Shown one piece after another: positions 1 through 64,000 of a DNA stretch of 64,000 nucleotides (within the stretch, counting starts at the first letter, position 1; the number at the start of each line of letters is the position of its first letter). The notes under the pieces are model-generated. The model saw nothing but the letters and a program-made list of their open reading frames with translations. It was not told the DNA's origin and did not search any database. Origin of the DNA: a bacterium (lineage in GTDB: Bacteria; Myxococcota; UBA727; JAUIJE01); assembly GCA_030431455.1 (NCBI GenBank), contig JAUIJE010000001.1, forward strand, positions 558,001 to 622,000, in the 5' to 3' direction. The translations under genes and the position numbers were made by a program.

Positions 1-863
1 GCCACGATGCCGTCGCTGTGGTCGACCCCGGCGAGGTCGTGGTCATCGACAAAGTCATACCGCGTCAGGGAGCTGTGGTAGCCGTCGAACACCCAGTACG
101 CGTTGCCGACCTCCCAGGCGATGCCCACCGCGTTGGGGCTGTTGTGCAGCATGTCCATGTGGCTGGCGTGGCCGCCTTCGAACACCGCGGCGTCGGCCGG
201 CCACAGGGTGGGGCCCATGAAGTCGGCGGGGGTGCCGCCTTGCGACACCGGGCCCTGGGTCTCCTCGTCCTCGTCGTGGGCGGTGGCGAAGTTGGGGAAG
301 GCGGGGTCGTCGGAGAACGCGAGCGCGGAGGGGCGGGCGAGGAAGTGGAAGTTGCCCGGGCCGTTGTAGAGGCCGGCCCCGATCACCGCCGCGGTGGGCT
401 CGAACAGCACGATCACCGCGCTGGCCCCAAAGGTCATGCCCTGGCTGACGATCCAGAGCTGGTCGGGGTTGCGGGGGTGGAACTCGAGGTCGCGGGGGCG
501 GGCGAGACCCACTTCGCCCCCTGCGATCTCGGTGAGCTCGACCTCGTCGATGGAGTGGGTGTAGTTGCCGAGGACCGGGAGGCCGGCGGCGGATTCCGGC
601 TCGCTCTCGGGTTCGGCCTCGGGGCCCGCCTCGGGCTCGGCCTCGGGGCTGGCCTCCGGCTCGTTCACGTCGACGGCGACGCAGTTGTAGTTGTTGGGGT
701 CGCCGGCGTCCTCCCAGTCGTAGCCGTCTTCGCAGAACACCTGGCCGTCTTCGCGGTAGCAGTGGCCGTCCGACGTGCAGAGGTCGTCTTGGCTGGGCGC
801 GGGACACGCGACCAAAAGACAGGCAGAAATGGGGAAAAGCGCGACCGAGAAAAAGCGAATCAT
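1..863 (-). CDS. Secreted lipoprotein, C-terminus beyond the window edge
   Basis: Partial gene: 287 codons are visible and the reading frame runs off the left edge. The ATG at 863 begins a signal peptide with a lipobox (LLVAC, Cys near residue 20), so the product is a predicted lipoprotein. A short Cys-containing segment follows (about residues 28-62), then a Pro/Glu/Ala spacer of repeated EPEAxPEA units (about 68-92). The remainder (LARPRDLEFHP, DQLWIVSQG and later WVFDGYHSSLTRYD) resembles NHL or six-bladed beta-propeller strands. That fold is my inference; no enzyme motif was seen. It lies 131 bp downstream of spoVR on the same strand. A 6-bp dyad (888-902) sits in that gap. Confidence 0.75.
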   Translation of the reverse strand, partial: MIRFFSVALFPISACLLVACPAPSQDDLCTSDGHCYREDGQVFCEDGYDWEDAGDPNNYNCVAVDVNEPEASPEAEPEAGPEAEPESEPESAAGLPVLGNYTHSIDEVELTEIAGGEVGLARPRDLEFHPRNPDQLWIVSQGMTFGASAVIVLFEPTAAVIGAGLYNGPGNFHFLARPSALAFSDDPAFPNFATAHDEDEETQGPVSQGGTPADFMGPTLWPADAAVFEGGHASHMDMLHNSPNAVGIAWEVGNAYWVFDGYHSSLTRYDFVDDHDLAGVDHSDGIV

Positions 864-994
864 GAAAACTCCATCAGACGACTGAAATTCCCTAGCAGGG
901 AAAATCCGGTCTGGCGATGGAGGTCGCGCGCGGTTTCGAGAACGCTCTCGTCGACGGTGGCGCAAATGATCCACCCGGCGACAACCCGCGAAGG

Positions 995-2491
<1,497 letters not shown>

Positions 2492-2804
2492 GGGGCGAGG
2501 GTAGCGGACCTCGTCGCCGGCGGGAAGTCTGAGCCGCAGGGGGCGAAGCGCCTGGCGGCCCGGGGCGGGGCGGGCCAGGGCGCGGGCCGGGCCATCGCCG
2601 GAGCCGGGGCGGCGACAGATTGGCACATCGGACGGGGGCCGACTTGGCCAAACGCGCCAAGCACAGGGCGGCTGTGACCGTGCCCACGTCGAGCGAGACG
2701 CAACCCGCAGGGGTTGGTCATCGTTGCGTCATACAGTGGCATACGGTCTTGCCGCCGCGGATGGATGTGCCACGAAGAGGGGTCCCCACAGGAGGAGGTC
2801 GGCG
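2492..2804. other. Intergenic region between spoVR and a rightward gene
   Basis: About 313 bp between two divergently read genes, so it should hold promoters in both directions. I could not assign a convincing -35/-10 pair. Two near-identical octamers, CATACAGT and CATACGGT, lie in tandem with 10-bp spacing at 2730-2747, shortly before the rightward start, and could be an operator. A good Shine-Dalgarno sequence (GGAGGAGGT, 2791-2799) marks the start at 2805. The rest is featureless GC-rich sequence. Confidence 0.4.
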
Positions 2805-3461
2805 ATGGCGTCAGAAGCAACCGCGAAGTCTGGGTCTGGAAAGAAACTGTTGATGTTTGGGTGTTTGGCCCCGGTCGTCGGGCTCGGGTTGTTGCTCGGC
2901 TTGGGGGCCCTGGTGCGCAACCTCAACGGGGACCTGCACGACGCGGCCGGGCTGTGTGGCGAAGACCTCGCCGACGGGACCTGGGCGCGGGGGGAGGGCG
3001 CGCCGCGGGTGGTGTCGTTTGTGAAGCGCCGGGGCGAGTGGGACTACAACTACAACAATGACATGCCGCGCGAGATCGAACGCGCCGACGGCCTCGACGA
3101 CGCGGACCTTGTGTTGTGTCTCGACGAGGCGACGGTGGAGACGGTGGAGTCGTGTGCGTTCGGGCCCAGCCCGGACAAGGTGGTGGCGGTCTACACCCGC
3201 AAGCAGGAGACGCGCCCCGCGTGGCTGATCGATCCGGCGCGCCGGGTGGTGGTCGCGCGGCAGACGGTGCGCGGTGGTGCACCCGAGGCCTGTCCGGCCG
3301 AGGTCGGCGGCGGCGGCGGCGGCGGCGTGGGCATCAAGGTGTTGGGCATCCCGGTGGCCAGCATCGGCGGCCAAGGCGAGGCGGTGGCCGACAAGACCCT
3401 GCTGGGGTCCCCGGTGGGCAAGCGCCACGTGCGCGAGGCGTTCGCCCAGCTGGCGCGTTGA
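2805..3461 (+). CDS. Hypothetical single-pass membrane protein
   Basis: 218 aa, not recognised. ATG 2805 is chosen because GGAGGAGGT lies 5-6 bp before it; an upstream in-frame extension to 2724 is Arg-rich and lacks a ribosome site. A hydrophobic helix (about residues 17-38, LLMFGCLAPVVGLGLLLGLG) anchors the protein. The rest is presumably periplasmic, with scattered Cys residues and a run of seven glycines near residue 172. It is convergent with the minus-strand genes around it and ends 18 bp from the 3' end of the 3480-3950 gene. Its location inside the SpoVR/DUF444 area may be coincidental. No function is assigned. Confidence 0.7.
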   Translation: MASEATAKSGSGKKLLMFGCLAPVVGLGLLLGLGALVRNLNGDLHDAAGLCGEDLADGTWARGEGAPRVVSFVKRRGEWDYNYNNDMPREIERADGLDDADLVLCLDEATVETVESCAFGPSPDKVVAVYTRKQETRPAWLIDPARRVVVARQTVRGGAPEACPAEVGGGGGGGVGIKVLGIPVASIGGQGEAVADKTLLGSPVGKRHVREAFAQLAR

Positions 3462-3479
3462 GGTCGCGCCCGGCGGCGG

Positions 3480-3950
3480 TCAGCGCGGCGTCGGGGGGGC
3501 GGTCAGCGACGGCCGGCCCGCGTGCCAGGCGGCGAGTCCTTGGGTCTGGACGTCGTCGCGCTCCAGCCAGCTGCGACCGGGGCGTTTGCGCAGCGCGGGG
3601 GTGACCACGTCGAGAAACGCGGTGGTGGCGGGCGGCGCGAGGCCGAGCTGGCGGGCTTGGCGGACGATGTAGCGGCGAACCAAGCGGTTCATGACCAACC
3701 CGGAGCAGGCGAGCGCGAAGTTGAGCGCGGAACGCAACGGCCCCCGCCCAAACACAAACACATTGGCCACGATGAGCAGCAGCAGCCCGGGGACGGCCAA
3801 CCGGCGGAACACCATGGTGTCGTAGAGGATGTCGAGCAAGGCTTGGGCGGTGCGGTCGTCGACGTCGATGGCGCGGACGATCGAGGGCTGGACCGGGACC
3901 CCGCGGGCCACGGCGGTGGAAGGGCTCGAGGGCAGGTCGGGCGCGCCCAC
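3480..3950 (-). CDS. Hypothetical small membrane protein, overlaps the DUF444 stop codon
   Basis: 156 aa with a GTG start. The start overlaps the DUF444 stop by one base (TAGTG), which implies translational coupling. Further upstream in this frame the sequence is only the shadow of DUF444, so GTG 3950 is the sensible start. A hydrophobic segment (LAVPGLLLLIVANVFVFG, about residues 52-69) and a weaker one (LNFALACSGLVMN) suggest one or two membrane helices. The flanking parts are basic (RRYIVRQARQ, RKRPGRS). No family was recognised. By position it belongs to the DUF444 transcription unit and may be a membrane partner of that protein; this is inference only. Confidence 0.65.
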   Translation of the reverse strand: MGAPDLPSSPSTAVARGVPVQPSIVRAIDVDDRTAQALLDILYDTMVFRRLAVPGLLLLIVANVFVFGRGPLRSALNFALACSGLVMNRLVRRYIVRQARQLGLAPPATTAFLDVVTPALRKRPGRSWLERDDVQTQGLAAWHAGRPSLTAPPTPR

Positions 3951-5062
3951 TACCGTCCGGCGGCGAGGAAGTCCTTGATGGACTGGTAGATGCCTTCTTT
4001 GTCTTTGATTTCCGAAGTGACCACGGCCTCGTGGGAGCCGAGGTGTTCGGTCAGGTCCTTGAGGAACTGACCGGACCCGTACGGGGACTCGACCTGGCCG
4101 TAGGAGAACTGGTTGGAAATGGGGAGCAGCCGGTCCTTGAGCACCGAGATGCACAGCCGGGTGTCGTCGATGGACCAGTTGTCGCCGTCGGAGAAATGGA
4201 ACGGGTAGATGTTCCAGTCTTGGGCGGGGTAGTCGGCGTCGATGATGTCCGCGCACAGCCGGTACGCCGAGCTGATCATGGTCCCACCCGATTCGCGGGT
4301 GTGGAAGAACGTGTCGCGGTCGACCTCTTTGGCCACCGCGTCGTGGATGATGTAGCGCGACTCGAGACCGTCGTAGTTGCGGCGCAACCAGGTGTCGAGC
4401 CAGAAGCTCTCGATGCGCACGATCTCTTTTTGTTCTTCGCCCATCGAACCGGACACGTCCATCATGTAGATGATCACCGCGTTGGCTTGCGGCTTCTCGT
4501 CGATGCGCCAGGTGCGGTATCGCCGGTCGTCACGAATGGGGATGATCACCGGGCGGTTGGCGTCGTACGCCCCCATCGAAATCTGTCGTCGCAGCGCGGC
4601 CTTGAACGTGCGCTTGAAGTGCCGCAGCGACTCGGGCCCGACGTTGGTCACGCCCGAGTAGCGGATGCGGTCGGTGACAAGCTTGGACCCGCGGGGCTCG
4701 ATGCGCGGCAACTCCAGCTCTTCGCCGAGCATGTCCGCGAGCTCGTCGAGGGACACGTCGACCTCGAGGCTGTGCTCGCCGGGGTCTTGGCCCGCTTCGC
4801 CAGGGCCGCCCTGGCCGTCGCCGGGCTCGCCCCCGGACACGGGGTCGCCGGGTTGGCCATCGCCCTGGCCCACGCCGCCCTGCTGCTGCCCGCCAAAGCG
4901 AAACCGGGGGAGGTCGATGCGGGGCACGGGGATGGTGATGGTGTCCTTGCCCTGCTTCCCGATGAGCTCGCCCTTTTTGACGTAGTTCTTCAGGTTCGAC
5001 TTGATTTTGCCGCGGACAATGTCCTTGAACCGGGCGTGGTCGTTCTTGATGCGCAGGGACAC
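3950..5062 (-). CDS. yeaH: DUF444 / YeaH-YhbH family protein with vWA-like MIDAS
   Basis: 370 aa. The N-terminus ([20 protein letters not shown], then [15 protein letters not shown]) matches the YeaH/YhbH family. A Gly/Gln/Asp-rich linker (about residues 57-96) separates it from a vWA-like C-terminal domain. The metal site is intact: D202-x-S204-G-S206, T261 in SGGTMISS and D292 in FSDGDNW. Family members are co-expressed with PrkA and SpoVR in stationary phase and starvation. The start is GTG 5062, with GAGGT 4-5 bp upstream. A rho-independent terminator (5099-5132) stands just before it on the same strand, so either this gene has a promoter in the remaining ~37 bp or it depends on read-through. 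Confidence 0.93.
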
Positions 5063-5098
5063 ACGGACCTCGACGAGAAAGGTCCTTATTCATACCGG

Positions 5099-5132
5099 AA
5101 AAAAAGCGGGGTGACCACCATGGCCACCCCGC
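5099..5132 (-). terminator. Rho-independent terminator between the Cys-repeat lipoprotein and DUF444
   Basis: On the minus strand an 8-bp stem (GCGGGGTG / CACCCCGC; plus-strand positions 5106-5113 and 5125-5132) extends by three more pairs after one mismatch. It is followed by seven Us (A-run at 5099-5105). It lies 47 bp after the stop of the 5179-6168 gene and only 37 bp before the DUF444 start codon. Confidence 0.8.
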
Positions 5133-5178
5133 CCCCCCAAGGCCATCGGGTGCGGGCCTCGGCAAGAACTCAAACCCG

Positions 5179-6168
5179 CTACATTTGGGGCTCGTCGGGG
5201 CCGCCCGACTGGCCGGGACCGCCCATGCCCTCGTCGCCTTCGCCCTCGTCATCGCACGGCGCGGGGGGCACATCGTCCGACACGCAGTCGGCGTGGGCCT
5301 CGAGCAACGCTTCGTCGCCGGTCAGCTCGAACAGGATCAACAGCTCATCGCAGGGATCGCCCGTGCACTGCGCGTGTTGTTCGAGGAACGCGGGGTCCTG
5401 GGTCTGTTCGAACATCAACAAGAACTCGTCACACGGGTCTTGCCCCGGCTCGCCACAGTCTTCGACCACCTCGACCGCGCCATCGGGTCCCATCACCTCG
5501 TAGACCGTGCAGGGGCTGTCCCCCACACATTGGGCGTGGGCCTCGAGCAAGGACTCGTCCCCGGTCATCTCGAACAGGATGAGCAGCTCGTCGCAGGGAT
5601 CCCCGGTGCAGGCCGCGTGGTGGTCGAGGAACGCCGGGTCCTGGGTGCGCTCGAACATCAGCAGGTACTCGTCGCAGGGGTCCTCGGTGGGCTGGTCACA
5701 CCACTCGACGATCTCGACTTCGCCGTCGTCCCCCATGATTTCATGGGCTTCGCAGGGGACGGGGGCATCGCCGATGCATTGGGCGTGGGCGTCGAGCAGA
5801 GACTCGTCGCCGGTGGCCTCGAACAGGACGAGCAGCTCGTCGCAAGGATCCCCGGTGCAGGCGGCGAAGTGGTCGAGCAGCGCGGGGTCTTGGGTTTGTT
5901 CGTAGAGCACCAAAAACGCGTCACAGGGTTGGTCTTCGTCGGGCGCGTCCATCCCCGGGTCATCTCCGTCGGGGGGCGCGGGGGGCTCGTCGCGCTCGGT
6001 CGGGCCATCGCGCGGGGGCGGGGCCTCCCCGTCGCCGGCGTGGTCATCGAGTTGTTCGGCGAGCAGGGCGAGCTCGTCCTCGAGCTGGTCGAGGTCGATC
6101 TCGACGTCACAGGCGGTGGTGAACGACAAGGCCAAGGCCAAGCCGATGGTGGTGTGCAGTCTGCGCAT
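5179..6168 (-). CDS. Secreted protein of 27-residue Cys repeats
   Basis: 329 aa. The signal peptide ends in FTTAC (Cys 20), a weak lipobox, so lipoprotein status is likely but not certain. An acidic/Pro-rich spacer follows to about residue 80. Six copies of an exactly 27-residue unit come next (81-107, 108-134, 164-190, 191-217, 245-271, 272-298), pattern PCDexLxxFExTxDxxLLxxHAxCxGD, each with two Cys 22 residues apart. Pairs of units are separated by a conserved 27-29-residue spacer (CxxxEIMGxDGxVEIVE) that carries its own Cys pair 18 apart. The C-terminus is Gly/Asp/Glu-rich. The family was not recognised. Regular Cys spacing suggests disulfide-stabilised helical hairpins outside the cytoplasm. 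A terminator follows. Confidence 0.85.
   Translation of the reverse strand: MRRLHTTIGLALALSFTTACDVEIDLDQLEDELALLAEQLDDHAGDGEAPPPRDGPTERDEPPAPPDGDDPGMDAPDEDQPCDAFLVLYEQTQDPALLDHFAACTGDPCDELLVLFEATGDESLLDAHAQCIGDAPVPCEAHEIMGDDGEVEIVEWCDQPTEDPCDEYLLMFERTQDPAFLDHHAACTGDPCDELLILFEMTGDESLLEAHAQCVGDSPCTVYEVMGPDGAVEVVEDCGEPGQDPCDEFLLMFEQTQDPAFLEQHAQCTGDPCDELLILFELTGDEALLEAHADCVSDDVPPAPCDDEGEGDEGMGGPGQSGGPDEPQM
5275..5928 (-). repeat. Tandem 81-bp repeat units in two-unit sets
   Basis: DNA encoding the six 27-residue Cys units and two spacers of the lipoprotein gene. The repeats are similar but not identical at DNA level (for example, the shared segment CTCGTCGCAGGGATC recurs), consistent with intragenic duplication followed by drift. 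Confidence 0.8.
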
Positions 6169-6388
6169 GTGTTTGCTTCTCCTTCACCCGACGCGATGTG
6201 CATGAGCAATCGCCGTGCCGGCGCGACCGGCGCGTGGGGAAGTCAGAAACCCATCGAGGTGTGGCTTCGAGGTCGCAGGTGGGGTGGCGCAAAAGCGCCT
6301 TTGTGCAGGGCGACGGTCTCACCTGTGACCAAGCCCAAAGATCGGGGCAGATCCGATGACGGATCGGGTCGGCTCGCGCCAAGGGGGC

Positions 6389-7129
6389 TCACGCCAAGGG
6401 CCGGTCCCCTCGTCGGAGAACGCCGTTGGCAAAGAGGACCCAGAGCACGCCGGTGCCGAGGATGGCCACCGACACCGTGCCGATGAGCGCGCCCCAGAGA
6501 TACTCGTGGCCGCCGAGGGCCGTGGCCACCCGGGTGATGTCCGACGCGAGGAGCTGGCCGTTGCCGGGGTCGACCTTGTCGGTCTCGAACAGGTAGTCCC
6601 CGCGGCTGAATACATTCATGGATAGCTTCGCGGCCAGGAACAGCAGCAGGGTCTGGGCGAATGCCCGGCCCTTGATCGCCACCACCACGAACAGCAGCGC
6701 CAAAGGCGCGAGCCCGAGCCAGCCGGCGGTCCCGTCGACGAACACCACCAAGAGCACCCCGAGCACAACCCCGGTGAGGAGCAGGCCGATGCGGGACAAG
6801 CCGGCCCGCGCGGCGAAGAAGAACAGCCCGAACGCGGCCACCGCCGGGCCGAGCAAGCCGCCCGCGCACACGATGGCGTCGGCGACCCCGGCCGGCGATC
6901 CGGTGTGGGCCACGCCGCCGCCTCCCGAGAACAGCTCGAGTCCCGAGAAGGTCCCGCCGACGAGCAGCGCGGACAAGCCGTGGCCCATCTCGTGGGTGAA
7001 GGTGTCGAACAACAACAGCGGCCAGCCGAGCAAGCCCCCGAGCGGGAGCCAGGGCAACAGCAGGGTCAGCGCCACCGCGCTGGTCACGCTCCAGAGCAGG
7101 GCCCGTTGGTGGCGGTCGAGGTCGCCCAT
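6389..7129 (-). CDS. M50B-like membrane metalloprotease family protein
   Basis: 246 aa, polytopic, with about six hydrophobic helices. A zinc-protease signature HEMGH (H46-E47-x-x-H50) sits in the second hydrophobic region after FDTFT, as in peptidase M50B-like (YugP/S2P-related) proteins. A possible third ligand would be the Asp in FVDGTAG; this is a guess. ATG 7129 is chosen. A GTG at 7177, immediately after the upstream stop, would add 16 non-hydrophobic residues and cannot be excluded. It is the fourth gene of an apparent prkA operon (prkA, lipoprotein, unknown protein, this gene) with very short spacers. Intramembrane proteolysis tied to the stress kinase is an inference from that linkage. 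Confidence 0.8.
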
Positions 7130-7177
7130 GGCGTCACGGTAGGGTCGCCCGCGGGCGCCGGCAAGGGCGCGCCACAC

Positions 7178-7924
7178 CTACAAGCGGGCCTCGTCACGCC
7201 GAACAAAATCGGGGGAACAAAAGGGGCAGCGACATTGTTGTTCGACCCCGGCCTCGACCGCGGCGAGGTAGGTCTCGGCCAAGCGGGCGGCGACATCGGG
7301 CAGTTGCTCGTCGAGGGCGGCGTCGACCTCGAGCCAGGTGTGCTGGTCTTTGTGCGGCCGGTAGGCGGGGTTCCAGTCGCTGCCGTCGATCCATTGGGCG
7401 TAGCCATGCCCGCCGTGGAGCGGGAAGAATCGCTCGGGCGTGTCGCGGGCCATGGCCGGCCCGGGGACAAAACCGCAGGTGGCGAGGTCGGCGCGCAAGG
7501 GTTCGCTCAGCGGGTCTTGCCAATAAAAGCCGTACCAGTGCGCGCACACCTGGGCCGTGACCTCGGCCAGCCCGGCACAGCCGGAAAAGCCCACCTGGAA
7601 AAAGATGCGGCGCTCGCCGTCCTCGTCTTCCTCGGCGGTGAGGGCGGCCCGCGCGGGGCCGGCCCGCAGGTAGTCGCGCACCGCGCGCTGGGCGGGGTCG
7701 GGGTCCAAAAAGCGCCGCTCGATGTAGCGCTGGAAGGCGCGCGGGACTTCGTCGAGGGCGGCCACGTCGGGGAGGTGGGCGAGGCGCTTGGTGCCGAACT
7801 GCTCCCAGCGGGGCCCGGCGGTGCGGGTGCGTCCCAACAGGCGGTCGAGGAAACCGGGGGACACCTCCCGGGCGTCCAGCAATGTTTCTGTTTCGCCTTC
7901 GGCGACGAACGCGGCGCCTCCCAC
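7178..7924 (-). CDS. Hypothetical soluble protein with C-terminal CxCPFC motif
   Basis: 248 aa with a GTG start lying 3 bp after the stop of the preceding lipoprotein gene, hence part of the prkA operon. No signal peptide or membrane helix was seen. Visible features are an acidic/charged N-terminal half, a central [19 protein letters not shown] region with two Cys, many aromatic residues ([24 protein letters not shown]), and a terminal [12 protein letters not shown] cluster that could bind metal. The family was not recognised. The stop is directly adjacent to a possible GTG start of the next gene. Confidence 0.75.
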
Positions 7925-7927
7925 CGG

Positions 7928-8614
7928 CTACTCGCGCACCGCGGGGCGGAGGTAGTTGTTCACCACGTATTCGGCCCCGCGGCGGAACAGCTCTTCGTAG
8001 AACGCTTTGGTCTCGGCCGGCGTCAGCAGGTTGAGCGTGTTGTAGAACGCCTCCCGTCCGCCCCCGAGGTCGACCCGATCGGGGCCGGCCACCGCGAGGG
8101 CGAGCTCGGCCACGGGGACGCTGTAGCGCGCGGCCCCGCGAAAGACCGCGTCGTCGGTGGCGCAGTCCTGGAGCACGAGGTTGGTGTGGACAAACGCGCG
8201 GCCGCCCGTGTCTTCGGAAAACCGCGCGCCGAAGGCGTACACGTAGACCTCCGCGGCCATTTCACAATCGTCCGCGCCGGCGGGCCGAAGGCCCACCCGG
8301 GTCGACTCTGTGCGCAGGCTGGCCGCGAACAGGTCGGTCAGGGTCTGGCCGTCGAGCACATCGGCCGAGTCCTGTTGGTGGTCGTTGCTGCGCAGGTCGC
8401 TTTCGATCTTGTTGCCCGCGGCGTCGATGAGCGCGCCGGCGAGGCCGTGGCGTCGGAAATAGCGGCCGTTGCGTCCGGCGATGTCGGGGCCGTCGCTGGT
8501 GACGGTCACCTTCAGGAAGGTCTTGGCCCCGGGACGAAAATGCGGCTCGGGGGTGGTCGCGCAGGACCCACCCCCGAGGAGCACGAGGAGCACCCCCAGA
8601 CGCGCCAGCCGCAT
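7928..8614 (-). CDS. Hypothetical lipoprotein downstream of prkA
   Basis: 228 aa. The signal peptide has a lipobox-like end (LGGGSC, Cys 18), so export and lipid anchoring are predicted. The mature part looks like a compact mixed alpha/beta domain ([36 protein letters not shown]) with two internal Cys. The family was not recognised. It starts 3 bp after the prkA stop and ends 3 bp before the next start, so it is very probably co-transcribed and perhaps translationally coupled with the kinase gene. Confidence 0.78.
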
Positions 8615-8617
8615 CCG

Positions 8618-10678
8618 CTATTCCCCTTTGGCATCCCCGCGCGCGAAGATCGAGGCCACGAAGTTGAGCACGTCGGTGGCGCTCTCGTCGTTGTAGCCGT
8701 AGTTCTTGATCAGGCGCTGTTTGACGATGTCGATCTTGGCCTGGGTCTCGCGGTCGACGACGTTGGACACCAGGGTGGTGAGCTTGATGGTGTCCTTTTG
8801 GTCCTCGAACAACTTGAGCTCGAGGGCTTTGTGCAGCCGCTCATTGGTCCGGTAGTCGAACTTCTTGCCCTCCACCGCCAGGGCCCCGATGTAGTTCATG
8901 ATTTCGCGGCGGAAGTCATCCTTGCGCGACTCGGGGATGTCGATCTTCTCCTCGATGGAGCGCATCAAACGCTCATCGGGCTCCTCGTCTTGGCCGGTGT
9001 ATTTGTTCTTCACCCGTTCTTTCTGGGTATAGGCCTTCACGTTGTCGATGTAGTTGGCGCAGAGCTTGCCGATGGCGTCCTCGTCGGCGGAGATGGCGCG
9101 CTGGACTTCGTTCTTGACGATGTCTTCGTACTCCTGGCGGACCACCTGCAACAGCTCGGTGTAGCGCTTGCGGTCGTCCTCGTTGGTGATCAGGGTGTTG
9201 GTCTTGAGGCCGCCCTCCATCTCGTTGAGCACAAGGAAGGGGTTGATGCTGGTGTCGCTCTTGTCGCTCACCAGGGCATTGGAGATCTTGTCCTGCACAT
9301 AGCGGGCGCTGATGCCGTTCATGCCTTCTTCGCGCGCGGTCTTGCGCAGCTCCTTGACGCTGTCCTCGGTGAAACCAGGCAGGCTCTTGCCGTCGTAGAG
9401 CTTGAGCTTTTGCATCAAGGTGAGGTTGTGGCCCTTGGGCTCCTCGAGACGGGTGAGCACCGCCCACATCGCGGCCATCTCGATGGTGTGGGGGGCGATG
9501 TGTTTTCCGCGGATGGTCTCGTTGTTGTAGTCCTTTTGGTAGATGCGGACTTCTTGGCTCAGCTTGGTGATGTAGGGGACGTCGATCTTCACCGTCCGGT
9601 CCCGCAACGCCTCCATGAACTCGTTGGACAAGAGCTTCTGGTACTCAGCCTCATTGGTGTGCCCGATGATGACCTCGTCGATGTCGGTCTGGGCAAACTT
9701 CTTGGGCTTGATTTTGTGCTCTTGGGTGGCCCCGAGGAGGTCGTACAGGAACGCCACGTCGAGCTTGAGGATCTCGATGAACTCGATGATCCCGCGGTTG
9801 GCCACGCAGAACTCCCCGTCGAAGTTGAACGCGCGGGGGTCGGAGTCTGAGCCGAACTCCGCGATCTTCCGGTAGTTGATGTCGCCGGTGAGCTCGGTGG
9901 AGTCCTGGTTCTTCTCGTCTTTGGGCTGGAACGTGCCCACCCCTTTGCGGTCCTTTTCCGAGAGGATGAGGCGCTTGACCCGCACGTGGCCGAGCACCTT
10001 GGACAGGTCGCCCTTGTAGTGCTCCATCAGCAGCCGCTGGATGTACCGGCTCGAGGGGTTGAGGTCGCCCTTGATGCGCACCGGCTGGTCGTCGGAGCCG
10101 ATGCCGAGCTTTTGCAATGCTTGTGCACGCATGTCCCAGGGGATGAGCTTGAGGGGGTCTTCGTTCATGGGGTCGGGCACGACGTCGGCCCCGCCCGAGA
10201 TGTGAGAGAGCGTCTCGGGGATGTGCCACTCGAACGAATAGAGCTTGCCCGCGTCGGTGGCGGAGTAGTGCTCGAGCCCTTTTTTCAACAACCGCGCGAT
10301 GGTCGACTTGGAGCTGCCCACCGGCCCGTGCAGGAGGATGACGCGCTTTTCGGTGCCGTAGCCCATCGCCGCGCTCTTGAGCACGTTGACCAAGCGCATC
10401 AGGGGGATGTCGAGACCGAAGATCGCGTCCTTGCCCCCGTCGAACGGGTCGTCGAAGAACGGGTAGTGCACCACCTTCTTTTTGGAGTCGATGTACTCTT
10501 CGCGGCCGTAGGACAGCACCATGTCGTGCACACGCTGGAACGCGGTGCGGGAAACGCGCGGGTCTTGCTTCACAATGCCGAGGTATTCCTCGAACGTGCC
10601 CTCCCAGTGGAGGTTCTGGTACTCCTCGCGGTCTTGGAGGCTGGCGATGGTGGCGACGAAAGAATCGGGGGTGCTCAC
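8618..10678 (-). CDS. prkA: PrkA serine protein kinase
   Basis: 686 aa, near the family norm (about 640-690). PrkA (YeaG in E. coli) combines an AAA-type N-terminal module with a C-terminal kinase-like domain. It is linked to sporulation, starvation and stationary-phase signalling, and some homologues have been reported to act as AAA+ protease. The Walker A region is clear ([10 protein letters not shown], about residues 117-126), as are family blocks [19 protein letters not shown] and [13 protein letters not shown] 10678 is chosen because CTGGAG lies 6 bp upstream and the family N-terminus ([19 protein letters not shown]) begins there; the 228 upstream in-frame codons are the shadow of the next gene. 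It heads a tight operon with a lipoprotein, a CxCPFC protein and an M50-like protease. Confidence 0.95.
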
Positions 10679-10752
10679 AAACAACTCCAGATGACAAAGC
10701 CGGTGCGGCTGGACCCGCTGGTTGTAGCACAGCCCGCCCCAGGGGCGGGGGG

Positions 10753-11388
10753 TCAGCGGCGCGCTTTTCTCCGGCCCCACCACAGCCCCAACCACAGCAC
10801 CGCGCCCACCGCCGCATCGCCGGTGCCGGTGGCGCCGCACCCGAACAGGTTGGAGCCCGCGACTTGGTATTCCCCGACGGGGGTGTTCACGACGTCGCAC
10901 TCTCGGTCCAGGCTGTCGGTGGGGTCGGTCTCGCCCTCGTCCGCGTCGAAGGAGCCGTTGGCGTTGCGGTCCTCGCCGCCCACACAATCCGCCGCCTCCA
11001 CCGAGCGGGGTCCGTCGCAACACCCGTCCCCATCGCTGTCCGCCCGTCGGGGGTCGGTGATGCGGTCGCCGGACAGCTCCACCCCGTCGTCGAGCCCGTC
11101 GCCATCGGTGTCGGCCACGTCGGGGTCGAGCCCGAGGCCGATCTCGGTCTCGTCGGGCACCCCGTCCCCGTCCCGGTCGGGCAGCTCGCCGAGGCAGAGC
11201 CCCACACACGCAGCGTCCGCGCCCCCGCCGTCTTGGCGCCCGGCATCGGCGCCCCCGTCGGCCACACCCCCGTCCAGCGTCCCGGCATCGGCGCCCCCGT
11301 CGGGCACACCGCCGTCCAGCGCCGCCGCGCCCGGCGCCGCGCCAAAGCACAACAGCGCCCACACCGCTGCCTCGCGTGACGTGGTCAT
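10753..11388 (-). CDS. Thrombospondin type 3 repeat protein with MYXO-CTERM-like sorting tail
   Basis: 211 aa. ATG 11388 overlaps the stop of the OmpA-like gene by 4 bp (ATGA). A signal peptide (cleavage near residue 23) is followed by a low-complexity segment of DGGVxDGGADAG units (25-58). Asp-rich calcium-binding repeats follow ([34 protein letters not shown]), typical of TSP type 3 surface proteins. The C-terminus (from about residue 183) is GCG, then a hydrophobic helix, then GRRKARR. This is the layout of the MYXO-CTERM signal, in which the Cys (184) is processed and lipidated by a rhombo-/myxosortase-type system for surface display. Its 3' end lies 74 bp before prkA. Confidence 0.85.
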
Positions 11389-13001
11389 GGCGTCTCGTCC
11401 TCCTCGTACTCGATGCGCAGGTCGACGCGGCGGTTCTCGGCCTCGGCGACTTCGCTGTCGATGACCGGCGCGCGGTTGCCTTCGTAGCTCAGCTGGGTGG
11501 GCACGTCGGGGACCATGGCCCGCACCGCTTGCTGCACGGTCAGGGCCCGGGCCCGGCTCAACACCTCGTTGAACTCGTCGGAGCCTTGGGCGTCGGCGTG
11601 CCCGGTGATGTGGACCTTGCGGATCCGCCGCTCGGGTTGCGCGCGGAGGTAGTACTCGATGCGCGCGAGCTGGCGCGGCGGCAGCGCGGCCGACCCGGTG
11701 TCGAAGTAGACCTGCACATGCACGGCCACCGGGCACGCCCCGTCCCGACACCCGGTGCCGTCCCCGTCGCCGCGGCCGCCCCCCGCGGCGCGGCCTCGCT
11801 CCTTGTCCTCGTCGAGGGTGGGGCAGCGCGGGTCGAACAACACGTCGTCGGTGCTGCCGGTCTGCGGCGGGCACTCGTAGTCGTCGGGCAACGGGGGGGG
11901 ATCGGCGGGGGGCTTTCGTCGACGACGCTTGCGCTCGGGCCGGCGCATGGGGGGCACCGGCTCTTTGGCGAGCACGCTCTCCGCCGCGAGGTTGAGGTCA
12001 AAGTCGGGGAACTGCAAACGCCACAACGGCTTTTTGCGCGGCATCTCGTTGAGCGGGGCGTACTCGAGGAACATCACCGCGCGGGCGGCCGGGGTGCCGA
12101 CGTGGCCGATGATGCCCACGCCCACCCCCGCCCCCACCGCGACATGCCAGATGCTGTAGCGCAAGGCGGCGATGGCCTCGAGCGGCAGTTGCCAGCTCGA
12201 CGACGTCGCCACCGATGCGATCCCGGGCAGGGCGGGGCCGACCTGACCTTGGAACTCGCTCACCATGTGCAGGCCAGGGATGAACATCGACACCTCGAAC
12301 GCCCCCCCGTAGGCCAAGGCGCTGCCGACCTGGGCCGACCCAATGGCACTGGCGGGGCGCCCGACCACGGCGGCGAACAATGTCCCTTCCATGAAGTCAT
12401 TGTTGACCGCGGCTTGGCCGCCCAATGTGATTGCGCCCCAGGTCTCGCCGAACAGCTGGGCCACGGTGCGCGGGTACAGGTCGTTGTACGGGGACGGGCC
12501 GATGAGGAACGCCACCGTGCTCGAGACCGGGACCGCGAGCTGGGCGAACGCCCCGATGCTGACCTTGGGGTGCAGGCGCTGGGCCCAGCTGAGCTGAAGC
12601 CGGGGATCGCCGAGGCCCGCCCCGATGAAATCACGGGCCGGCAACCCCACGCACGCGTCCTCGGGGGGACTGCCGTGTCCGAGCACGAGGTGGGCGGGCT
12701 GGGCGAGGCCCACCTGGAGCCCGTAGGGAAGCCCCACGCCGCCGCTCACGGTGTGCGTCACCGCGTTGGCCACCACCGTCGAGGCGAGGCGCCCCGCGCC
12801 GTCGCGGCAGGTCACCGCCCCCGACTGCCAGCCGAGGGTGGTGCGCAACCGAAGCTCTTTGTACCCGACGGTGCGCACGCGGGGCACGAACACAAAGGCA
12901 TTGACCGCGCCTGCGGTCGCCGGGACCAATGCCTCGGCATGCACGGCGGAGGCGCAAAGCAACGCGCCAAGTCCCGTCACCGCCCAGGTCACCCACCCCA
13001 T
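11385..13001 (-). CDS. OmpA-family outer membrane protein
   Basis: 538 aa. The signal peptide (to about residue 22, ASAVHA) is followed by a region of alternating hydrophobic strands (about 30-320), compatible with a beta-barrel or transporter-like outer-membrane domain. A Pro/Arg-rich and Asp/Gly-rich linker (about 340-420) leads to a C-terminal OmpA domain. There [37 protein letters not shown] and [10 protein letters not shown] are the peptidoglycan-binding motifs, including the conserved Asp and Arg that hold diaminopimelate. Family role: tethering the outer membrane to the wall. The stop overlaps the start of the sorting-tail protein, so the two are coupled. Confidence 0.88.
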
Positions 13002-13059
13002 GTTCTTGTTGTACGGGGCCCGGGGCGCGGTGTCTCCCCCGATCGACCCCGCGCCCCGG

Positions 13060-13395
13060 TCAGGTCACGACGCTGACCACCACGTACGGCCGCACCGTCT
13101 CGACGGTGCGGGGGCCGATGCCGCGGATTTTGACCAGGTCCTCGACGCGGAGCAGCGCGCCCCGCTGGCGCAACGCGAGGATTTGCCGCGCGCGCCGTGG
13201 CCCGATGCCGGGGAGCCGGGCGAGCTCGCGCACCGATGCGTGGCTGAGGTCGATGGGTTCGTTGCGGAGCGCGCTGAGCAGGACCCGGCGGTGACGCTCG
13301 CGCCGCACGCTGGCCGCGGCGGCGTCGTCGTAGTGCTCGTCGGGCCTGAGCAGGGCGGCGAACGCCGGGGTGGCCGGCGGGGGGCGCGGGGTCAT
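13060..13395 (-). CDS. ComEA-like helix-hairpin-helix protein
   Basis: 111 aa. ATG 13395 overlaps the mltG stop (ATGA). Two helix-hairpin-helix elements are visible, VRELARLPGIGPRRARQIL and VEDLVKIRGIGPRTVETV, the ComEA-type non-specific DNA-binding fold. Unlike secreted ComEA there is no signal peptide or membrane helix, so a cytoplasmic role is more likely; competence function should not be assumed. It is last in a run with the TPR lipoprotein, ruvX and mltG. Confidence 0.82.
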   Translation of the reverse strand: MTPRPPPATPAFAALLRPDEHYDDAAAASVRRERHRRVLLSALRNEPIDLSHASVRELARLPGIGPRRARQILALRQRGALLRVEDLVKIRGIGPRTVETVRPYVVVSVVT

Positions 13396-14516
13396 CCCTT
13401 GCGTTTGTTGCGGAAGAACTCGATTTGCCACTTTTGGACCGCGGCGTTGTGGCAGTCGAGGGTGGGGCAAAAGATGTGCGTGCCATCGTTGCGGCTGACG
13501 AAGAACAGGTCGTCGTCGTCGGTGGGCCAGAGCGCGGCTTCGATGGCTTCTTTGCCCGGGGAGGCGATGGGCCCGGGGGGGAGCCCCTTGATGGTGTACG
13601 TGTTGTACGGGTGAGGGGTGAGCAGGTCGCGCTTGCGGATGTTCCCGTCGTAGTCCTTGATGCCGTAGATCACGGTCGGGTCCGTTTGCAGTTTCATTTT
13701 TTTCTTGAGCCGGTTGTGGAACACGCTCGAGATGTGCGGGCGCTCCTGGGGCTGTCCGGTCTCCTTTTCGACGATGGCGGCGAGGGTGAGGACCTGGTGG
13801 AGGGTCCAGTCCAGCTCTTTCATGCGCGCTTTCATCTTGTCGGTGATGACGTCGTCGAGCCGCGCGCGCATCTTGTTGAGGATCGCCGCCGGCTTGGTCC
13901 CGCGGGGGAACTGGTAGGTGTCGGGGAACAGATAGCCCTCAATACCGCCGGGTACTGCTTTCTGGCCGCCCGCTCCCGTCTCCGGCACCCCGAAGGCGCG
14001 GGCGAGGGCGGGGTCGTTCATGGCGGTGAGCATGGCCTTTTTGGATGCCAAACCGCTGCCCGCGATGGCGTCGGCGATCTCCTCTTTGCGCAGGCCTTCC
14101 CGGACCGTGAACTTGATTTCGCGGACCCGCCCCGAGGACAGCTCTTCGATGATGTCGTCGCCGGTCATCGACGGGCTGAGCACGTACTCGCCCGCCTGGA
14201 GCGCGCTCGATTTTTTGGCCACGTAGTGCATGTAGCGGAAGAACTTTTCGCCATCCTCCACAATGCCTTTGTCCTGCAGAGCCCGCGCGATCTTCTTGGG
14301 CGGCGTGCCCCGGGACACCACAAACTCCATGGTCTCTTCGCTGTCCGGGTGGAACGCGGTCGCCCCCACCCCCCCGATGTCCCGGTACAGGAGGTAGGCG
14401 GTCACCGCTCCCACCGCGCCGAGGAATGCCACCGCCACCAAGCCGAGCTTCACCAACCGCACGCCATGCCTCCGCGGGCGCCGGGCTTCACCCGACGCCA
14501 AAACCGTCGCGACCAT
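13392..14516 (-). CDS. mltG: Endolytic murein transglycosylase MltG
   Basis: 374 aa. An inner-membrane enzyme that cleaves nascent glycan strands and sets their length. There is one N-terminal helix (about residues 24-46), a LysM-like subdomain (VVSRGTPPKKIARALQDKG, about 67-90), then the YceG domain. The catalytic Glu lies in LAAIVEKETGQ, and conserved RPHISSVFHNRL, LQTDPTVIYG and HPYNTYTIKGLPPGPIASPG motifs follow, all intact. ATG 14516 gives a basic N-terminus before the helix. It is 42 bp after ruvX, a common bacterial neighbour, and is coupled to the HhH gene by a 4-bp overlap. Confidence 0.95.
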   Translation of the reverse strand: MVATVLASGEARRPRRHGVRLVKLGLVAVAFLGAVGAVTAYLLYRDIGGVGATAFHPDSEETMEFVVSRGTPPKKIARALQDKGIVEDGEKFFRYMHYVAKKSSALQAGEYVLSPSMTGDDIIEELSSGRVREIKFTVREGLRKEEIADAIAGSGLASKKAMLTAMNDPALARAFGVPETGAGGQKAVPGGIEGYLFPDTYQFPRGTKPAAILNKMRARLDDVITDKMKARMKELDWTLHQVLTLAAIVEKETGQPQERPHISSVFHNRLKKKMKLQTDPTVIYGIKDYDGNIRKRDLLTPHPYNTYTIKGLPPGPIASPGKEAIEAALWPTDDDDLFFVSRNDGTHIFCPTLDCHNAAVQKWQIEFFRNKRKG

Positions 14517-14558
14517 GACAAAAGCGCGCCGGACGTGCCACCCATTCCGGGGCCCGCG

Positions 14559-15023
14559 TCAGCGCGGCACGAGGCTGCCGCCGCCGTCCAAGAAGCGCCG
14601 CACGATCACCGCGGCGGCGGCGGCGTCGAGCATGGTTTGGCGGGTCTTCTTCTTGGCGCCCGATGCCGCGAGCCAGGCCGCCGCGTCCTTTGAACTGTTG
14701 CGTTCGTCGACGAGGAACACCGGCACCGCGACCGCCGCGGCCACGCCCTCGGCCAAGCCGCGCGCCCGGCGCGCCATCGGCCCTTCGTCCTCGGACTGGG
14801 GCATGACCGGGTGCCCGATGGCGACGGCCTCGACCTCGAGCGCGGCGGCGGCGTCGGCGATGCGGGTCACCGCGTCGGCGCGGCTTTTGGCGGTGAACAC
14901 CTCAACGGTGCGCACGGACAGCCCGAGGGCGTCGGACACCGCGAGGCCGGTGCGCTTGAGCCCGGGGTCGACGCCGAGCACGCGTTTGGCCGACGGGGGG
15001 GCGGGGGGGGGCGGCATGGGCAC
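14559..15023 (-). CDS. ruvX: RuvX / YqgF, putative pre-16S rRNA nuclease
   Basis: 154 aa, RNase H-like fold. YqgF/RuvX matures the 5' end of 16S rRNA and has been proposed as a Holliday junction resolvase. Motifs are GVDPGLKRTGLAVSD (first catalytic Asp), VEAVAIGHPV, VFLVDERNSSKDA (Glu) and MLDAAAAAVIV (third Asp). ATG 15023 gives a short Pro-rich leader (MPMPPPPAPPS); ATG 15017 is equally possible. It starts 7 bp after the TPR lipoprotein gene and precedes mltG. Confidence 0.9.
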   Translation of the reverse strand: MPMPPPPAPPSAKRVLGVDPGLKRTGLAVSDALGLSVRTVEVFTAKSRADAVTRIADAAAALEVEAVAIGHPVMPQSEDEGPMARRARGLAEGVAAAVAVPVFLVDERNSSKDAAAWLAASGAKKKTRQTMLDAAAAAVIVRRFLDGGGSLVPR

Positions 15024-15030
15024 GGGCCGG

Positions 15031-16155
15031 TCAGGTGGCGGGCGTGGTGCGTTCGGCGCTGTGTTGGGCGACGAACGCGCGGACCCGCGCGAGGCTCTCG
15101 CGGGTGCGTTCGACCCAGAGGTTGTCCGCGCCGGTGCGCACCGCCATGTCCGCGGTGGATTGCCAGACCCGGATCGCCTTCTCGAGCAGGATCATGACCT
15201 TGTCGCGCAACAGCGTGCGGTACAGCGCGCCGGCTTCGCCGTCGAGGTCGTCGGGCACGGGCAGGGCGGTGAGGTCGTCGTACAGGACCTCGTACATGGT
15301 GCCGACCTTGTAGCCCGCGGCCGAGGCCCAGCCGACGTGGGCTTCGCGGATGACGCGCAAGAACTGGTACTGGGCCCGGAGCAGCAATTGGCATTTTTGT
15401 TCGAGCTGCTGGCCGAGGAAGTGCTCCATCGAGGGCTGGCCGCTCTCGGCGAGCTGCTCGGCGGTGGGGACTTGGAGGGAGAAGTCTTCGAAGTCCAACC
15501 GGGCGAGCTCGGCGAGGTAGAAGCTCGCTTGGGCGATGAAGTACTTCACCGGGATGCGCTCGAGGGTGGACGCGCGCTTGTACAGGCGCCGCGCCTTGAG
15601 GAACCGGTGCTCGGCGGTGGGGCGGTCTTCGCGCATGAAGTGGGCCACGCCCGAGTCGACCAACGCCTCGATGTGCTCGGCCACGGTGAGGCCTTCGTCG
15701 ACGAGGATGATGTCGAACACCTCGGCCGCGTCGTCGTACCGCTTCATGTACGCGAGGGCGGCCCCCCGCTTGAACCGGGCGCGTCGCCGGGTGCGCTCGG
15801 CCGCGGTGTCGGCCATGCCCAGGAATGCATCTGCATGGTGAAGGGCCCGGGGGCCGTCTTCGATTCGCAGGTAGGCTTCGGCGGCGGAGAAGTGGGCCCG
15901 CGCGACCTCGGCCCCCGCGTCGGGAAACTCGCGGATCAGGCGCTCGTAGTAGCCCGCGGCCTCCTCGTAGAGCTCCCCGTCGAACAGATCGTCGGCCCGG
16001 GCGAGCAGGTCCTCGGCGTCGTAGACCTCGAAGCCGTCGTCCCCTTTTGGCTCGGCCCGGAAGGTCTTGGTCTCGAAATCGACCTTCTGCGCCGGCGTGG
16101 CGCAGCCGGCGGCGAGCACGAACAAAACAGGGCAGAGGACAAGACGATGCAGCAT
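15031..16155 (-). CDS. TPR-containing lipoprotein
   Basis: 374 aa. ATG 16155 directly starts a signal peptide with lipobox VLAAGC; a start five codons upstream is possible but adds non-signal residues. The mature protein is alpha-helical with TPR-like repeats (for example AEDLLARADDLFDGELYEEA, AGYYERLIREFP, RFKRGAALAYMKRYDDAAEV). It resembles YfgM/BamD-type scaffolds rather than an enzyme. It is first of an operon with ruvX, mltG and the HhH protein, so it may scaffold envelope assembly with MltG; this is inferred from linkage only. Confidence 0.82.
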   Translation of the reverse strand: MLHRLVLCPVLFVLAAGCATPAQKVDFETKTFRAEPKGDDGFEVYDAEDLLARADDLFDGELYEEAAGYYERLIREFPDAGAEVARAHFSAAEAYLRIEDGPRALHHADAFLGMADTAAERTRRRARFKRGAALAYMKRYDDAAEVFDIILVDEGLTVAEHIEALVDSGVAHFMREDRPTAEHRFLKARRLYKRASTLERIPVKYFIAQASFYLAELARLDFEDFSLQVPTAEQLAESGQPSMEHFLGQQLEQKCQLLLRAQYQFLRVIREAHVGWASAAGYKVGTMYEVLYDDLTALPVPDDLDGEAGALYRTLLRDKVMILLEKAIRVWQSTADMAVRTGADNLWVERTRESLARVRAFVAQHSAERTTPAT

Positions 16156-16261
16156 GGGGGACGGACACACCGGGCGGAGGGAGGGTTCCCCAGCTTAACG
16201 ATTTTGTCCGCTCACGGAAAATCCGCGGACACCGCCGTCCACAACGTGCGGGAGAGGTTGA

Positions 16262-17995
16262 TCAGAACCCGAGGCTGTCGCAGATGGGGCCGTTCTGCAC
16301 GACCCAGCCTTCGGTGATGTTGCCGTCGATGGCTTGGAGCTGGGCCTCGACGGGGCCGAGGTCCAGCGAGCAGTTGTCGCTCACCACCGCGACCCCCCCC
16401 ACCGACGAGAGCGCGGTGAAGCCGAAGTTGGTCATCAGGAGGTTTTCGAACACCAAGAAGTCGTACCCCACTTGCGATAGGGCGGGGATTTGGAACGCGG
16501 CCAGCGATCCGTGGCTGCCCACCGCGAAGTTCTCTCCGGTGGAGAACAGCGAGGGCAAGTTGAAGTCGTGGAGCTGGTCGTTGCCGGTCACGGAGAACTT
16601 CCTGCCCACCGAGGTGAGGAGGGGGAGGTTGAAGCTGACCAGGCTGGCGTTGGTGTCCAGCACGAGGTCCCAGGCCACCGCAATGTTGCTGATGCCCGAG
16701 ATGTCGCTCAGGCTGTCGTTGGCGAAGACGTCGAGGGTGCCGATCTCGGTCAAGCCCTCCAGGCCGTCGAGCGATTCCAGGGCGACGTTGCCGAGGATGT
16801 AAAAGTCGTCGCCGATGGACGTGAGCTCGCCGAGGGCGTCGATGCGCTCCAGGGATTGATGGTTGGCGATGGTCGCGGTCCAGCCCACCGAGGTCAGGCT
16901 GTCGAGGCCGTCGAGGCTCTCGAGCACGGTGTTGTTCTCGATCAACAAATCCGCGTGCAGCACCTCGAGCGACTCCAAGCCGTGAAGGTCGGGGAGGCTG
17001 TGGTTGCCGCGCACTTCGAGGTGATCGAGCTCCTCGACGTGTTGAAGCCAAGACACGTCGTCGAGGGAGTAGTTGTCGTGGAGGAGGAGGTCGGTGCCGA
17101 CAAAGGAGAGGGGGCCGAAGTCGCTCATGTCATCGAGCGAGCTGTTCTCCTCGAGGGCAAAGGTGCCGCCCACGGTGTCGAGCCGGGGGATGCTGATCTG
17201 CAACAGCTTTGTGTTGCGGCTGACCGAGAACGCCCCTTCGACCAGTGACAGACGCACGAGCCCGTTGATGGCGGTCAGCTCGTTGTTCTGGAAGATGGAG
17301 AAATCGTTGCCCACCTCGGCCAGGCAGCTCATGCCCTCGATGGTCACGAGGTTGGGGTTGTAGCCGAAGTAGTAGTCGGCATCCACGCGGTCGAGGGTGG
17401 TCAGGCCCCCGATGTGGTCGAGCATCTCATTGCCCGCCACGTAGAGCTGCTCGGCGGTGGTGAGGGCGGCGAGCCCGGCCAACGAGGTGAGGGCGTTGTT
17501 GTTGACGATGGACAGCCGGCCGTCGATGGCGAGCAGCTGCTCGAGACCGCCGAGCTCGACCACCGCGGGGTTGTCGCGGATGAGCACGTTGCCGGTGATG
17601 CGGAGCAACGACGAGGCCTGCCAGAAATCCGGGGCGGTGGTGCCCTTGATCGTGAGGTCACCGTCGATGCAGGTCACGCCCTCGAGCACGTCGAGTCCCG
17701 CGGTGGTGAGGATCTCTTGTGAGCCAATGACATTGCCTTCACACGCGGGCACGGTGACACCGGGGCAGAGGAACGCCTGGGTGATCGGCAACTTGGGGAA
17801 AAAGCCGTCCCCGTCCCCGTCGCCATCGCCGTCCCCGGGATCGCCGTCGCCATCGCCATCGCCGGCGACGCCGTCACCGTCTCCATCGCCGACGACGCTG
17901 GGCTCGGGTTCAGGCGGGGTCAGTTCGCCCACGCAGCCGGTGGCGATCGCCACCACCGTTGCCAACAAGAGTCGTCCCACCCGCAAGAACGTCAT
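16262..17995 (-). CDS. Lipoprotein with Gly-Asp linker and L-domain-like repeats
   Basis: 577 aa. ATG 17995 gives a signal peptide with a lipobox-like VAIATGC (Cys 21); upstream in-frame codons lack signal character. A Pro/Glu/Ser piece and a (GD)n linker, GDGDGDG and similar (about residues 35-65), precede a short conserved Cys-bearing start. Some 18 irregular repeats of about 22-25 residues follow (LxsLdGLdsLtsVg, LxIxnNxxLxslxGL), typical of receptor L-domain / leucine-rich beta-solenoids seen in myxobacterial surface proteins. A C-terminal ICDSL closes the fold. Likely an extracellular adhesion or recognition protein; the ligand is unknown. Confidence 0.85.
   Translation of the reverse strand: MTFLRVGRLLLATVVAIATGCVGELTPPEPEPSVVGDGDGDGVAGDGDGDGDPGDGDGDGDGDGFFPKLPITQAFLCPGVTVPACEGNVIGSQEILTTAGLDVLEGVTCIDGDLTIKGTTAPDFWQASSLLRITGNVLIRDNPAVVELGGLEQLLAIDGRLSIVNNNALTSLAGLAALTTAEQLYVAGNEMLDHIGGLTTLDRVDADYYFGYNPNLVTIEGMSCLAEVGNDFSIFQNNELTAINGLVRLSLVEGAFSVSRNTKLLQISIPRLDTVGGTFALEENSSLDDMSDFGPLSFVGTDLLLHDNYSLDDVSWLQHVEELDHLEVRGNHSLPDLHGLESLEVLHADLLIENNTVLESLDGLDSLTSVGWTATIANHQSLERIDALGELTSIGDDFYILGNVALESLDGLEGLTEIGTLDVFANDSLSDISGISNIAVAWDLVLDTNASLVSFNLPLLTSVGRKFSVTGNDQLHDFNLPSLFSTGENFAVGSHGSLAAFQIPALSQVGYDFLVFENLLMTNFGFTALSSVGGVAVVSDNCSLDLGPVEAQLQAIDGNITEGWVVQNGPICDSLGF
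17798..17895. repeat. Low-complexity GATGGC/GACGGG-type repeats encoding the Gly-Asp linker
   Basis: On the minus strand, near-perfect 6-bp units encoding Gly-Asp repeat for about 100 bp with a few interruptions. Such tracts can change length by replication slippage; units are 6 bp, so the reading frame would be kept. Confidence 0.75.
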
Positions 17996-18143
17996 TGAAC
18001 AAAGCGTATGGGAAAGCCGGGCCGGGAGGGAATAGGCCGGTTGGCGGACGGGTTGGATCCGCTTCGTCGACGTGGGGGACTGTCCTACATCGCGCCCGAT
18101 CCAACCCCATTGTGCGCTGGCGCGAGAGCGCGTCGCGCCGCGG

Positions 18144-19274
18144 TCAGAGCCCCACGAGGTCGGGCAACAGGGCATAGAGGGCGTCGAGATCCGCCACCGC
18201 CCGGGCCCGCCGGGCCACCACCGCGCGGGGCAGATCCGCGGGCAACGAGCGCTCCAGATCCGCGGCGATGGCCGCGTCCGCGCGGTGGGCGGCGGCGCGG
18301 GCGTTGACCGCTTGCACCACCTTGTCCGCCACCGGCGCGTCGAGCCCCGCGCCCTGCAGGCGCTCGGCCAGGCCCTCGGTGGGCACGTCCGGGGCCGGGG
18401 TGTGGCGGTTGAGCACGAGGCCGCGCACGGTGAGGCCGCGCTCGTGGAGCATGTCGTGAAACAGGCGGGCCTCGCGGGCCGGGCCCTGGACCGGGGCGGT
18501 GATGATCAAAAACCCGGTGGAGTCCGAGGCCAGCAACGACTGCAGCCCCCGGGTACGGGCCGAAATCGGCGCGTACATCTCGCGGAAGGTGGCCAAGAAC
18601 GCGCCCATGTCGTCGAGAAACTCGGTGCCGGTGAACTTCGCGAACGCCGCGTACACCGCGCCTTTGGCCCCGTCCAAGAAGCGCAGACCGAGCCGGCGGG
18701 CGGCCTTCTCGTCCGACCGCGCGAACATCTTGACCGCGTCGCTCTCGAGCATGGTGAGGATGCGTTCGGGCGCGTCGAGGAAATCAAGAGCATTGGCGGT
18801 GGGGGGCGTGTCCAAGACCACGAGGTCGTAGTCGCGCTCGTGGGTGAGGGTGTAGAGGGCCTCGCAGGCGATGAACTCTTGGGCCCCGGGCAGGTCACGG
18901 GACAGCACCCGGTACAGGCGGTTGTCGAGCACGGTGGCGGCGTGGGCCTTGGTGGGGGCGGCCCGGCGCACGAAGTCGTCCCAGGCAAAGGTGAGGTCGA
19001 GCATCATCGCGCACAGCGCCCCCTGGGGCGGCACCCCGAAGGGGGCGAGCCGGGCGCCGGGGATGGGCTGGGGGGCATGGGAGAGCGCGTCGAGGCCCAG
19101 GGAATTGGCCAAGCGTTTGGCGGGGTCGATGGTGATGACGAGGGTCTTCTTGCCGATGAGCGTGCCGTATAATGCCAATGCAGCCGCGGTGGTGGTCTTG
19201 CCCACCCCGCCGCTGCCCACGCACACGATCACGCGCTTGTCCTCGACCAGTTCGCGGATCTGTTGGGCGCTCAT
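18144..19274 (-). CDS. ArsA/Get3-family ATPase, variant P-loop
   Basis: 376 aa. ATG 19274 overlaps the stop of the upstream ArsA-like gene (ATGA). The deviant Walker A reads GSGGVGKTT (residues 20-28): the signature lysine of the usual GKGGVGKT is serine, while the second Lys (26) is kept. Switch regions are recognisable (VITIDPAKRLANSLG, YDLVVLDTPPTANALDFL). Bacterial ArsA-like pairs without pump genes, such as the mycobacterial Rv3679/Rv3680 complex, are known. No arsenite metalloregion or arsB is seen here, so arsenic resistance is unlikely. It probably works as a heterodimer with its neighbour. Confidence 0.88.
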   Translation of the reverse strand: MSAQQIRELVEDKRVIVCVGSGGVGKTTTAAALALYGTLIGKKTLVITIDPAKRLANSLGLDALSHAPQPIPGARLAPFGVPPQGALCAMMLDLTFAWDDFVRRAAPTKAHAATVLDNRLYRVLSRDLPGAQEFIACEALYTLTHERDYDLVVLDTPPTANALDFLDAPERILTMLESDAVKMFARSDEKAARRLGLRFLDGAKGAVYAAFAKFTGTEFLDDMGAFLATFREMYAPISARTRGLQSLLASDSTGFLIITAPVQGPAREARLFHDMLHERGLTVRGLVLNRHTPAPDVPTEGLAERLQGAGLDAPVADKVVQAVNARAAAHRADAAIAADLERSLPADLPRAVVARRARAVADLDALYALLPDLVGL

Positions 19275-20206
19275 GAGGTGGCCCCGAGGCCCAGGTGCTG
19301 CTGCACGATGTGGATCGCGTCGAGGCCGAAGGGGGCGACGTCGATGCGGGGGATGGTGAGGCGGGGGCACCCGGTGTGCCGGGCGTCGAGGCGCGCGTAT
19401 TGCTCGGCCTCGTCGGCCTCGCGTTGTTTGCGCTCGCAGGCGATGTCGAGGGCCCGGGCCACGATGGGGTCAGACTCGTCGGTGTCCAGGGCCCCCCCGG
19501 GCACATCCGCGAACAGCGGGGGGGTGAGTTGGTTGACAATGACATTGCCAAGCGGGGCCACGTGCTCGGTCTTGGCCCGTCGGAGCAGGTCGAGGGCTTC
19601 GTTGGTGGGCATCTCCTCGGGGAGGCTCACGACGTGGAGCCGGGTCACCGCGGGGTCGAGCAGGGTCTTTTGCATCTCCGCGGTCTTGTCCGCGAGGGGG
19701 CCGTGGCCGCGGCTGAGGTCGTGCACCACCCGGGCGGTGGACATCAGCGACAGGCCGTGGCCGGTGGACGGCGCGTCGACGACGATGCGGTCCCACGCGG
19801 GGCTGCCGTCGTCGTTGGTCTCGATGGTGTGGTACCACACCTTGCCCAGCATGTTGAGCTCCTGGAGCGCGGGCAGAAAGCGCAGGAAGCTCTTGGTCAC
19901 GCGGTTGTCGAACACCGCGCGCACGACGGTGTCGAACTTCAGCACCATGCGCGCGTACTCCATCAGCGCTTCGCGGGGGGTGATGTTCACCGCGTACAGG
20001 CCGGGGCGCGCGGCCTGCACCGTCGGGCCGGGGGGCTCGATGCCGAGCAACGCGCCGTGGGTGTCGGGGGTGTTGATCTGGCAGAGCAAGGTCTTGTGGC
20101 CGGCCCGGGCGAAGGCGTCGGCCAGCGCGCACGCGACCACGCTCTTGCCCACGCCGCCCTTGCCGCTGACCACGTGGAGCTTCTGCTCAAACATCGCGAG
20201 GGTCAT
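19271..20206 (-). CDS. ArsA/Get3-family ATPase, canonical P-loop
   Basis: 311 aa. Deviant Walker A with the signature lysine intact: VSGKGGVGKSVV (G15-K16-G17-G18-V19-G20-K21). Switch-type motifs (CQINTPDTHGALLG, RIVVDAPSTGHGLSLM) and an adenine-loop-like NVIVNQLTPP are visible. It is paired with the following gene by a 4-bp overlap and overlaps the 3' end of the upstream hydrolase gene by 20 bp if ATG 20206 is used; ATG 20194 is the alternative. Together the two genes resemble the A1 and A2 halves of ArsA split into separate chains. Substrate and partner are unknown. Confidence 0.88.
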   Translation of the reverse strand: MTLAMFEQKLHVVSGKGGVGKSVVACALADAFARAGHKTLLCQINTPDTHGALLGIEPPGPTVQAARPGLYAVNITPREALMEYARMVLKFDTVVRAVFDNRVTKSFLRFLPALQELNMLGKVWYHTIETNDDGSPAWDRIVVDAPSTGHGLSLMSTARVVHDLSRGHGPLADKTAEMQKTLLDPAVTRLHVVSLPEEMPTNEALDLLRRAKTEHVAPLGNVIVNQLTPPLFADVPGGALDTDESDPIVARALDIACERKQREADEAEQYARLDARHTGCPRLTIPRIDVAPFGLDAIHIVQQHLGLGATS

Positions 20207-21053
20207 CGCCCGCTCCGCGGTCGGCGCCGAGGACCTCGAGGACCGCTTGGATCGCGCTGGGCTCGACGAGGAGCCCGGCGTGGCCAGGGCGGGGGAGGGT
20301 GATGCATTCGGCGTCGGTCTCGAAGGAGGTTTCCGTCGGGTATACGACGTAGTCTTGGCGGGCGGCGAGAAAAACCCGGCGCGCGCCGGGCACCAGGACC
20401 CGCAGGGGGGCGAGCGTCGAGAGCCGTTCGGACTTTTCGCGCATGCTCCGTGCGTCCGCGCCCCACACCGGGCCGCGCGCCCCCGCGGTGCCGTTGTGCG
20501 GGCTGCCGATGGTGACGACGGTGCGCAGGCGCGCCCCGAGGTCGGGCGCTTGTTCGAGCGCGATGCGGGTGATCAAACCGCCCATCGAGTGGGCCACGAC
20601 GTCGAAGCCGGCCGGGCCCGCCGCGTCGTGCATCCGGCGCAGCGCACGCTGCAGCGCGGGCACGTAGCCGTCGAGGTCGTGGCGCATCGGCCAGCCGAGG
20701 GTGACGGCCACGGTGGGCCGCCCAAGCCGGTCTTCGATCGCCTCGCGCAGCCGGTGAAAGTTGGAGGCGTTCTGGGTGAAGCCGTGCACCAGCAGCACCG
20801 GGCGGCTGCCCTCGACGACACGGTCGAACCCGGCGCGGCGCGGCCAGAGGTGTTGGCGCGCGAGGGTGAGCATCGCCGAGGCCTCGGTCCACCAGTAGGC
20901 GAGCAGGGCGACCCCGGAGATGGGCACCCGCCGACCCACCGCGCGGGTCCACTGGGCAAAATACAGATGCGAGAGCATCAAAAACGCCAGCGCCAGGACC
21001 CGGGGGAGCACCAGCCCCGCCGCGATGACCACCAGCACGGTTTGGACCGCCAT
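20187..21053 (-). CDS. Alpha/beta hydrolase, lipase-like, membrane-anchored
   Basis: 288 aa. ATG 21053 is preferred over an ATG five codons upstream. Two N-terminal hydrophobic stretches (about residues 3-32) suggest membrane association. The hydrolase core starts at RPVLLVHGFTQNASNF (oxyanion HG), with nucleophile elbow AHSMGG (S156). A candidate acid is an Asp in the RRVFLAARQDYVVYP region, and the catalytic His is likely in LPRPGHAGLL. It resembles triacylglycerol lipases/esterases (LipA/EstA type). It overlaps the ArsA-like gene by 20 bp, so the three form one unit. Confidence 0.85.
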   Translation of the reverse strand: MAVQTVLVVIAAGLVLPRVLALAFLMLSHLYFAQWTRAVGRRVPISGVALLAYWWTEASAMLTLARQHLWPRRAGFDRVVEGSRPVLLVHGFTQNASNFHRLREAIEDRLGRPTVAVTLGWPMRHDLDGYVPALQRALRRMHDAAGPAGFDVVAHSMGGLITRIALEQAPDLGARLRTVVTIGSPHNGTAGARGPVWGADARSMREKSERLSTLAPLRVLVPGARRVFLAARQDYVVYPTETSFETDAECITLPRPGHAGLLVEPSAIQAVLEVLGADRGAGDDPRDV

Positions 21054-21154
21054 GCCCCCAACATACAAAAGCGCGCGCGGTTTCGCGTTTGTTGCTTCCG
21101 ATCGGGGATGGTAGGGCGTAGCGCGGCGCGGACGCCATGGGGACGGGGGCGAAC

Positions 21155-21466
21155 ATGAGTGAAACCGAGAACAACCTGGTGTCGTCGATCATGAACCTGG
21201 GCGAGGAGCGGATGGGCGAGTTGGTGGGCCAACTCCTGGCCAACCCGCGCTTCGCGGGCGCGGTGGAGCGGGCGGTGACGTCGGGGCTGCGGGCCAAGAA
21301 GGGCGTGGACAGCACCCTGTCGTCGGTGTTTTCCGCGGCCAACGTGCCCACCGTCGAGGACGTGGTCGAGGTCAAGACCAAGCTCACCGAGCTCGAAGAC
21401 GCCCTGGGCGACATCGAGGACCGGTTGGGGCGTCTGCTCGATCGCCTCGAGGCGGACGCGGACTGA
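21155..21466 (+). CDS. Small coiled-coil protein, phasin-like in character
   Basis: 103 aa. ATG 21155 follows a G-rich ribosome site; an in-frame ATG six codons earlier is less likely. The protein is helical. The C-terminal third (VEDVVEVKTKLTELEDALG, IEDRLGRLLDRLEAD) is a strong heptad coiled coil and the middle is amphipathic. Size and composition recall phasins/PHA-granule-associated proteins and the neighbour is phaR, but there is no decisive motif. It stands alone on the plus strand between two minus genes. Confidence 0.65.
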   Translation: MSETENNLVSSIMNLGEERMGELVGQLLANPRFAGAVERAVTSGLRAKKGVDSTLSSVFSAANVPTVEDVVEVKTKLTELEDALGDIEDRLGRLLDRLEADAD

Positions 21467-21496
21467 ACGCACGGGGCACACCGCGGCCCCAGGGCG

Positions 21497-22183
21497 TCAA
21501 TCGTCGCTGGCCGCACCGTTTTCGAGGCGCTTGATGCGGGCATCGAGCTCCTCGACCCGGGACAACAACCGATCAAAATCGGGCCGGGCGTGGCTGAGGT
21601 GGGTCATGCGGCCGAGGGCGTCCTTGACCCCCTCGTCGATGGTGCGCTGCATGTTCTCGAAGGCCTCGGTGGTCGACTGCACAAACGCGCGCACCGGCCC
21701 GTCGGTCTTCTCTTTGTCCGCGGCCCGGTCGCCGGCTTTGGCTTGCTCGCCCTCGCCGCCGCTCGAGGCCGGGGGGGCGGAGGCCTCACCGGGCGCACCC
21801 GGCTCACCGTCTTTGCGGTTGAGCAACCCGTCGACCCGGCGCTCGACGTCGTCGCGGATGTTCTTCGCGGGGTCGGCGAAGTGCTTTTGGTAAAAATCGC
21901 CGAGCGCGTCGTTGCTGCTCTGGATGATGCCGCGCAGCAGCTTGAGCGGCATGCGCGAAACCTTCTTTTCTTCCTCGACGATGATCTGCGCCAACGTGAC
22001 CGCGGAGAGGTCTTCCTTGGTCTTGTTGTCGACGACCCGGACCTCTTCGCCGTCCTTGATCATCTGGCTGATCTCGTCGAGCGTGACGTAGCAGCTGCGC
22101 TCGGTGTCATAGAGCTTGCGGTTGGCGTACCGCTTGATGATCTTGACTGGGACGCCCTCGGTGCTGGCGCTGTCCTCGCTCAT
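21497..22183 (-). CDS. phaR: Polyhydroxyalkanoate synthesis regulator PhaR
   Basis: 228 aa. The N-terminal DNA-binding module (VKIIKRYANRKLYDTE, YVTLDEISQMIKDGEEV, residues about 12-47) is the hallmark of PhaR/PhbR. The accumulation-regulator motif follows (TLAQIIVEEEKK, then LLRGIIQSSNDALGDFYQKH). A Gly/Glu/Ala-rich linker (about 127-162) leads to a phasin-like helical tail and coiled coil (FDRLLSRVEELDARIKRLE). PhaR represses phasin and granule genes and releases DNA when granules bind it. The extended tail suggests a fused granule-binding part. A candidate promoter lies at 22224-22253. Confidence 0.92.
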   Translation of the reverse strand: MSEDSASTEGVPVKIIKRYANRKLYDTERSCYVTLDEISQMIKDGEEVRVVDNKTKEDLSAVTLAQIIVEEEKKVSRMPLKLLRGIIQSSNDALGDFYQKHFADPAKNIRDDVERRVDGLLNRKDGEPGAPGEASAPPASSGGEGEQAKAGDRAADKEKTDGPVRAFVQSTTEAFENMQRTIDEGVKDALGRMTHLSHARPDFDRLLSRVEELDARIKRLENGAASDD

Positions 22184-22223
22184 GCTCGCCTCACAATCGA
22201 TTCGATGCCCCTGGGGCCATCGC

Positions 22224-22253
22224 GGACTAGCAGCGCCGATCGCCCTCTGTCAA
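22224..22253 (-). promoter_or_regulatory. Candidate promoter of phaR
   Basis: Read on the minus strand: TTGACA (22253-22248), 18-bp spacer, TAGTCC (22229-22224), 41 bp before the phaR start. The -35 is a perfect sigma-70 hexamer; the -10 is poor but shares TAG with other candidate promoters in the window. Confidence 0.5.
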
Positions 22254-22304
22254 CGCGCTGCGGCATCACCGCGCGTCCCCCCGTGGGCAAAATGGGGCCA
22301 AACG

Positions 22305-22334
22305 TTGCTCCGCCGACGCGCCCACCCATAGAAT
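22305..22334 (+). promoter_or_regulatory. Candidate promoter of the zinc-ribbon/DPF gene
   Basis: TTGCTC (22305-22310), 18-bp spacer, TAGAAT (22329-22334, five of six matches to TATAAT), 46 bp before the ATG at 22380. Confidence 0.5.
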
Positions 22335-22379
22335 CCCCGCGGGCCGACGAGGCTCAAAAACCGTGGGGCAGGACCATCC

Positions 22380-24098
22380 ATGATCATCCAATGCGATGAT
22401 TGCAGCACACGCTTCAACGTGCCCGACGACAAGGTGGGCACGACGGGCACGAAGGTCCGCTGCTCGAAATGTGGCGCGGTGTTTTTTGCGTACGGCCGTG
22501 CGGGCATGATCACGGCGATGTCGAGCAAGACCCGGCTCGGGCCCGGCGAGGTCGAGGCCGCGCTGCTCGCCGCGATGTCCGGAAGCCAACCGGTGGCGCG
22601 GGTCAAGACCCAGACGCTGGGCACGCTGAGCGCGCCCCCGGGCGTGGCCCCGGTGGGCAAACCCCGCACGAGCCCGTTCGCCAAGATTCCGGGGCCCGGG
22701 GCGGCCCCCGACGCCCCGCACGACCCGTTCGCGGGGGCGGTGGCGCCGACCACGCCGCCCTTTGCCCAGCCCGGGCCGCCGGGCTTGTCGGGCCCGGTGC
22801 CGCCGGCGCCGGTCGACCCCTTTCGGCCGCCGTCCGCGCCCCAGCCGATGTTGGGCATGCCCAGCGAGGAGGCCGCCCCCAGCTTTGAGCAGCCCCCGAC
22901 GTCGACGAGCAACGACGTGCACACGGACCCGTTTCAGGGCACGCCGACGGTGAAGGCCGATCCATTCCAGAGCACGCCGACGGTGAAGGCCGACCCCTTC
23001 GCGGCCACCCCCGGCGGATTTGGTGCGTCGTCCGACGAGGACCCGTTCGGCGGGGGCGCGCGCTTTGGCAGCGACGACGGCGATCCCTTCGGGGGCGGGG
23101 CGGACCCGTTCGGCGGGGCCCCGGATCCGTTCGCGGCGGCTTCGTCCTCACCGTCCGGTCCCGTCGACGATCCGTTCGCGGCATTGGCGGCCGAGGCCGC
23201 CGGCGGGGGCGGGGCGCCCGATCCCTTCGCGGGAGACGCGGGACCGCCGCCGCCCCCCGCCACCGATCCCTTCGCCCCCGGCGGCGATGACGGGATCGAC
23301 CCGTTCGCGCCGGGGCAGAGCGACCCCTTCGAGATGCCGAAATCGCCCGCGACCCCGTCCGACGCGCACCCCACCGGCGGCCTGGCCGGCCCGCCGGTGG
23401 GTCCCCTCGACGAGCTCCCCGAGGGCGACGAGGGCGCGTTTGGCGCGCCCCATTCGGAGCTGGCCCCGGCGACGATGATCCACACGCTGCCGCAGGAGTT
23501 CGACACGTCCATCCCCGACACCGGCGCGCACCACACCGCGCCCCCGGTGACCGAGCCACCGCCGCCGAGCGCGCTGTCGCGGTGGCTGCTGCCCCTGGGG
23601 CCGGTGCTGAGCGGGGCGGTGCAAGTGGTGCTGTTCGCGGGGTTTGTGGTGGTGGCGGTGAGCTTGGCCCGGGGCGGCGATCCTGTGGCCCTGCTCGACG
23701 GTGACCTGGAGCGCGCGTTCGTGGCGTCGGGCGCAGCCGAAACCCAAGGCACATTGGCGGCCATGGACATCGAGGTGCGGCGCCGGCCGACCAAAGCGGT
23801 GCCCGGGCTGGTGGTGGTCACCGGCCGGATCGAAAACCGTGGAGAGCAGCCGGTGCCGGCGCCGCCGGTCGAGGTCGCCATCGGGGAGACGGTGGCGCCG
23901 GCCGCGGTGGGGGTGGACATGGACCCCTTTGAGGTGGACGGGGCGGGCTCGTTTGAGGATCTGCGGGCCCTGTTGGCGCGCCCTGGGTCCAGTCGCATTG
24001 CGCCGGGGGAGAGCGCGGCGTTCGTGGCCTTCGTCGACGGGGTGAAGGACGGCCAGCGGGCGGAGCTGCGGCTCGGCGATCAGGCCGCGCCCCCATGA
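22380..24098 (+). CDS. MJ0042 zinc-ribbon membrane protein with DPF motif repeats
   Basis: 572 aa. The N-terminus is an MJ0042-type zinc ribbon (CDDCSTRFNVPDDKV, then VRCSKCGAVF; Cys 5, 8, 28 and 31). A long disordered Pro/Gly/Asp/Ala-rich region (about residues 100-320) carries fourteen Asp-Pro-Phe motifs, two inside an exact 11-residue repeat (TPTVKADPFQS). A transmembrane helix (about 412-433) precedes a C-terminal domain like DUF3426, with a further DPF in MDPFEVDG. The architecture recalls zinc-ribbon motility or polarity proteins of myxobacteria, but no GYF or TonB domain was seen. The stop overlaps the next start by 4 bp. Confidence 0.85.
   Translation: MIIQCDDCSTRFNVPDDKVGTTGTKVRCSKCGAVFFAYGRAGMITAMSSKTRLGPGEVEAALLAAMSGSQPVARVKTQTLGTLSAPPGVAPVGKPRTSPFAKIPGPGAAPDAPHDPFAGAVAPTTPPFAQPGPPGLSGPVPPAPVDPFRPPSAPQPMLGMPSEEAAPSFEQPPTSTSNDVHTDPFQGTPTVKADPFQSTPTVKADPFAATPGGFGASSDEDPFGGGARFGSDDGDPFGGGADPFGGAPDPFAAASSSPSGPVDDPFAALAAEAAGGGGAPDPFAGDAGPPPPPATDPFAPGGDDGIDPFAPGQSDPFEMPKSPATPSDAHPTGGLAGPPVGPLDELPEGDEGAFGAPHSELAPATMIHTLPQEFDTSIPDTGAHHTAPPVTEPPPPSALSRWLLPLGPVLSGAVQVVLFAGFVVVAVSLARGGDPVALLDGDLERAFVASGAAETQGTLAAMDIEVRRRPTKAVPGLVVVTGRIENRGEQPVPAPPVEVAIGETVAPAAVGVDMDPFEVDGAGSFEDLRALLARPGSSRIAPGESAAFVAFVDGVKDGQRAELRLGDQAAPP
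22939..23004 (+). repeat. 33-bp tandem repeat in the DPF region
   Basis: A block beginning GCACGCCGACGGTGAAGGCC occurs at 22939 and again at 22972 with a 33-bp period, encoding TPTVKADPF twice. The third base of some codons has drifted (GATCCATTC versus GACCCCTTC). Confidence 0.8.
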
Positions 24099-24853
24099 CC
24101 GGCCTGTTCGCGCTGCCGGCTCCCTTCGCGGTAATCGAGCTGGCCAAACGACTCCGGGCGCTGGACAGCTTGGACCACCGCCGGCGGGCGATGATGCGGG
24201 TGGTGGGCGAGGCCCCGGCGCTGCCCATGGTGCGGCTCCTGGGCTGTGCCCAGCGCGAGGCGGCGATGGGGTCGGCCCACGGGCGGCTGGTGTTTGACGT
24301 GTTCGGCAGTGTGCTCGCCGAGAACATGATCGATGCTGACACATTGGAGACCTGGGCCGAGGCCGCGGAGGAGATCGCCGAGGTCGCGGTGGCCCTGTTG
24401 CTCCGCGGGGAAGGGCCGGTCGACGAGGCCGATGACAAAGAAGCCCCCCGCGGCAGCCTCGCCGCGGAGGGCGAGACCTTGGGCCGGCGGAAGTCCCTGG
24501 CCCGCACCGCCCATGGCGACACCTTGGAAAAGCTGCTCATCGACCCGCACCCCGACGTGGTCCGCGAACTGATGAGCAACCCCCGCCTGGTCGAGGGCCA
24601 GGCGGTGCGATTGGCCGCGCGCACCAAGGCCCCCAGCGCGGTGCTCGAGGTGTTGGGCCAGAGCAAGTTCATGAAGTCGCCCCGGGTGCGGCTCGGGCTT
24701 GCCACAAATCCCCGCTGCCCCCCGCCGCTCGCCTGCCGCGTGCTCCCGTCGCTCAAGCGCCACGACCTCGTCGACATCGCCCACGACAAGCGTCTGCACC
24801 CCAGCGTCCGCCAAAGCGCCCGCGTGCTGCTCGACGGCAAACCCCCGCGCTGA
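24095..24853 (+). CDS. Hypothetical helical-repeat protein
   Basis: 252 aa. The ATG overlaps the stop of the zinc-ribbon/DPF gene (ATGA), so the two are translationally coupled and probably function together. No signal peptide or membrane helix. The C-terminal half (about residues 135-250) has HEAT/variant-leucine-rich-like helical repeats with the phrase LLIDPHPDVVRELMSNPRL. It then repeats in looser form (APSAVLEVLGQSKFMKSPRV, RHDLVDIAHDKRLHPSVRQS). Such repeats normally mediate protein binding. The family was not identified. Confidence 0.75.
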   Translation: MTGLFALPAPFAVIELAKRLRALDSLDHRRRAMMRVVGEAPALPMVRLLGCAQREAAMGSAHGRLVFDVFGSVLAENMIDADTLETWAEAAEEIAEVAVALLLRGEGPVDEADDKEAPRGSLAAEGETLGRRKSLARTAHGDTLEKLLIDPHPDVVRELMSNPRLVEGQAVRLAARTKAPSAVLEVLGQSKFMKSPRVRLGLATNPRCPPPLACRVLPSLKRHDLVDIAHDKRLHPSVRQSARVLLDGKPPR

Positions 24854-24891
24854 CCACGTCTCCCGATCGCCTTCGGCGCGCTCCGGCCGCG

Positions 24892-25854
24892 CTAGAACAG
24901 CAGCCCGAACCGAATCGTGCCCTGGGCCATGACCGGCGACCGGTCGAGGCTCCCCGACGAGAGCTGGAGCAGGCGGTCGGGGAAGATGTTGAGGTCGAGC
25001 CCGGCGCCGATCTGAACGATCGCGACCTGGACCCGCACCCCGGCGCTGACCCGGTCGTACCGGTTGAGGGCCACGCAGTTGAGCACGTCGGAGGTGCAGG
25101 CCTCTTGCGAGGGGGCGACAACCTGGGCCATGGCCACGGGCTGGAACGTGAACGTGTTGCCCACGTCGGAGGTGTTGGTGGGGTCGGCGTCGACCAGGCG
25201 GGTGCGGGCGTCGATGAAGATGCTCTCGTAGGCGAAGAAGGGCACGACCTCGAAGTCGCCAAAAATCGCAAACCCTTTGGACACGGCGCCGCCGACGGTG
25301 GCGGTGGTCAGGTCGAGGTCGTCGGAGCCCACCAGGCGGGTGATGCCCGCATCGAGGGCGATGTCCGGCAGCCACAGGATGCCTTCGTTGAGGGCCACCT
25401 TGCCTTTGGCCGAGATCGCCACGAGGCCAGACTCAAGAATCCACATCGCGCCCATCTCGACCTCGGAGGTCAAGGGCACCGGGAGCACAAAGCCCTTGCG
25501 CCCCCGCACCGCCAACGTCTCCATCGTCGGGACCACCGGCGGCTGGTTGTCGAGTCCAGTGCCTTTGCGCCCGCGGTCCCACTGCTCTTCCCAAAAAGAA
25601 ATCACGTGCAGCGACGTGTCGATGGCGAAGTCGAAGCCGGCTTGGCCGGTGGTCTCGGCGGGGTTGATGTGCGTCGGCGTCATCACGAAGCCGAGCTCGG
25701 TGGTGAGATCGCGGAACGCGACGTTGTCGGGTTGGCCGCCGGGGTCGGTGAGCCCGAGCAGGTGGATGTCGTTGGGGGCCGCCCACGCCGGCGCGGTCGC
25801 CAGCCACGCCAGACACGCCAAACCCGAGGCCATCGCTTGTGTGCGCACCGTCAT
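24892..25854 (-). CDS. Hypothetical outer-membrane-type protein
   Basis: 320 aa. ATG 25854 begins a signal peptide (cleavage near ATAPAWA-AP, residue about 26); upstream in-frame codons are low-complexity. The mature part is rich in alternating beta strands (FDFAIDTSLHVISFW, TTATVGGAVSKGFAIFGDFE, VSAGVRVQVAIVQIGAGLDL) and ends FGLLF, with a C-terminal Phe typical of outer-membrane beta barrels. Two Cys (in EACTSDVLNC) may form a loop disulfide. No family name is justified. It diverges from the dcw operon, so the 395-bp gap upstream holds its promoter as well. Confidence 0.75.
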   Translation of the reverse strand: MTVRTQAMASGLACLAWLATAPAWAAPNDIHLLGLTDPGGQPDNVAFRDLTTELGFVMTPTHINPAETTGQAGFDFAIDTSLHVISFWEEQWDRGRKGTGLDNQPPVVPTMETLAVRGRKGFVLPVPLTSEVEMGAMWILESGLVAISAKGKVALNEGILWLPDIALDAGITRLVGSDDLDLTTATVGGAVSKGFAIFGDFEVVPFFAYESIFIDARTRLVDADPTNTSDVGNTFTFQPVAMAQVVAPSQEACTSDVLNCVALNRYDRVSAGVRVQVAIVQIGAGLDLNIFPDRLLQLSSGSLDRSPVMAQGTIRFGLLF

Positions 25855-25956
25855 TGGCGGCGAGATTACGCAACAACCGGGGCCGGCGTCCATTCTGTGA
25901 CGGCGGGTCCGGGCGGGGGGGGCGGCGGCGGGGCCACGGGTGTCCTGGCCCGGCGC

Positions 25957-26000
25957 CCGCCGGTTGCCGCCCACGATCCACCACGATCCACAACCGGCGG
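25957..26000. repeat. Nested repeat: 10-bp inverted repeat enclosing a 10-bp direct duplication
   Basis: Perfect inverted repeat CCGCCGGTTG (25957-25966) / CAACCGGCGG (25991-26000). The 24-bp interior holds CCACGATCCA twice in tandem (25971-25980, 25981-25990). It has no U-tract, so it does not look like an intrinsic terminator. It lies between the divergent 24892-25854 gene and the dcw promoter. Confidence 0.8.
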
Positions 26001-26026
26001 TTTCGGCTCTGGGGCGGGGGCCAAGG

Positions 26027-26110
26027 CCGGTTATCCGGGTAAGATCACAAAAGTTTGACTTTTTTCCTGGTGCGGCACCTCAGACAACCGGACGTAGATC
26101 CCGGTTATCA
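26027..26110. repeat. Direct repeat CCGGTTATC in the dcw upstream region
   Basis: CCGGTTATC occurs at 26027-26035 and 26101-26109, 74 bp apart (about seven helical turns), upstream of the proposed dcw promoter. Possibly paired activator or repressor sites; function unknown. The stretch between holds a TTGACT (26055-26060) without a matching -10. Confidence 0.5.
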
Positions 26111-26120
26111 AAGGCTGACC

Positions 26121-26145
26121 CGCCTCAAACCGCGCTTTTGAGGCG
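26121..26145. promoter_or_regulatory. Perfect 9-bp dyad just upstream of the dcw -35
   Basis: CGCCTCAAA (26121-26129), 7-bp loop, TTTGAGGCG (26137-26145). It ends 4 bp before the proposed -35. No T-run follows that would make it a terminator. Position and symmetry fit a dimeric regulator site. Confidence 0.55.
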
Positions 26146-26149
26146 CCCC

Positions 26150-26179
26150 TTGACCTTATGTAACGCGGATCTTTAGAGT
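26150..26179 (+). promoter_or_regulatory. Candidate dcw (mraZ) promoter
   Basis: TTGACC (26150-26155), 18-bp spacer, TAGAGT (26174-26179). Transcription would start near 26186, inside the first candidate MraZ box. A 16-bp-spacer alternative uses TTTAGA (26172-26177). Confidence 0.6.
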
Positions 26180-26183
26180 TCGC

Positions 26184-26208
26184 GTGGGTTTTAGTGGTAA
26201 TTCTGGGG
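26184..26208 (+). promoter_or_regulatory. Candidate MraZ boxes (operator)
   Basis: Three GTGG/TGGG direct repeats at helical spacing: GTGGG (26184-26188), GTGGT (26194-26198) and TGGGG (26204-26208). MraZ of E. coli binds TGGGN repeats separated by 5 nt near its own promoter and represses the operon. These lie immediately downstream of the proposed -10, as expected for autorepression. Confidence 0.6.
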
Positions 26209-26249
26209 ATCACAGCGGATCGCCAACGCCATTTCGAGGGGTGTCACGG

Positions 26250-26708
26250 TTGTTTGTCGGGCTTCACCACCACGTTCTCGACGAGAAAGGTCGCTTGGCC
26301 TTTCCCGCCCCCTTGCGGGCGGCCCTCGTCGAGGCCGGGGCGGAAGACCGCTTCATCCTGCACCAGTCGTTCTTCGAGCCTTGCCTGGTGGCAAGCACCG
26401 AGCGCGACTTCGAACAGGCGGCGACGCGCATTCGATCCCTTCCTCCCTCCAATCCGGCTGTGGCCGAGTACAAGCGCGTGGTGATCGCCTCCGCGTCGGT
26501 GACCTCCATCGACAAAGCAGGCCGCGTCATCGTGCCGAAGGAGCTTCGGGATTATGCCGCTCTCGAAAGAGATGCCGTGTGGGCCGGCGTCATCGACAAG
26601 GTGGAGCTGTGGGCGAAGGCGCGATGGGACGAACGGAATCAGAAGCGCCTCGCTGATCGCGAGTTCCTCGACGACGCGCGCGCGTTCTTCGAACGCCACG
26701 GCATTTGA
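26250..26708 (+). CDS. mraZ: Transcriptional regulator MraZ
   Basis: 152 aa with a TTG start at 26250. The canonical family opening MFRGxxxxxLDxKGRLxxP aligns exactly to (TTG)FVGLHHHVLDEKGRLAFP, and GAGGGG lies about 8 bp upstream. GTG 26241 and GTG 26184 in the same frame would add unrelated residues, and the latter lies within the operator. Two AbrB-like half domains are present: VLDEKGRLAFPAPLR and VTSIDKAGRVIVPKELRDY. MraZ is a DNA-binding repressor of dcw genes that forms ring oligomers. It heads the cluster, 25 bp before rsmH. Confidence 0.9.
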   Translation: MFVGLHHHVLDEKGRLAFPAPLRAALVEAGAEDRFILHQSFFEPCLVASTERDFEQAATRIRSLPPSNPAVAEYKRVVIASASVTSIDKAGRVIVPKELRDYAALERDAVWAGVIDKVELWAKARWDERNQKRLADREFLDDARAFFERHGI

Positions 26709-26733
26709 CCGGCGACGCCGGGCCTTGACCATC

Positions 26734-27624
26734 ATGGTGAAAGACATCCACACCGCGGTCCTTGCCGAGGAAGCGGTCAGTTTGCTCGACGTCAAACCCG
26801 GCGCGGTGGTGGTGGACGTCACCGCCGGCGCGGGGGGACATCTCTCGCGGTTTGTGCAGGCGGTGGGCGAGGGGGGCCGGGTCATCGGCCTCGATCGCGA
26901 CGACCGCGCGTTTGCGCCCGACGCGGCCGGGGGGGTGGCGGCCGCGCACCCCGAGGTGGTGACCTTGGTGCGCGCGCCGTTCTCCGAGGTGCGCCGGGTG
27001 CTCGACGAGCTGGGCCTCGACGGGGTGGACGCGTTGCTCGCGGACATCGGGGTGAGCTCGATGCAACTCGACGAGGGGGCGCGCGGGTTTTCGTTCCAGG
27101 CCGACGCGCCGCTCGACATGCGCATGGATCGCTCGACGGGATTGACCGCGGCCGAGTTCATCGACGTCACCGGGGAATCAGACCTCGCCGATGTGTTGTT
27201 TCAGCTGGGGGAGGAGCGGGCCTCGCGGCGCATCGCCAAGGCGATCAAACGCGGGCCGGTGCCGTCGACGACGCTCGAACTCGCCGAGCGGGTGGCCAGC
27301 GTGCTGCCCCGTCGAGGGCGGCTGCATCCGGCCACCCGGACCTTCCAGGCGTTGCGCATCGCGGTCAACGGCGAGCTCGACCAACTCGACGCGTTGCTGC
27401 AGGCGATCCCCGATGTGCTGAAGGTCGGCGGGCGGGCGGCGGTGATTTCCTTTCACTCGCTGGAAGATCGACGGGTCAAACACAGTTTTCGAGACATGGG
27501 ACGCAAGGGAGCAGGCCCCCTTCGGGTGTTGACCAAAAAGCCAGTGGTGGCCGGCGACGAAGAGCGCCGGCTCAACCCGCGTTCCCGCAGCGCGAAGCTG
27601 CGGGTGGTGGAGCGCTTGTCATGA
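26734..27624 (+). CDS. rsmH: 16S rRNA (cytosine-1402-N4)-methyltransferase
   Basis: 296 aa, close to the usual 300-315. It methylates N4 of C1402 in the decoding centre using SAM. Motifs are HTAVLAEEAVSLLDV, VVDVTAGAGGHL (SAM loop), GLDRDD, DALLADIGVSSMQLDEGARGFSF, PLDMRMD and AVISFHSLEDRRVKHSF. ATG 26734 matches the family N-terminus; upstream in-frame codons are the mraZ shadow. The stop overlaps the ftsL start (ATGA). Confidence 0.95.
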   Translation: MVKDIHTAVLAEEAVSLLDVKPGAVVVDVTAGAGGHLSRFVQAVGEGGRVIGLDRDDRAFAPDAAGGVAAAHPEVVTLVRAPFSEVRRVLDELGLDGVDALLADIGVSSMQLDEGARGFSFQADAPLDMRMDRSTGLTAAEFIDVTGESDLADVLFQLGEERASRRIAKAIKRGPVPSTTLELAERVASVLPRRGRLHPATRTFQALRIAVNGELDQLDALLQAIPDVLKVGGRAAVISFHSLEDRRVKHSFRDMGRKGAGPLRVLTKKPVVAGDEERRLNPRSRSAKLRVVERLS

Positions 27625-28040
27625 TGATGCGATCGCGCGCTTTGCTCACCCGTCGCACCCCCCGCACCCCGGTGAAGGTGGCGCGGCCCACGTCGTCGAT
27701 GGTGTGCTTTTCCGACCCCCCGTCGCGGCGCCTGACCGGCAACGAGCGGCTGAGCCCGCGGGCGCTGTTGAAGTTGGTGTCGGCGGTGCTGGGGGCGTCG
27801 TTGATCACCGGCGCGCTGACCTTTTTGGTGTGGTTGAAGATCGAACAGGTCCAGGCGGGCTACAGCATCTTCGCCCTCCAAATGAGACTGCTGGAGCTGC
27901 GCCAAGAGCAGAGCGCGCTGCAAGTGGAGCGGACCGCGTTGCGTCGGCCCGAACGGTTGAGCCGGTTGGCCCAGCAAAAGCTCGGGTTGTTCCCGGTGCG
28001 GCCTGACCAGGTCATCGACGTCGATGGAGGCAAGAAGTGA
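27621..28040 (+). CDS. ftsL: Cell division protein FtsL
   Basis: 139 aa. Bitopic divisome protein that recruits and activates FtsWI with FtsB and FtsQ. The sequence is weakly conserved, as usual, but the topology is right. A basic cytoplasmic N-terminus, longer than in E. coli (about 50 residues), precedes one helix (about 52-72, VLGASLITGALTFLVWLKIE). A periplasmic coiled coil follows (LQMRLLELRQEQSALQVERT) with RPERLSRLAQQKLGLFPVRPDQVI, a typical FtsL ending. The gene between rsmH and ftsI is almost always ftsL. It overlaps both neighbours by 4 bp. Confidence 0.9.
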   Translation: MMMRSRALLTRRTPRTPVKVARPTSSMVCFSDPPSRRLTGNERLSPRALLKLVSAVLGASLITGALTFLVWLKIEQVQAGYSIFALQMRLLELRQEQSALQVERTALRRPERLSRLAQQKLGLFPVRPDQVIDVDGGKK

Positions 28041-29956
28041 GTCCGCTGACCGAGAGCTCCTTGTCGCTGTCGCGTACCCGCATATACATTGTTGCGGGGC
28101 TGCTGGTGATGGGTCTGTCGCTGCTGCTGTTCAAGGCGGCGCGGCTGCAGCTCGGTCTCGGCGGAGACCTCAAGGCGTTGGCCGAACGGCAGTATCTGCG
28201 GCAGCTCAAGTTCCGGGCGCCGCGGGGCAACATCTATGACAAGGACGGCCGCCCGTTGGCGATCTCGGTCCCGGTCTGGTCCATAGCCGCCGCCCCCCAC
28301 CGCATCGAGGACCGGGAGGCGGTCAAGCAGGCGCTGCGCAATGTGCTCCCCCTCGAGGCGAGCACCTTGGACAAGAAGCTCGCGCCGGGACGGCGCTTCG
28401 TGTGGCTCGCCCGCCGGGTCACCCCCGAGGTCGCGGACGCGGTGCGCGCCCTCAAGCTCGAGGGCATCGAGCTGCACAAAGAGTCCAAGCGGTTCTACCC
28501 GAACCGCGCGCTGGCCGGCCAACTCCTCGGCACGGTGTCCATCGACGGCAGCGGGCAGTCGGGGGTCGAGCGCGCCCAAGACGAGCATCTGCGGGGCCGC
28601 ACCGTGCGGCTCCCGGGCCTTCGCGACAACCATGGGCAAAAGGCGGTGCTCACCGAGGGGTTCGACCTCGAGGTGCTCAGCGGCGACGACGTGTACCTCA
28701 CGGTGGACGCCGGGCTGCAGCACGTGGTCGAGGCGACCTTGGCCCACGCGGTCAAGGAGCTGTCGGCCAACTATGGCGCGGCGGTGGTCGTCGACCCGCG
28801 CACCGGCGACATCCGGGCGCTGGCCAGCGCGCCGCTGTACAACCCCAACGCCCCCCGCAACAACGAGACCGGGGCGATGCGCAACCAGGCGATCAGCGCC
28901 ACGTTCGAGCCCGGCTCCACGTTCAAGATGGTCACCTTCGCCGCCGCCCTCGACGAGGGCGTGGTCACGCCGCAGTTTCGGGTGTTCTGCGAGAACGGCA
29001 AAGCCGAGCTCGGCCGCTTCACCGTGCGCGACACCCACCCCGAGGGGTGGTTGACGGTGCGCGATGTGTTCAAGTTTTCCAGTAACATTGGGGCGATGAA
29101 GATCGGCGAGAAGCTGGGGGAGCAGAAGTTCCGCGAGGTGATCGATCGGTTCGGCTTTGGCCACAGCACGGGGCTGGGCTTGATCGGGGAGAGCGCGGGG
29201 CGGCTCCCCGATGGGCGGTGGGGCGAAGTGCGGTCGGCCACCGCGAGCTTTGGCCACGGCCTGACCGTGACCGCGCTGCAGATGGCCCAGGCGCTGTCGG
29301 GGGTGGCCAACGGCGGGGAGATGTGGCCGCTGCGGATCGTGCGCAAGGTCGTGTCCCCCACCGGGGAGATCGTGGCCCAACCCGCGACCGACGGGCCGCG
29401 CCGGGTGATCAAAGCGCAGACCGCGCGCGTGCTCGGGGACATCATGAGCTCGGTGTTCGAGCAGGGGGGCACGGCCCCTCAGGCGCGGATCGAGGGCATC
29501 ACCGCCGCGGGCAAGACCGGCACCGCGGAGAAGGTCGACCCCGTCACCAAGCGGTACTCCAAGAAGCTCCACGTGGCGTCGTTCATCGGGTTCGCCCCCG
29601 TCGACAACCCCGCGGTGGCCGCGGTGGTGGTCATCGACGAGCCCCACGGCAGCACCTTTGGCGGCTCCGCCGCCGGGCCGGTGTGGCGTGACATTGTGTC
29701 GGCCGCGCTGGTCAAAGAGGGCCTTCTGATCCAGGACGAGCGAGCCCTCGACGAGCCAAAGGTGGCCGCCCCCGCCGGTCCCGCGCCCGACGACGGGGAG
29801 GAGCTGTTGGGCCTGAGCGCCCGCGACGTGATCCGCCGCGCCGAGCGCGCGGGGGCCGAGGTGGTGTTCGAAGGCACGGGGATGGTGCGCCAGGTCGAGC
29901 GCACCACCGACGAGGACAAGCCGCCCCGCTGGCGGGTCAAGTTGGGGGCGAAGTGA
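28037..29956 (+). CDS. ftsI: Septal peptidoglycan transpeptidase FtsI (PBP3), with a PASTA-like tail
   Basis: 639 aa with a GTG start overlapping the ftsL stop; GGAGG lies 6 bp upstream. One N-terminal helix (about residues 16-37), then the PBP dimer domain (APRGNIYDKDGRPLA), then the transpeptidase domain with all active-site motifs: S294-T-F-K297, S348-S-N350 and K493-T-G-T496. After the enzyme domain an extra segment (about 585-639, LLGLSARDVIRRAERAGAEV, ending in PRWRVKLGAK) resembles a single PASTA domain, as in Spo/PBP2x-type enzymes. It crosslinks septal wall with FtsW. Confidence 0.95.
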   Translation: MSPLTESSLSLSRTRIYIVAGLLVMGLSLLLFKAARLQLGLGGDLKALAERQYLRQLKFRAPRGNIYDKDGRPLAISVPVWSIAAAPHRIEDREAVKQALRNVLPLEASTLDKKLAPGRRFVWLARRVTPEVADAVRALKLEGIELHKESKRFYPNRALAGQLLGTVSIDGSGQSGVERAQDEHLRGRTVRLPGLRDNHGQKAVLTEGFDLEVLSGDDVYLTVDAGLQHVVEATLAHAVKELSANYGAAVVVDPRTGDIRALASAPLYNPNAPRNNETGAMRNQAISATFEPGSTFKMVTFAAALDEGVVTPQFRVFCENGKAELGRFTVRDTHPEGWLTVRDVFKFSSNIGAMKIGEKLGEQKFREVIDRFGFGHSTGLGLIGESAGRLPDGRWGEVRSATASFGHGLTVTALQMAQALSGVANGGEMWPLRIVRKVVSPTGEIVAQPATDGPRRVIKAQTARVLGDIMSSVFEQGGTAPQARIEGITAAGKTGTAEKVDPVTKRYSKKLHVASFIGFAPVDNPAVAAVVVIDEPHGSTFGGSAAGPVWRDIVSAALVKEGLLIQDERALDEPKVAAPAGPAPDDGEELLGLSARDVIRRAERAGAEVVFEGTGMVRQVERTTDEDKPPRWRVKLGAK

Positions 29957-31422
29957 CCCAGCTCGACGACATCCTGCTGGACCTCGGGGCCCGATGTGTG
30001 GTCGCGTCGACGAGGGAGGCACGTCAGGTCACGGTGGATTCTCGTCGCGCCGGGAGCGAGGTCGCGTTCGCGGCCGGCCCCGGGGCCACGCCGGCGTCGA
30101 CGCACGGTCACGCCTACGTGGCCGCAGCGGTGAAAAGCGGGGCGCCCACGGTGCTGGTGGAGGACGACGGCGCGGTGGCGGTGCCCGCAGGGGTGGGGGT
30201 GTTCGTGTCTTCGCGGGTGCGGGCGCTGGCGGCCATGGCCAGCGAGAGGTTGTGCGGCCGCCCGTCGACGAAGCTTGCGGTGGTGGGCATCACCGGCACC
30301 AACGGAAAGACCACCACCAGCTTTGTGCTCGCCCACCTGCTCGAGGCGCTGGGCACCCGGTCGGCGGTGTTCGGGACCTTGGGCATCGGGGCCCCGGCCG
30401 CCCCCGCGTACACCGGCTTCACCACCCCGGAGGCGGACGTGATCAGCGCCCGCCTCGCCGCGCTGGTCGAGGACGGCACCGAGGCGGTGGCGATGGAGGT
30501 CTCGAGCCACGCCCTGGCCCTGGAGCGCGCCGAGGGGGTGCACTTCGCCGTGGCCGCGTTCACCAACCTGAGCCACGATCATCTTGATTTTCACGAAAGT
30601 ATCGAATCGTACCGCGCGGCCAAGGAGCGCCTCTTTCGCGACCTTCTGCCCCCCGGGGGGGTGGCGGTGGTCCCGGTCGAGGACGACGGGGTGCGCGCCG
30701 CCGCGGGCGGGCACCGGTGCTTGACCTGGGGCCCGGGCGGGGATGTGTCCGCCACCGCGGTCACGCCCACCCCCGGGGGCACCCGCCTCCGGTTGGCCCT
30801 GGGGGATGTGACCGGCGAGGTCGAGGTCTCGCTGTTTGGCGCGTACAACGTCGAGAACCTCTTGGTGGCCTGTGCCTGTGCACTGGCATTGGGTCACGCC
30901 CCGGCCGCGGTCCTCGCCGCGGTCCCCGGGGTTCGGGGGGCGCCCGGCCGCTTCGAGCGCGTGGGGACGGGCACGCCTGTGGTGGTGGTCGACTTCGCCC
31001 ACACCCCCGACGCGCTCGCCGGCGCCGCCCGCACCGCGCGGGGGCTGGTCGGCCCGGGGGGCAAACTCTGGGTGGTGTTCGGGTGCGGCGGTGACCGGGA
31101 CGCGAAAAAGCGCCCGGTGATGGGGCGGGTGGCCGCGGAACTCGCGGACGTGGTCATCGTCACCGACGACAACCCCCGCACCGAAGACGCGCAGGCCATT
31201 CGCGCCGCGGTGGTGGCGGGCGCGGCGGGCCCCGGGCGCGTCCACGACCAGGGCGATCGGCGCCGGGCGATTGAACAGGCCGTGGCCGGGGCGGGTCACG
31301 CCGACGTCGTGCTCATCGCGGGCAAGGGCCACGAGACCACCCAGACCCGGGGCCAGCGCACCGTGCCGTTCGACGACCGGGTGGTGTCGGCCGAGGCCCT
31401 GGCCGCGCGGGGGGACGCATGA
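29953..31422 (+). CDS. murE: UDP-MurNAc-tripeptide synthetase (meso-DAP adding)
   Basis: 489 aa with a GTG start overlapping the ftsI stop. It adds the third stem residue in the cytoplasm using ATP. The P-loop is GITGTNGKTTT (about 113-122); substrate motifs are TTPEAD and EVSSHAL. The carbamylated-Lys region is YRAAKERLFRDL. The DNPR motif (residues 406-409) that binds the distal carboxylate of meso-diaminopimelate is present, so the wall should be meso-DAP type. The stop overlaps the murF ATG. Confidence 0.96.
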   Translation: MTQLDDILLDLGARCVVASTREARQVTVDSRRAGSEVAFAAGPGATPASTHGHAYVAAAVKSGAPTVLVEDDGAVAVPAGVGVFVSSRVRALAAMASERLCGRPSTKLAVVGITGTNGKTTTSFVLAHLLEALGTRSAVFGTLGIGAPAAPAYTGFTTPEADVISARLAALVEDGTEAVAMEVSSHALALERAEGVHFAVAAFTNLSHDHLDFHESIESYRAAKERLFRDLLPPGGVAVVPVEDDGVRAAAGGHRCLTWGPGGDVSATAVTPTPGGTRLRLALGDVTGEVEVSLFGAYNVENLLVACACALALGHAPAAVLAAVPGVRGAPGRFERVGTGTPVVVVDFAHTPDALAGAARTARGLVGPGGKLWVVFGCGGDRDAKKRPVMGRVAAELADVVIVTDDNPRTEDAQAIRAAVVAGAAGPGRVHDQGDRRRAIEQAVAGAGHADVVLIAGKGHETTQTRGQRTVPFDDRVVSAEALAARGDA

Positions 31423-32798
31423 AGTTCGACGGCGCGTTCTTGACCCAGGCCCTGCACGCGCGCCGCGCGGCGTCCGCCCCGGCGCTGTCGGTGGGGGCCC
31501 AATGGGTGTGTACGGATTCTCGCCAGGACCCGGCGGGGGCGCTGTTCGTGCCCCTGGTGGGAGAGTGCTTTGACGGGCACGACTATCTCGACGACGTGCT
31601 CGCGGCGGGGGCCGCGTTGTGCCTGAGCGAACGACCGCACGACGACGCGCGGGTGGTGGTCGTCGACGACTCCCTGCGCGCGCTGCAGGACATCGCCCAC
31701 GCTCACCTGTTGCGGCTGCCCGGTCGTCGGGTGGCCCTGACCGGGTCCAACGGCAAGACCAGCACCAAAGAGATGCTCCGCTGCGCCCTGGAGGGGGCCT
31801 ACGGGGAGGGCGCGGTCCACGCCACCACCGGCAACCTGAACAATCACATTGGGCTGCCGCTGGTGGCCTGCGCGGCCGACGAATCCGCCACGGTGGTGGT
31901 GCTCGAGATGGGCATGAATCACCTCCGGGAGATCGAACGGCTCTGCGAAATCGCCGCCCCCGAGGTCGGGCTCATCACCAACGTGGGGACCGCTCACGCG
32001 GGCAACGTCGGTGGCCCGGCCGGGGTCGAGCAAGCCAAGGGCGAGCTCTTCCTCGGTGTGCTCGAACAGGGCGTGCTCGTGGTCAACGACGACGACCCGG
32101 CCTGCGTGCGGCTGGCCGCGTCCAACCCGCGGCGGCAGGTGCATTTCGGCCGGGGCGGTGACGGCGCGGTGCGGTTCACGGTGCACGGTGTCACCGAAGG
32201 CGGGCTCGACGTCACCTTCAGCGCCGACGAAGACGTGCGCATCGTGTTCCCGGTGATCGGGCGGCACAACGCACAGAACGCGGCCGGGGCGTTGGCGGTG
32301 TTGCAGGCCCTCGGCGCGGATGTGGCCGCGGGGGCGCGGGCCTTGGCCCACTTCGCCGGCGTCCCGGGCCGGCTGCGGGTGACCCGTGCGCACCACGGCG
32401 CCCTCGTCGTGGACGACACCTACAACGCCAACCCCGACTCGGCCCGCGCCGCGGTGGACGCCTTGGTCGACGTGGCCGGTTCGCGCCGGCCCGTGCTCGC
32501 GCTCGGGCCCATGCTCGAGCTCGGCGACGACGCGCCCGCGATGCACCGCGCGGTGGGTCGCTACGCGGTGGAGCAGGGGGTGGCCCAGGTGTTCAGCTGC
32601 GGCGAACTCGGGCGGGCGGTTCTCGACGGGGCGCGGGAGGCCGGGCTCCGCGACGACGATGTGGTTTGGGCCGAGGACAGCACGTCGTTGGCCGCGCGGA
32701 TGTTGGCGGATGTGGATGCAGGGGACGCTGTGTTGGTCAAAGGGTCCCGGGGGGCGCGCATGGAGCGCGTCGTCGAGCTTTTGACGGAGAACGCGTAG
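31419..32798 (+). CDS. murF: UDP-MurNAc-tripeptide--D-Ala-D-Ala ligase
   Basis: 459 aa. It completes the cytoplasmic pentapeptide by adding D-Ala-D-Ala. Visible motifs are VCTDSRQDPAGALFVPLVGE, FDGHDYL, P-loop ALTGSNGKTSTKEML, NLNNHIGLPL, EMGMNHLREIE and VVDDTYNANPDSARAAVDAL. The D-Ala-D-Ala must come from a Ddl encoded elsewhere, since none is in this cluster. It is coupled to murE by ATGA and to mraY with no gap (TAG ATG). Confidence 0.96.
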   Translation: MKFDGAFLTQALHARRAASAPALSVGAQWVCTDSRQDPAGALFVPLVGECFDGHDYLDDVLAAGAALCLSERPHDDARVVVVDDSLRALQDIAHAHLLRLPGRRVALTGSNGKTSTKEMLRCALEGAYGEGAVHATTGNLNNHIGLPLVACAADESATVVVLEMGMNHLREIERLCEIAAPEVGLITNVGTAHAGNVGGPAGVEQAKGELFLGVLEQGVLVVNDDDPACVRLAASNPRRQVHFGRGGDGAVRFTVHGVTEGGLDVTFSADEDVRIVFPVIGRHNAQNAAGALAVLQALGADVAAGARALAHFAGVPGRLRVTRAHHGALVVDDTYNANPDSARAAVDALVDVAGSRRPVLALGPMLELGDDAPAMHRAVGRYAVEQGVAQVFSCGELGRAVLDGAREAGLRDDDVVWAEDSTSLAARMLADVDAGDAVLVKGSRGARMERVVELLTENA

Positions 32799-33901
<1,103 letters not shown>

Positions 33902-33905
<4 letters not shown>

Positions 33906-35284
33906 ACGCGAACAAGCGCGCCTTCCTCCAGACCCCCCGGGGCACCGTCGCGGTGGTCGGCGCGGGCGCGTCCGGCATCGCCGGTCTTCGGTTGCTGCGC
34001 CGGCTCGGCCTCGACGACGTCTACGCGCTCGACGACGGGGCGCCGGATGACGTCCGGGCCCGATTGTCCGCGGCGGACCTCGACCCGAACCTGTACCGGG
34101 GGAAGGTCACCTGGCCCAACCTTGACGGCGCGGACGCGGTGGTGTTGTCCCCCGGCGTGCCCCGCGCGTTGGCCGCGCTTCAGGAAGCGGAGCGCCGCGA
34201 ACTCCCCATACTCAACGAGATCGAAATCGCCGCGTCGCGGTTGACCCGCACGAAGTTCTACGCGGTCACCGGGTCCAACGGAAAGTCGACCACGGTGTCG
34301 CTGTTTGGGCACTTGTTGCGCCAGGCCTTCGACGACGTGTTCGTGGGCGGGAACCTCGGCACGCCGTTGGCCGCGGCGGTGGCCGACGGCGAAGAGCCGC
34401 GGGTCTGTGCGTTGGAGCTGTCGAGCTACCAGCTCGAGACCATCGACGCGCTCGAGGTGAGCGGTGCCGCGGTGACCAACCTCGCCCCCGACCACCTCGA
34501 CCGGTACCCCAGCGAGTCTGCCTACTACGCCGCCAAGGCGCGGGTGTTCGGTCTGCTCCGTGACGACGGGGTGGCGAGCCTCAACGCCGGGGATGTCAAC
34601 AGCCAGCGGCACCTCGCGGACCAGGCCGCGGGGGCTCGGTTTGATTTCAATGTCCCTGCAGGAAGCGATGGCGTCAGCCTGGACGACGCCTGGGCGGTGG
34701 TGCGCGAGCGGACCCAGACCATGCGGGTGCACATCGACGCGCCCACCCTGCGCGGGGCCCACAACAAAGAGAACGCGGCCGCGGCCTTGGCGTTGGCCGC
34801 GGTGGCCGAGGTGCCGGCCGCGCAGTGGCAGCCGGGGGTGTCCACGTTTCCGGGGTTGCCGCACCGGCTCGAACAGGTCGCCACCGTAGACGGCGTTTTG
34901 TACGTGAACGATTCCAAGGCCACCAACGTGGACGCTGCGATCAAGGCGGTGCAGAGCTTTGACCAGCGGGTGCACCTCCTCGTGGGCGGGGTGGGCAAGG
35001 GCGCCAGCTATGCCCGGTTGGTCGAGGCCAGCCGCGGCCGGGTGGTCGGGGTGTATGCCTTCGGCGAGGACGCGCCCGCATTGGTGGCGGCGTTCGACGG
35101 GGAGATCGCGGTGCGCCGGGTGACCGACCTCGAAGCCGCCCTCGCCGCGGCCGCCGCGGGGGCCCGCGCGGGGGAGGTGATCCTGCTCGCCCCCGCCTGC
35201 GCGTCATTTGATCAGTTTCGCAATTATCAACATCGCGGAGAGGTGTTCGGGGCGTGGGCCCGGGCGCGGGGAGCGGCCACATGA
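33902..35284 (+). CDS. murD: UDP-MurNAc-L-alanine--D-glutamate ligase
   Basis: 460 aa. Cytoplasmic addition of D-Glu. The N-terminal Rossmann-like domain (VAVVGAGASGIAGLRLL) binds UMP; the P-loop is AVTGSNGKSTTVSLF. Further motifs are ELSSYQLETI, NLAPDHLDRY, YAAKARVFG (the carbamylated Lys region) and YVNDSKATNVDAAIKA. The start overlaps mraY (ATGA) and the stop overlaps ftsW (ATGA). Confidence 0.96.
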
Positions 35285-36411
35285 GACACGACGTGCGCAT
35301 TGACATTCCGTTGTTGGTCTCGGTCCTGGTGCTGATCGGCCTCGGGGTGGTCATGGTCTACTCGTCGAGTTGGGCCTTGGCCGCCGAGAACCACGACGAC
35401 GCCCTGTTCTTTCTCCGCCGGCAAGCGATCTTTGCCGGCACCGCGGTGGTGGCGTTGGTGGTGGGGGCGGCGGTTGACCCGCAGCTGTACCGCAAGTGGG
35501 CCTATCCCCTGTTGGGGGCGGCGCTGGTCCTGTTGTTTTTGGTCCTGATCCCCGGGGTGGGGCCGCGCATCGGCATCGCCCGGCGGTGGATCGCGTTCGG
35601 GGCGTTTCACATCCAGGCCGGGGAGGTCGCGAAGTTCGCGCTCATCAACTACCTGGCCATGTCGGTGTCCAAGAAGGGGCCGCGCATGTCGGACCCCGCG
35701 GTGGGGGTCGTGCCCCACGCGATCATCGCCGGCACCGTCATCGGTTTGCTCCTCCTCGAGCCGGACTTCGGGACCGCGGCGATGCTCACGTCGGTGACCT
35801 TGCTGATGTTGTTCGTCGGGGGCGTCAAGCCTCGCTACATCGGGCTCGCCCTCGCCGCGGCGGTTCCCGCGGGCATCCTCCTGGTGGCTTCGAGCCCCTA
35901 CCGCCTGCGGCGGGTGCTCGCGTTTTTGGACCCCTGGGCCCATCGCTATGACATTGGCTACCAAGTCACCGAATCGCTCATGACCCTCGGCTCGGGGGGA
36001 TTTTGGGGGCTGGGGCTCGGCGCGGGGCGCCAAAAGCTGTTCTTTCTTCCCGCCGCCCACACCGACTTCATCTTCTCGGTGCTCGGCGAGGAGATGGGCT
36101 TTTTGGGCGTGCTGTTTGTGGTGTGTGCGTTTGCGGTCATCACCGTGCGGGGGGTCCAAGTGGCGCTGTCCCACCGCAGTGCGTTCGCGGCGTTGTTGGC
36201 CCTGGGCCTCACCTCGAGCTTGGCCCTGCAGGCCACGTTCAACATCTCGGTGGCTCTGGGCTTGGTCCCCACCAAAGGGCTCACGCTGCCCTTTGTGAGC
36301 TACGGCGGATCCAGCCTCATTGTGTCGGCGTTTATGGCCGGGGTGTTGCTCCGCCTGAGCGGTGAGGTCGCGCCCGCCGCCGAGCCCGAGCTCGAGGAGC
36401 CCACGTCATGA
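35281..36411 (+). CDS. ftsW: Septal peptidoglycan polymerase FtsW
   Basis: 376 aa with ten predicted helices, SEDS family glycosyltransferase that polymerises lipid II with FtsI. ATG 35281 overlaps the murD stop; a start nine codons upstream is unnecessary. Family features are VMVYSSSWALA, the ARRWIAFGAFHIQAGEVAKFAL loop with the catalytic-type acidic residue near LLLLEPDFGTA, LGAGRQKLFFLPAAHTDFIF, LGEEMGFLG and PFVSYGGSSLIV. Placement between murD and murG is the standard dcw order. Confidence 0.96.
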   Translation: MRHDVRIDIPLLVSVLVLIGLGVVMVYSSSWALAAENHDDALFFLRRQAIFAGTAVVALVVGAAVDPQLYRKWAYPLLGAALVLLFLVLIPGVGPRIGIARRWIAFGAFHIQAGEVAKFALINYLAMSVSKKGPRMSDPAVGVVPHAIIAGTVIGLLLLEPDFGTAAMLTSVTLLMLFVGGVKPRYIGLALAAAVPAGILLVASSPYRLRRVLAFLDPWAHRYDIGYQVTESLMTLGSGGFWGLGLGAGRQKLFFLPAAHTDFIFSVLGEEMGFLGVLFVVCAFAVITVRGVQVALSHRSAFAALLALGLTSSLALQATFNISVALGLVPTKGLTLPFVSYGGSSLIVSAFMAGVLLRLSGEVAPAAEPELEEPTS

Positions 36412-37496
36412 ATCTCGTCATCGCCGGGGGCGGCACCGGCGGCCACCTGTACCCGGGGATCGCCATCGCCGAGGCGCTGCGCCGCCGGGACGACGGCAGC
36501 CGGGTGCTGTTCGTGGGGACCGCCCGCGGCATCGAGGCCACCGCCGTGCCCAAGGCGGGGTTCGAGCTCGAGCTGATCGAGGTCGCGGGGCTCAAACGGA
36601 TGTCACGCCTGGCCCAGCTCAAGACCTTGGTCGCGCTGCCCATGGCGGGGCTGCGGAGCGTGTCGATTCTGCGGCGGGCCCGGGCCGACGCGGTCATCGG
36701 GGTCGGCGGCTACGCCTCGGGACCGTTGGTGATGGCGGCGTGGTTGCTCGGGGTGCCGGCCGCCATCTGCGAACAAAACAGTGTGCCCGGCGTGACCAAC
36801 CGCATTCTCGGGCGGTTTGTGCGGCGGGTGTTCACGATGTTCCCGTCGTCGGCCGACCACTTTGCGTCGGGGAAGGTGCGCCTGGTGGGCAGCCCGGTGC
36901 GCCAGAGTTTTCTCGACGCGGTGCGCGCTGGTTCCCGGGCCCCCGAGCCGGGCCGGGTGTTTGTGTTCGGGGGGAGCCAAGGGGCGCGCCCCCTGAATGA
37001 ACACGTACCCGCCGCGCTCCAGGCGCTGGTCGAGGACGGGCGGACGCTGCACATCAAACACCAGACGGGAAAAGCCGATCTCGACGCCGTCACCGCCCGG
37101 TACCGGGACCTCGGGGTCGAGGCCGAGGTGGTGCCGTTCATCGACGACATGGTGGGCGAGTACCGTCGCGCGGAGATCGTCATCTGCCGGGCGGGGGCAA
37201 CGTCCTGCGCCGAGCTCACCGCCCTCGGGGTGCCGAGCGTGCTCGTGCCGTTTCCCCAGGCGGCCGACGACCACCAAACCAAAAACGCCCAGGACCTCGC
37301 CGACGCGGGGGCCGCGGTGGTGTTGCCCCAGCCCGCGCTCGTCGACGGTGGGTTGCGCCCCGTCCTCGCCGACCTGCTCGACGACCAAGCCCGTCTCGCC
37401 GAGATGGCCCGGGCCGCGGCGGGCCTGGGCCGGATCGATGCCGGCGACGTGATCGTCGACGCCGCCGCCCGTGGATTCACCGGAGACCCCACATGA
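36408..37496 (+). CDS. murG: Lipid II synthase MurG
   Basis: 362 aa. Membrane-associated GT28 glycosyltransferase that adds GlcNAc to lipid I. The N-terminal Gly loop GGGTGGHLYPGIAIAEAL is intact. Also visible are IGVGGYASGPLVMAAWLLG, EQNSVPGVTNRIL, VFGGSQGARPLNEHVP, and the UDP-binding region ICRAGATSCAELTALGVPS followed by PFPQAADDHQTKNA. It has 4-bp overlaps with ftsW and murC. Confidence 0.96.
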   Translation: MNLVIAGGGTGGHLYPGIAIAEALRRRDDGSRVLFVGTARGIEATAVPKAGFELELIEVAGLKRMSRLAQLKTLVALPMAGLRSVSILRRARADAVIGVGGYASGPLVMAAWLLGVPAAICEQNSVPGVTNRILGRFVRRVFTMFPSSADHFASGKVRLVGSPVRQSFLDAVRAGSRAPEPGRVFVFGGSQGARPLNEHVPAALQALVEDGRTLHIKHQTGKADLDAVTARYRDLGVEAEVVPFIDDMVGEYRRAEIVICRAGATSCAELTALGVPSVLVPFPQAADDHQTKNAQDLADAGAAVVLPQPALVDGGLRPVLADLLDDQARLAEMARAAAGLGRIDAGDVIVDAAARGFTGDPT

Positions 37497-38890
37497 CCGA
37501 CCGGCTCTTTCGCGGCCGCGTGCGCCGCATTCACTTCATCGGCATTGGCGGCACGGGCATGAACGGCATCGCCGAGGTGCTGCTGCGGCTCGGCTTCGAC
37601 GTCGTGGGCTCGGACCTCAAGGCCTCGGAGACGGTGTCCCGGCTCGAGGGCCTCGGGGCCAAGGTGTTCATCGGCCACGCCGCGAGCAACGTCGACGGGG
37701 CGGACGTGGTGGTGAAGTCCACCGCGGTCACCGTCGACAACCCCGAGGTGCAGGCCGCGCATGCCCAAGGCATCCCGGTGATCCCGCGGGCGGAGATGCT
37801 CGCCGAGCTCATGGGCCTGTCGCATGGCATCGCGGTGGCTGGGTCACACGGCAAGACCACGACCACGTCCCTCATCGCCACCGTGCTCGGCCGGGCGGGG
37901 CTCGACCCCACCGTGGTCATCGGGGGCAAGCTCAACCAGCTCGGCAGCAACGCCCAGCTCGGCCAAGGCGACTACATGGTCGCGGAGGCGGATGAGTCGG
38001 ATGGGTCATTTTTGTGGCTGCGTCCCACCCTCGCGGTGGTGACCAACCTCGACCTCGAGCACGTCGACTATTGGACCGGCGGCCTCGACGCGCTCAAGGA
38101 GGCGTTCGTCGAGTTTCTCAACCGGCTGCCGTTTTATGGCTTGGCCGTGCTGTGTGTCGACGCGGAGAACGTGCAGGCGTTGCTGCCCCGCTTGACCCGG
38201 CGGGTGGTGACCTACGGGACGTCCGCCCACGCCGACGTGCGCATCACCAACCTGAGCTGCGAGGGCGCGGGCACGTTCTTCGACGTCAGCGTCGGGGGAG
38301 CGGACAAGGGGCGCGTGCACCTCAACCTGCTTGGCGCCCACAACGCCCTGAACGCGGCCGCGGCGGTGGCGATCGCCGAGGAGCTGGGGGTGCCCTTCGA
38401 GCAAACCCAGCGGGCGTTGATGGAGTTCGGCGGGGTCGACCGCCGGCTCACCCCCCGGGGCACCGAACGGGGCGTGCTCGTGCTCGACGACTACGGCCAC
38501 CACCCCACCGAGATTCGCGCCACCCTGGGCGCGGTCCGCAACGCCCACACCGCGCGGCGGGTGGTGGTGGTGTTTCAGCCGCACCGCTATTCACGGACCG
38601 CCGCGTTCCTCGACGAGTTCGGGCGGGCGTTCAACGCCGCCGATGTGGTGCGGGTGTTGCCGGTGTACGCCGCGGGCGAAGCCGCGATCCCGGGCGTTGA
38701 CCACGACGCGCTGGTGGCGAGCATGCGCCGCCAAGGACACCGGGACGTGGCCAGCCTGAGCAGCGTGGAGGGGGCGGCGGCCGAGCTCGGTACCTTGGTC
38801 CAGCCGGACGACGTGGTGGTCACCATGGGGGCGGGGAGCGTGACCCAGGTGGGACCGGCCCTGCTTCAGGTCTTGGCCGGGGAGGGCTGA
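37493..38890 (+). CDS. murC: UDP-MurNAc--L-alanine ligase
   Basis: 465 aa. The first Mur ligase; adds L-Ala to UDP-MurNAc. The N-terminal nucleotide-fold motif is IHFIGIGGTGMNGIAEVLL, the P-loop is VAGSHGKTTTTSLI, then EADESDGSFLWL, NLDLEHVDYW, LLGAHNALNAAAA, DDYGHHPTEIRATL and FQPHRYSRTAAFLDEF. It is coupled to murG by ATGA, with a 1-bp gap before the GTG of murB. Confidence 0.96.
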   Translation: MTDRLFRGRVRRIHFIGIGGTGMNGIAEVLLRLGFDVVGSDLKASETVSRLEGLGAKVFIGHAASNVDGADVVVKSTAVTVDNPEVQAAHAQGIPVIPRAEMLAELMGLSHGIAVAGSHGKTTTTSLIATVLGRAGLDPTVVIGGKLNQLGSNAQLGQGDYMVAEADESDGSFLWLRPTLAVVTNLDLEHVDYWTGGLDALKEAFVEFLNRLPFYGLAVLCVDAENVQALLPRLTRRVVTYGTSAHADVRITNLSCEGAGTFFDVSVGGADKGRVHLNLLGAHNALNAAAAVAIAEELGVPFEQTQRALMEFGGVDRRLTPRGTERGVLVLDDYGHHPTEIRATLGAVRNAHTARRVVVVFQPHRYSRTAAFLDEFGRAFNAADVVRVLPVYAAGEAAIPGVDHDALVASMRRQGHRDVASLSSVEGAAAELGTLVQPDDVVVTMGAGSVTQVGPALLQVLAGEG

Positions 38891-38891
38891 G

Positions 38892-39827
38892 GTGCGGCCC
38901 GGTCCCTACGACGACGCGATCGCGGACCTCGAGGACGCGCGGCCCGATCTCGCGATCGCGCGCGACGTGCTCTTGGCCCGCTACACCACGTTCGGCATCG
39001 GGGGGCCGGCGGACGCGATGGTGTTTGCCCACGATGATGATCAACTTGTGGAAGTGTTGAAGTTTTGCCGCGATCGCGGGGTGCCCTGGTTCTTGCTGGG
39101 CGGCGGCTCCAACCTGTTGATCGCGGACGCCGGGGTCCGGGGGGTGGTGCTGCGTTTGGCCGGTGACCTCGCGCGCATCGATGTGCTCGACGACGGCGCC
39201 GCGATCGCGGTGGGGGCGGGGGCGAAGTTCCCCAAGCTCACCCGGGTGGCGCTCGACCTCGGTTGGCCCTCGGCGGTGGGGTGGATGGGGACCCCCGGCC
39301 AGGTCGGGGGGGCCCTGAAGATGAACGCCGGGACCCGCGATGGCGAGGTTGGCGAGGTGGTGGAGCGGGTCCAGGCCGCCACCGCGGACGGGGTCGTTTC
39401 CGTCGACCATGCCGGGTGCGGGTTTGTATACAGAAACAGTGCGTTTCCCGCTGGGTGGGTCTTGACGCGCGCGGATCTTCGATGCGACAGTCATCGAACT
39501 GAAGAAGCTCCCGAGCTATCCCGGCGCGCCAAAATGTTACTGCAGAAAAGACACCAGAGCCAACCCAAGCAGCGGTCCGCGGGCTCGTTGTTCAAAAATC
39601 CCCCCGGGGATTTTGCCGGGCGGCTGATCGAGGCCGCGGGCCTGAAGGGGGCCCAGGAGGGGCAAGCGGCCATCTCCGACGTGCACGCCAACTTCGTGGT
39701 CAACCTCGGGGGGGCGCGCGCCGCCGACGTGCTCGCGCTCGCCACCCGCGCCGCGCGCGAGGTGAAGGCTCAGTTCGGCGTGGACCTCGAGTGGGAGGTC
39801 AAGCGCGTGGGGGACTTTTCGGCATGA
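38892..39827 (+). CDS. murB: UDP-N-acetylenolpyruvoylglucosamine reductase
   Basis: 311 aa with a GTG start 1 bp after murC. FAD/NADPH enzyme that makes UDP-MurNAc. FAD-binding motifs are YTTFGIGGPAD, LLGGGSNLLIAD and GTPGQVGGALKMNAGTRDGE. Active-site features are the Tyr-Arg in FVYRNSAFP, the Ser in SAGSLFKNPPGDFAGRLIE, and VHANFVVNLG. The length matches shorter type II MurB proteins. The local DNA near 39,420-39,600 is somewhat less GC-rich than its surroundings, but the frame is intact. Overlaps ftsQ by 4 bp. Confidence 0.95.
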   Translation: MRPGPYDDAIADLEDARPDLAIARDVLLARYTTFGIGGPADAMVFAHDDDQLVEVLKFCRDRGVPWFLLGGGSNLLIADAGVRGVVLRLAGDLARIDVLDDGAAIAVGAGAKFPKLTRVALDLGWPSAVGWMGTPGQVGGALKMNAGTRDGEVGEVVERVQAATADGVVSVDHAGCGFVYRNSAFPAGWVLTRADLRCDSHRTEEAPELSRRAKMLLQKRHQSQPKQRSAGSLFKNPPGDFAGRLIEAAGLKGAQEGQAAISDVHANFVVNLGGARAADVLALATRAAREVKAQFGVDLEWEVKRVGDFSA

Positions 39828-40648
39828 GCGGCTTGGGGCTTCTCACCACCGAGCGGATTCGGCGTCCGGCGACATCGTCGTCGCGGTTCGGGTTGCGTTT
39901 TTGGTTGACCACCGGCGGGGTGGCGGTGGTGGTGGCGGCGTCGGTGTTGGCGGTGTCGCACTTCGCGCGCCGCGCCGACTTGCTCAAGCTGTCCGTGGTT
40001 CGGGTCGAGGGGGTGGACCTGGCCATCGCCCGGGAGGTCGAGGCCTACGCCCAGGTCGCCCCCGGCACCCCCCTGCTCGCCATCGACCTCGATGAGGTGG
40101 CCCGGCGGGCGGAGGAGCATCCCTTCGTGCGGTCGGCCACGGTCCGGCGGGTGCCGCCGTCCACCCTGGTGGTCGAGGTTGTGCCCCGGGAGGCGGTGAT
40201 GTTGGTGAGCTTGGGGTCGCTCTACCTCGCCGACGGGGAAGGGGTCGTGTTCAAGCGGGCGGCGCCGGGGGATGGGCTGGATTTGCCGGTGGTGACCGGC
40301 ATCGGCCAGGAAGACCTCGACCAGCGCAAGGCAGAGACATTGGGTTTGGCCCTGGACGCGTTGCTGGCCCACGGGGTGGCGGGCAACCCGGGGGGCCCGG
40401 TGCAAGAGATTCATGTGGAGCCGGGGGTGGGCATCACCCTGCACCTGGCCGAGACCCGCGTGCGGTTGGGCACCGGCGATTTCGACGCCCGCCTCGCCCG
40501 GCTCCCCGAGGTGTTGTCGCGCTTGGGCCAGGCGGGCCGGGTCCCCGCGGAAGTGTTTCTGAATGACCATCGTCGACCTGAGAGGGTGGCGGTGCGGCTC
40601 CGGGGCGGACCAGAGATGGCCGCTCACGGAGAACAACAAAACCCATGA
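39824..40648 (+). CDS. ftsQ: Cell division protein FtsQ
   Basis: 274 aa. ATG 39824 overlaps the murB stop. A basic N-terminus, one helix (about residues 28-50, FWLTTGGVAVVVAASVLAVS), then a POTRA domain (about 57-127: VVRVEGVDLAIAREVEAYAQ, LAIDLDEVARRAEEHPFV). The beta domain FtsQ/DivIB follows (PPSTLVVEVVPREAVMLV, LYLADGEGVVFKR). It bridges early FtsA/Z and late FtsL/B/W/I divisome proteins. A 48-bp gap to ftsA contains no gene; ddl, often near here, is absent. Confidence 0.92.
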   Translation: MSGLGLLTTERIRRPATSSSRFGLRFWLTTGGVAVVVAASVLAVSHFARRADLLKLSVVRVEGVDLAIAREVEAYAQVAPGTPLLAIDLDEVARRAEEHPFVRSATVRRVPPSTLVVEVVPREAVMLVSLGSLYLADGEGVVFKRAAPGDGLDLPVVTGIGQEDLDQRKAETLGLALDALLAHGVAGNPGGPVQEIHVEPGVGITLHLAETRVRLGTGDFDARLARLPEVLSRLGQAGRVPAEVFLNDHRRPERVAVRLRGGPEMAAHGEQQNP

Positions 40649-40696
40649 GAGTGGGCACGAACCGGACGAGGGTCTGGGGGTGGGAGGAAGAGCCGC

Positions 40697-41929
40697 ATGG
40701 CAAGACCAAGGAAAGAAGACGTCATCGTCGGGCTGGACATCGGCACGACGAAGATTTGCGCCATCGTGGGTGAGGTCACCAACGAGGGCATCGACATCAT
40801 CGGCATCGGGACCGCTCCCTCCAAGGGGCTGCGCAAAGGTGTGGTGATCAACATCGAATCCACCGTGGCGTCGATCAAGCGGGCGGTGGAAGAAGCCGAG
40901 TTGATGGCGGGCTGCGAAATCGGTTCGGTGTTTGCGGGCATCGCCGGGGGCCACATCCGTGGCTTCAACAGTCACGGGATTGTCGCAGTCAAAGACCGAG
41001 AGGTCACCGAGACCGACATCGACCGGGTGATCGACGCGGCCAAAGCGGTGGCCATCCCCGTGGACCGGGAAGTCATTCACATCCTCCCCCAGGAGTTCGT
41101 GATCGACGACCAGGACGGCATCCGCGAACCCTTGGGCATGAGCGGGGTGCGCCTCGAAGCCAAGATTCACATCGTCACCGGGGCGGTCACCAGCGCACAG
41201 AACATCGTGAAGTGCGCCCAGAAGTGTGCCCTCAACGTCAGCGACATTGTGCTCGAGCAGCTCGCTTCTGCGTTGGCGGTGTTGTCCGAGGACGAAAAGG
41301 AGCTCGGGGTCGCGCTCGTCGACATCGGCGGGGGCACCACCGACATTGCCATCTTCTCCGATGGCTCGATCCAGCACACCGCGGTCATCGCCATCGGCGG
41401 CCAGCATCTGACCAATGACATTGCGGTGGGGTTGCGGACACCCCAGGAAGACGCGGAGATGATCAAGCGGCGGTATGGCTGTGCCACCTCCCGCATGATC
41501 GACGGCAAAGACCACATCGAGGTGCCGAGCATCGGGGGCCGCAAGACCCGGGTGCTGTCGCGCCAAATCCTGGGCGACATTCTGGAGCCCCGGGTGGAGG
41601 AAATTTTTGAACTCGTCCGTCGCGAGATCGACCGGCTGAAGCTCACCGAGCTTTTGGCCTCTGGGGTTGTGCTCACCGGCGGCACCACGTTGTTGCCGGG
41701 CATGGTGGAGGTCGCCGAGGAGATCATCGGCCTCCCGGTTCGGCAGGGCGTGCCCCGGGGCGTGGGTGGGCTCGTCGACGAGGTGAACAGCCCGATGTAC
41801 TCCACCGGGGTGGGGCTGGTGCTCTACGGGGCCCAGCAATCGGACCACCGTCTGTTCCGGGCCCGCGACGAGAACATCTACTCCAAAGTCAAAAAGCGGA
41901 TGGGCGCCTGGCTCCAAGAAGTGCTGTAG
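40697..41929 (+). CDS. ftsA: Cell division protein FtsA
   Basis: 410 aa, actin-like ATPase that anchors FtsZ to the membrane. Motifs are IVGLDIGTTKICAIVGEV (phosphate 1), the 1C subdomain, VDIGGGTTDIAIFSDG (phosphate 2) and VVLTGGTTLLPGMVEVA (adenosine). The C-terminal amphipathic membrane-targeting helix is KVKKRMGAWLQEVL. ATG 40697 has a purine-rich site (GGGAGGAAGAG, 40680-40690) 6 bp before it. Confidence 0.96.
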   Translation: MARPRKEDVIVGLDIGTTKICAIVGEVTNEGIDIIGIGTAPSKGLRKGVVINIESTVASIKRAVEEAELMAGCEIGSVFAGIAGGHIRGFNSHGIVAVKDREVTETDIDRVIDAAKAVAIPVDREVIHILPQEFVIDDQDGIREPLGMSGVRLEAKIHIVTGAVTSAQNIVKCAQKCALNVSDIVLEQLASALAVLSEDEKELGVALVDIGGGTTDIAIFSDGSIQHTAVIAIGGQHLTNDIAVGLRTPQEDAEMIKRRYGCATSRMIDGKDHIEVPSIGGRKTRVLSRQILGDILEPRVEEIFELVRREIDRLKLTELLASGVVLTGGTTLLPGMVEVAEEIIGLPVRQGVPRGVGGLVDEVNSPMYSTGVGLVLYGAQQSDHRLFRARDENIYSKVKKRMGAWLQEVL

Positions 41930-41978
41930 GCCCCCGCAGGATTTTGAACATCCAACGAGATCAAAAAAGGATTCCAAG

Positions 41979-43235
41979 ATGATTGAGTTTGAAGAAACCG
42001 AAGAGTTGGGACCGCGCATCAAGGTCATCGGCGTCGGCGGTGGTGGCGGCAACGCCATCAACAACATGATCGAAAACAGCCTGCAGGGCGTCGAGTTCAT
42101 CGCCGCCAACACCGACTGTCAGGCGTTGCAGCTCAACCGGGCGTTGGTGAAGCTGCAACTGGGCCAAGCGTGCACCAAGGGCCTGGGGGCGGGGGCCCGG
42201 CCGGAGGTGGGCGCGTCGGCGGCGAAGGAGAGCATCGACCGCATCGAAGAGCTCGCCGGGGCCAGTGACATGGTGTTCATCGCCGCGGGCATGGGCGGCG
42301 GGACCGGGACCGGCGCGGCCCCGATCATCGCGGACGTGGCCCGTCGACAAGGGGCGCTCACCGTCGGGGTGGTGACCAAGCCGTTCGGGTTCGAAGGCGC
42401 GCGGCGCCGCAAACAGGCCGACGCCGGCATCCAAGAGCTCAAGGCCGCGGTGGACACGCTCATCATCGTGCCCAACGACCGCCTGCTGCAGCTCGCGGGC
42501 AAGGACACGTCGATGCTCGACGCGTTCAAGATGGCCGACCGGGTGTTGTTCAACGCGGTGAAGGGCATCAGCGACATCATCACCCAACAAGGGGTGATCA
42601 ACGTGGACTTCGCCGATGCCGTGTCGGTGATGAAAGAGCAGGGCATGGCCCTGATGGGCATCGGGCGCGGCACCGGTGACGAGCGCGCGGTGGACGCGGC
42701 CCACAAAGCGATCTCGAGCCCGCTGCTCGAGGACGTGTCGGTGGACGGGGCCACGGGCATTCTCGTCAATGTCACTGGTGGACCGAGCCTCACGCTGTAC
42801 GAGGTCAACGCCGCGATCGCGCTCATCACCGACGCCGCGCACGAAGAGGCCAACATCATCTTCGGCTACGTCGTCGACGAGGAGATGGGCGACGAGGTGT
42901 CCATCACCGTCATCGCCACCGGGTTCGAGCAGTCCAAAGGGCGGTCCGAGCCGGTGCTCGAGGCGTCGTCCGAACGCCCGGTGCGCGCCCCGGTGGCCGC
43001 GCAGCAGCGCTCGGACGCCGACGTGCCCGCGTACATTCGCCGCAACTGGCAACAGTCGGCGGAGCGCAAAGCCGAGCGCGTGTCCGACGAGCCCCGCGCG
43101 GTGATCTCGATGTTGCCCCCGGTGGAAGACGAGCCGCCCCGGCACGCCCCCACCCAACCGGACGGGGTCTACAGCGAAATCCTCGACGACGAGGAATACG
43201 ACATCCCTGCCTTCCTGCGGCGCAACGCCGAGTAG
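41979..43235 (+). CDS. ftsZ: Cell division GTPase FtsZ
   Basis: 418 aa. Tubulin-like GTPase forming the Z ring. The nucleotide site VIGVGGGGGNAINNMI, GTP signature GMGGGTGTGAAPIIAD and T7 region NVDFADAVSVMKEQG are intact. The C-terminal linker (about residues 320-400) is disordered. The conserved C-terminal peptide EEYDIPAFLRRNAE that binds FtsA and other partners ends the protein. It is last in the dcw operon, with a strong terminator 27 bp after the stop. Confidence 0.97.
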   Translation: MIEFEETEELGPRIKVIGVGGGGGNAINNMIENSLQGVEFIAANTDCQALQLNRALVKLQLGQACTKGLGAGARPEVGASAAKESIDRIEELAGASDMVFIAAGMGGGTGTGAAPIIADVARRQGALTVGVVTKPFGFEGARRRKQADAGIQELKAAVDTLIIVPNDRLLQLAGKDTSMLDAFKMADRVLFNAVKGISDIITQQGVINVDFADAVSVMKEQGMALMGIGRGTGDERAVDAAHKAISSPLLEDVSVDGATGILVNVTGGPSLTLYEVNAAIALITDAAHEEANIIFGYVVDEEMGDEVSITVIATGFEQSKGRSEPVLEASSERPVRAPVAAQQRSDADVPAYIRRNWQQSAERKAERVSDEPRAVISMLPPVEDEPPRHAPTQPDGVYSEILDDEEYDIPAFLRRNAE

Positions 43236-43261
43236 GCACAGATTTGGTTTGCTGCCATGCG

Positions 43262-43297
43262 GCGGCGCGTCCCCGGTGGACGCGCCGCTTTTTTTTT
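43262..43297 (+). terminator. Rho-independent terminator of the dcw operon
   Basis: Perfect 11-bp stem GCGGCGCGTCC / GGACGCGCCGC (43262-43272, 43278-43288), 5-nt loop, then nine T (43289-43297). The last Ts overlap the TAA of the convergent 43296-46739 gene. On the minus strand no U-run follows the stem, so it serves ftsZ only. Confidence 0.93.
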
Positions 43298-46200
43298 AGG
43301 GGGAGGCCTCGTCGCACCCGATGTCGGGGAGCGGCCCATTGGGGCGCGGCTCGCCGTCGATGTCGTAGCTCACCGTGAGCGCGGGGGTGCCCTTGTCGAT
43401 GAGGGACGCGCCGTCGACGGTGAGGTGGCCATCGGCGTCGATGGGCGAGGGGCCGGCGAGGACCTGGCAGCTGACGCAGCCGAGGGCGTTGAGCTCGGTC
43501 ACGGAGGACGCCTCGGTGCCGTCCTCGTCCCGCACCGCCACCGGCGCGAGAAACGACATGCTGTTGAACGTGGTGAGGTTCGCGTCGGTGCGGCCCGCGA
43601 GCCCCACGTCGGCCTCGACGTGGCTGTTGGCGAACTCGAGGGTGCCGCCCGGGAGCAGCCGCACGCCATCCTCGTCCGCGCGCACCGAGAGGTGCAGGGC
43701 CGTGACCATGCCCGCGACCTCGAGCCCCGCCGCGTCGGCGCCGGCCGCGCGGCCGAAGCTCGACAGCAGCAAAGCGCCCCCGTTGATGCGGTAGGCGAGC
43801 GCGCCGGGGCCGTCGACGAGCGACCGGGTCCGCTCGACCACCACCGTGCCCGAGCCGTCGCCGACCACGATGCCCACCGCGGCGCCGGCGGCGCTGACCT
43901 CGACGTGGCAGTCTCGCATCGTGCCTTTGTCGACGACCAGGCCGGTGGCCGCCGCGTCACCCGTGGTCTCCAGCTGCACGTCCTCGAGGAGCACCGTGGC
44001 CGCGCCCGGCACCGCGACCCCGACGGTCTGCGTTTCGCCCCCGACCACGATGGCGAGGTTGGACAAGACCACCGCGCCGTCTTCCTCCGGGACCTCCAAC
44101 GCCGCCGCGTCGACCCCGTTGACCATCCAGGCCCCGAGGTCGGCGTCCAAGGACTCGAACCCGCTGGCCACCACCGCCCGGGCCCGCTCGGCCTCGACGG
44201 TGATGTTGGTGGTCTCGAACACCACCGCGCCCGCCCCGGTGCTGTCGACCCCGGTGGCCTCGTCGGTGGCGATGGCGGTCAACACCGCGTCGCGGATTTC
44301 GAGGTTGGTGTCGACGGCGACCACCACCGTCGCGCGGTCCGCTTCGCCGGGGCTGCGGACCGCGGCCAAGGTCCCCGACAACACCAACGGGGCCCCGCTG
44401 CCGGCCGCTCGCACCGCCACCGCGTCGGTGACGTGGCCTTGGGTCAACCCCACCACCTCGCTGAACTCGTCGACGTACACCAAGGCGTCCTCGGCCGCGA
44501 TGCCCACCACCCCCCCGCTGGCCACCCCGCCTTCGACGGTGGACTCGAGGACTTCGAGCTGGCCGCCCATCACCGCGGCCGCGGTGCTCTCGGTGGCCCC
44601 GGCGCTCCCCCGCACCACCGATCGCAACAGCCGCACGAAGGCTTCTTCCGCCGACAACCCCACCCGGACGCCCCCCGCCGCGCCCCGGAGTTCGCTGTCG
44701 GTCAGCCGCACCGTGGCCCCCGGCAGCACCTCGACCAAGGGGCCGTCCGCGGTGCCCCCCGGGGCCCCCGCCACCGTGCTGTCGTGAATGTCCAATGCCG
44801 CTGTATTGTTGACGCGCAAGGCCGGTCCGGTGTGCACGCTGGTTTCCGTGAGGTTGGTGCGGGTCAACTCCACCGCGCCCCGGATGAGCAGGGGCGCAGA
44901 CTCGGAATCGAGCACCAAGGCGAGGTCCGCGAGGTTGCCGCCTTGGGTCTCCAGCCCCAGCGAGGTCAGGGTCAGGGCCGACACCTCCGCGTCTGATTTT
45001 TCGTAGTTGTCGACGACGAAGACATACGCGCCGTCGAGGCCGGTGCCCGGGGGCAACACCCCGGAAAACGGGGTGTGCTGTCCGGCGGCGAGCCGGAGGG
45101 CGTCGAACCGATGGCGGGCGGCCACGGGCAGGGCCGCGGCGATGGTGGCGAAGGGGGCGTCGGGCGTGCCGTTGCCGATCAGGTCGTCCCCCCGGGCGGG
45201 GTCGACGTAGGGGCCGGCGACCTCCACAAACACGCTCACCGTGGTCGAGGTCGAGGCGCCCAGTTCGTCAAATACAGAAACCTGAAAGTGATAGGTATCG
45301 CCGTCTTCCCCGGCGGTGAGGGTCAGGCTCGTCATCTCCACCGGCTCGGCCAGGAGTTGAACGGGATCGAGTCCGGACTGCGCGATGGTCACCCGGTCGA
45401 TGATGCCGCTGTCGGGGTCCACCGCGCTCGAGGCGTCGATGGTGAAGGGCATGCCGGGGTTGACGTAGACCTCGGTGGGCAGGGTGAGCACCGGGGGGAG
45501 GTTGACCACGTCCTCGCCCACCCGCACCCGCACGGTGTCGATTTGGCTCTTGACCAACCCGTCGTCCGCCTCGACGTGGAACAGCAGAATCGATTCTTGT
45601 CCGGGGGCGGTGAAGATCTGGGGGTTGAGGGGGTCGGGGGTGGCCTCGGCGCCGAAGACCTGGTCGATCGCCAACGTGACGCCCACGTCGCTGTCGGCGT
45701 CGTCGAAGGTCGCGGACAGCCCGAAGCTCGCCCCCGGGGGCACGAGCCGGTCGGGCCCGGCCGACACCGTGGGCGCGACGTTGCGCGGCCCGGCGCTGAC
45801 GTCGAGGCTGACGAGGTGGGCGCCCCCCGAGGCCGCGCCCCGCCGCCGCTCGGCCAAAAGCAAGACCCGTCCTTCTCGACGGGGGGTGGTGAGGGTGTTG
45901 CCGTCGGCCCCCGCGGTCAGGGCCAGGGGGGTGCCCCCGGCGGGGCTGATGGAGAGCGTCTCCCCGTCGGCGAGCGGCACCACCGGCAACAGGGGATAGT
46001 CGACGCCGGGATCGGCAAACACCGGCCCGGTCACGCGCGTCTCGGTGGGCAACCGGGTTTCGGCCGGCCACACCGCGGCCGCGGCCCGTCCGGGGGCCGG
46101 GCCTTCGGCGGACGCGACGTCGACGAGGACGGCGCAGGGCAGGGCCTCGGGCGCGGTGGCCATGACCCGGTCGCCTTCGACCGCGGCGGGGTGAACGCCG

Positions 46201-46739
46201 TCGGGGCAGACGAGCTCGGCGGTGAGGTCTGCGGGGCCGTCCACCTGAAGCTCGAAAGCCAGGGCGGTCCCGGGCAGCGCGACCACGTCGGGGCCGAGCT
46301 CCAGCACCGGGGTGGGGCCGGGGCCGGTGTCGGTGACGTCGACGCGCACCTCGTCAAAGGCCTCGGCGTCGGCGGTGGCCAGGCGCAGCCGGAACACCAG
46401 GGTGTCGGGGGCGAGCGGGGCCACGAACGTCGGGGTGGGGCCGGAGGGATTGGTGAGCAGCACCGGGCTGCCCGCGACCTGCGTCCAGTTGAGCGTGGCC
46501 GGGCCGGTGAGCGAACGCGAGGCGGCGCCGCTCAGTTGTACCCGGCTGCCTTCGAGCACGACGAGGTCGGCGCCGGCCAGGGCGATCAGCACCGGGCGGG
46601 CGGTGGGGTCGATGACCCCGGCGTCGTAGAGGGGCAGGTCATCGATGGTGGGACACGCGAGCAGGAACGCAGCCGCCGCCACGACGGCCGAGCACAAGCC
46701 AGACTGGAAAAAACGCGCGAGGCGCGGGGCGGGCTTCAC
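43296..46739 (-). CDS. Large secreted lipoprotein with PKD/Ig-like and beta-helix regions
   Basis: 1147 aa. GTG 46739 is proposed because it leads straight into a signal peptide with lipobox FLLAC (Cys 29); the start codon is uncertain. The N-terminal third has Ig-like or PKD-type modules (LEGSRVQLSGAASRSL, LNWTQVAGSPVLLT, VSAGPDRLVPPGASFGLS). A DUF1565-like link (YVDPARGDDLIGNGTPDAPF) introduces a long right-handed parallel beta-helix (about residues 560-1090) of repeated Val/Thr/Leu turns. It is probably a surface-exposed adhesin or polysaccharide-binding protein; no catalytic residues were identified. Its TAA overlaps the T-tract of the ftsZ terminator. Confidence 0.82.
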   Translation of the reverse strand: MKPAPRLARFFQSGLCSAVVAAAAFLLACPTIDDLPLYDAGVIDPTARPVLIALAGADLVVLEGSRVQLSGAASRSLTGPATLNWTQVAGSPVLLTNPSGPTPTFVAPLAPDTLVFRLRLATADAEAFDEVRVDVTDTGPGPTPVLELGPDVVALPGTALAFELQVDGPADLTAELVCPDGVHPAAVEGDRVMATAPEALPCAVLVDVASAEGPAPGRAAAAVWPAETRLPTETRVTGPVFADPGVDYPLLPVVPLADGETLSISPAGGTPLALTAGADGNTLTTPRREGRVLLLAERRRGAASGGAHLVSLDVSAGPRNVAPTVSAGPDRLVPPGASFGLSATFDDADSDVGVTLAIDQVFGAEATPDPLNPQIFTAPGQESILLFHVEADDGLVKSQIDTVRVRVGEDVVNLPPVLTLPTEVYVNPGMPFTIDASSAVDPDSGIIDRVTIAQSGLDPVQLLAEPVEMTSLTLTAGEDGDTYHFQVSVFDELGASTSTTVSVFVEVAGPYVDPARGDDLIGNGTPDAPFATIAAALPVAARHRFDALRLAAGQHTPFSGVLPPGTGLDGAYVFVVDNYEKSDAEVSALTLTSLGLETQGGNLADLALVLDSESAPLLIRGAVELTRTNLTETSVHTGPALRVNNTAALDIHDSTVAGAPGGTADGPLVEVLPGATVRLTDSELRGAAGGVRVGLSAEEAFVRLLRSVVRGSAGATESTAAAVMGGQLEVLESTVEGGVASGGVVGIAAEDALVYVDEFSEVVGLTQGHVTDAVAVRAAGSGAPLVLSGTLAAVRSPGEADRATVVVAVDTNLEIRDAVLTAIATDEATGVDSTGAGAVVFETTNITVEAERARAVVASGFESLDADLGAWMVNGVDAAALEVPEEDGAVVLSNLAIVVGGETQTVGVAVPGAATVLLEDVQLETTGDAAATGLVVDKGTMRDCHVEVSAAGAAVGIVVGDGSGTVVVERTRSLVDGPGALAYRINGGALLLSSFGRAAGADAAGLEVAGMVTALHLSVRADEDGVRLLPGGTLEFANSHVEADVGLAGRTDANLTTFNSMSFLAPVAVRDEDGTEASSVTELNALGCVSCQVLAGPSPIDADGHLTVDGASLIDKGTPALTVSYDIDGEPRPNGPLPDIGCDEASP

Positions 46740-46819
46740 CCCCGCAGCGTAGCGTGAAAAGGCCGACCCCGCTCGTATCCCGGGTGGACGGGGCGGCGCG
46801 AACCCGCCATGACCAGGGC

Positions 46820-47329
46820 ATGGACCAACCTGCACGAGGCCCCGCGTTTTGGTGGGCGACGTTCTTCGGCAGTGGCTTGTTTCCCCGGGCGCCGGGGACG
46901 GTGGGCACGGTGGCCTCGATGGTGCTCTGGGCCCCGGTGGTGCTCAACGACCTGCCGTGGTGGGCCCGGCTGCTTTTGGTGGGGGTGGTGTTCGTCACCG
47001 GGACCTGGGCTGCGGATCGCGCGGCGGTGCTGCTGGGCAAAGATGACCCCAAAGAGGTCGTCATCGACGAGGTGGCGGGGCAGGGGGTGGCCCTGCTGTT
47101 CGCCCCCGCGTTGCCCTGGACGCTGGTGGTGGGCTTTGTCTTGTTTCGCATTTTTGACATCGCCAAGCCTTGGCCGGTGTCGTGGGCCGACCGCAAAGTC
47201 CACGGTGGGTTGGGCATCATGCTCGACGACATCCTCGCCGGCGGCTATGCCCTGTTGATCATGACCTTGCTGCTCCGCTACGGCGGGCACCTGTCCCTGG
47301 AGGTGACCGCGCCATGGCTCTTTCGGTGA
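46820..47329 (+). CDS. pgpA: Phosphatidylglycerophosphatase A
   Basis: 169 aa, polytopic. It dephosphorylates phosphatidylglycerophosphate to phosphatidylglycerol. Family motifs are SGLFPRAPGTVGTVAS, EVVIDEVAGQGVAL (metal-binding acidic pair) and FVLFRIFDIAKPWPVSWADR, then GLGIMLDDILAGGYA. ATG 46820 begins just ahead of the conserved WWATFFGSG; a GTG 22 codons upstream adds a polar stretch. It overlaps the cinA start by 16 bp, and this pgpA-cinA pairing is common. Confidence 0.93.
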   Translation: MDQPARGPAFWWATFFGSGLFPRAPGTVGTVASMVLWAPVVLNDLPWWARLLLVGVVFVTGTWAADRAAVLLGKDDPKEVVIDEVAGQGVALLFAPALPWTLVVGFVLFRIFDIAKPWPVSWADRKVHGGLGIMLDDILAGGYALLIMTLLLRYGGHLSLEVTAPWLFR

Positions 47330-48558
47330 TGACCCTCGCCATCGGGGACGAACTCCTCGACGGCCGCATCGCGGACACCAACAGCCAGACCCTGGCCGAC
47401 GCGCTCTACCGCCACCGGGTGTCCCTCTCTGGCGCCCGGGTCGTGGACGACGACATCGATCGCATCGAGGCCGCCTTGCTCGACCTCGCCGCCACCGCCG
47501 ACATCATCGTCACCAGCGGCGGCTTGGGCCCGACCACCGACGACGTGACCGCGCAGGCGGTGGCGCGCGCCGCCGGGGTGGACGTCACCCGCGACCAAGC
47601 CACCCTGGACAAGCTTCAGGCCCTGTTCGCCAAGCGCACCCTGCCGATGCCGGCCAACAACGAGCGCCAGGCTGACGTGCCCGTGGGGGCCGACATCTGG
47701 CCCAACGGGGCCGGCATCTCCCCGGGGTTTCTGACCCGGGTGGGCCCGGCCACGGTGGTGTCGCTGCCGGGCGTGCCCCGCGAATACCGCTGGTTTGTGG
47801 CCGAGCACGTCGTGGGCCTCGTGACCGGGCGGCTGCCGGACCGCGTGGCCACCGCCCACCGCACCGTCCGGGGGTTGGGCATCGCCGAGTCCGCGCTCGC
47901 GGACGTGGTCGAAAAAATGCAACTGGGTCCCGAGGTGCGCATCCAGTACCGCACGCGCTTCCCCGAGAATCACGTCCGGTTCATCGTCACCGCCAAGTCC
48001 CCCGAGGAGGCGGACGCACGCGCCGCCCAACTCGCGGAGGAGGCCGCGGCCGCGATCGGGGGCGCGGTCTACGCCATCGGCGAACGTGACCTCGAGGACC
48101 TGTTGTTGACCGCGCTGGTCGACGCGGAGGCCACGGTGTCGTTGGCCGAGTCGTGCACCGGCGGTCTCATCGCCGAGCGCCTGACCGCGGTGCCGGGCGC
48201 GAGCCGCGCGTTTTGGGGGGGCGCGGTGACCTACGCCAACGAGGCCAAGGTGGCCGTGCTCGGGGTGAATCCAGATACATTGGCGGCGCACGGGGCGGTC
48301 AGCGAGGAGGTGGCGGCGGAAATGGCGCAGGGCGCACGGGAACGCCTGGGCACCACCTACGCGTTGTCCGTCACCGGCATCGCCGGCCCCGACGGGGGGA
48401 CCCCGGAAAAGCCGGTGGGCACGGTGTGCTTCGGTCTGGCCGGTCCCGCGGGGGTGAAGACCAAGCTGCGGCGGTTGCCGGACTTCGGGCGGGGGGGCAT
48501 CCGCGCGTTGGCCGCGTCGGTGGCGTTGCGGTTTCTGCTGCAGGAGTTGACCCGATGA
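47314..48558 (+). CDS. cinA: CinA-family protein (NMN deamidase / competence-damage)
   Basis: 414 aa. N-terminal MoCF/COG1058 pyrophosphatase-type domain: LAIGDELLDGRIADTNSQTL, TSGGLGPTTDD, SLPGVPREYRWF. C-terminal NMN amidohydrolase domain: SLAESCTGGLIAERLTAVPGA (catalytic Ser/Cys region), WGGAVTYANEAKV and VTGIAGPDGGTPEKPVGTVC. Role: pyridine-nucleotide salvage; the competence label is historical. ATG 47314 has GGAGG about 10 bp upstream; ATG 47329, overlapping the pgpA stop (TGATG), is a good alternative. Confidence 0.94.
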   Translation: MALSVMTLAIGDELLDGRIADTNSQTLADALYRHRVSLSGARVVDDDIDRIEAALLDLAATADIIVTSGGLGPTTDDVTAQAVARAAGVDVTRDQATLDKLQALFAKRTLPMPANNERQADVPVGADIWPNGAGISPGFLTRVGPATVVSLPGVPREYRWFVAEHVVGLVTGRLPDRVATAHRTVRGLGIAESALADVVEKMQLGPEVRIQYRTRFPENHVRFIVTAKSPEEADARAAQLAEEAAAAIGGAVYAIGERDLEDLLLTALVDAEATVSLAESCTGGLIAERLTAVPGASRAFWGGAVTYANEAKVAVLGVNPDTLAAHGAVSEEVAAEMAQGARERLGTTYALSVTGIAGPDGGTPEKPVGTVCFGLAGPAGVKTKLRRLPDFGRGGIRALAASVALRFLLQELTR

Positions 48559-49055
48559 AGTCGATTCAGGTCCGGCACCGTTTCACTGGGTGCACGGTGA
48601 AAGAGTTCGTGGACGTCTACTTCTCCGAGGCGTTCAATGAAGCGGTGGCGCCCCACGCCGGGCTCAAGTCGCGGGAGCTGGTCGAGGAGCAGATCGACGA
48701 CGCGGGGTTGATCACCCGGCGCACGAAGATGGTGCCCGCGGTCAACGTGCCGCGGGCGATCAAGGCGGTGATGGGGGGGCGCGATCCCGAGTACGTCGAG
48801 GTCTCGGTGTACGACCCCGAAAAGCACCAGGCGTCTTACCGGGTGGAGAGCGCGGCCGACGGCTTCATCGACGTGGGGGGCACGATCTCGTTTCGGGAGG
48901 TGCCGGGGGGCGTGGAGCGGGTGATCGACGGCTTTGTCGACGCCAAGGTGCCGGGCCTGTCTTTCTTGATCGAACGCTTGATTCGCACCGAGGTCGAGAA
49001 GCGTTACAACGGCATTGTGAAGTTCACCCAGGACTATCTCGACGCCCAACCCTGA
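48555..49055 (+). CDS. DUF2505 domain protein (START-like)
   Basis: 166 aa. ATG overlaps the cinA stop by 4 bp. The DUF2505 pattern fits: IQVRHRFTGCTVKEFVDVYF at the N-terminus, a central set of strands (YVEVSVYDPEKHQASYRVES) and a C-terminal FLIERLIRTEVEKRYNGIV helix. The fold is START/SRPBCC-like with a hydrophobic ligand cavity; the ligand is not known. Linked to cinA and pgpA. Confidence 0.82.
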   Translation: MKSIQVRHRFTGCTVKEFVDVYFSEAFNEAVAPHAGLKSRELVEEQIDDAGLITRRTKMVPAVNVPRAIKAVMGGRDPEYVEVSVYDPEKHQASYRVESAADGFIDVGGTISFREVPGGVERVIDGFVDAKVPGLSFLIERLIRTEVEKRYNGIVKFTQDYLDAQP

Positions 49056-49067
49056 GCGCGGTCCGGA

Positions 49068-50078
49068 CTACCGCAGGCTGACCTTGCCCTGGGCCACGAT
49101 CGCGGGGCTGTCCATGGCCTCGAGAGGATCGACGAACCGTCCTTCGCGGTTGGAGATCGCCCAATGCAAATGCGGGCCGGTGGCGCGGCCCGAGGCCCCC
49201 ACCGCGCCGATGATCTGGCCGCCGTCGAGGCTCTGGCCCACGTCGACGAAGATGTCCTCCAAATGGGAATAGTGGGAGCGCACCCCCCGGCCGTGGTCGA
49301 TCACGATGTGCCGGCCGAACCCGCCTTGCCACCCCGCGAACACCACCGTGCCCGGCGCGGTCGCGTACACCGTGGTGCCCAAGGGCGCGCCCACATCGAC
49401 CCCGGCGTGAAAACGTTGCTTGCCATGAATGGGATCGATCCGCACCCCGAACGGACTGGTCACCACCATGGTGCTCACCGGGGGGCGGAAATCGAGCGGC
49501 TCGTCGCTCCACGACGGCGCGGGCCCCAGCGGGACGTTGCCCGACGCGAGCCGCAGCTCGGCGACCCGGCCGTCCATCACCGCGAAGATCTCGTCGAGCC
49601 GCTTGCCCAACCCTTTGGGCACCGGGCCCTTCTTGTCGACGTCGTGGCGGTATTCCACATCGAGGATCGCCCGGGCCCGGACGAAGGCCCCGAAGTCGTC
49701 CGCGCTCGGCTCCTCAGCGCACGCGTCGTCGATGGCGGTGAGCACCTCGTTCCAGAGCTTGACCCGGGCGGCCGCGGGCGCGCGCCGCTTGCGGGCCTTA
49801 AGCCGCTCGGACTGAAACCGCATCAACGCCCGATCGATCTGCACCCCCGGCGGGGTGAGCGACGCGGAGCGCCGGCCGCCGCCAAACTGATCTTCGGGTC
49901 GGGCGCGTCTTTGGCGCGCGGCCGGTCGGGTTTTGCGCGGCGGGGGCGCGCCGTCGTCGGCGGGGGCCTCGACCTCGATCTCGGGATGCGCGGTCTCCCA
50001 CGTGATCATTTGCCGTTCGTGGCCACAGCCCACCACGGTCACCGCCAGCGCGGCACAGAGCGCCCCCACTCGTCGCAT
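49068..50078 (-). CDS. M23 (LytM) peptidase lipoprotein
   Basis: 336 aa. Signal peptide with lipobox VTVVGC (Cys 18). A Pro/Arg-rich linker and a helical region (about 75-180) precede an M23 domain from about residue 219. Zn ligands are present (H224-x-x-x-D228 in FHAGVDVGAP; H303 and H305 in GPHLHWAI), so it is predicted to be an active endopeptidase or a close homologue, unlike degenerate EnvC/NlpD activators. It cleaves peptidoglycan crosslinks. It is convergent with the DUF2505 gene (12 bp apart) and divergent from the ASH/vWA protein. Confidence 0.92.
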   Translation of the reverse strand: MRRVGALCAALAVTVVGCGHERQMITWETAHPEIEVEAPADDGAPPPRKTRPAARQRRARPEDQFGGGRRSASLTPPGVQIDRALMRFQSERLKARKRRAPAAARVKLWNEVLTAIDDACAEEPSADDFGAFVRARAILDVEYRHDVDKKGPVPKGLGKRLDEIFAVMDGRVAELRLASGNVPLGPAPSWSDEPLDFRPPVSTMVVTSPFGVRIDPIHGKQRFHAGVDVGAPLGTTVYATAPGTVVFAGWQGGFGRHIVIDHGRGVRSHYSHLEDIFVDVGQSLDGGQIIGAVGASGRATGPHLHWAISNREGRFVDPLEAMDSPAIVAQGKVSLR

Positions 50079-50207
50079 GCCCCCAACTTATCGCTGGCGC
50101 GCGCCACGTTCCACGTTTGGGCCGGCGCCGCATCAGAATGCGATTGCGACATGTGCCTACATCGGCCCACCTGTCGGTCCAGGTCGGATTCCTCGACGAC
50201 AACCCCT

Positions 50208-50236
50208 TTGACCATTTGTGTACACCCTCTTAGAGA
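50208..50236 (+). promoter_or_regulatory. Candidate promoter of the ASH/vWA lipoprotein
   Basis: TTGACC (50208-50213), 17-bp spacer, TAGAGA (50231-50236), 58 bp before the ATG at 50295. It is closely similar to the proposed dcw promoter (TTGACC, 18 bp, TAGAGT). Confidence 0.55.
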
Positions 50237-50294
50237 ACCCCTCTTCAGGGACGCCCAGAAGCATTTCGTTGCTTTCAGAGCGAAGGAGCTTTTC

Positions 50295-53200
50295 ATGAAT
50301 CGTCGCGTATCTTTGTCGCTTGTGTTGCTCAGCTTCACCTTGGCGCACTGCGAGTGTGACACGCCCCTGCAGGAGTTGCCGGAGCCGCACATCGAGCTCA
50401 GCGATGAAGACGGCAACAAGCACACCGAGGCCGATCCCTGGCTTCGTCTCGACTTCGGCGACGTCGACACCGGCACCGACGCGACCCGCACCTTGACCGT
50501 GGCCAACAGCAGCGACGGGGTGCTCACCATCGACGCGGTGTGCCTGGTGGTGGCGGCCACCGCCGAGGAAGCGATCGAGGCCGAGCGCCCCTGCTTGTCC
50601 GCGACCACCGCGCCGTTCACCTACGACAACATCGTCGGGACCGAGCTGCGCGAGGGCGAGTCCCAAGACGTGGCCCTGACCTTCCGCCCCGTCGAGGGCG
50701 GACCCCAAACGCTCTTTTTCCGGGTCGCGTCCAACGACGAGGACGCCCCCTGGGCGGCGGTCGAGCTCACCGGCCGCGGCACCGCCGGCCGCCTCTGCAC
50801 CGACGTCAACGCCCTCGATTTCGGTGACGTCTACGTCGGAGAGACCAAGACCCTGCAGGTCACGCTCACCAACTGTGGCGTGCGTCCCCTCGAGGTGGAC
50901 AGCTTCCTGATGGTCAACAACCCCGACGACGTCTTCGACGTGCGCATCGACGGCAACCCCGTCTCCCTGCCCATCGGCCCGCTGCAGGAGAATGAGCAGG
51001 TCGTGCTCGACGTGACCTTCGCCCCGCAGCAAGTGCGCATCTACCGCGACAGCCTCGCCGGCCTGGCCCAGGCGACGTCGGCCGAGCCCTACTACGGCGA
51101 GTACACCTTCGTGTTCGAGGGCACCGCGGTGGCGCTGCCCACCTGCCGCCTCAACGTTGTGCCGCAGACTGTGCAGTTCGGCGCGGTGGCGTCCAACGGC
51201 ACCGAGGACCGCGACATCATCGTGCAGAGCGTGGGGGCCTGCGCCTGCCAGGTCACCGACATCGTCGGGCCCACCCCCGGCGACGCCGGCTTCGAGCTGC
51301 TCAACCCGCCGGCGCTGCCGTTCTGGGTGTCGGGCACCCAAGGCTGTGAGTTCGACGACCCCGGCTCCGCGGGGGCGCCGACCTCGGTGACCATCCCGGT
51401 GCGCTACACCGCCCCCGATCGCGCCCAGCCCCAGGTCGACAACGCCAACATCGAGTTCACCACCACCGACCCCGAAGAGCCGACCACCACCGTGCTCCTC
51501 GAGGCCAACGGGGGCGGCACCCCGTACTGCCAGCTCGAGGTGACCCCCGAGGGCGCCCAAGGGTTCGACATCATCCAAGCCGGCAACCGCCACGGCTTGG
51601 TGTCCTTCGGCCGGGTGACCATCTACGGCACCAAGCGCTCGCCCATCGCCTTGACCAACATCGGCAACGACGACTGCACCATCAATGACATTGTGTGGGA
51701 CTGGGCGCCCAACACCGCCACCAACGAGTTCTCCCTCGAGTACGAGGACGGGACCCCGGTGCCGGTGGGCAGCGTCAGCCCCATCACCATCGGCGCGGGC
51801 ATGACCCAAGTGTTCAACGCGGTGTTCGCCCCCACCCACGTGGTGGAGAGCGACGGCGGCATCTTCCCCGACTTCTCCTTCGGGAGCTACTCGGGCCAGA
51901 TCCAAGAGGGCGCCTTCTCGGGCACCATCGACGGCTACTGCAACTTCGACACCGAGGCGTGCAACGGCGTCAAGTTCGTCACCAGCGACACCCTGACCAC
52001 CATCAACGGCGACCTGCACGGCCCCGGCGAGTTCTCCATCGGGTTCTCCGCCACCCCGGTCGAGCCCGCCATCGACGTCATCCCCGGCGAGCTCACCTTC
52101 GGGCTGGTGACCCTCGGCTGCGGGTCGCCCGAGGAGCGCGTCAACGTGTACAACACCGGGTCGGGCGACCTCGTCATCGACGAGCCCTACATCTCCCCCG
52201 ACAACACCCCCGCGGACTTTGTCGTCACCGCGGTGCAGAACCCCACCGGCACCTGGCCCTACACCATCCCCCCCGGCGGCAGCATGGGCATCTTCGTGCG
52301 CTTCTACGCCAACCAGGTCGGGCCGGTGAGCGGCGAGCTGGTCATCCCCACCCTCGAGGGCGGCCAAGCCGCCCCGCCGGTGACCGTCCCCCTGTCGGGT
52401 GAAGGCACATTGGAGACCGAAGCCACCGACATCTTCACCCAGTTCAACGATCCCAAGACCGACGTGCTCTGGGTGGTCGACGACTCGGGCTCGATGGGGC
52501 CGTTCATCGACCAGATGGCGACCAACTTCTCGGCCTTCTTCACCGCGTCCAACGTCAACGCCAGCGACTACCACATCGCGGTCACCACGACGCTGACCAC
52601 CGACGGCAACTGCATCGATCCCTTCGGCACCCAGACCTGTCCGGTGCACGACATGTGTGGGCACTACACCTCGTGCAGCGGCAACGATCGCTACCTCACC
52701 CCCGCGAGTTCGAATCCGGACGCGCAGTTCCAATGCAACGTCGACGTCGACAACTCCGGCAACGTCAACCCCAGCCGTCCGTCGTCGGACAGCGCCGAGG
52801 GCGCCCTGCAAGCCGCGCGCAACTTCCTCGAGGCCCCCAAGATCGACGACCCCGCGATCAACGGCGGGTTCTTGCGCGACGACGCCAAGCTGCACGTGAT
52901 CATGGTGTCCGACGAGGTCGACCAGTCCGAGGGCCCGGTCAACCTCTACATCGACTTCTTCAAGAACATCAAAGGCTTCCGCAACGATTCGCTCATCGCG
53001 GTGTCCGCCATCGCGGTGCCCGCCAGCGGGTGCACCATGACCGACGGCACGTCGCTGGCCGGTGACTCGCGCTACGAGACCGTGGTCGACGAGCTCAACG
53101 GCCGGTTCCAGCCCATCTGTGACGCGGACTGGACCACCATGATGCAGAACCTCGGCCTCGACTCCCTCGGGTTGCAGGTCGAGTTCTACCTCACCCGGGC

Positions 53201-53402
53201 GGCGGACGCGGCCACCCTCGACGTGTGCGTGCGGCTGTTGGGCCCCAGCGACCCCACCTGTACGCCCATCGCCCAGACCGCGGACGGCGACGCCAACGGT
53301 TACTGGTACGACCCTGCCAGCAACAGCATTGTGTTCAACCCGAACGACGTGCCCCCGCGGGGCGCCCAGATCGAGGTGAACTACGAGGCCTACTGCTACT
53401 GA
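50295..53402 (+). CDS. Large secreted protein with ASH (choice-of-anchor D) repeats and a vWA domain
   Basis: 1035 aa. ATG 50295 with AAGGAGC 6 bp upstream. The signal peptide ends LLSFTLAHC (Cys 19; His before Cys is unusual, so lipidation is uncertain). Repeated immunoglobulin-like ASH modules follow (LRLDFGDVDTGTDATRTLTV, ALDFGDVYVGETKTLQVTLT, VQFGAVASNGTEDRDIIV, LTFGLVTLGCGSPEERVNVY). A vWA domain near the C-terminus has MIDAS D729-x-S731-G-S733 (VVDDSGSMGP) and a Cys-rich insertion (CPVHDMCGHYTSC). A large calcium/metal-dependent adhesion or structural surface protein is likely. It is a single-gene unit with its own promoter and terminator. Confidence 0.85.
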   Translation: MNRRVSLSLVLLSFTLAHCECDTPLQELPEPHIELSDEDGNKHTEADPWLRLDFGDVDTGTDATRTLTVANSSDGVLTIDAVCLVVAATAEEAIEAERPCLSATTAPFTYDNIVGTELREGESQDVALTFRPVEGGPQTLFFRVASNDEDAPWAAVELTGRGTAGRLCTDVNALDFGDVYVGETKTLQVTLTNCGVRPLEVDSFLMVNNPDDVFDVRIDGNPVSLPIGPLQENEQVVLDVTFAPQQVRIYRDSLAGLAQATSAEPYYGEYTFVFEGTAVALPTCRLNVVPQTVQFGAVASNGTEDRDIIVQSVGACACQVTDIVGPTPGDAGFELLNPPALPFWVSGTQGCEFDDPGSAGAPTSVTIPVRYTAPDRAQPQVDNANIEFTTTDPEEPTTTVLLEANGGGTPYCQLEVTPEGAQGFDIIQAGNRHGLVSFGRVTIYGTKRSPIALTNIGNDDCTINDIVWDWAPNTATNEFSLEYEDGTPVPVGSVSPITIGAGMTQVFNAVFAPTHVVESDGGIFPDFSFGSYSGQIQEGAFSGTIDGYCNFDTEACNGVKFVTSDTLTTINGDLHGPGEFSIGFSATPVEPAIDVIPGELTFGLVTLGCGSPEERVNVYNTGSGDLVIDEPYISPDNTPADFVVTAVQNPTGTWPYTIPPGGSMGIFVRFYANQVGPVSGELVIPTLEGGQAAPPVTVPLSGEGTLETEATDIFTQFNDPKTDVLWVVDDSGSMGPFIDQMATNFSAFFTASNVNASDYHIAVTTTLTTDGNCIDPFGTQTCPVHDMCGHYTSCSGNDRYLTPASSNPDAQFQCNVDVDNSGNVNPSRPSSDSAEGALQAARNFLEAPKIDDPAINGGFLRDDAKLHVIMVSDEVDQSEGPVNLYIDFFKNIKGFRNDSLIAVSAIAVPASGCTMTDGTSLAGDSRYETVVDELNGRFQPICDADWTTMMQNLGLDSLGLQVEFYLTRAADAATLDVCVRLLGPSDPTCTPIAQTADGDANGYWYDPASNSIVFNPNDVPPRGAQIEVNYEAYCY

Positions 53403-53415
53403 TCGGGGGGGCCGA

Positions 53416-54816
53416 TCACCAAGAACGGGGACCGCGCGGTCCCCGTTTCTTTTTGCCGCGGGGGCGCCGCAGGCCGGCGAGGACCGCGAGCACCGCCGCG
53501 ATGCTCCAGGGGGGCGCCGCGTCGGGCACGCGGTGGAGCGCGCGGCAGCCGGGGCCGAGGTCGGTCAACACCGCGGTGGGGTCCGCCTTGGCGGGATCGG
53601 GCGCGTTCCAGGGCGAGCGGCGGGGCTTGCCCGGCATCTCGTACGACAGCGTGGCCGCGACGTCGGTGCCCGGGACGCGGGCGATGAAGTCGTAGGTGGC
53701 GCCGTTGATGGGGTAGTTGCCGGCCATCTGGAGCACCCGGAAGTCGCCGCGGTCGTAGAAGGCGAGGGCGCTGTCGGGGGGGAAGTGTTCGGCGGTGACG
53801 TCGGCGAACTTCGCGGGGAGGTCCCACGAAAGGGGCGCCCCGAGCACGCGGCGGCCGTGGTCGTCGGTGACGGTGGCGATCAGGGCGAACAGGTCGGTGT
53901 TGCGTTGGTGGAGCAGACCGATGCCGATGTCGGCGATGGCCGAAGGCCGGACCGCGGAGAACGAGGCCTCGAACAACGGGGTGCCCCACCACGACAGGGC
54001 CACGGTGCGGGGGTCGTCGTCGAGGGCGGTGTCCGCCAATGTGACAGTGAAGGTGGCGCGCGGGGCGGGGGCGATGTCGACGTCTTGGTGGCTGGACGCG
54101 GCGACCAGGGGCCCGTCGGCGCTCCAGAACAGCTCCTCGCCCCCCGCGCCGAACAGGGCCAAGCTGAGCCGCACGGTGGCGTCGGGGACGAGCACCAGCT
54201 CGTAGGGCAGCGGGGGGGGCAGGGCCCCGGCCAAGCGCAGCACCGGGGGCGGCTCGACGTCGTCGGGCTCGGTGGTCAGCGCGACCCACAGGGGGTCGGC
54301 CATCTGGCCGCCGGCGACGGGTCGGGCTTCGAAGGTCAGGTGATCGGCAAACGACTTCCATTCCGCGTCGAACTCCGTGTGCACTTCCCGTTCGCCCATG
54401 AACTGCACCGTGCCGCTGCCCGCGGTGATCGCCCGCAGCCGCGCCCCGTTGTGGATGGGCGCTTCGTCGTCGACGACGAAGGCGGCGGGGCCGTCGCTCA
54501 GGTCCACCGCGGTCGTCACGTCGCGCACCGCGCCGGCGATTTGGTAGCTGCTCGGTTCGTCCTCGGGGGCGATCACCGCGCCGGTGGCCCGCACCTCGAA
54601 CGCGGCGCCGGCCGCGACCGCGTCTGGTTTGCGGAAGGACACCCACGGGTTGGTGGCGGAGAGGCTGGTCGCGACCACCACCACGCCTTGATCGCCGGTG
54701 AGGTTTTGGGGGCAGCCGGCGGCGAGCAGCACCGAGACCGCGGCCCACCCTGACAGGGCTGTCGCGATCGCCCGCCCCGGGGCGCGGCCCCGGTGTTGGT
54801 ATCTTTCTGATTTCAT
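53416..54816 (-). CDS. Lipoprotein with beta-sandwich domains and C-terminal hydrophobic-Arg tail
   Basis: 466 aa. Signal peptide with lipobox LLAAGC (Cys 35). The mature region is beta-rich (Ig-like stretches such as AFEVRATGAVIAPED and ATFTVTLADTALDDD) without enzyme motifs. The C-terminus holds GPGC, a spacer, a hydrophobic helix (WSIAAVLAVLAGL) and RRPRGKKKR. This is like a sorting-tail (MYXO-CTERM-type) protein, although the Cys-to-helix distance is longer than usual. The last ~8 codons are encoded within the terminator hairpin of the convergent ASH/vWA gene. Confidence 0.75.
   Translation of the reverse strand: MKSERYQHRGRAPGRAIATALSGWAAVSVLLAAGCPQNLTGDQGVVVVATSLSATNPWVSFRKPDAVAAGAAFEVRATGAVIAPEDEPSSYQIAGAVRDVTTAVDLSDGPAAFVVDDEAPIHNGARLRAITAGSGTVQFMGEREVHTEFDAEWKSFADHLTFEARPVAGGQMADPLWVALTTEPDDVEPPPVLRLAGALPPPLPYELVLVPDATVRLSLALFGAGGEELFWSADGPLVAASSHQDVDIAPAPRATFTVTLADTALDDDPRTVALSWWGTPLFEASFSAVRPSAIADIGIGLLHQRNTDLFALIATVTDDHGRRVLGAPLSWDLPAKFADVTAEHFPPDSALAFYDRGDFRVLQMAGNYPINGATYDFIARVPGTDVAATLSYEMPGKPRRSPWNAPDPAKADPTAVLTDLGPGCRALHRVPDAAPPWSIAAVLAVLAGLRRPRGKKKRGPRGPRSW
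53424..53454 (+). terminator. Rho-independent terminator after the ASH/vWA gene
   Basis: Perfect 10-bp stem AACGGGGACC / GGTCCCCGTT (53424-53433, 53438-53447) with a GCGC loop, then TCTTTTT. The whole element lies inside the 3' end of the 53416-54816 reading frame on the other strand. Confidence 0.88.
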
Positions 54817-54989
54817 TGCGCTTTACCCCCGATCCAAACCCGCTGGGGGCACAACGCAGCAGGCTTCATGCCACCGGCGCAGCCCGCCGCCGATCTGCGC
54901 GCGCGGGGTCAAAAACTGGAGACCGGGACCGGTGGCGCGCATGCTGGGCACAGGCACCCACATGTGAACCAGGGTGCGAGGAGGTCCCC

Positions 54990-55160
54990 ATGAACCCTGT
55001 GCGCAACAAAAAAGACCGTGATGCCTTCCTGCGCGCGTTGATGATCTGGGATCGGCCCGAGCGCCAGCTCGGCGGCCAATGTCTCGACAAGGACACCGAC
55101 ACCGACGCGATCATCGACCGGCTGTTCACAAATCCCAGCGCGGGGTTTCTGTCCGAGTGA
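54990..55160 (+). CDS. Small hypothetical protein
   Basis: 56 aa. ATG 54990 is preceded by GAGGAGGT (54978-54985) at ideal spacing, which is the main support. The sequence is charged and soluble (MNPVRNKKDRDAFLRALMIW, later DKDTDTDAIIDRLFTNP) with one Cys and no signal peptide. No family was recognised. It diverges from the 53416-54816 lipoprotein gene and stops 64 bp before a convergent lipoprotein gene. Confidence 0.5.
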   Translation: MNPVRNKKDRDAFLRALMIWDRPERQLGGQCLDKDTDTDAIIDRLFTNPSAGFLSE

Positions 55161-55224
55161 TCGCCGACGCGTGATCGCCGACCGCATGCTCCGCGCCTGG
55201 TGCGCGGGGTGTCGCGTGGCCGGC

Positions 55225-55854
55225 TCAGGGCAGGGCGGTGATGGTCAGGTCGTCGTAGTAGACGTCTGACTCCCAGTTGGTGAACGCCAACCGGTTGTTG
55301 CGCGGGCCGTACAGCGGGTCGGCGTCCACGTACTCCACCACCAGTTGGTCGTCGATGAACAGCCGCAGGGTCTTGCCGTCGGCCCGCTCGACCCGCCAAC
55401 GGTACTTGCGCCCCTTTTCGAAGGTGGTGCGTTTTTCCACCCGGGTCTTCTCGTGCTCGTCGAGCCGGGCGATGGTCGAGATGGTGTTGTTCCACCCGGC
55501 CAAGATCACAATGTAACCGGATTCGTGGCGGAGACCGTCGCCGAAGATTTCGATCTTGGTGTCCACCGCCTTCGAGTTCGACCACGCGGTGAACTCCACC
55601 CGCACGTTCTTGGGCAAGGCCACGTCGAGCCAGAGCGGGATGTTGTGTTCGCCCACGCTGTGCAGGGCGCCGTTCTCCACGCCCCAGGTCCCGCCCTTTT
55701 TGACGTACTTGTCGCCGAGCGCGTCCCGCTCAAAGTCGTCGCGAAAGCCGGTGAAGTCCGCCGCACTCGGGGTCTTGCCCGCCTCGGGCGGACAGCCGCA
55801 CAAGAAGGTCATGAACAGGCCGAGCCCACCGATGGTTTGCATCAATCTCCACAT
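55225..55854 (-). CDS. Lipoprotein with LamG/concanavalin-like fold
   Basis: 209 aa. Signal peptide with lipobox TFLCGC (Cys about 21). The mature part begins FRDDFERDALGDKYVKKGGT and contains GVENGALHSVG, VRVEFTAWSNS, YRWRVERADGKTLRLFIDDQ and NWESDVYYDDLTI. This is the strand order of DUF1080/LamG-type beta-sandwich carbohydrate-binding or 3-keto-disaccharide hydrolase domains. Catalytic residues cannot be assigned. It is divergent from prmC. Confidence 0.82.
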   Translation of the reverse strand: MWRLMQTIGGLGLFMTFLCGCPPEAGKTPSAADFTGFRDDFERDALGDKYVKKGGTWGVENGALHSVGEHNIPLWLDVALPKNVRVEFTAWSNSKAVDTKIEIFGDGLRHESGYIVILAGWNNTISTIARLDEHEKTRVEKRTTFEKGRKYRWRVERADGKTLRLFIDDQLVVEYVDADPLYGPRNNRLAFTNWESDVYYDDLTITALP

Positions 55855-55900
55855 CGTCCCCGGCTAGCATCCCCATCCGGTTCTGCTAAGAGCGGCAGCC

Positions 55901-56779
55901 ATGGCCGGCCGCAGCGCACACACGGTGAAGGACTTGCTCGACAAGACCCGGGCGTTCTTTGCCGACCGCGGGCTCGACACCCCGCGTCTCGACGCGGAGT
56001 TGCTCTTGTGCGACGCGCTCGGCCTCGACCGGGTGCAGCTCTACACCGAGTTTCACCGGCCTTTGCACGACGACGAGGTCGCGGCGTACCGCGCGCGGGT
56101 CAAGCGCCGCGCGGGCCGGGAGTCGGTGGCCCACATCGTCGGGGGGCGGGAGTTTTACGGGTTGTTCATCGGGGTGGACGAGCACGTGCTGGTCCCCCGG
56201 CCCGAGACCGAACACCTCGTCGACGAAGCCTTGGCCCGGCTCCCCGCCGACGTGACCGGTCGCATCGCCGACGTCGGCACCGGGAGCGGGGCGGTGGCCC
56301 TGGCCGTGCTCAAAGAACGCCCCGGCCTCACCGCGGTGTGCACCGACGTGAGCGCGCCCGCCCTCGCCAAGGCCGCGCACAACGCCGCCCGCCACGGGCT
56401 CGAGGCGCGCGTGCGTTTCCTCGAGGGAGACCTGCTCGCGCCCCTCGAGGACGAGCGCGACCTCTTGTGCATCCTGTCCAACCCGCCGTACATCCGGCGC
56501 GACGCCGCCGCCACCTTGGCCCCCGAGGTGCACGACCACGAACCACACGCCGCGCTGTTCGGGATCGACCCGGACGGGCTCGGCCACCACCGGCAGCTGC
56601 TCGCCGGGGCCGCGGCCCACCTGGCGCCGGGCGGGTTCGTGGCGTTGGAGTGCGGCTTCGACCAAGGGGACGCGCTGCTGGCCTGTGCCCACCCCGGGCT
56701 GTCGTCGGGGACCGCGTACCGTGATCTGTCCGGTCACACCCGGGGCGCGGTGTTCGGGTCCGCCGCCCAGCTGAGCTAA
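55901..56779 (+). CDS. prmC: Peptide chain release factor N5-glutamine methyltransferase
   Basis: 292 aa. It methylates the GGQ glutamine of RF1/RF2. An N-terminal helical RF-binding domain (TVKDLLDKTRAFFADRGLDT, LDAELLLCDALGLDRVQLY) precedes the SAM-MTase domain with VLVPRPETEHLVDEAL, IADVGTGSGAVALAVL and the catalytic NPPYI motif. prfA is not adjacent. A 9-bp gap leads to the HisH-like gene, so the two are probably co-transcribed. Confidence 0.94.
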   Translation: MAGRSAHTVKDLLDKTRAFFADRGLDTPRLDAELLLCDALGLDRVQLYTEFHRPLHDDEVAAYRARVKRRAGRESVAHIVGGREFYGLFIGVDEHVLVPRPETEHLVDEALARLPADVTGRIADVGTGSGAVALAVLKERPGLTAVCTDVSAPALAKAAHNAARHGLEARVRFLEGDLLAPLEDERDLLCILSNPPYIRRDAAATLAPEVHDHEPHAALFGIDPDGLGHHRQLLAGAAAHLAPGGFVALECGFDQGDALLACAHPGLSSGTAYRDLSGHTRGAVFGSAAQLS

Positions 56780-56788
56780 CGTCGGCCT

Positions 56789-57439
56789 GTGCCCACCGCG
56801 CTGGTCTTGGACTATGGATTTTCCCGGCCGCACCCGCTCATGCAGGCGCTGGCCGCGGTGGGCGTGCGGGCGACGCTGAGCGCCAACCCGCACGACCTGC
56901 GCGGCGCCGACGTGGTGGTGGTCCCCGACGGGGACGACAGCGATCGCGCGCTGTCCCAAGGGGTGAGCGAGAGCGTGATCGAAGGGTTGCGCCGCTATGC
57001 ACAAACAAAGCGGCCGCTGCTCAGCGTTGGCTTTGGCTCGGTGTTGTTGTTGTCCGGCCACGCCCACGCGGCGATGCCCGAGGGGGTGGGGCTGTTCAAC
57101 GCGCCGGTCACGCGCTTCGATCCCCGCATGGTCGACGAGCACGAACGGCCGCTGAAGAGCCCGCACACCGGATACACCTACGTGGTCGGGCTCGACCGGC
57201 ACCCGCTGTGTGAAGGGGTCGTGCCCGAGGGCGAAAAAGGCGCGTGGTTTTATTTTCGCCACCGCTTGTGTGCGCCGGCCCGGGTCCCGTTTTCCGACGT
57301 GGCCGTGGCCCACCACGGGGTGCCCTTCGCGGGGGCGATGTGGAAGGAGCGCGCCCTCGCGCTGCAGTTTTTGCCCGAGCTGTCCGGCCCGGTGGGCATG
57401 ACCCTCCTCGAGGGGTGGGCGCGGGGGTTGGGGCTGTGA
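56789..57439 (+). CDS. HisH-like pseudo-glutaminase (class I amidotransferase fold, active site lost)
   Basis: 216 aa with a GTG start. It aligns along its length with HisH, the glutaminase subunit of imidazole glycerol phosphate synthase: LVLDYGFSRPHPLMQAL at the start, SPHTGYTYV (HisH PHMGWN), WFYFRHRL (YFVHSY) and ALQFLPELSG (QFHPEKSG). But the nucleophile motif GICxG is SVGFG (Cys to Gly81), the catalytic His is Leu195, and the oxyanion PGVG is P46-D-G-D. Only Glu197 remains. It therefore should not hydrolyse glutamine. The stop overlaps the HisF-like start (GTGA), so a complex is likely. Histidine biosynthesis is not supported. Confidence 0.8.
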   Translation: MPTALVLDYGFSRPHPLMQALAAVGVRATLSANPHDLRGADVVVVPDGDDSDRALSQGVSESVIEGLRRYAQTKRPLLSVGFGSVLLLSGHAHAAMPEGVGLFNAPVTRFDPRMVDEHERPLKSPHTGYTYVVGLDRHPLCEGVVPEGEKGAWFYFRHRLCAPARVPFSDVAVAHHGVPFAGAMWKERALALQFLPELSGPVGMTLLEGWARGLGL

Positions 57440-58233
57440 CCGCGGCCAAGCGGGTCGCGCCCGTGCTCGAGCTGTTGCCCACCGGCGAGCCGCTGCGCGT
57501 TCACCGTCGAGGGGGCATGGACATCTTGTACCTCGAGACCGCGTTGCGGTACCTCGCCCAAGAGGGCGCGGACGAGATCTGGCTCCGCCTCGCCCACCCC
57601 GACGAGCGGGGGGCGGCGGGCCTGTTCGACACCCTCAAGGCGGTGCGCCCGACGACGTTCGTGCCGTTGGTGGCCTGGGGTTCGATCCGGACCGCGGCCG
57701 ACGCGCGCTTGGTGCTCGGGCTCGGGGCCGACCGGGTGGTGCTGGAGACCGACGCCGACGAGTTCGACGCCGTCGTCGGCCACGTGCGCCAGGTGAGTGC
57801 CTCGGTGGGCGGCGACCGGGTCACCGCCCAGGTCAACGTGCGGCGGGTGGCGATGCGCAAGAGCTTCGCCTGGGAGCTCACCGACCGGGAGGGGGCGGCC
57901 ACCGGCATCGACGCCCAGGCCGCGATCCTCGAGCTGGTGGCGGCGGGGGCGGACGAGGTTTTGATCATCCCGTTGTTCGAGGGTGCGTTGGCTCAACACG
58001 CGGCCGACCTCGTCGAGCGCATCTCGGAGAAGGTGTCGGTGCAGGTGGTGAGCATGGGGACGGAAAAGGACCCCCACGACCTCGCCGCGCCGCTGCTGCT
58101 CGGCGCCGATGGGGTGGTGACCGCGGGTCTGTTCACCGACGGGACCGTCACCATCGGGCAGGTCAAGACGATGCTGCGGGACTACGGCCTGGCGGTGCGG
58201 CCCGCTGCGCCCCCCTACGCCGCGCGACGGTGA
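57436..58233 (+). CDS. HisF-like pseudo-synthase (TIM barrel, catalytic Asp pair lost)
   Basis: 265 aa with GTG overlapping the HisH-like stop. HisF barrel landmarks are visible: AKRVAPVLELLP (AKRIIPCLDV), GADEIWLRLA, FVPLVAWGSIRTAADARLVL (FIPLTVGGGIR), WELTDREGAATGIDAQAAIL (WEVYTHGGRKPTGIDA), LGADGVVTAGLF and TIGQVKTMLRDYGLAVR. The catalytic acids differ: Asp11 position is Glu12 and Asp130 position is Asn134. The phosphate-binding loops TSMDRDGT and ASGGAG are replaced (IPLFEGAL, VSMGTEKD). Imidazole glycerol phosphate synthesis is therefore unlikely. It may be a repurposed metabolite sensor or scaffold. Confidence 0.8.
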   Translation: MTAAKRVAPVLELLPTGEPLRVHRRGGMDILYLETALRYLAQEGADEIWLRLAHPDERGAAGLFDTLKAVRPTTFVPLVAWGSIRTAADARLVLGLGADRVVLETDADEFDAVVGHVRQVSASVGGDRVTAQVNVRRVAMRKSFAWELTDREGAATGIDAQAAILELVAAGADEVLIIPLFEGALAQHAADLVERISEKVSVQVVSMGTEKDPHDLAAPLLLGADGVVTAGLFTDGTVTIGQVKTMLRDYGLAVRPAAPPYAARR

Positions 58234-58300
58234 CGTTTTCGATGCGGGCTGGTTTTCTTCTCGGCGTCATCGGCTAGCCTTTTCCGCTGGAGGTTTGGCG

Positions 58301-58759
58301 ATGGCGTTGCAGCAAGAGATCGAAACGGCGTGGAAAGAGGCGGTGAAGGCGCGCGACCCCAAAAAGGACGTGCTCAGCTTGATCAAGACGGAACTCAAAA
58401 ACGCGGCCATCGCCGCCCGCAGCGGCGGCGATCAGAGCACCAGCCTCGACGACGACGCGGCCCAAGACGTGCTCGCCAAGATGGCCAAGCAGCGCCGGGA
58501 ATCGGTGGCGGAATATGAAAAAGCCAACCGCCAAGACCTGGTGGACAAGGAGCAGTTTGAGCTCGCGGTGATCGAGGGCTACCTCCCCGCGCAGCTGTCC
58601 GACGACGAGCTGTCCGCGATCGTCAAAGACGTGGTCGCCGCCACCGGGGCCTCGTCGATGAAGGAGATGGGCAAGGTGATGGGCGCGGCGATGGCGAAGG
58701 TCGGCGGTCAGGCCGACGGCAAGCGGGTGCAGGCGGCGGTGAAGCAAGCCCTGTCGTGA
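58301..58759 (+). CDS. yqeY: GatB/YqeY domain protein
   Basis: 152 aa. ATG 58301 with TGGAGGT (58288-58294) upstream. The GatB/YqeY fold is helical and related to the tail of GatB, which recognises tRNA. Typical phrases are EIETAWKEAVKARDPKKDVL, LIKTELKNA, RRESVAEYEKANRQDLVDKE, IEGYLPAQLSDDEL and MGKVMGAAMAKVGGQADGKR. Its exact function is unresolved. It is commonly found next to dnaG and rpoD, as here; dnaG starts 7 bp after its stop. Confidence 0.93.
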   Translation: MALQQEIETAWKEAVKARDPKKDVLSLIKTELKNAAIAARSGGDQSTSLDDDAAQDVLAKMAKQRRESVAEYEKANRQDLVDKEQFELAVIEGYLPAQLSDDELSAIVKDVVAATGASSMKEMGKVMGAAMAKVGGQADGKRVQAAVKQALS

Positions 58760-58766
58760 CGCACGG

Positions 58767-60833
58767 ATGATTCCCGAACAGACCATCGCCGAGATCAAGG
58801 CCCGCGTCGACATCGGGGATGTCATCGGCCGCTATGTCTCGCTCAAAAAACGCGGCAAGAACCTCGTCGGGTTGTGTCCGTTTCACAACGAGAAGACCCC
58901 CTCGTTCAACGTGCGGCCCGACGAGGGTTACTTTCGCTGCTTCGGCTGCGACGCCAAAGGGGACGTGGTCACGTTCCTCGAGCGCCACACCGGCCAGCGC
59001 TTCATCGACGTGATCAAGGGCCTGGCCGGCGAGGCCGGGATCGAAATCGAAGAGCGCCAGCTGTCCCCCGAGGAGCAGGCCCGGCAAGAGCGCCGCCGGC
59101 AGGTGCTCAAGGCCCTCGAGGTGGCGGGCCTGTTTTTCAAGGCCCGGTTCCGTGACCCCGACGAGGGCAAGGCCGCGCGCACGTACTTGCTCGAGGAGCG
59201 CCAGGCCGAGCCCGCGGTGGTGGCGGCCTTCTCCGTCGGGTTTGGCGGCCGGGCCGACGACGGCTTGGTCAAGTACCTGCAGCAACATGGGGTCGACCCC
59301 GCGGTGGCCGAACAAGCGGGGCTGGTCCGTCAAGGCGAACGCGGGCCCTACGACTTTTATCGTCGACGATTGCTGTTCCCCGTGCGCAACCGGCGGGGGG
59401 AGGTCATCGCCTTCGGGGGCCGCGCGTTCTTGGAGCGCGACCGGCGCGGGCCCAAGTACGTCAACGGGCCCGAGACCGCGGTGTACAAAAAGAGCCAAGA
59501 ACTGTTCGGGTTGTTCGAGGCCTTGCCCGCGCTCAAACGGGGCAAGCCGGCGGTCCTCGTCGAGGGGTACTTCGACGTGCTCGCCACCCACACCGCCGGT
59601 CTCGGCACCGGGGTGGCCCCCTGCGGCACCGCCGTGACCGACCAGCACGTCGACCTGCTGTCGCGCTACACCGACGAGGTCGTGCTTTGTTTTGACCGCG
59701 ACCAGGCCGGGCGCAAAGCCCGCGAGCGCGCGACGTTGTTGTTCCTCCAGCGCGGCTTTGTGGTGCGTTGGGCCGAGCTGCTGGCCAAAGACCCCGACGA
59801 GGCGATCCAGGAACATGGTCCGGGCGCGTTGCTCGCGTCCCTGGAGGCCGCCCCCCACGCCCTCGACGTGGTCATCCGCGAATCCGTGGAGCGGGCCACG
59901 GGCTCGGTCGCGGCCCGGGTCACCGCCCTCACCGAAGCCTTGCCGTTTTTGGCCGCGGTCTCCGACGAGGAGCTGTGGCAGAGCCAATACATCCGCCGCG
60001 CGGCCCAAGCCCTGTCCGAGAGCGAGGACACCCTGCGCGACCAGGTCCGCACCCGGGGCGAGAAGCTCCTCCGCGAACGCCTGTCGTCGAGCCGCGCGCC
60101 GGCTTCGTCGCGGGGGCCCGGTGGCGCGGGCCCCGCCGCCGGCCCGGTGGCGGTCGACCTCAAGCTCCCCGCGGGCCCCGAGCGCGGCCACGCCAAGGCC
60201 AGCCGGGCGTTCACCGCGGCCGAGCGTTCGCTCCTGCGCGCGCTGGTCTGTCACCCGGATCTCGCCCCCCGGGCCTCGGCCCTGGTGCCGCACATGAAGA
60301 ACACCCAGCTGGCGCAGTTCATCGAGCAGCTGCGCAACGGGCTCATCGAGCACGGGGACAAGACCCCCCGCGAGGTCTTGGCTTCGTTGCACGCGGAGGT
60401 CTCGTTAGCCCGTGAAATTGCTGGTATTTTTCAACGGCGCGGCCTCAATAACCCCGACGCGCACATCTCCGCGCCCGACGCCCGCGCCCTGATCGAAGAC
60501 TTTGTGCGCCAGGTCGAGCGCCGCGCCCTCGAGGACAAGCTCGGCCAGGTGTCGCGGGCGATCGAGACCGCGTCGTCGCGGGGCGACACCCCCCGCGAGT
60601 TGCTCGCCGAGCAGCGCGGCGTGGCCCGTCGCCTGGCCCAGGAGCGCGCGGTGGACAAGCCCGCGCCGGCCCTGGCCACCACCCCCACGCCCCGACAGCT
60701 GCCCGCGGGGCCGGCGACGCCGGCGCCGGCGCCGGAGGTCGTGCTGGACGACGACGACGGCTTCGACGATCCCGCGGAGACGCACCTCGAGCCCGGGCCC
60801 GCGGCGTCCGAGGACGAGGATTTTCTCTGGTGA
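58767..60833 (+). CDS. dnaG: DNA primase
   Basis: 688 aa. Synthesises RNA primers at replication forks. The zinc-binding domain is C37-P-F-H40 ... C58-F-G-C61. The RNA polymerase domain has the TOPRIM acid E266 in [13 protein letters not shown] and the D310-R-D312 pair in [11 protein letters not shown]. The C-terminal helicase-binding part is helical and ends in a Pro/Ala-rich tail with an acidic end ([16 protein letters not shown]). ATG 58767 follows the yqeY stop by 7 bp; ribosome access is probably coupled. It precedes rpoD, the classical macromolecular-synthesis order. Confidence 0.96.
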
Positions 60834-60866
60834 CGGGGGGCGCGGCGTCCGCCTCCGCACAGACAT

Positions 60867-60894
60867 TTGTGGTTTTTTTTCGAGTTGCTACAAC
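60867..60894 (+). promoter_or_regulatory. Weak candidate promoter before rpoD
   Basis: TTGTGG (60867-60872), 16-bp spacer, TACAAC (60889-60894) in the 139-bp dnaG-rpoD gap. This gap is locally AT-rich (a run of eight T at 60873-60880). Matches are partial. Confidence 0.3.
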
Positions 60895-60972
60895 GCTTTT
60901 TTGGGTTTCCCCGGTGGAAATGGCCGGCTGACATGGCAAACGCCTCTGCCAGTTGATGCCCACGAGGTCTGC

Positions 60973-63168
<2,196 letters not shown>

Positions 63169-63185
63169 CGGTCACCCCCCGAACC

Positions 63186-63214
63186 AAGCCTGCGATTCCG
63201 CAGGCTTTGTTTTT
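63186..63214 (+). terminator. Rho-independent terminator after rpoD
   Basis: Perfect 9-bp stem AAGCCTGCG / CGCAGGCTT (63186-63194, 63199-63207), 4-nt loop ATTC, then TGTTTTT. It lies 18 bp after the rpoD stop and separates it from the tRNA gene. Confidence 0.9.
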
Positions 63215-63258
63215 GCCTCCGGGCCCTCGTCGAGGGTGCGGGGCGCTCGATTGCTTCT

Positions 63259-63333
63259 GGGCCTGTAGCTCAGCGGTAGAGCATTCGGCTCATAACCGAC
63301 CGTGCGCAGGTTCGAATCCTGCCAGGCCCACCA
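63259..63333 (+). tRNA. tRNA-Met (CAU), elongator-type
   Basis: 75 nt including an encoded CCA. Acceptor stem GGGCCTG / CAGGCCC fully paired, discriminator A. D arm GCTC-AGCGGTA-GAGC, anticodon CAT at 63291-63293, 5-nt variable loop, T arm GCAGG-TTCGAAT-CCTGC. The paired first acceptor position and the absence of three G-C pairs next to the anticodon argue against initiator tRNA. Lysidine-modified tRNA-Ile2 (also CAU) cannot be fully excluded. The outermost anticodon-stem pair is a T-C mismatch. Confidence 0.95.
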
Positions 63334-63368
63334 TTTTTTGTTTTGCCCCCCACCTTTGAGGTCCCGCC

Positions 63369-64000
63369 ATGGAAATTGCCGAACAGTTGACCAAGCTCGC
63401 CGAGCTCTCGAACATCGAGTTGAAAATTCGTGACAAGCGGGACCGCTTGGAGGTCGTGCCCAAGTTGGCCAAGGACGCTGAGGACGAGGCCGCGACCAAG
63501 GCCACCGCGGTGGAGGTGCTGGACCGCAAGCGGTTCGACAAGGACCGCGAGCGCCAGGCCAAGGAAAAGGACCTGCAGGGCGAACGCGACCACCTCCGCA
63601 AATGGAACGCCCGCCTCGACAAAATCCGCGACGACCGCGAGCACGCCGCGCTCCAATCCGAGATCGGAACCCTCAAGCGGGTCATCGGCCGCCTGGAGAA
63701 CGACATCCTCGAGCGCATGCAGGAGATCGAGGACATCGACAAAGACATGGCCAAGGCCAAGGACGTGCACGCGGCGGCCCAGACCCACGCCCAGGAGGAG
63801 TGGAGCAAGGTGCAAGAGGAGGTCGCCACCCTCGAGGGCGAGCTCAAGGAGCTGGAGGCCAGCCGCACCAAGTTCACCGAGGGGCTGCCCGCGGCGTTGG
63901 TCAACCGCTACCGCAAGATCGCGGACAAGCGGCAGGGGCAGGGGGTGGCGTTGATCAAGGGCGAGACCTGTTCGGCCTGCAACACCGTGCTCCCCCCGCA
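63369..64000 (+). CDS. Coiled-coil C4-type zinc-ribbon protein, C-terminus beyond the window edge
   Basis: Partial: 210 codons are visible. A long charged coiled-coil hairpin (IAEQLTKLAELSNIELKIRD through about residue 185) is followed by LVNRYRKIADKRQGQGVALI and the first half of a zinc ribbon (CSACNTVLPP). This is the zf-RING_7 / CT398-like family. A Chlamydia member has been reported to bind sigma-54, while other members sit beside Nif3/YbgI genes. The neighbourhood of rpoD is therefore notable. No TATA-type promoter was seen between the tRNA and this ATG; GAGGT (63358-63362) is the ribosome site. Confidence 0.88.
   Translation, partial: MEIAEQLTKLAELSNIELKIRDKRDRLEVVPKLAKDAEDEAATKATAVEVLDRKRFDKDRERQAKEKDLQGERDHLRKWNARLDKIRDDREHAALQSEIGTLKRVIGRLENDILERMQEIEDIDKDMAKAKDVHAAAQTHAQEEWSKVQEEVATLEGELKELEASRTKFTEGLPAALVNRYRKIADKRQGQGVALIKGETCSACNTVLPP

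Follow-up and report, generated by a model that had tools for sequence, protein, structure and literature searches.

Multivalent scaffolds built on short linear motifs are well worked out in eukaryotes, and few have been defined in bacteria. The locus described here raises the question of whether a bacterial membrane protein may work in this way. In a window of 64,000 nucleotides (the whole stretch of DNA analysed, from contig JAUIJE010000001.1 of a 7.7-Mb genome of the phylum Myxococcota), one gene encodes a zinc-ribbon membrane protein with fifteen Asp-Pro-Phe (DPF) tripeptides. Are these tripeptides a by-product of composition, generic aromatic stickers, or docking sites, and if they are docking sites, what reads them? 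We favour, at a probability of roughly 0.6, the reading that the protein is an inner-membrane multivalent short-linear-motif scaffold with a putative reader, and we refer to it below as the scaffold. Such a scaffold would be a first lead on what the zinc-ribbon/DUF3426 membrane proteins do.

Domain Organization of the Scaffold

The scaffold is a member of the MJ0042/Zn_ribbon_4 zinc-ribbon proteins: it has two CxxC pairs, and both profiles score above their cut-offs (Pfam Zn_ribbon_4, PF13717, on residues 1-36, E 1.5e-14, 54.1 bits against a cut-off of 30.3; NCBIfam MJ0042_CXXC, TIGR02098, E 5.9e-13, 48.3 bits against 20.9). The ribbon is followed by a Pro/Ala/Gly-rich linker of about 370 residues, a single transmembrane helix, and a C-terminal domain (Table 1). 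A Pfam search of the scaffold at E up to 1 returned zinc-ribbon families only, and the window protein itself has no match to the DUF3426 profile (PF11906); this profile matches 14 of 23 scanned sequences of the scaffold family (E up to 0.1, best E 5.1e-7). Judged by sequence, the scaffold is built like known zinc-ribbon/DUF3426 proteins, with the C-terminal domain assigned by orthology. From the predicted topology, we infer that the zinc ribbon and linker are cytoplasmic and that the C-terminal domain is periplasmic.

The DPF tripeptides lie at residues 115, 146, 183, 194, 205, 221, 235, 242, 249, 264, 281, 296, 307, 315, and 515. A preliminary description of this DNA had reported fourteen of them between an MJ0042 zinc ribbon and the helix and one C-terminal of the helix, and both our recount and the Pfam/NCBIfam profiles agree. 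The single post-helix DPF occurs in the window protein alone among 58 orthologue rows and is probably unrelated to the linker array.

Table 1. Features of the scaffold locus (window coordinates)
Feature	Position	Strand	Remarks
Divergent neighbour, PHB_acc_N domain	21497..22183	-	PF07879, E 5.4e-28
Scaffold gene (zinc ribbon, DPF linker, single TM helix, DUF3426-like domain)	22380..24098	+	572 aa
MJ0042-type zinc ribbon, residues 1-36	22380..22487	+	CDDC...CSKC; PF13717, TIGR02098
Disordered linker stretch with 14 DPF, predicted cytosolic	22722..23330	+	Motif conserved in orthologues
Codon starts of the 14 linker DPF	22722, 22815, 22926, 22959, 22992, 23040, 23082, 23103, 23124, 23169, 23220, 23265, 23298, 23322	+	
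Short tandem repeat, 2.3 copies of 33 bp	22926..23000	+	Spans three DPF; Tandem Repeats Finder
Single transmembrane helix, residues ~409-427	23604..23660	+	Hydropathy maximum 2.48
C-terminal domain, predicted periplasmic, DUF3426-like by orthology	23682..24095	+	PF11906 matches in orthologues
Fifteenth DPF, within the predicted periplasmic domain	23922..23930	+	Not conserved
ATGA start/stop overlap of scaffold and coupled genes	24095..24098	+	4 bp
Coupled gene, LRV/HEAT-like helical-repeat protein	24095..24853	+	252 aa; conserved across the phylum

Composition and DNA Repeats

One explanation of the array is that a linker rich in Asp, Pro, and Phe has grown by DNA repeats and carries DPF with no motif function. 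The scaffold gene does contain a 33-bp tandem repeat, and repeat expansions are seen in the linkers of some relatives (L084, L110, and L063). However, this repeat is the single array that Tandem Repeats Finder detects in the gene, 12 of the 15 DPF lie outside any detected array, and the motifs are written with varied codons (seven different 9-mers). DNA repeats account for little of the array, and repeat expansion was rejected as its source, given one small tandem array alone. Across 20,000 shuffles of residues 39-402, DPF turned up 0.33 times on average and never more than 4 times, against 14 in the real sequence. We also searched the 7.7-Mb genome for close pairs of DPF codons (GAYCCNTTY-N{3,33}-GAYCCNTTY), with the reversed pattern as a control: the pattern has 14 matches, seven of them in the scaffold gene, five in one other gene, and two elsewhere, and the reversed pattern has none.

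Conservation of the Motif across the Myxococcota

Orthologues were collected by using the neighbouring gene, 24095-24853 (hereafter, the coupled gene), as the anchor, chosen for its good conservation. Among 81 loci examined, 58, from 12 families of the phylum, have a zinc-ribbon/transmembrane gene upstream of the coupled gene. Two loci (L098 and L099) were left out because they have no coupled-gene match, and 19 because no upstream zinc-ribbon reading frame was found (L064, L070, L078, L080, L081, L087, L088, L094, L095, L096, L097, L100, L101, L120, L122, L123, L126, L127, and L128). Several of these 19 lie at the end of a contig, L100 and L101 hold a paralogue, and L070 was missed, its frames being joined; L081 and L126 hold a truncated scaffold gene with five and two [DN]PF, respectively. 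Two further loci were removed by hand: L069, an unrelated protein, and L086, a broken frame with six DPF in another frame. One start among the 58 pairs (L137) is misassigned, and an alignment that combined rows of the scaffold with rows of its partner was excluded for misalignment. Among named relatives that have the coupled gene, the nearest five are Myxococcales/Deltaproteobacteria assembled from metagenomes.

DPF is present in the linker of 52 of the 58 orthologues, with at least three copies in 29. The 58 linkers hold 248 DPF in total, compared with a shuffled mean of 11.4 and a maximum of 21 in 300 shuffles; this 21.9-fold enrichment is the highest among the common tripeptides tested, and DPF is the top-scoring tripeptide in seven of the 12 families. 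In 15 alignable pairs, 124 of 132 DPF residues are identical (94%), as against 3104 of 5527 other linker residues (56%) and 1174 of 1654 Asp, Pro, and Phe letters outside DPF (71%); these pairs were hand-chosen as alignable, the alignment somewhat favours matching DPF triads, and neither shuffles nor pairwise alignments fully remove shared ancestry. As a control, we took 15 further zinc-ribbon proteins from these genomes, of MKF/MRF/VKF type and in many cases truncated at a locus edge: 13 have no DPF and two have one. Composition was rejected by shuffles in the window protein, across the orthologues, and per family, and we consider it extremely improbable as the explanation of a motif that 52 of 58 orthologues keep.

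By contrast with the motif itself, the copy number shows no conservation: orthologues have anywhere from 0 to 16, and the positions drift too. High valency is evidently not universal in these sequences, with six of the 58 lacking DPF and many having one, and many of the single-DPF orthologues retain it in canonical form, DPFARFG or DPFAAFG for example. On the proposal in the preliminary description that DPF makes a multivalent linear-motif hub, sequence comparison is supportive: relatives do not merely keep the bulk composition while losing DPF. The number of copies, which was to be checked in them, varies widely. Taken together, the comparisons indicate that DPF is retained as a motif under selection, with changing number and position.

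The motif extends beyond the triad. In the orthologue linkers, Ala is enriched 3.5-fold at +1 after the Phe; Leu, Ile, and Phe are enriched 3.7-, 8.3-, and 3.8-fold at +3; and the hydrophobic +3 residue is followed by Asp (3.2-fold) or Gly (2.1-fold). The form DPF[AGS]x[LIMFV] is found 114 times against 0.7 expected, in 40 of the 58 orthologues, and FDF[AGS]x[LIMFV] 34 times against 0.12 expected, in nine. In the window protein, just one of the 14 linker DPF fits the extended form. Three of the six DPF-less linkers have one DLFGxΦ look-alike and three have none. In one branch (L108, L118, L119, L121, L142, L143, and L146), DPF is mostly swapped for repeated FDF[SA]x[LI], as if the recognition motif had shifted there. 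The linker at L063, from a close relative (G003), carries a tandem, SPF-containing, Pro-rich repeat in place of DPF, a case of repeat expansion.

These flanking preferences bear on a second explanation, in which the linker would be a Phe-based sticker-and-spacer chain: DPF would be a generic aromatic sticker that promotes condensation or self-association, possibly with the zinc ribbon taking part, and would need no dedicated reader. The close spacing of DPF in a Pro/Gly/Ala-rich linker, the freely varying copy number, and the variants in the orthologue linkers (FDF, DLF, SPF, and NPF) would all suit a sticker. On the other hand, Asp and Pro are kept together with Phe, the hydrophobic enrichment at +3 fits a binding pocket better, and F[AGS]x-hydrophobic without Asp at -2, a class that includes the FDF form, occurs near chance (65 against 50 expected). 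We regard the sticker explanation as improbable.

The Coupled Helical-Repeat Gene and Its Neighbourhood

The scaffold gene and the coupled gene are separated by at most 100 bp in 57 of the 58 loci, the exception being L076 with 133 bp, and the 4-bp overlap seen in the window recurs identically in 18 of the 58 pairs. From gene order, the linkage of the two is operon-like. The coupled gene was matched in 47 of 58 relatives. A profile built from 33 rows finds matches in 166 of 174 genomes of the phylum at E 1e-15, the weaker ones (around E 1e-20) being a paralogue. That paralogue, which shares the repeat domain, occurs in most genomes of the phylum and is nearly universal. The window genome itself has paralogues of the coupled repeat protein at L105:6422-7870, which is the near-universal LRV paralogue, and at L106:4995-7031.

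The AlphaFold model of the coupled protein is an all-helical repeat (mean pLDDT 93.4), and its repeats are conserved and rich in Arg/Lys/Asn-Pro. The next gene had been described earlier as a helical-repeat protein overlapping the scaffold gene by 4 bp; the model bears out the first point and the coordinates the second. No family can be named from structure comparisons by VIA-align, in which the helical-repeat hits reach Z 7.0 at most, too low for that purpose. Foldseek found nothing matching the model at E 0.001 or better, PDB sequences searched by profile yielded no match, and the coupled protein has none in the plasmid collection. LRV proteins share short repeats with the coupled protein, but the LRV profile (PF01816) is sub-threshold at 19.4 bits against a cut-off of 21.6 and matches just four of 33 orthologues, and the likeness to 1lrv (Z 6.2, rmsd 4.7, 112 aligned) is low enough that it can reflect a common helical-repeat arrangement.

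Several features of the surroundings should also be mentioned. By a motif scan, 49 of the 57 other loci also have the PHB_acc_N gene next to the scaffold gene. Two ArsA-type ATPases (18144-20206 in the window), and a convergent secreted or outer-membrane-like gene with no Pfam match (24892-25974), lie near the pair in several relatives as well. At L070:1621-5484 (G052:C254), the scaffold and the coupled protein are read in one 1288-codon frame with an A run near the junction, probably an assembly indel and not a biological fusion. A VIA search with the L070 model was uninformative about the periplasmic domain.

Other DPF-Bearing Membrane Proteins

The sole other DPF-dense gene of this genome is L102:9265-12363 (G000:C1:151264-154362). 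Its product combines a zinc ribbon and TPR repeats with a transmembrane helix and a linker in which 11 DPF and several NPF occur; it may also hold a GYF-like stretch, by our own reading, which is absent from the Pfam hits listed. Relatives of this type with DPF/NPF occur in G003, G008, G032 (truncated), and G052 (loci L183, L184, L189, and L191). In genomes of family f13, membrane proteins at L185, L186, and L187 (G023, G042, and G055) have a DPF-rich Pro linker, with NPF also in L187; they share a C-terminal domain, and their architecture is unrelated to that of the zinc-ribbon scaffold. A protein that we take to be FHA-like (L193:2902-3543, G020:C18) begins with two DPF; some 5.5 kb away is an orthologue of the coupled gene that has no adjoining scaffold gene.

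Because several membrane and regulatory proteins share DPF, a common reader fits better than a private one. A wider reading can be drawn from this: a phylum-wide grammar of D-P-F-[AGS]-x-Φ arrays (with FDF, NPF, and DLF variants) on the predicted cytosolic arms of several membrane proteins, among them the scaffold and the zinc-ribbon/TPR protein, served by a dedicated putative reader, in which the avidity logic of endocytic adaptors would have been reinvented independently in bacteria. Taken as a whole, this wider reading is tentative, and we would not expect it to hold in full.

What Might Read DPF?

The preliminary description had named the coupled protein as a possible reader. In the form considered here, a groove of the LRV/HEAT-like repeat would bind DPF peptides, and several copies would be recruited to the membrane. 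The operon-like linkage, the conserved repeats, and the confident helical-repeat model described above count in its favour, and in G086, G026, and G027 both the coupled gene and DPF are absent. The natural losses, however, mostly run the other way:

(i) G076, a closed genome in one contig (99% complete), has a scaffold with 12 DPF and the PHB_acc_N neighbour but no coupled gene, the search for it giving a partial match to the distant paralogue alone (E 4.1e-21); (ii) G045, G053, G083, and G034 have one DPF each and no coupled gene; (iii) G002 has kept the coupled gene and lost the scaffold; and (iv) at L063, L072, L077, and L089, the coupled protein keeps its conserved core beside a DPF-less scaffold.

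The run-on frame at L070 also allowed an AlphaFold test in cis, read as the mean pLDDT per block: the linker blocks stay at 36-53 up to the transmembrane helix, every motif is left disordered, and no docking is seen, which is a weak negative. On the natural losses and this cis test, the coupled protein was rejected as an obligatory reader, and with DPF arrays in other membrane proteins as well, the proposal made for it is not supported. The reader is not, or not only, the coupled helical-repeat protein, and it is more likely that this protein is a partner, translated together with the scaffold, that acts at another site of the complex. Since the near-universal paralogue shares its repeat domain, it could stand in as reader and maintain selection on the motif in genomes without the coupled gene, so that a version of the idea stays alive; as a whole, we judge the idea unlikely.

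A Probable Multi-Point Docking Scaffold at the Inner Membrane

Because DPF is kept in relatives across the phylum, the protein is probably a multi-point docking scaffold. In the model that we prefer, a cytosolic arm with 14 DPF would be anchored at the inner membrane by one transmembrane helix, and each DPF would be a weak, interchangeable docking site. The full docking form would be D-P-F-[A/G/S]-x-[L/I/F]-[D/G], perhaps a helix-capping turn that shows the Phe and the hydrophobic residue at +3 on the same side. Acting together through avidity, the many weak sites would bring one or more cytosolic partners to the membrane. The motif can be read across the phylum together with natural controls, namely motif loss, partner loss, and motif replacement, so that a search for the partner and mutagenesis of the motif could be designed straight away.

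Comparison with Known Systems

The nearest known relatives in architecture are the zinc-ribbon (MJ0042/Zn_ribbon_4) and DUF3426 inner-membrane proteins, with which the scaffold shares the order of ribbon, linker, one transmembrane helix, and DUF3426-type domain. It differs from them in that its linker carries an array of DPF that appears to be selected, and in that the window copy falls below DUF3426 detection. Within the limited collection of literature searched, we found no function for DUF3426 and no paper that deals with this scaffold or with DPF as a motif in bacteria.

Within the Myxococcota, the comparison is with GltJ, a zinc-ribbon membrane protein of adventurous gliding in Myxococcus. 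The scaffold resembles it in the N-terminal MJ0042 zinc ribbon, and the model NF033761 aligns to residues 3-36; unlike GltJ, the scaffold has a whole-protein score of 30.4 against the equivalog cut-off of 450, with the zinc ribbon alone aligned, has no Pfam GYF_2 match, and has a DUF3426-type C-terminal domain by orthology.

The other comparison is with Eps15, a protein of eukaryotic clathrin-mediated endocytosis. According to one account (PMC4731787), the C-terminal region of Eps15 is disordered and contains fifteen DPF, several of which bind at once. The scaffold likewise has a dense DPF array in a disordered region, with 14 in the linker, a likeness and not a sign of descent. Unlike Eps15, it is bacterial, has no EH domain and no homology to Eps15 in Pfam at E up to 1, and is not known to have an AP-2 appendage or mu-homology domain as partner; its orthologues prefer a small residue at +1 and a hydrophobic one at +3. 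The parallel with eukaryotic DPF-appendage systems drawn in the preliminary description therefore holds as an analogy and fails as a relationship: between the scaffold and Eps15 with its appendage partners, there would be convergence at most.
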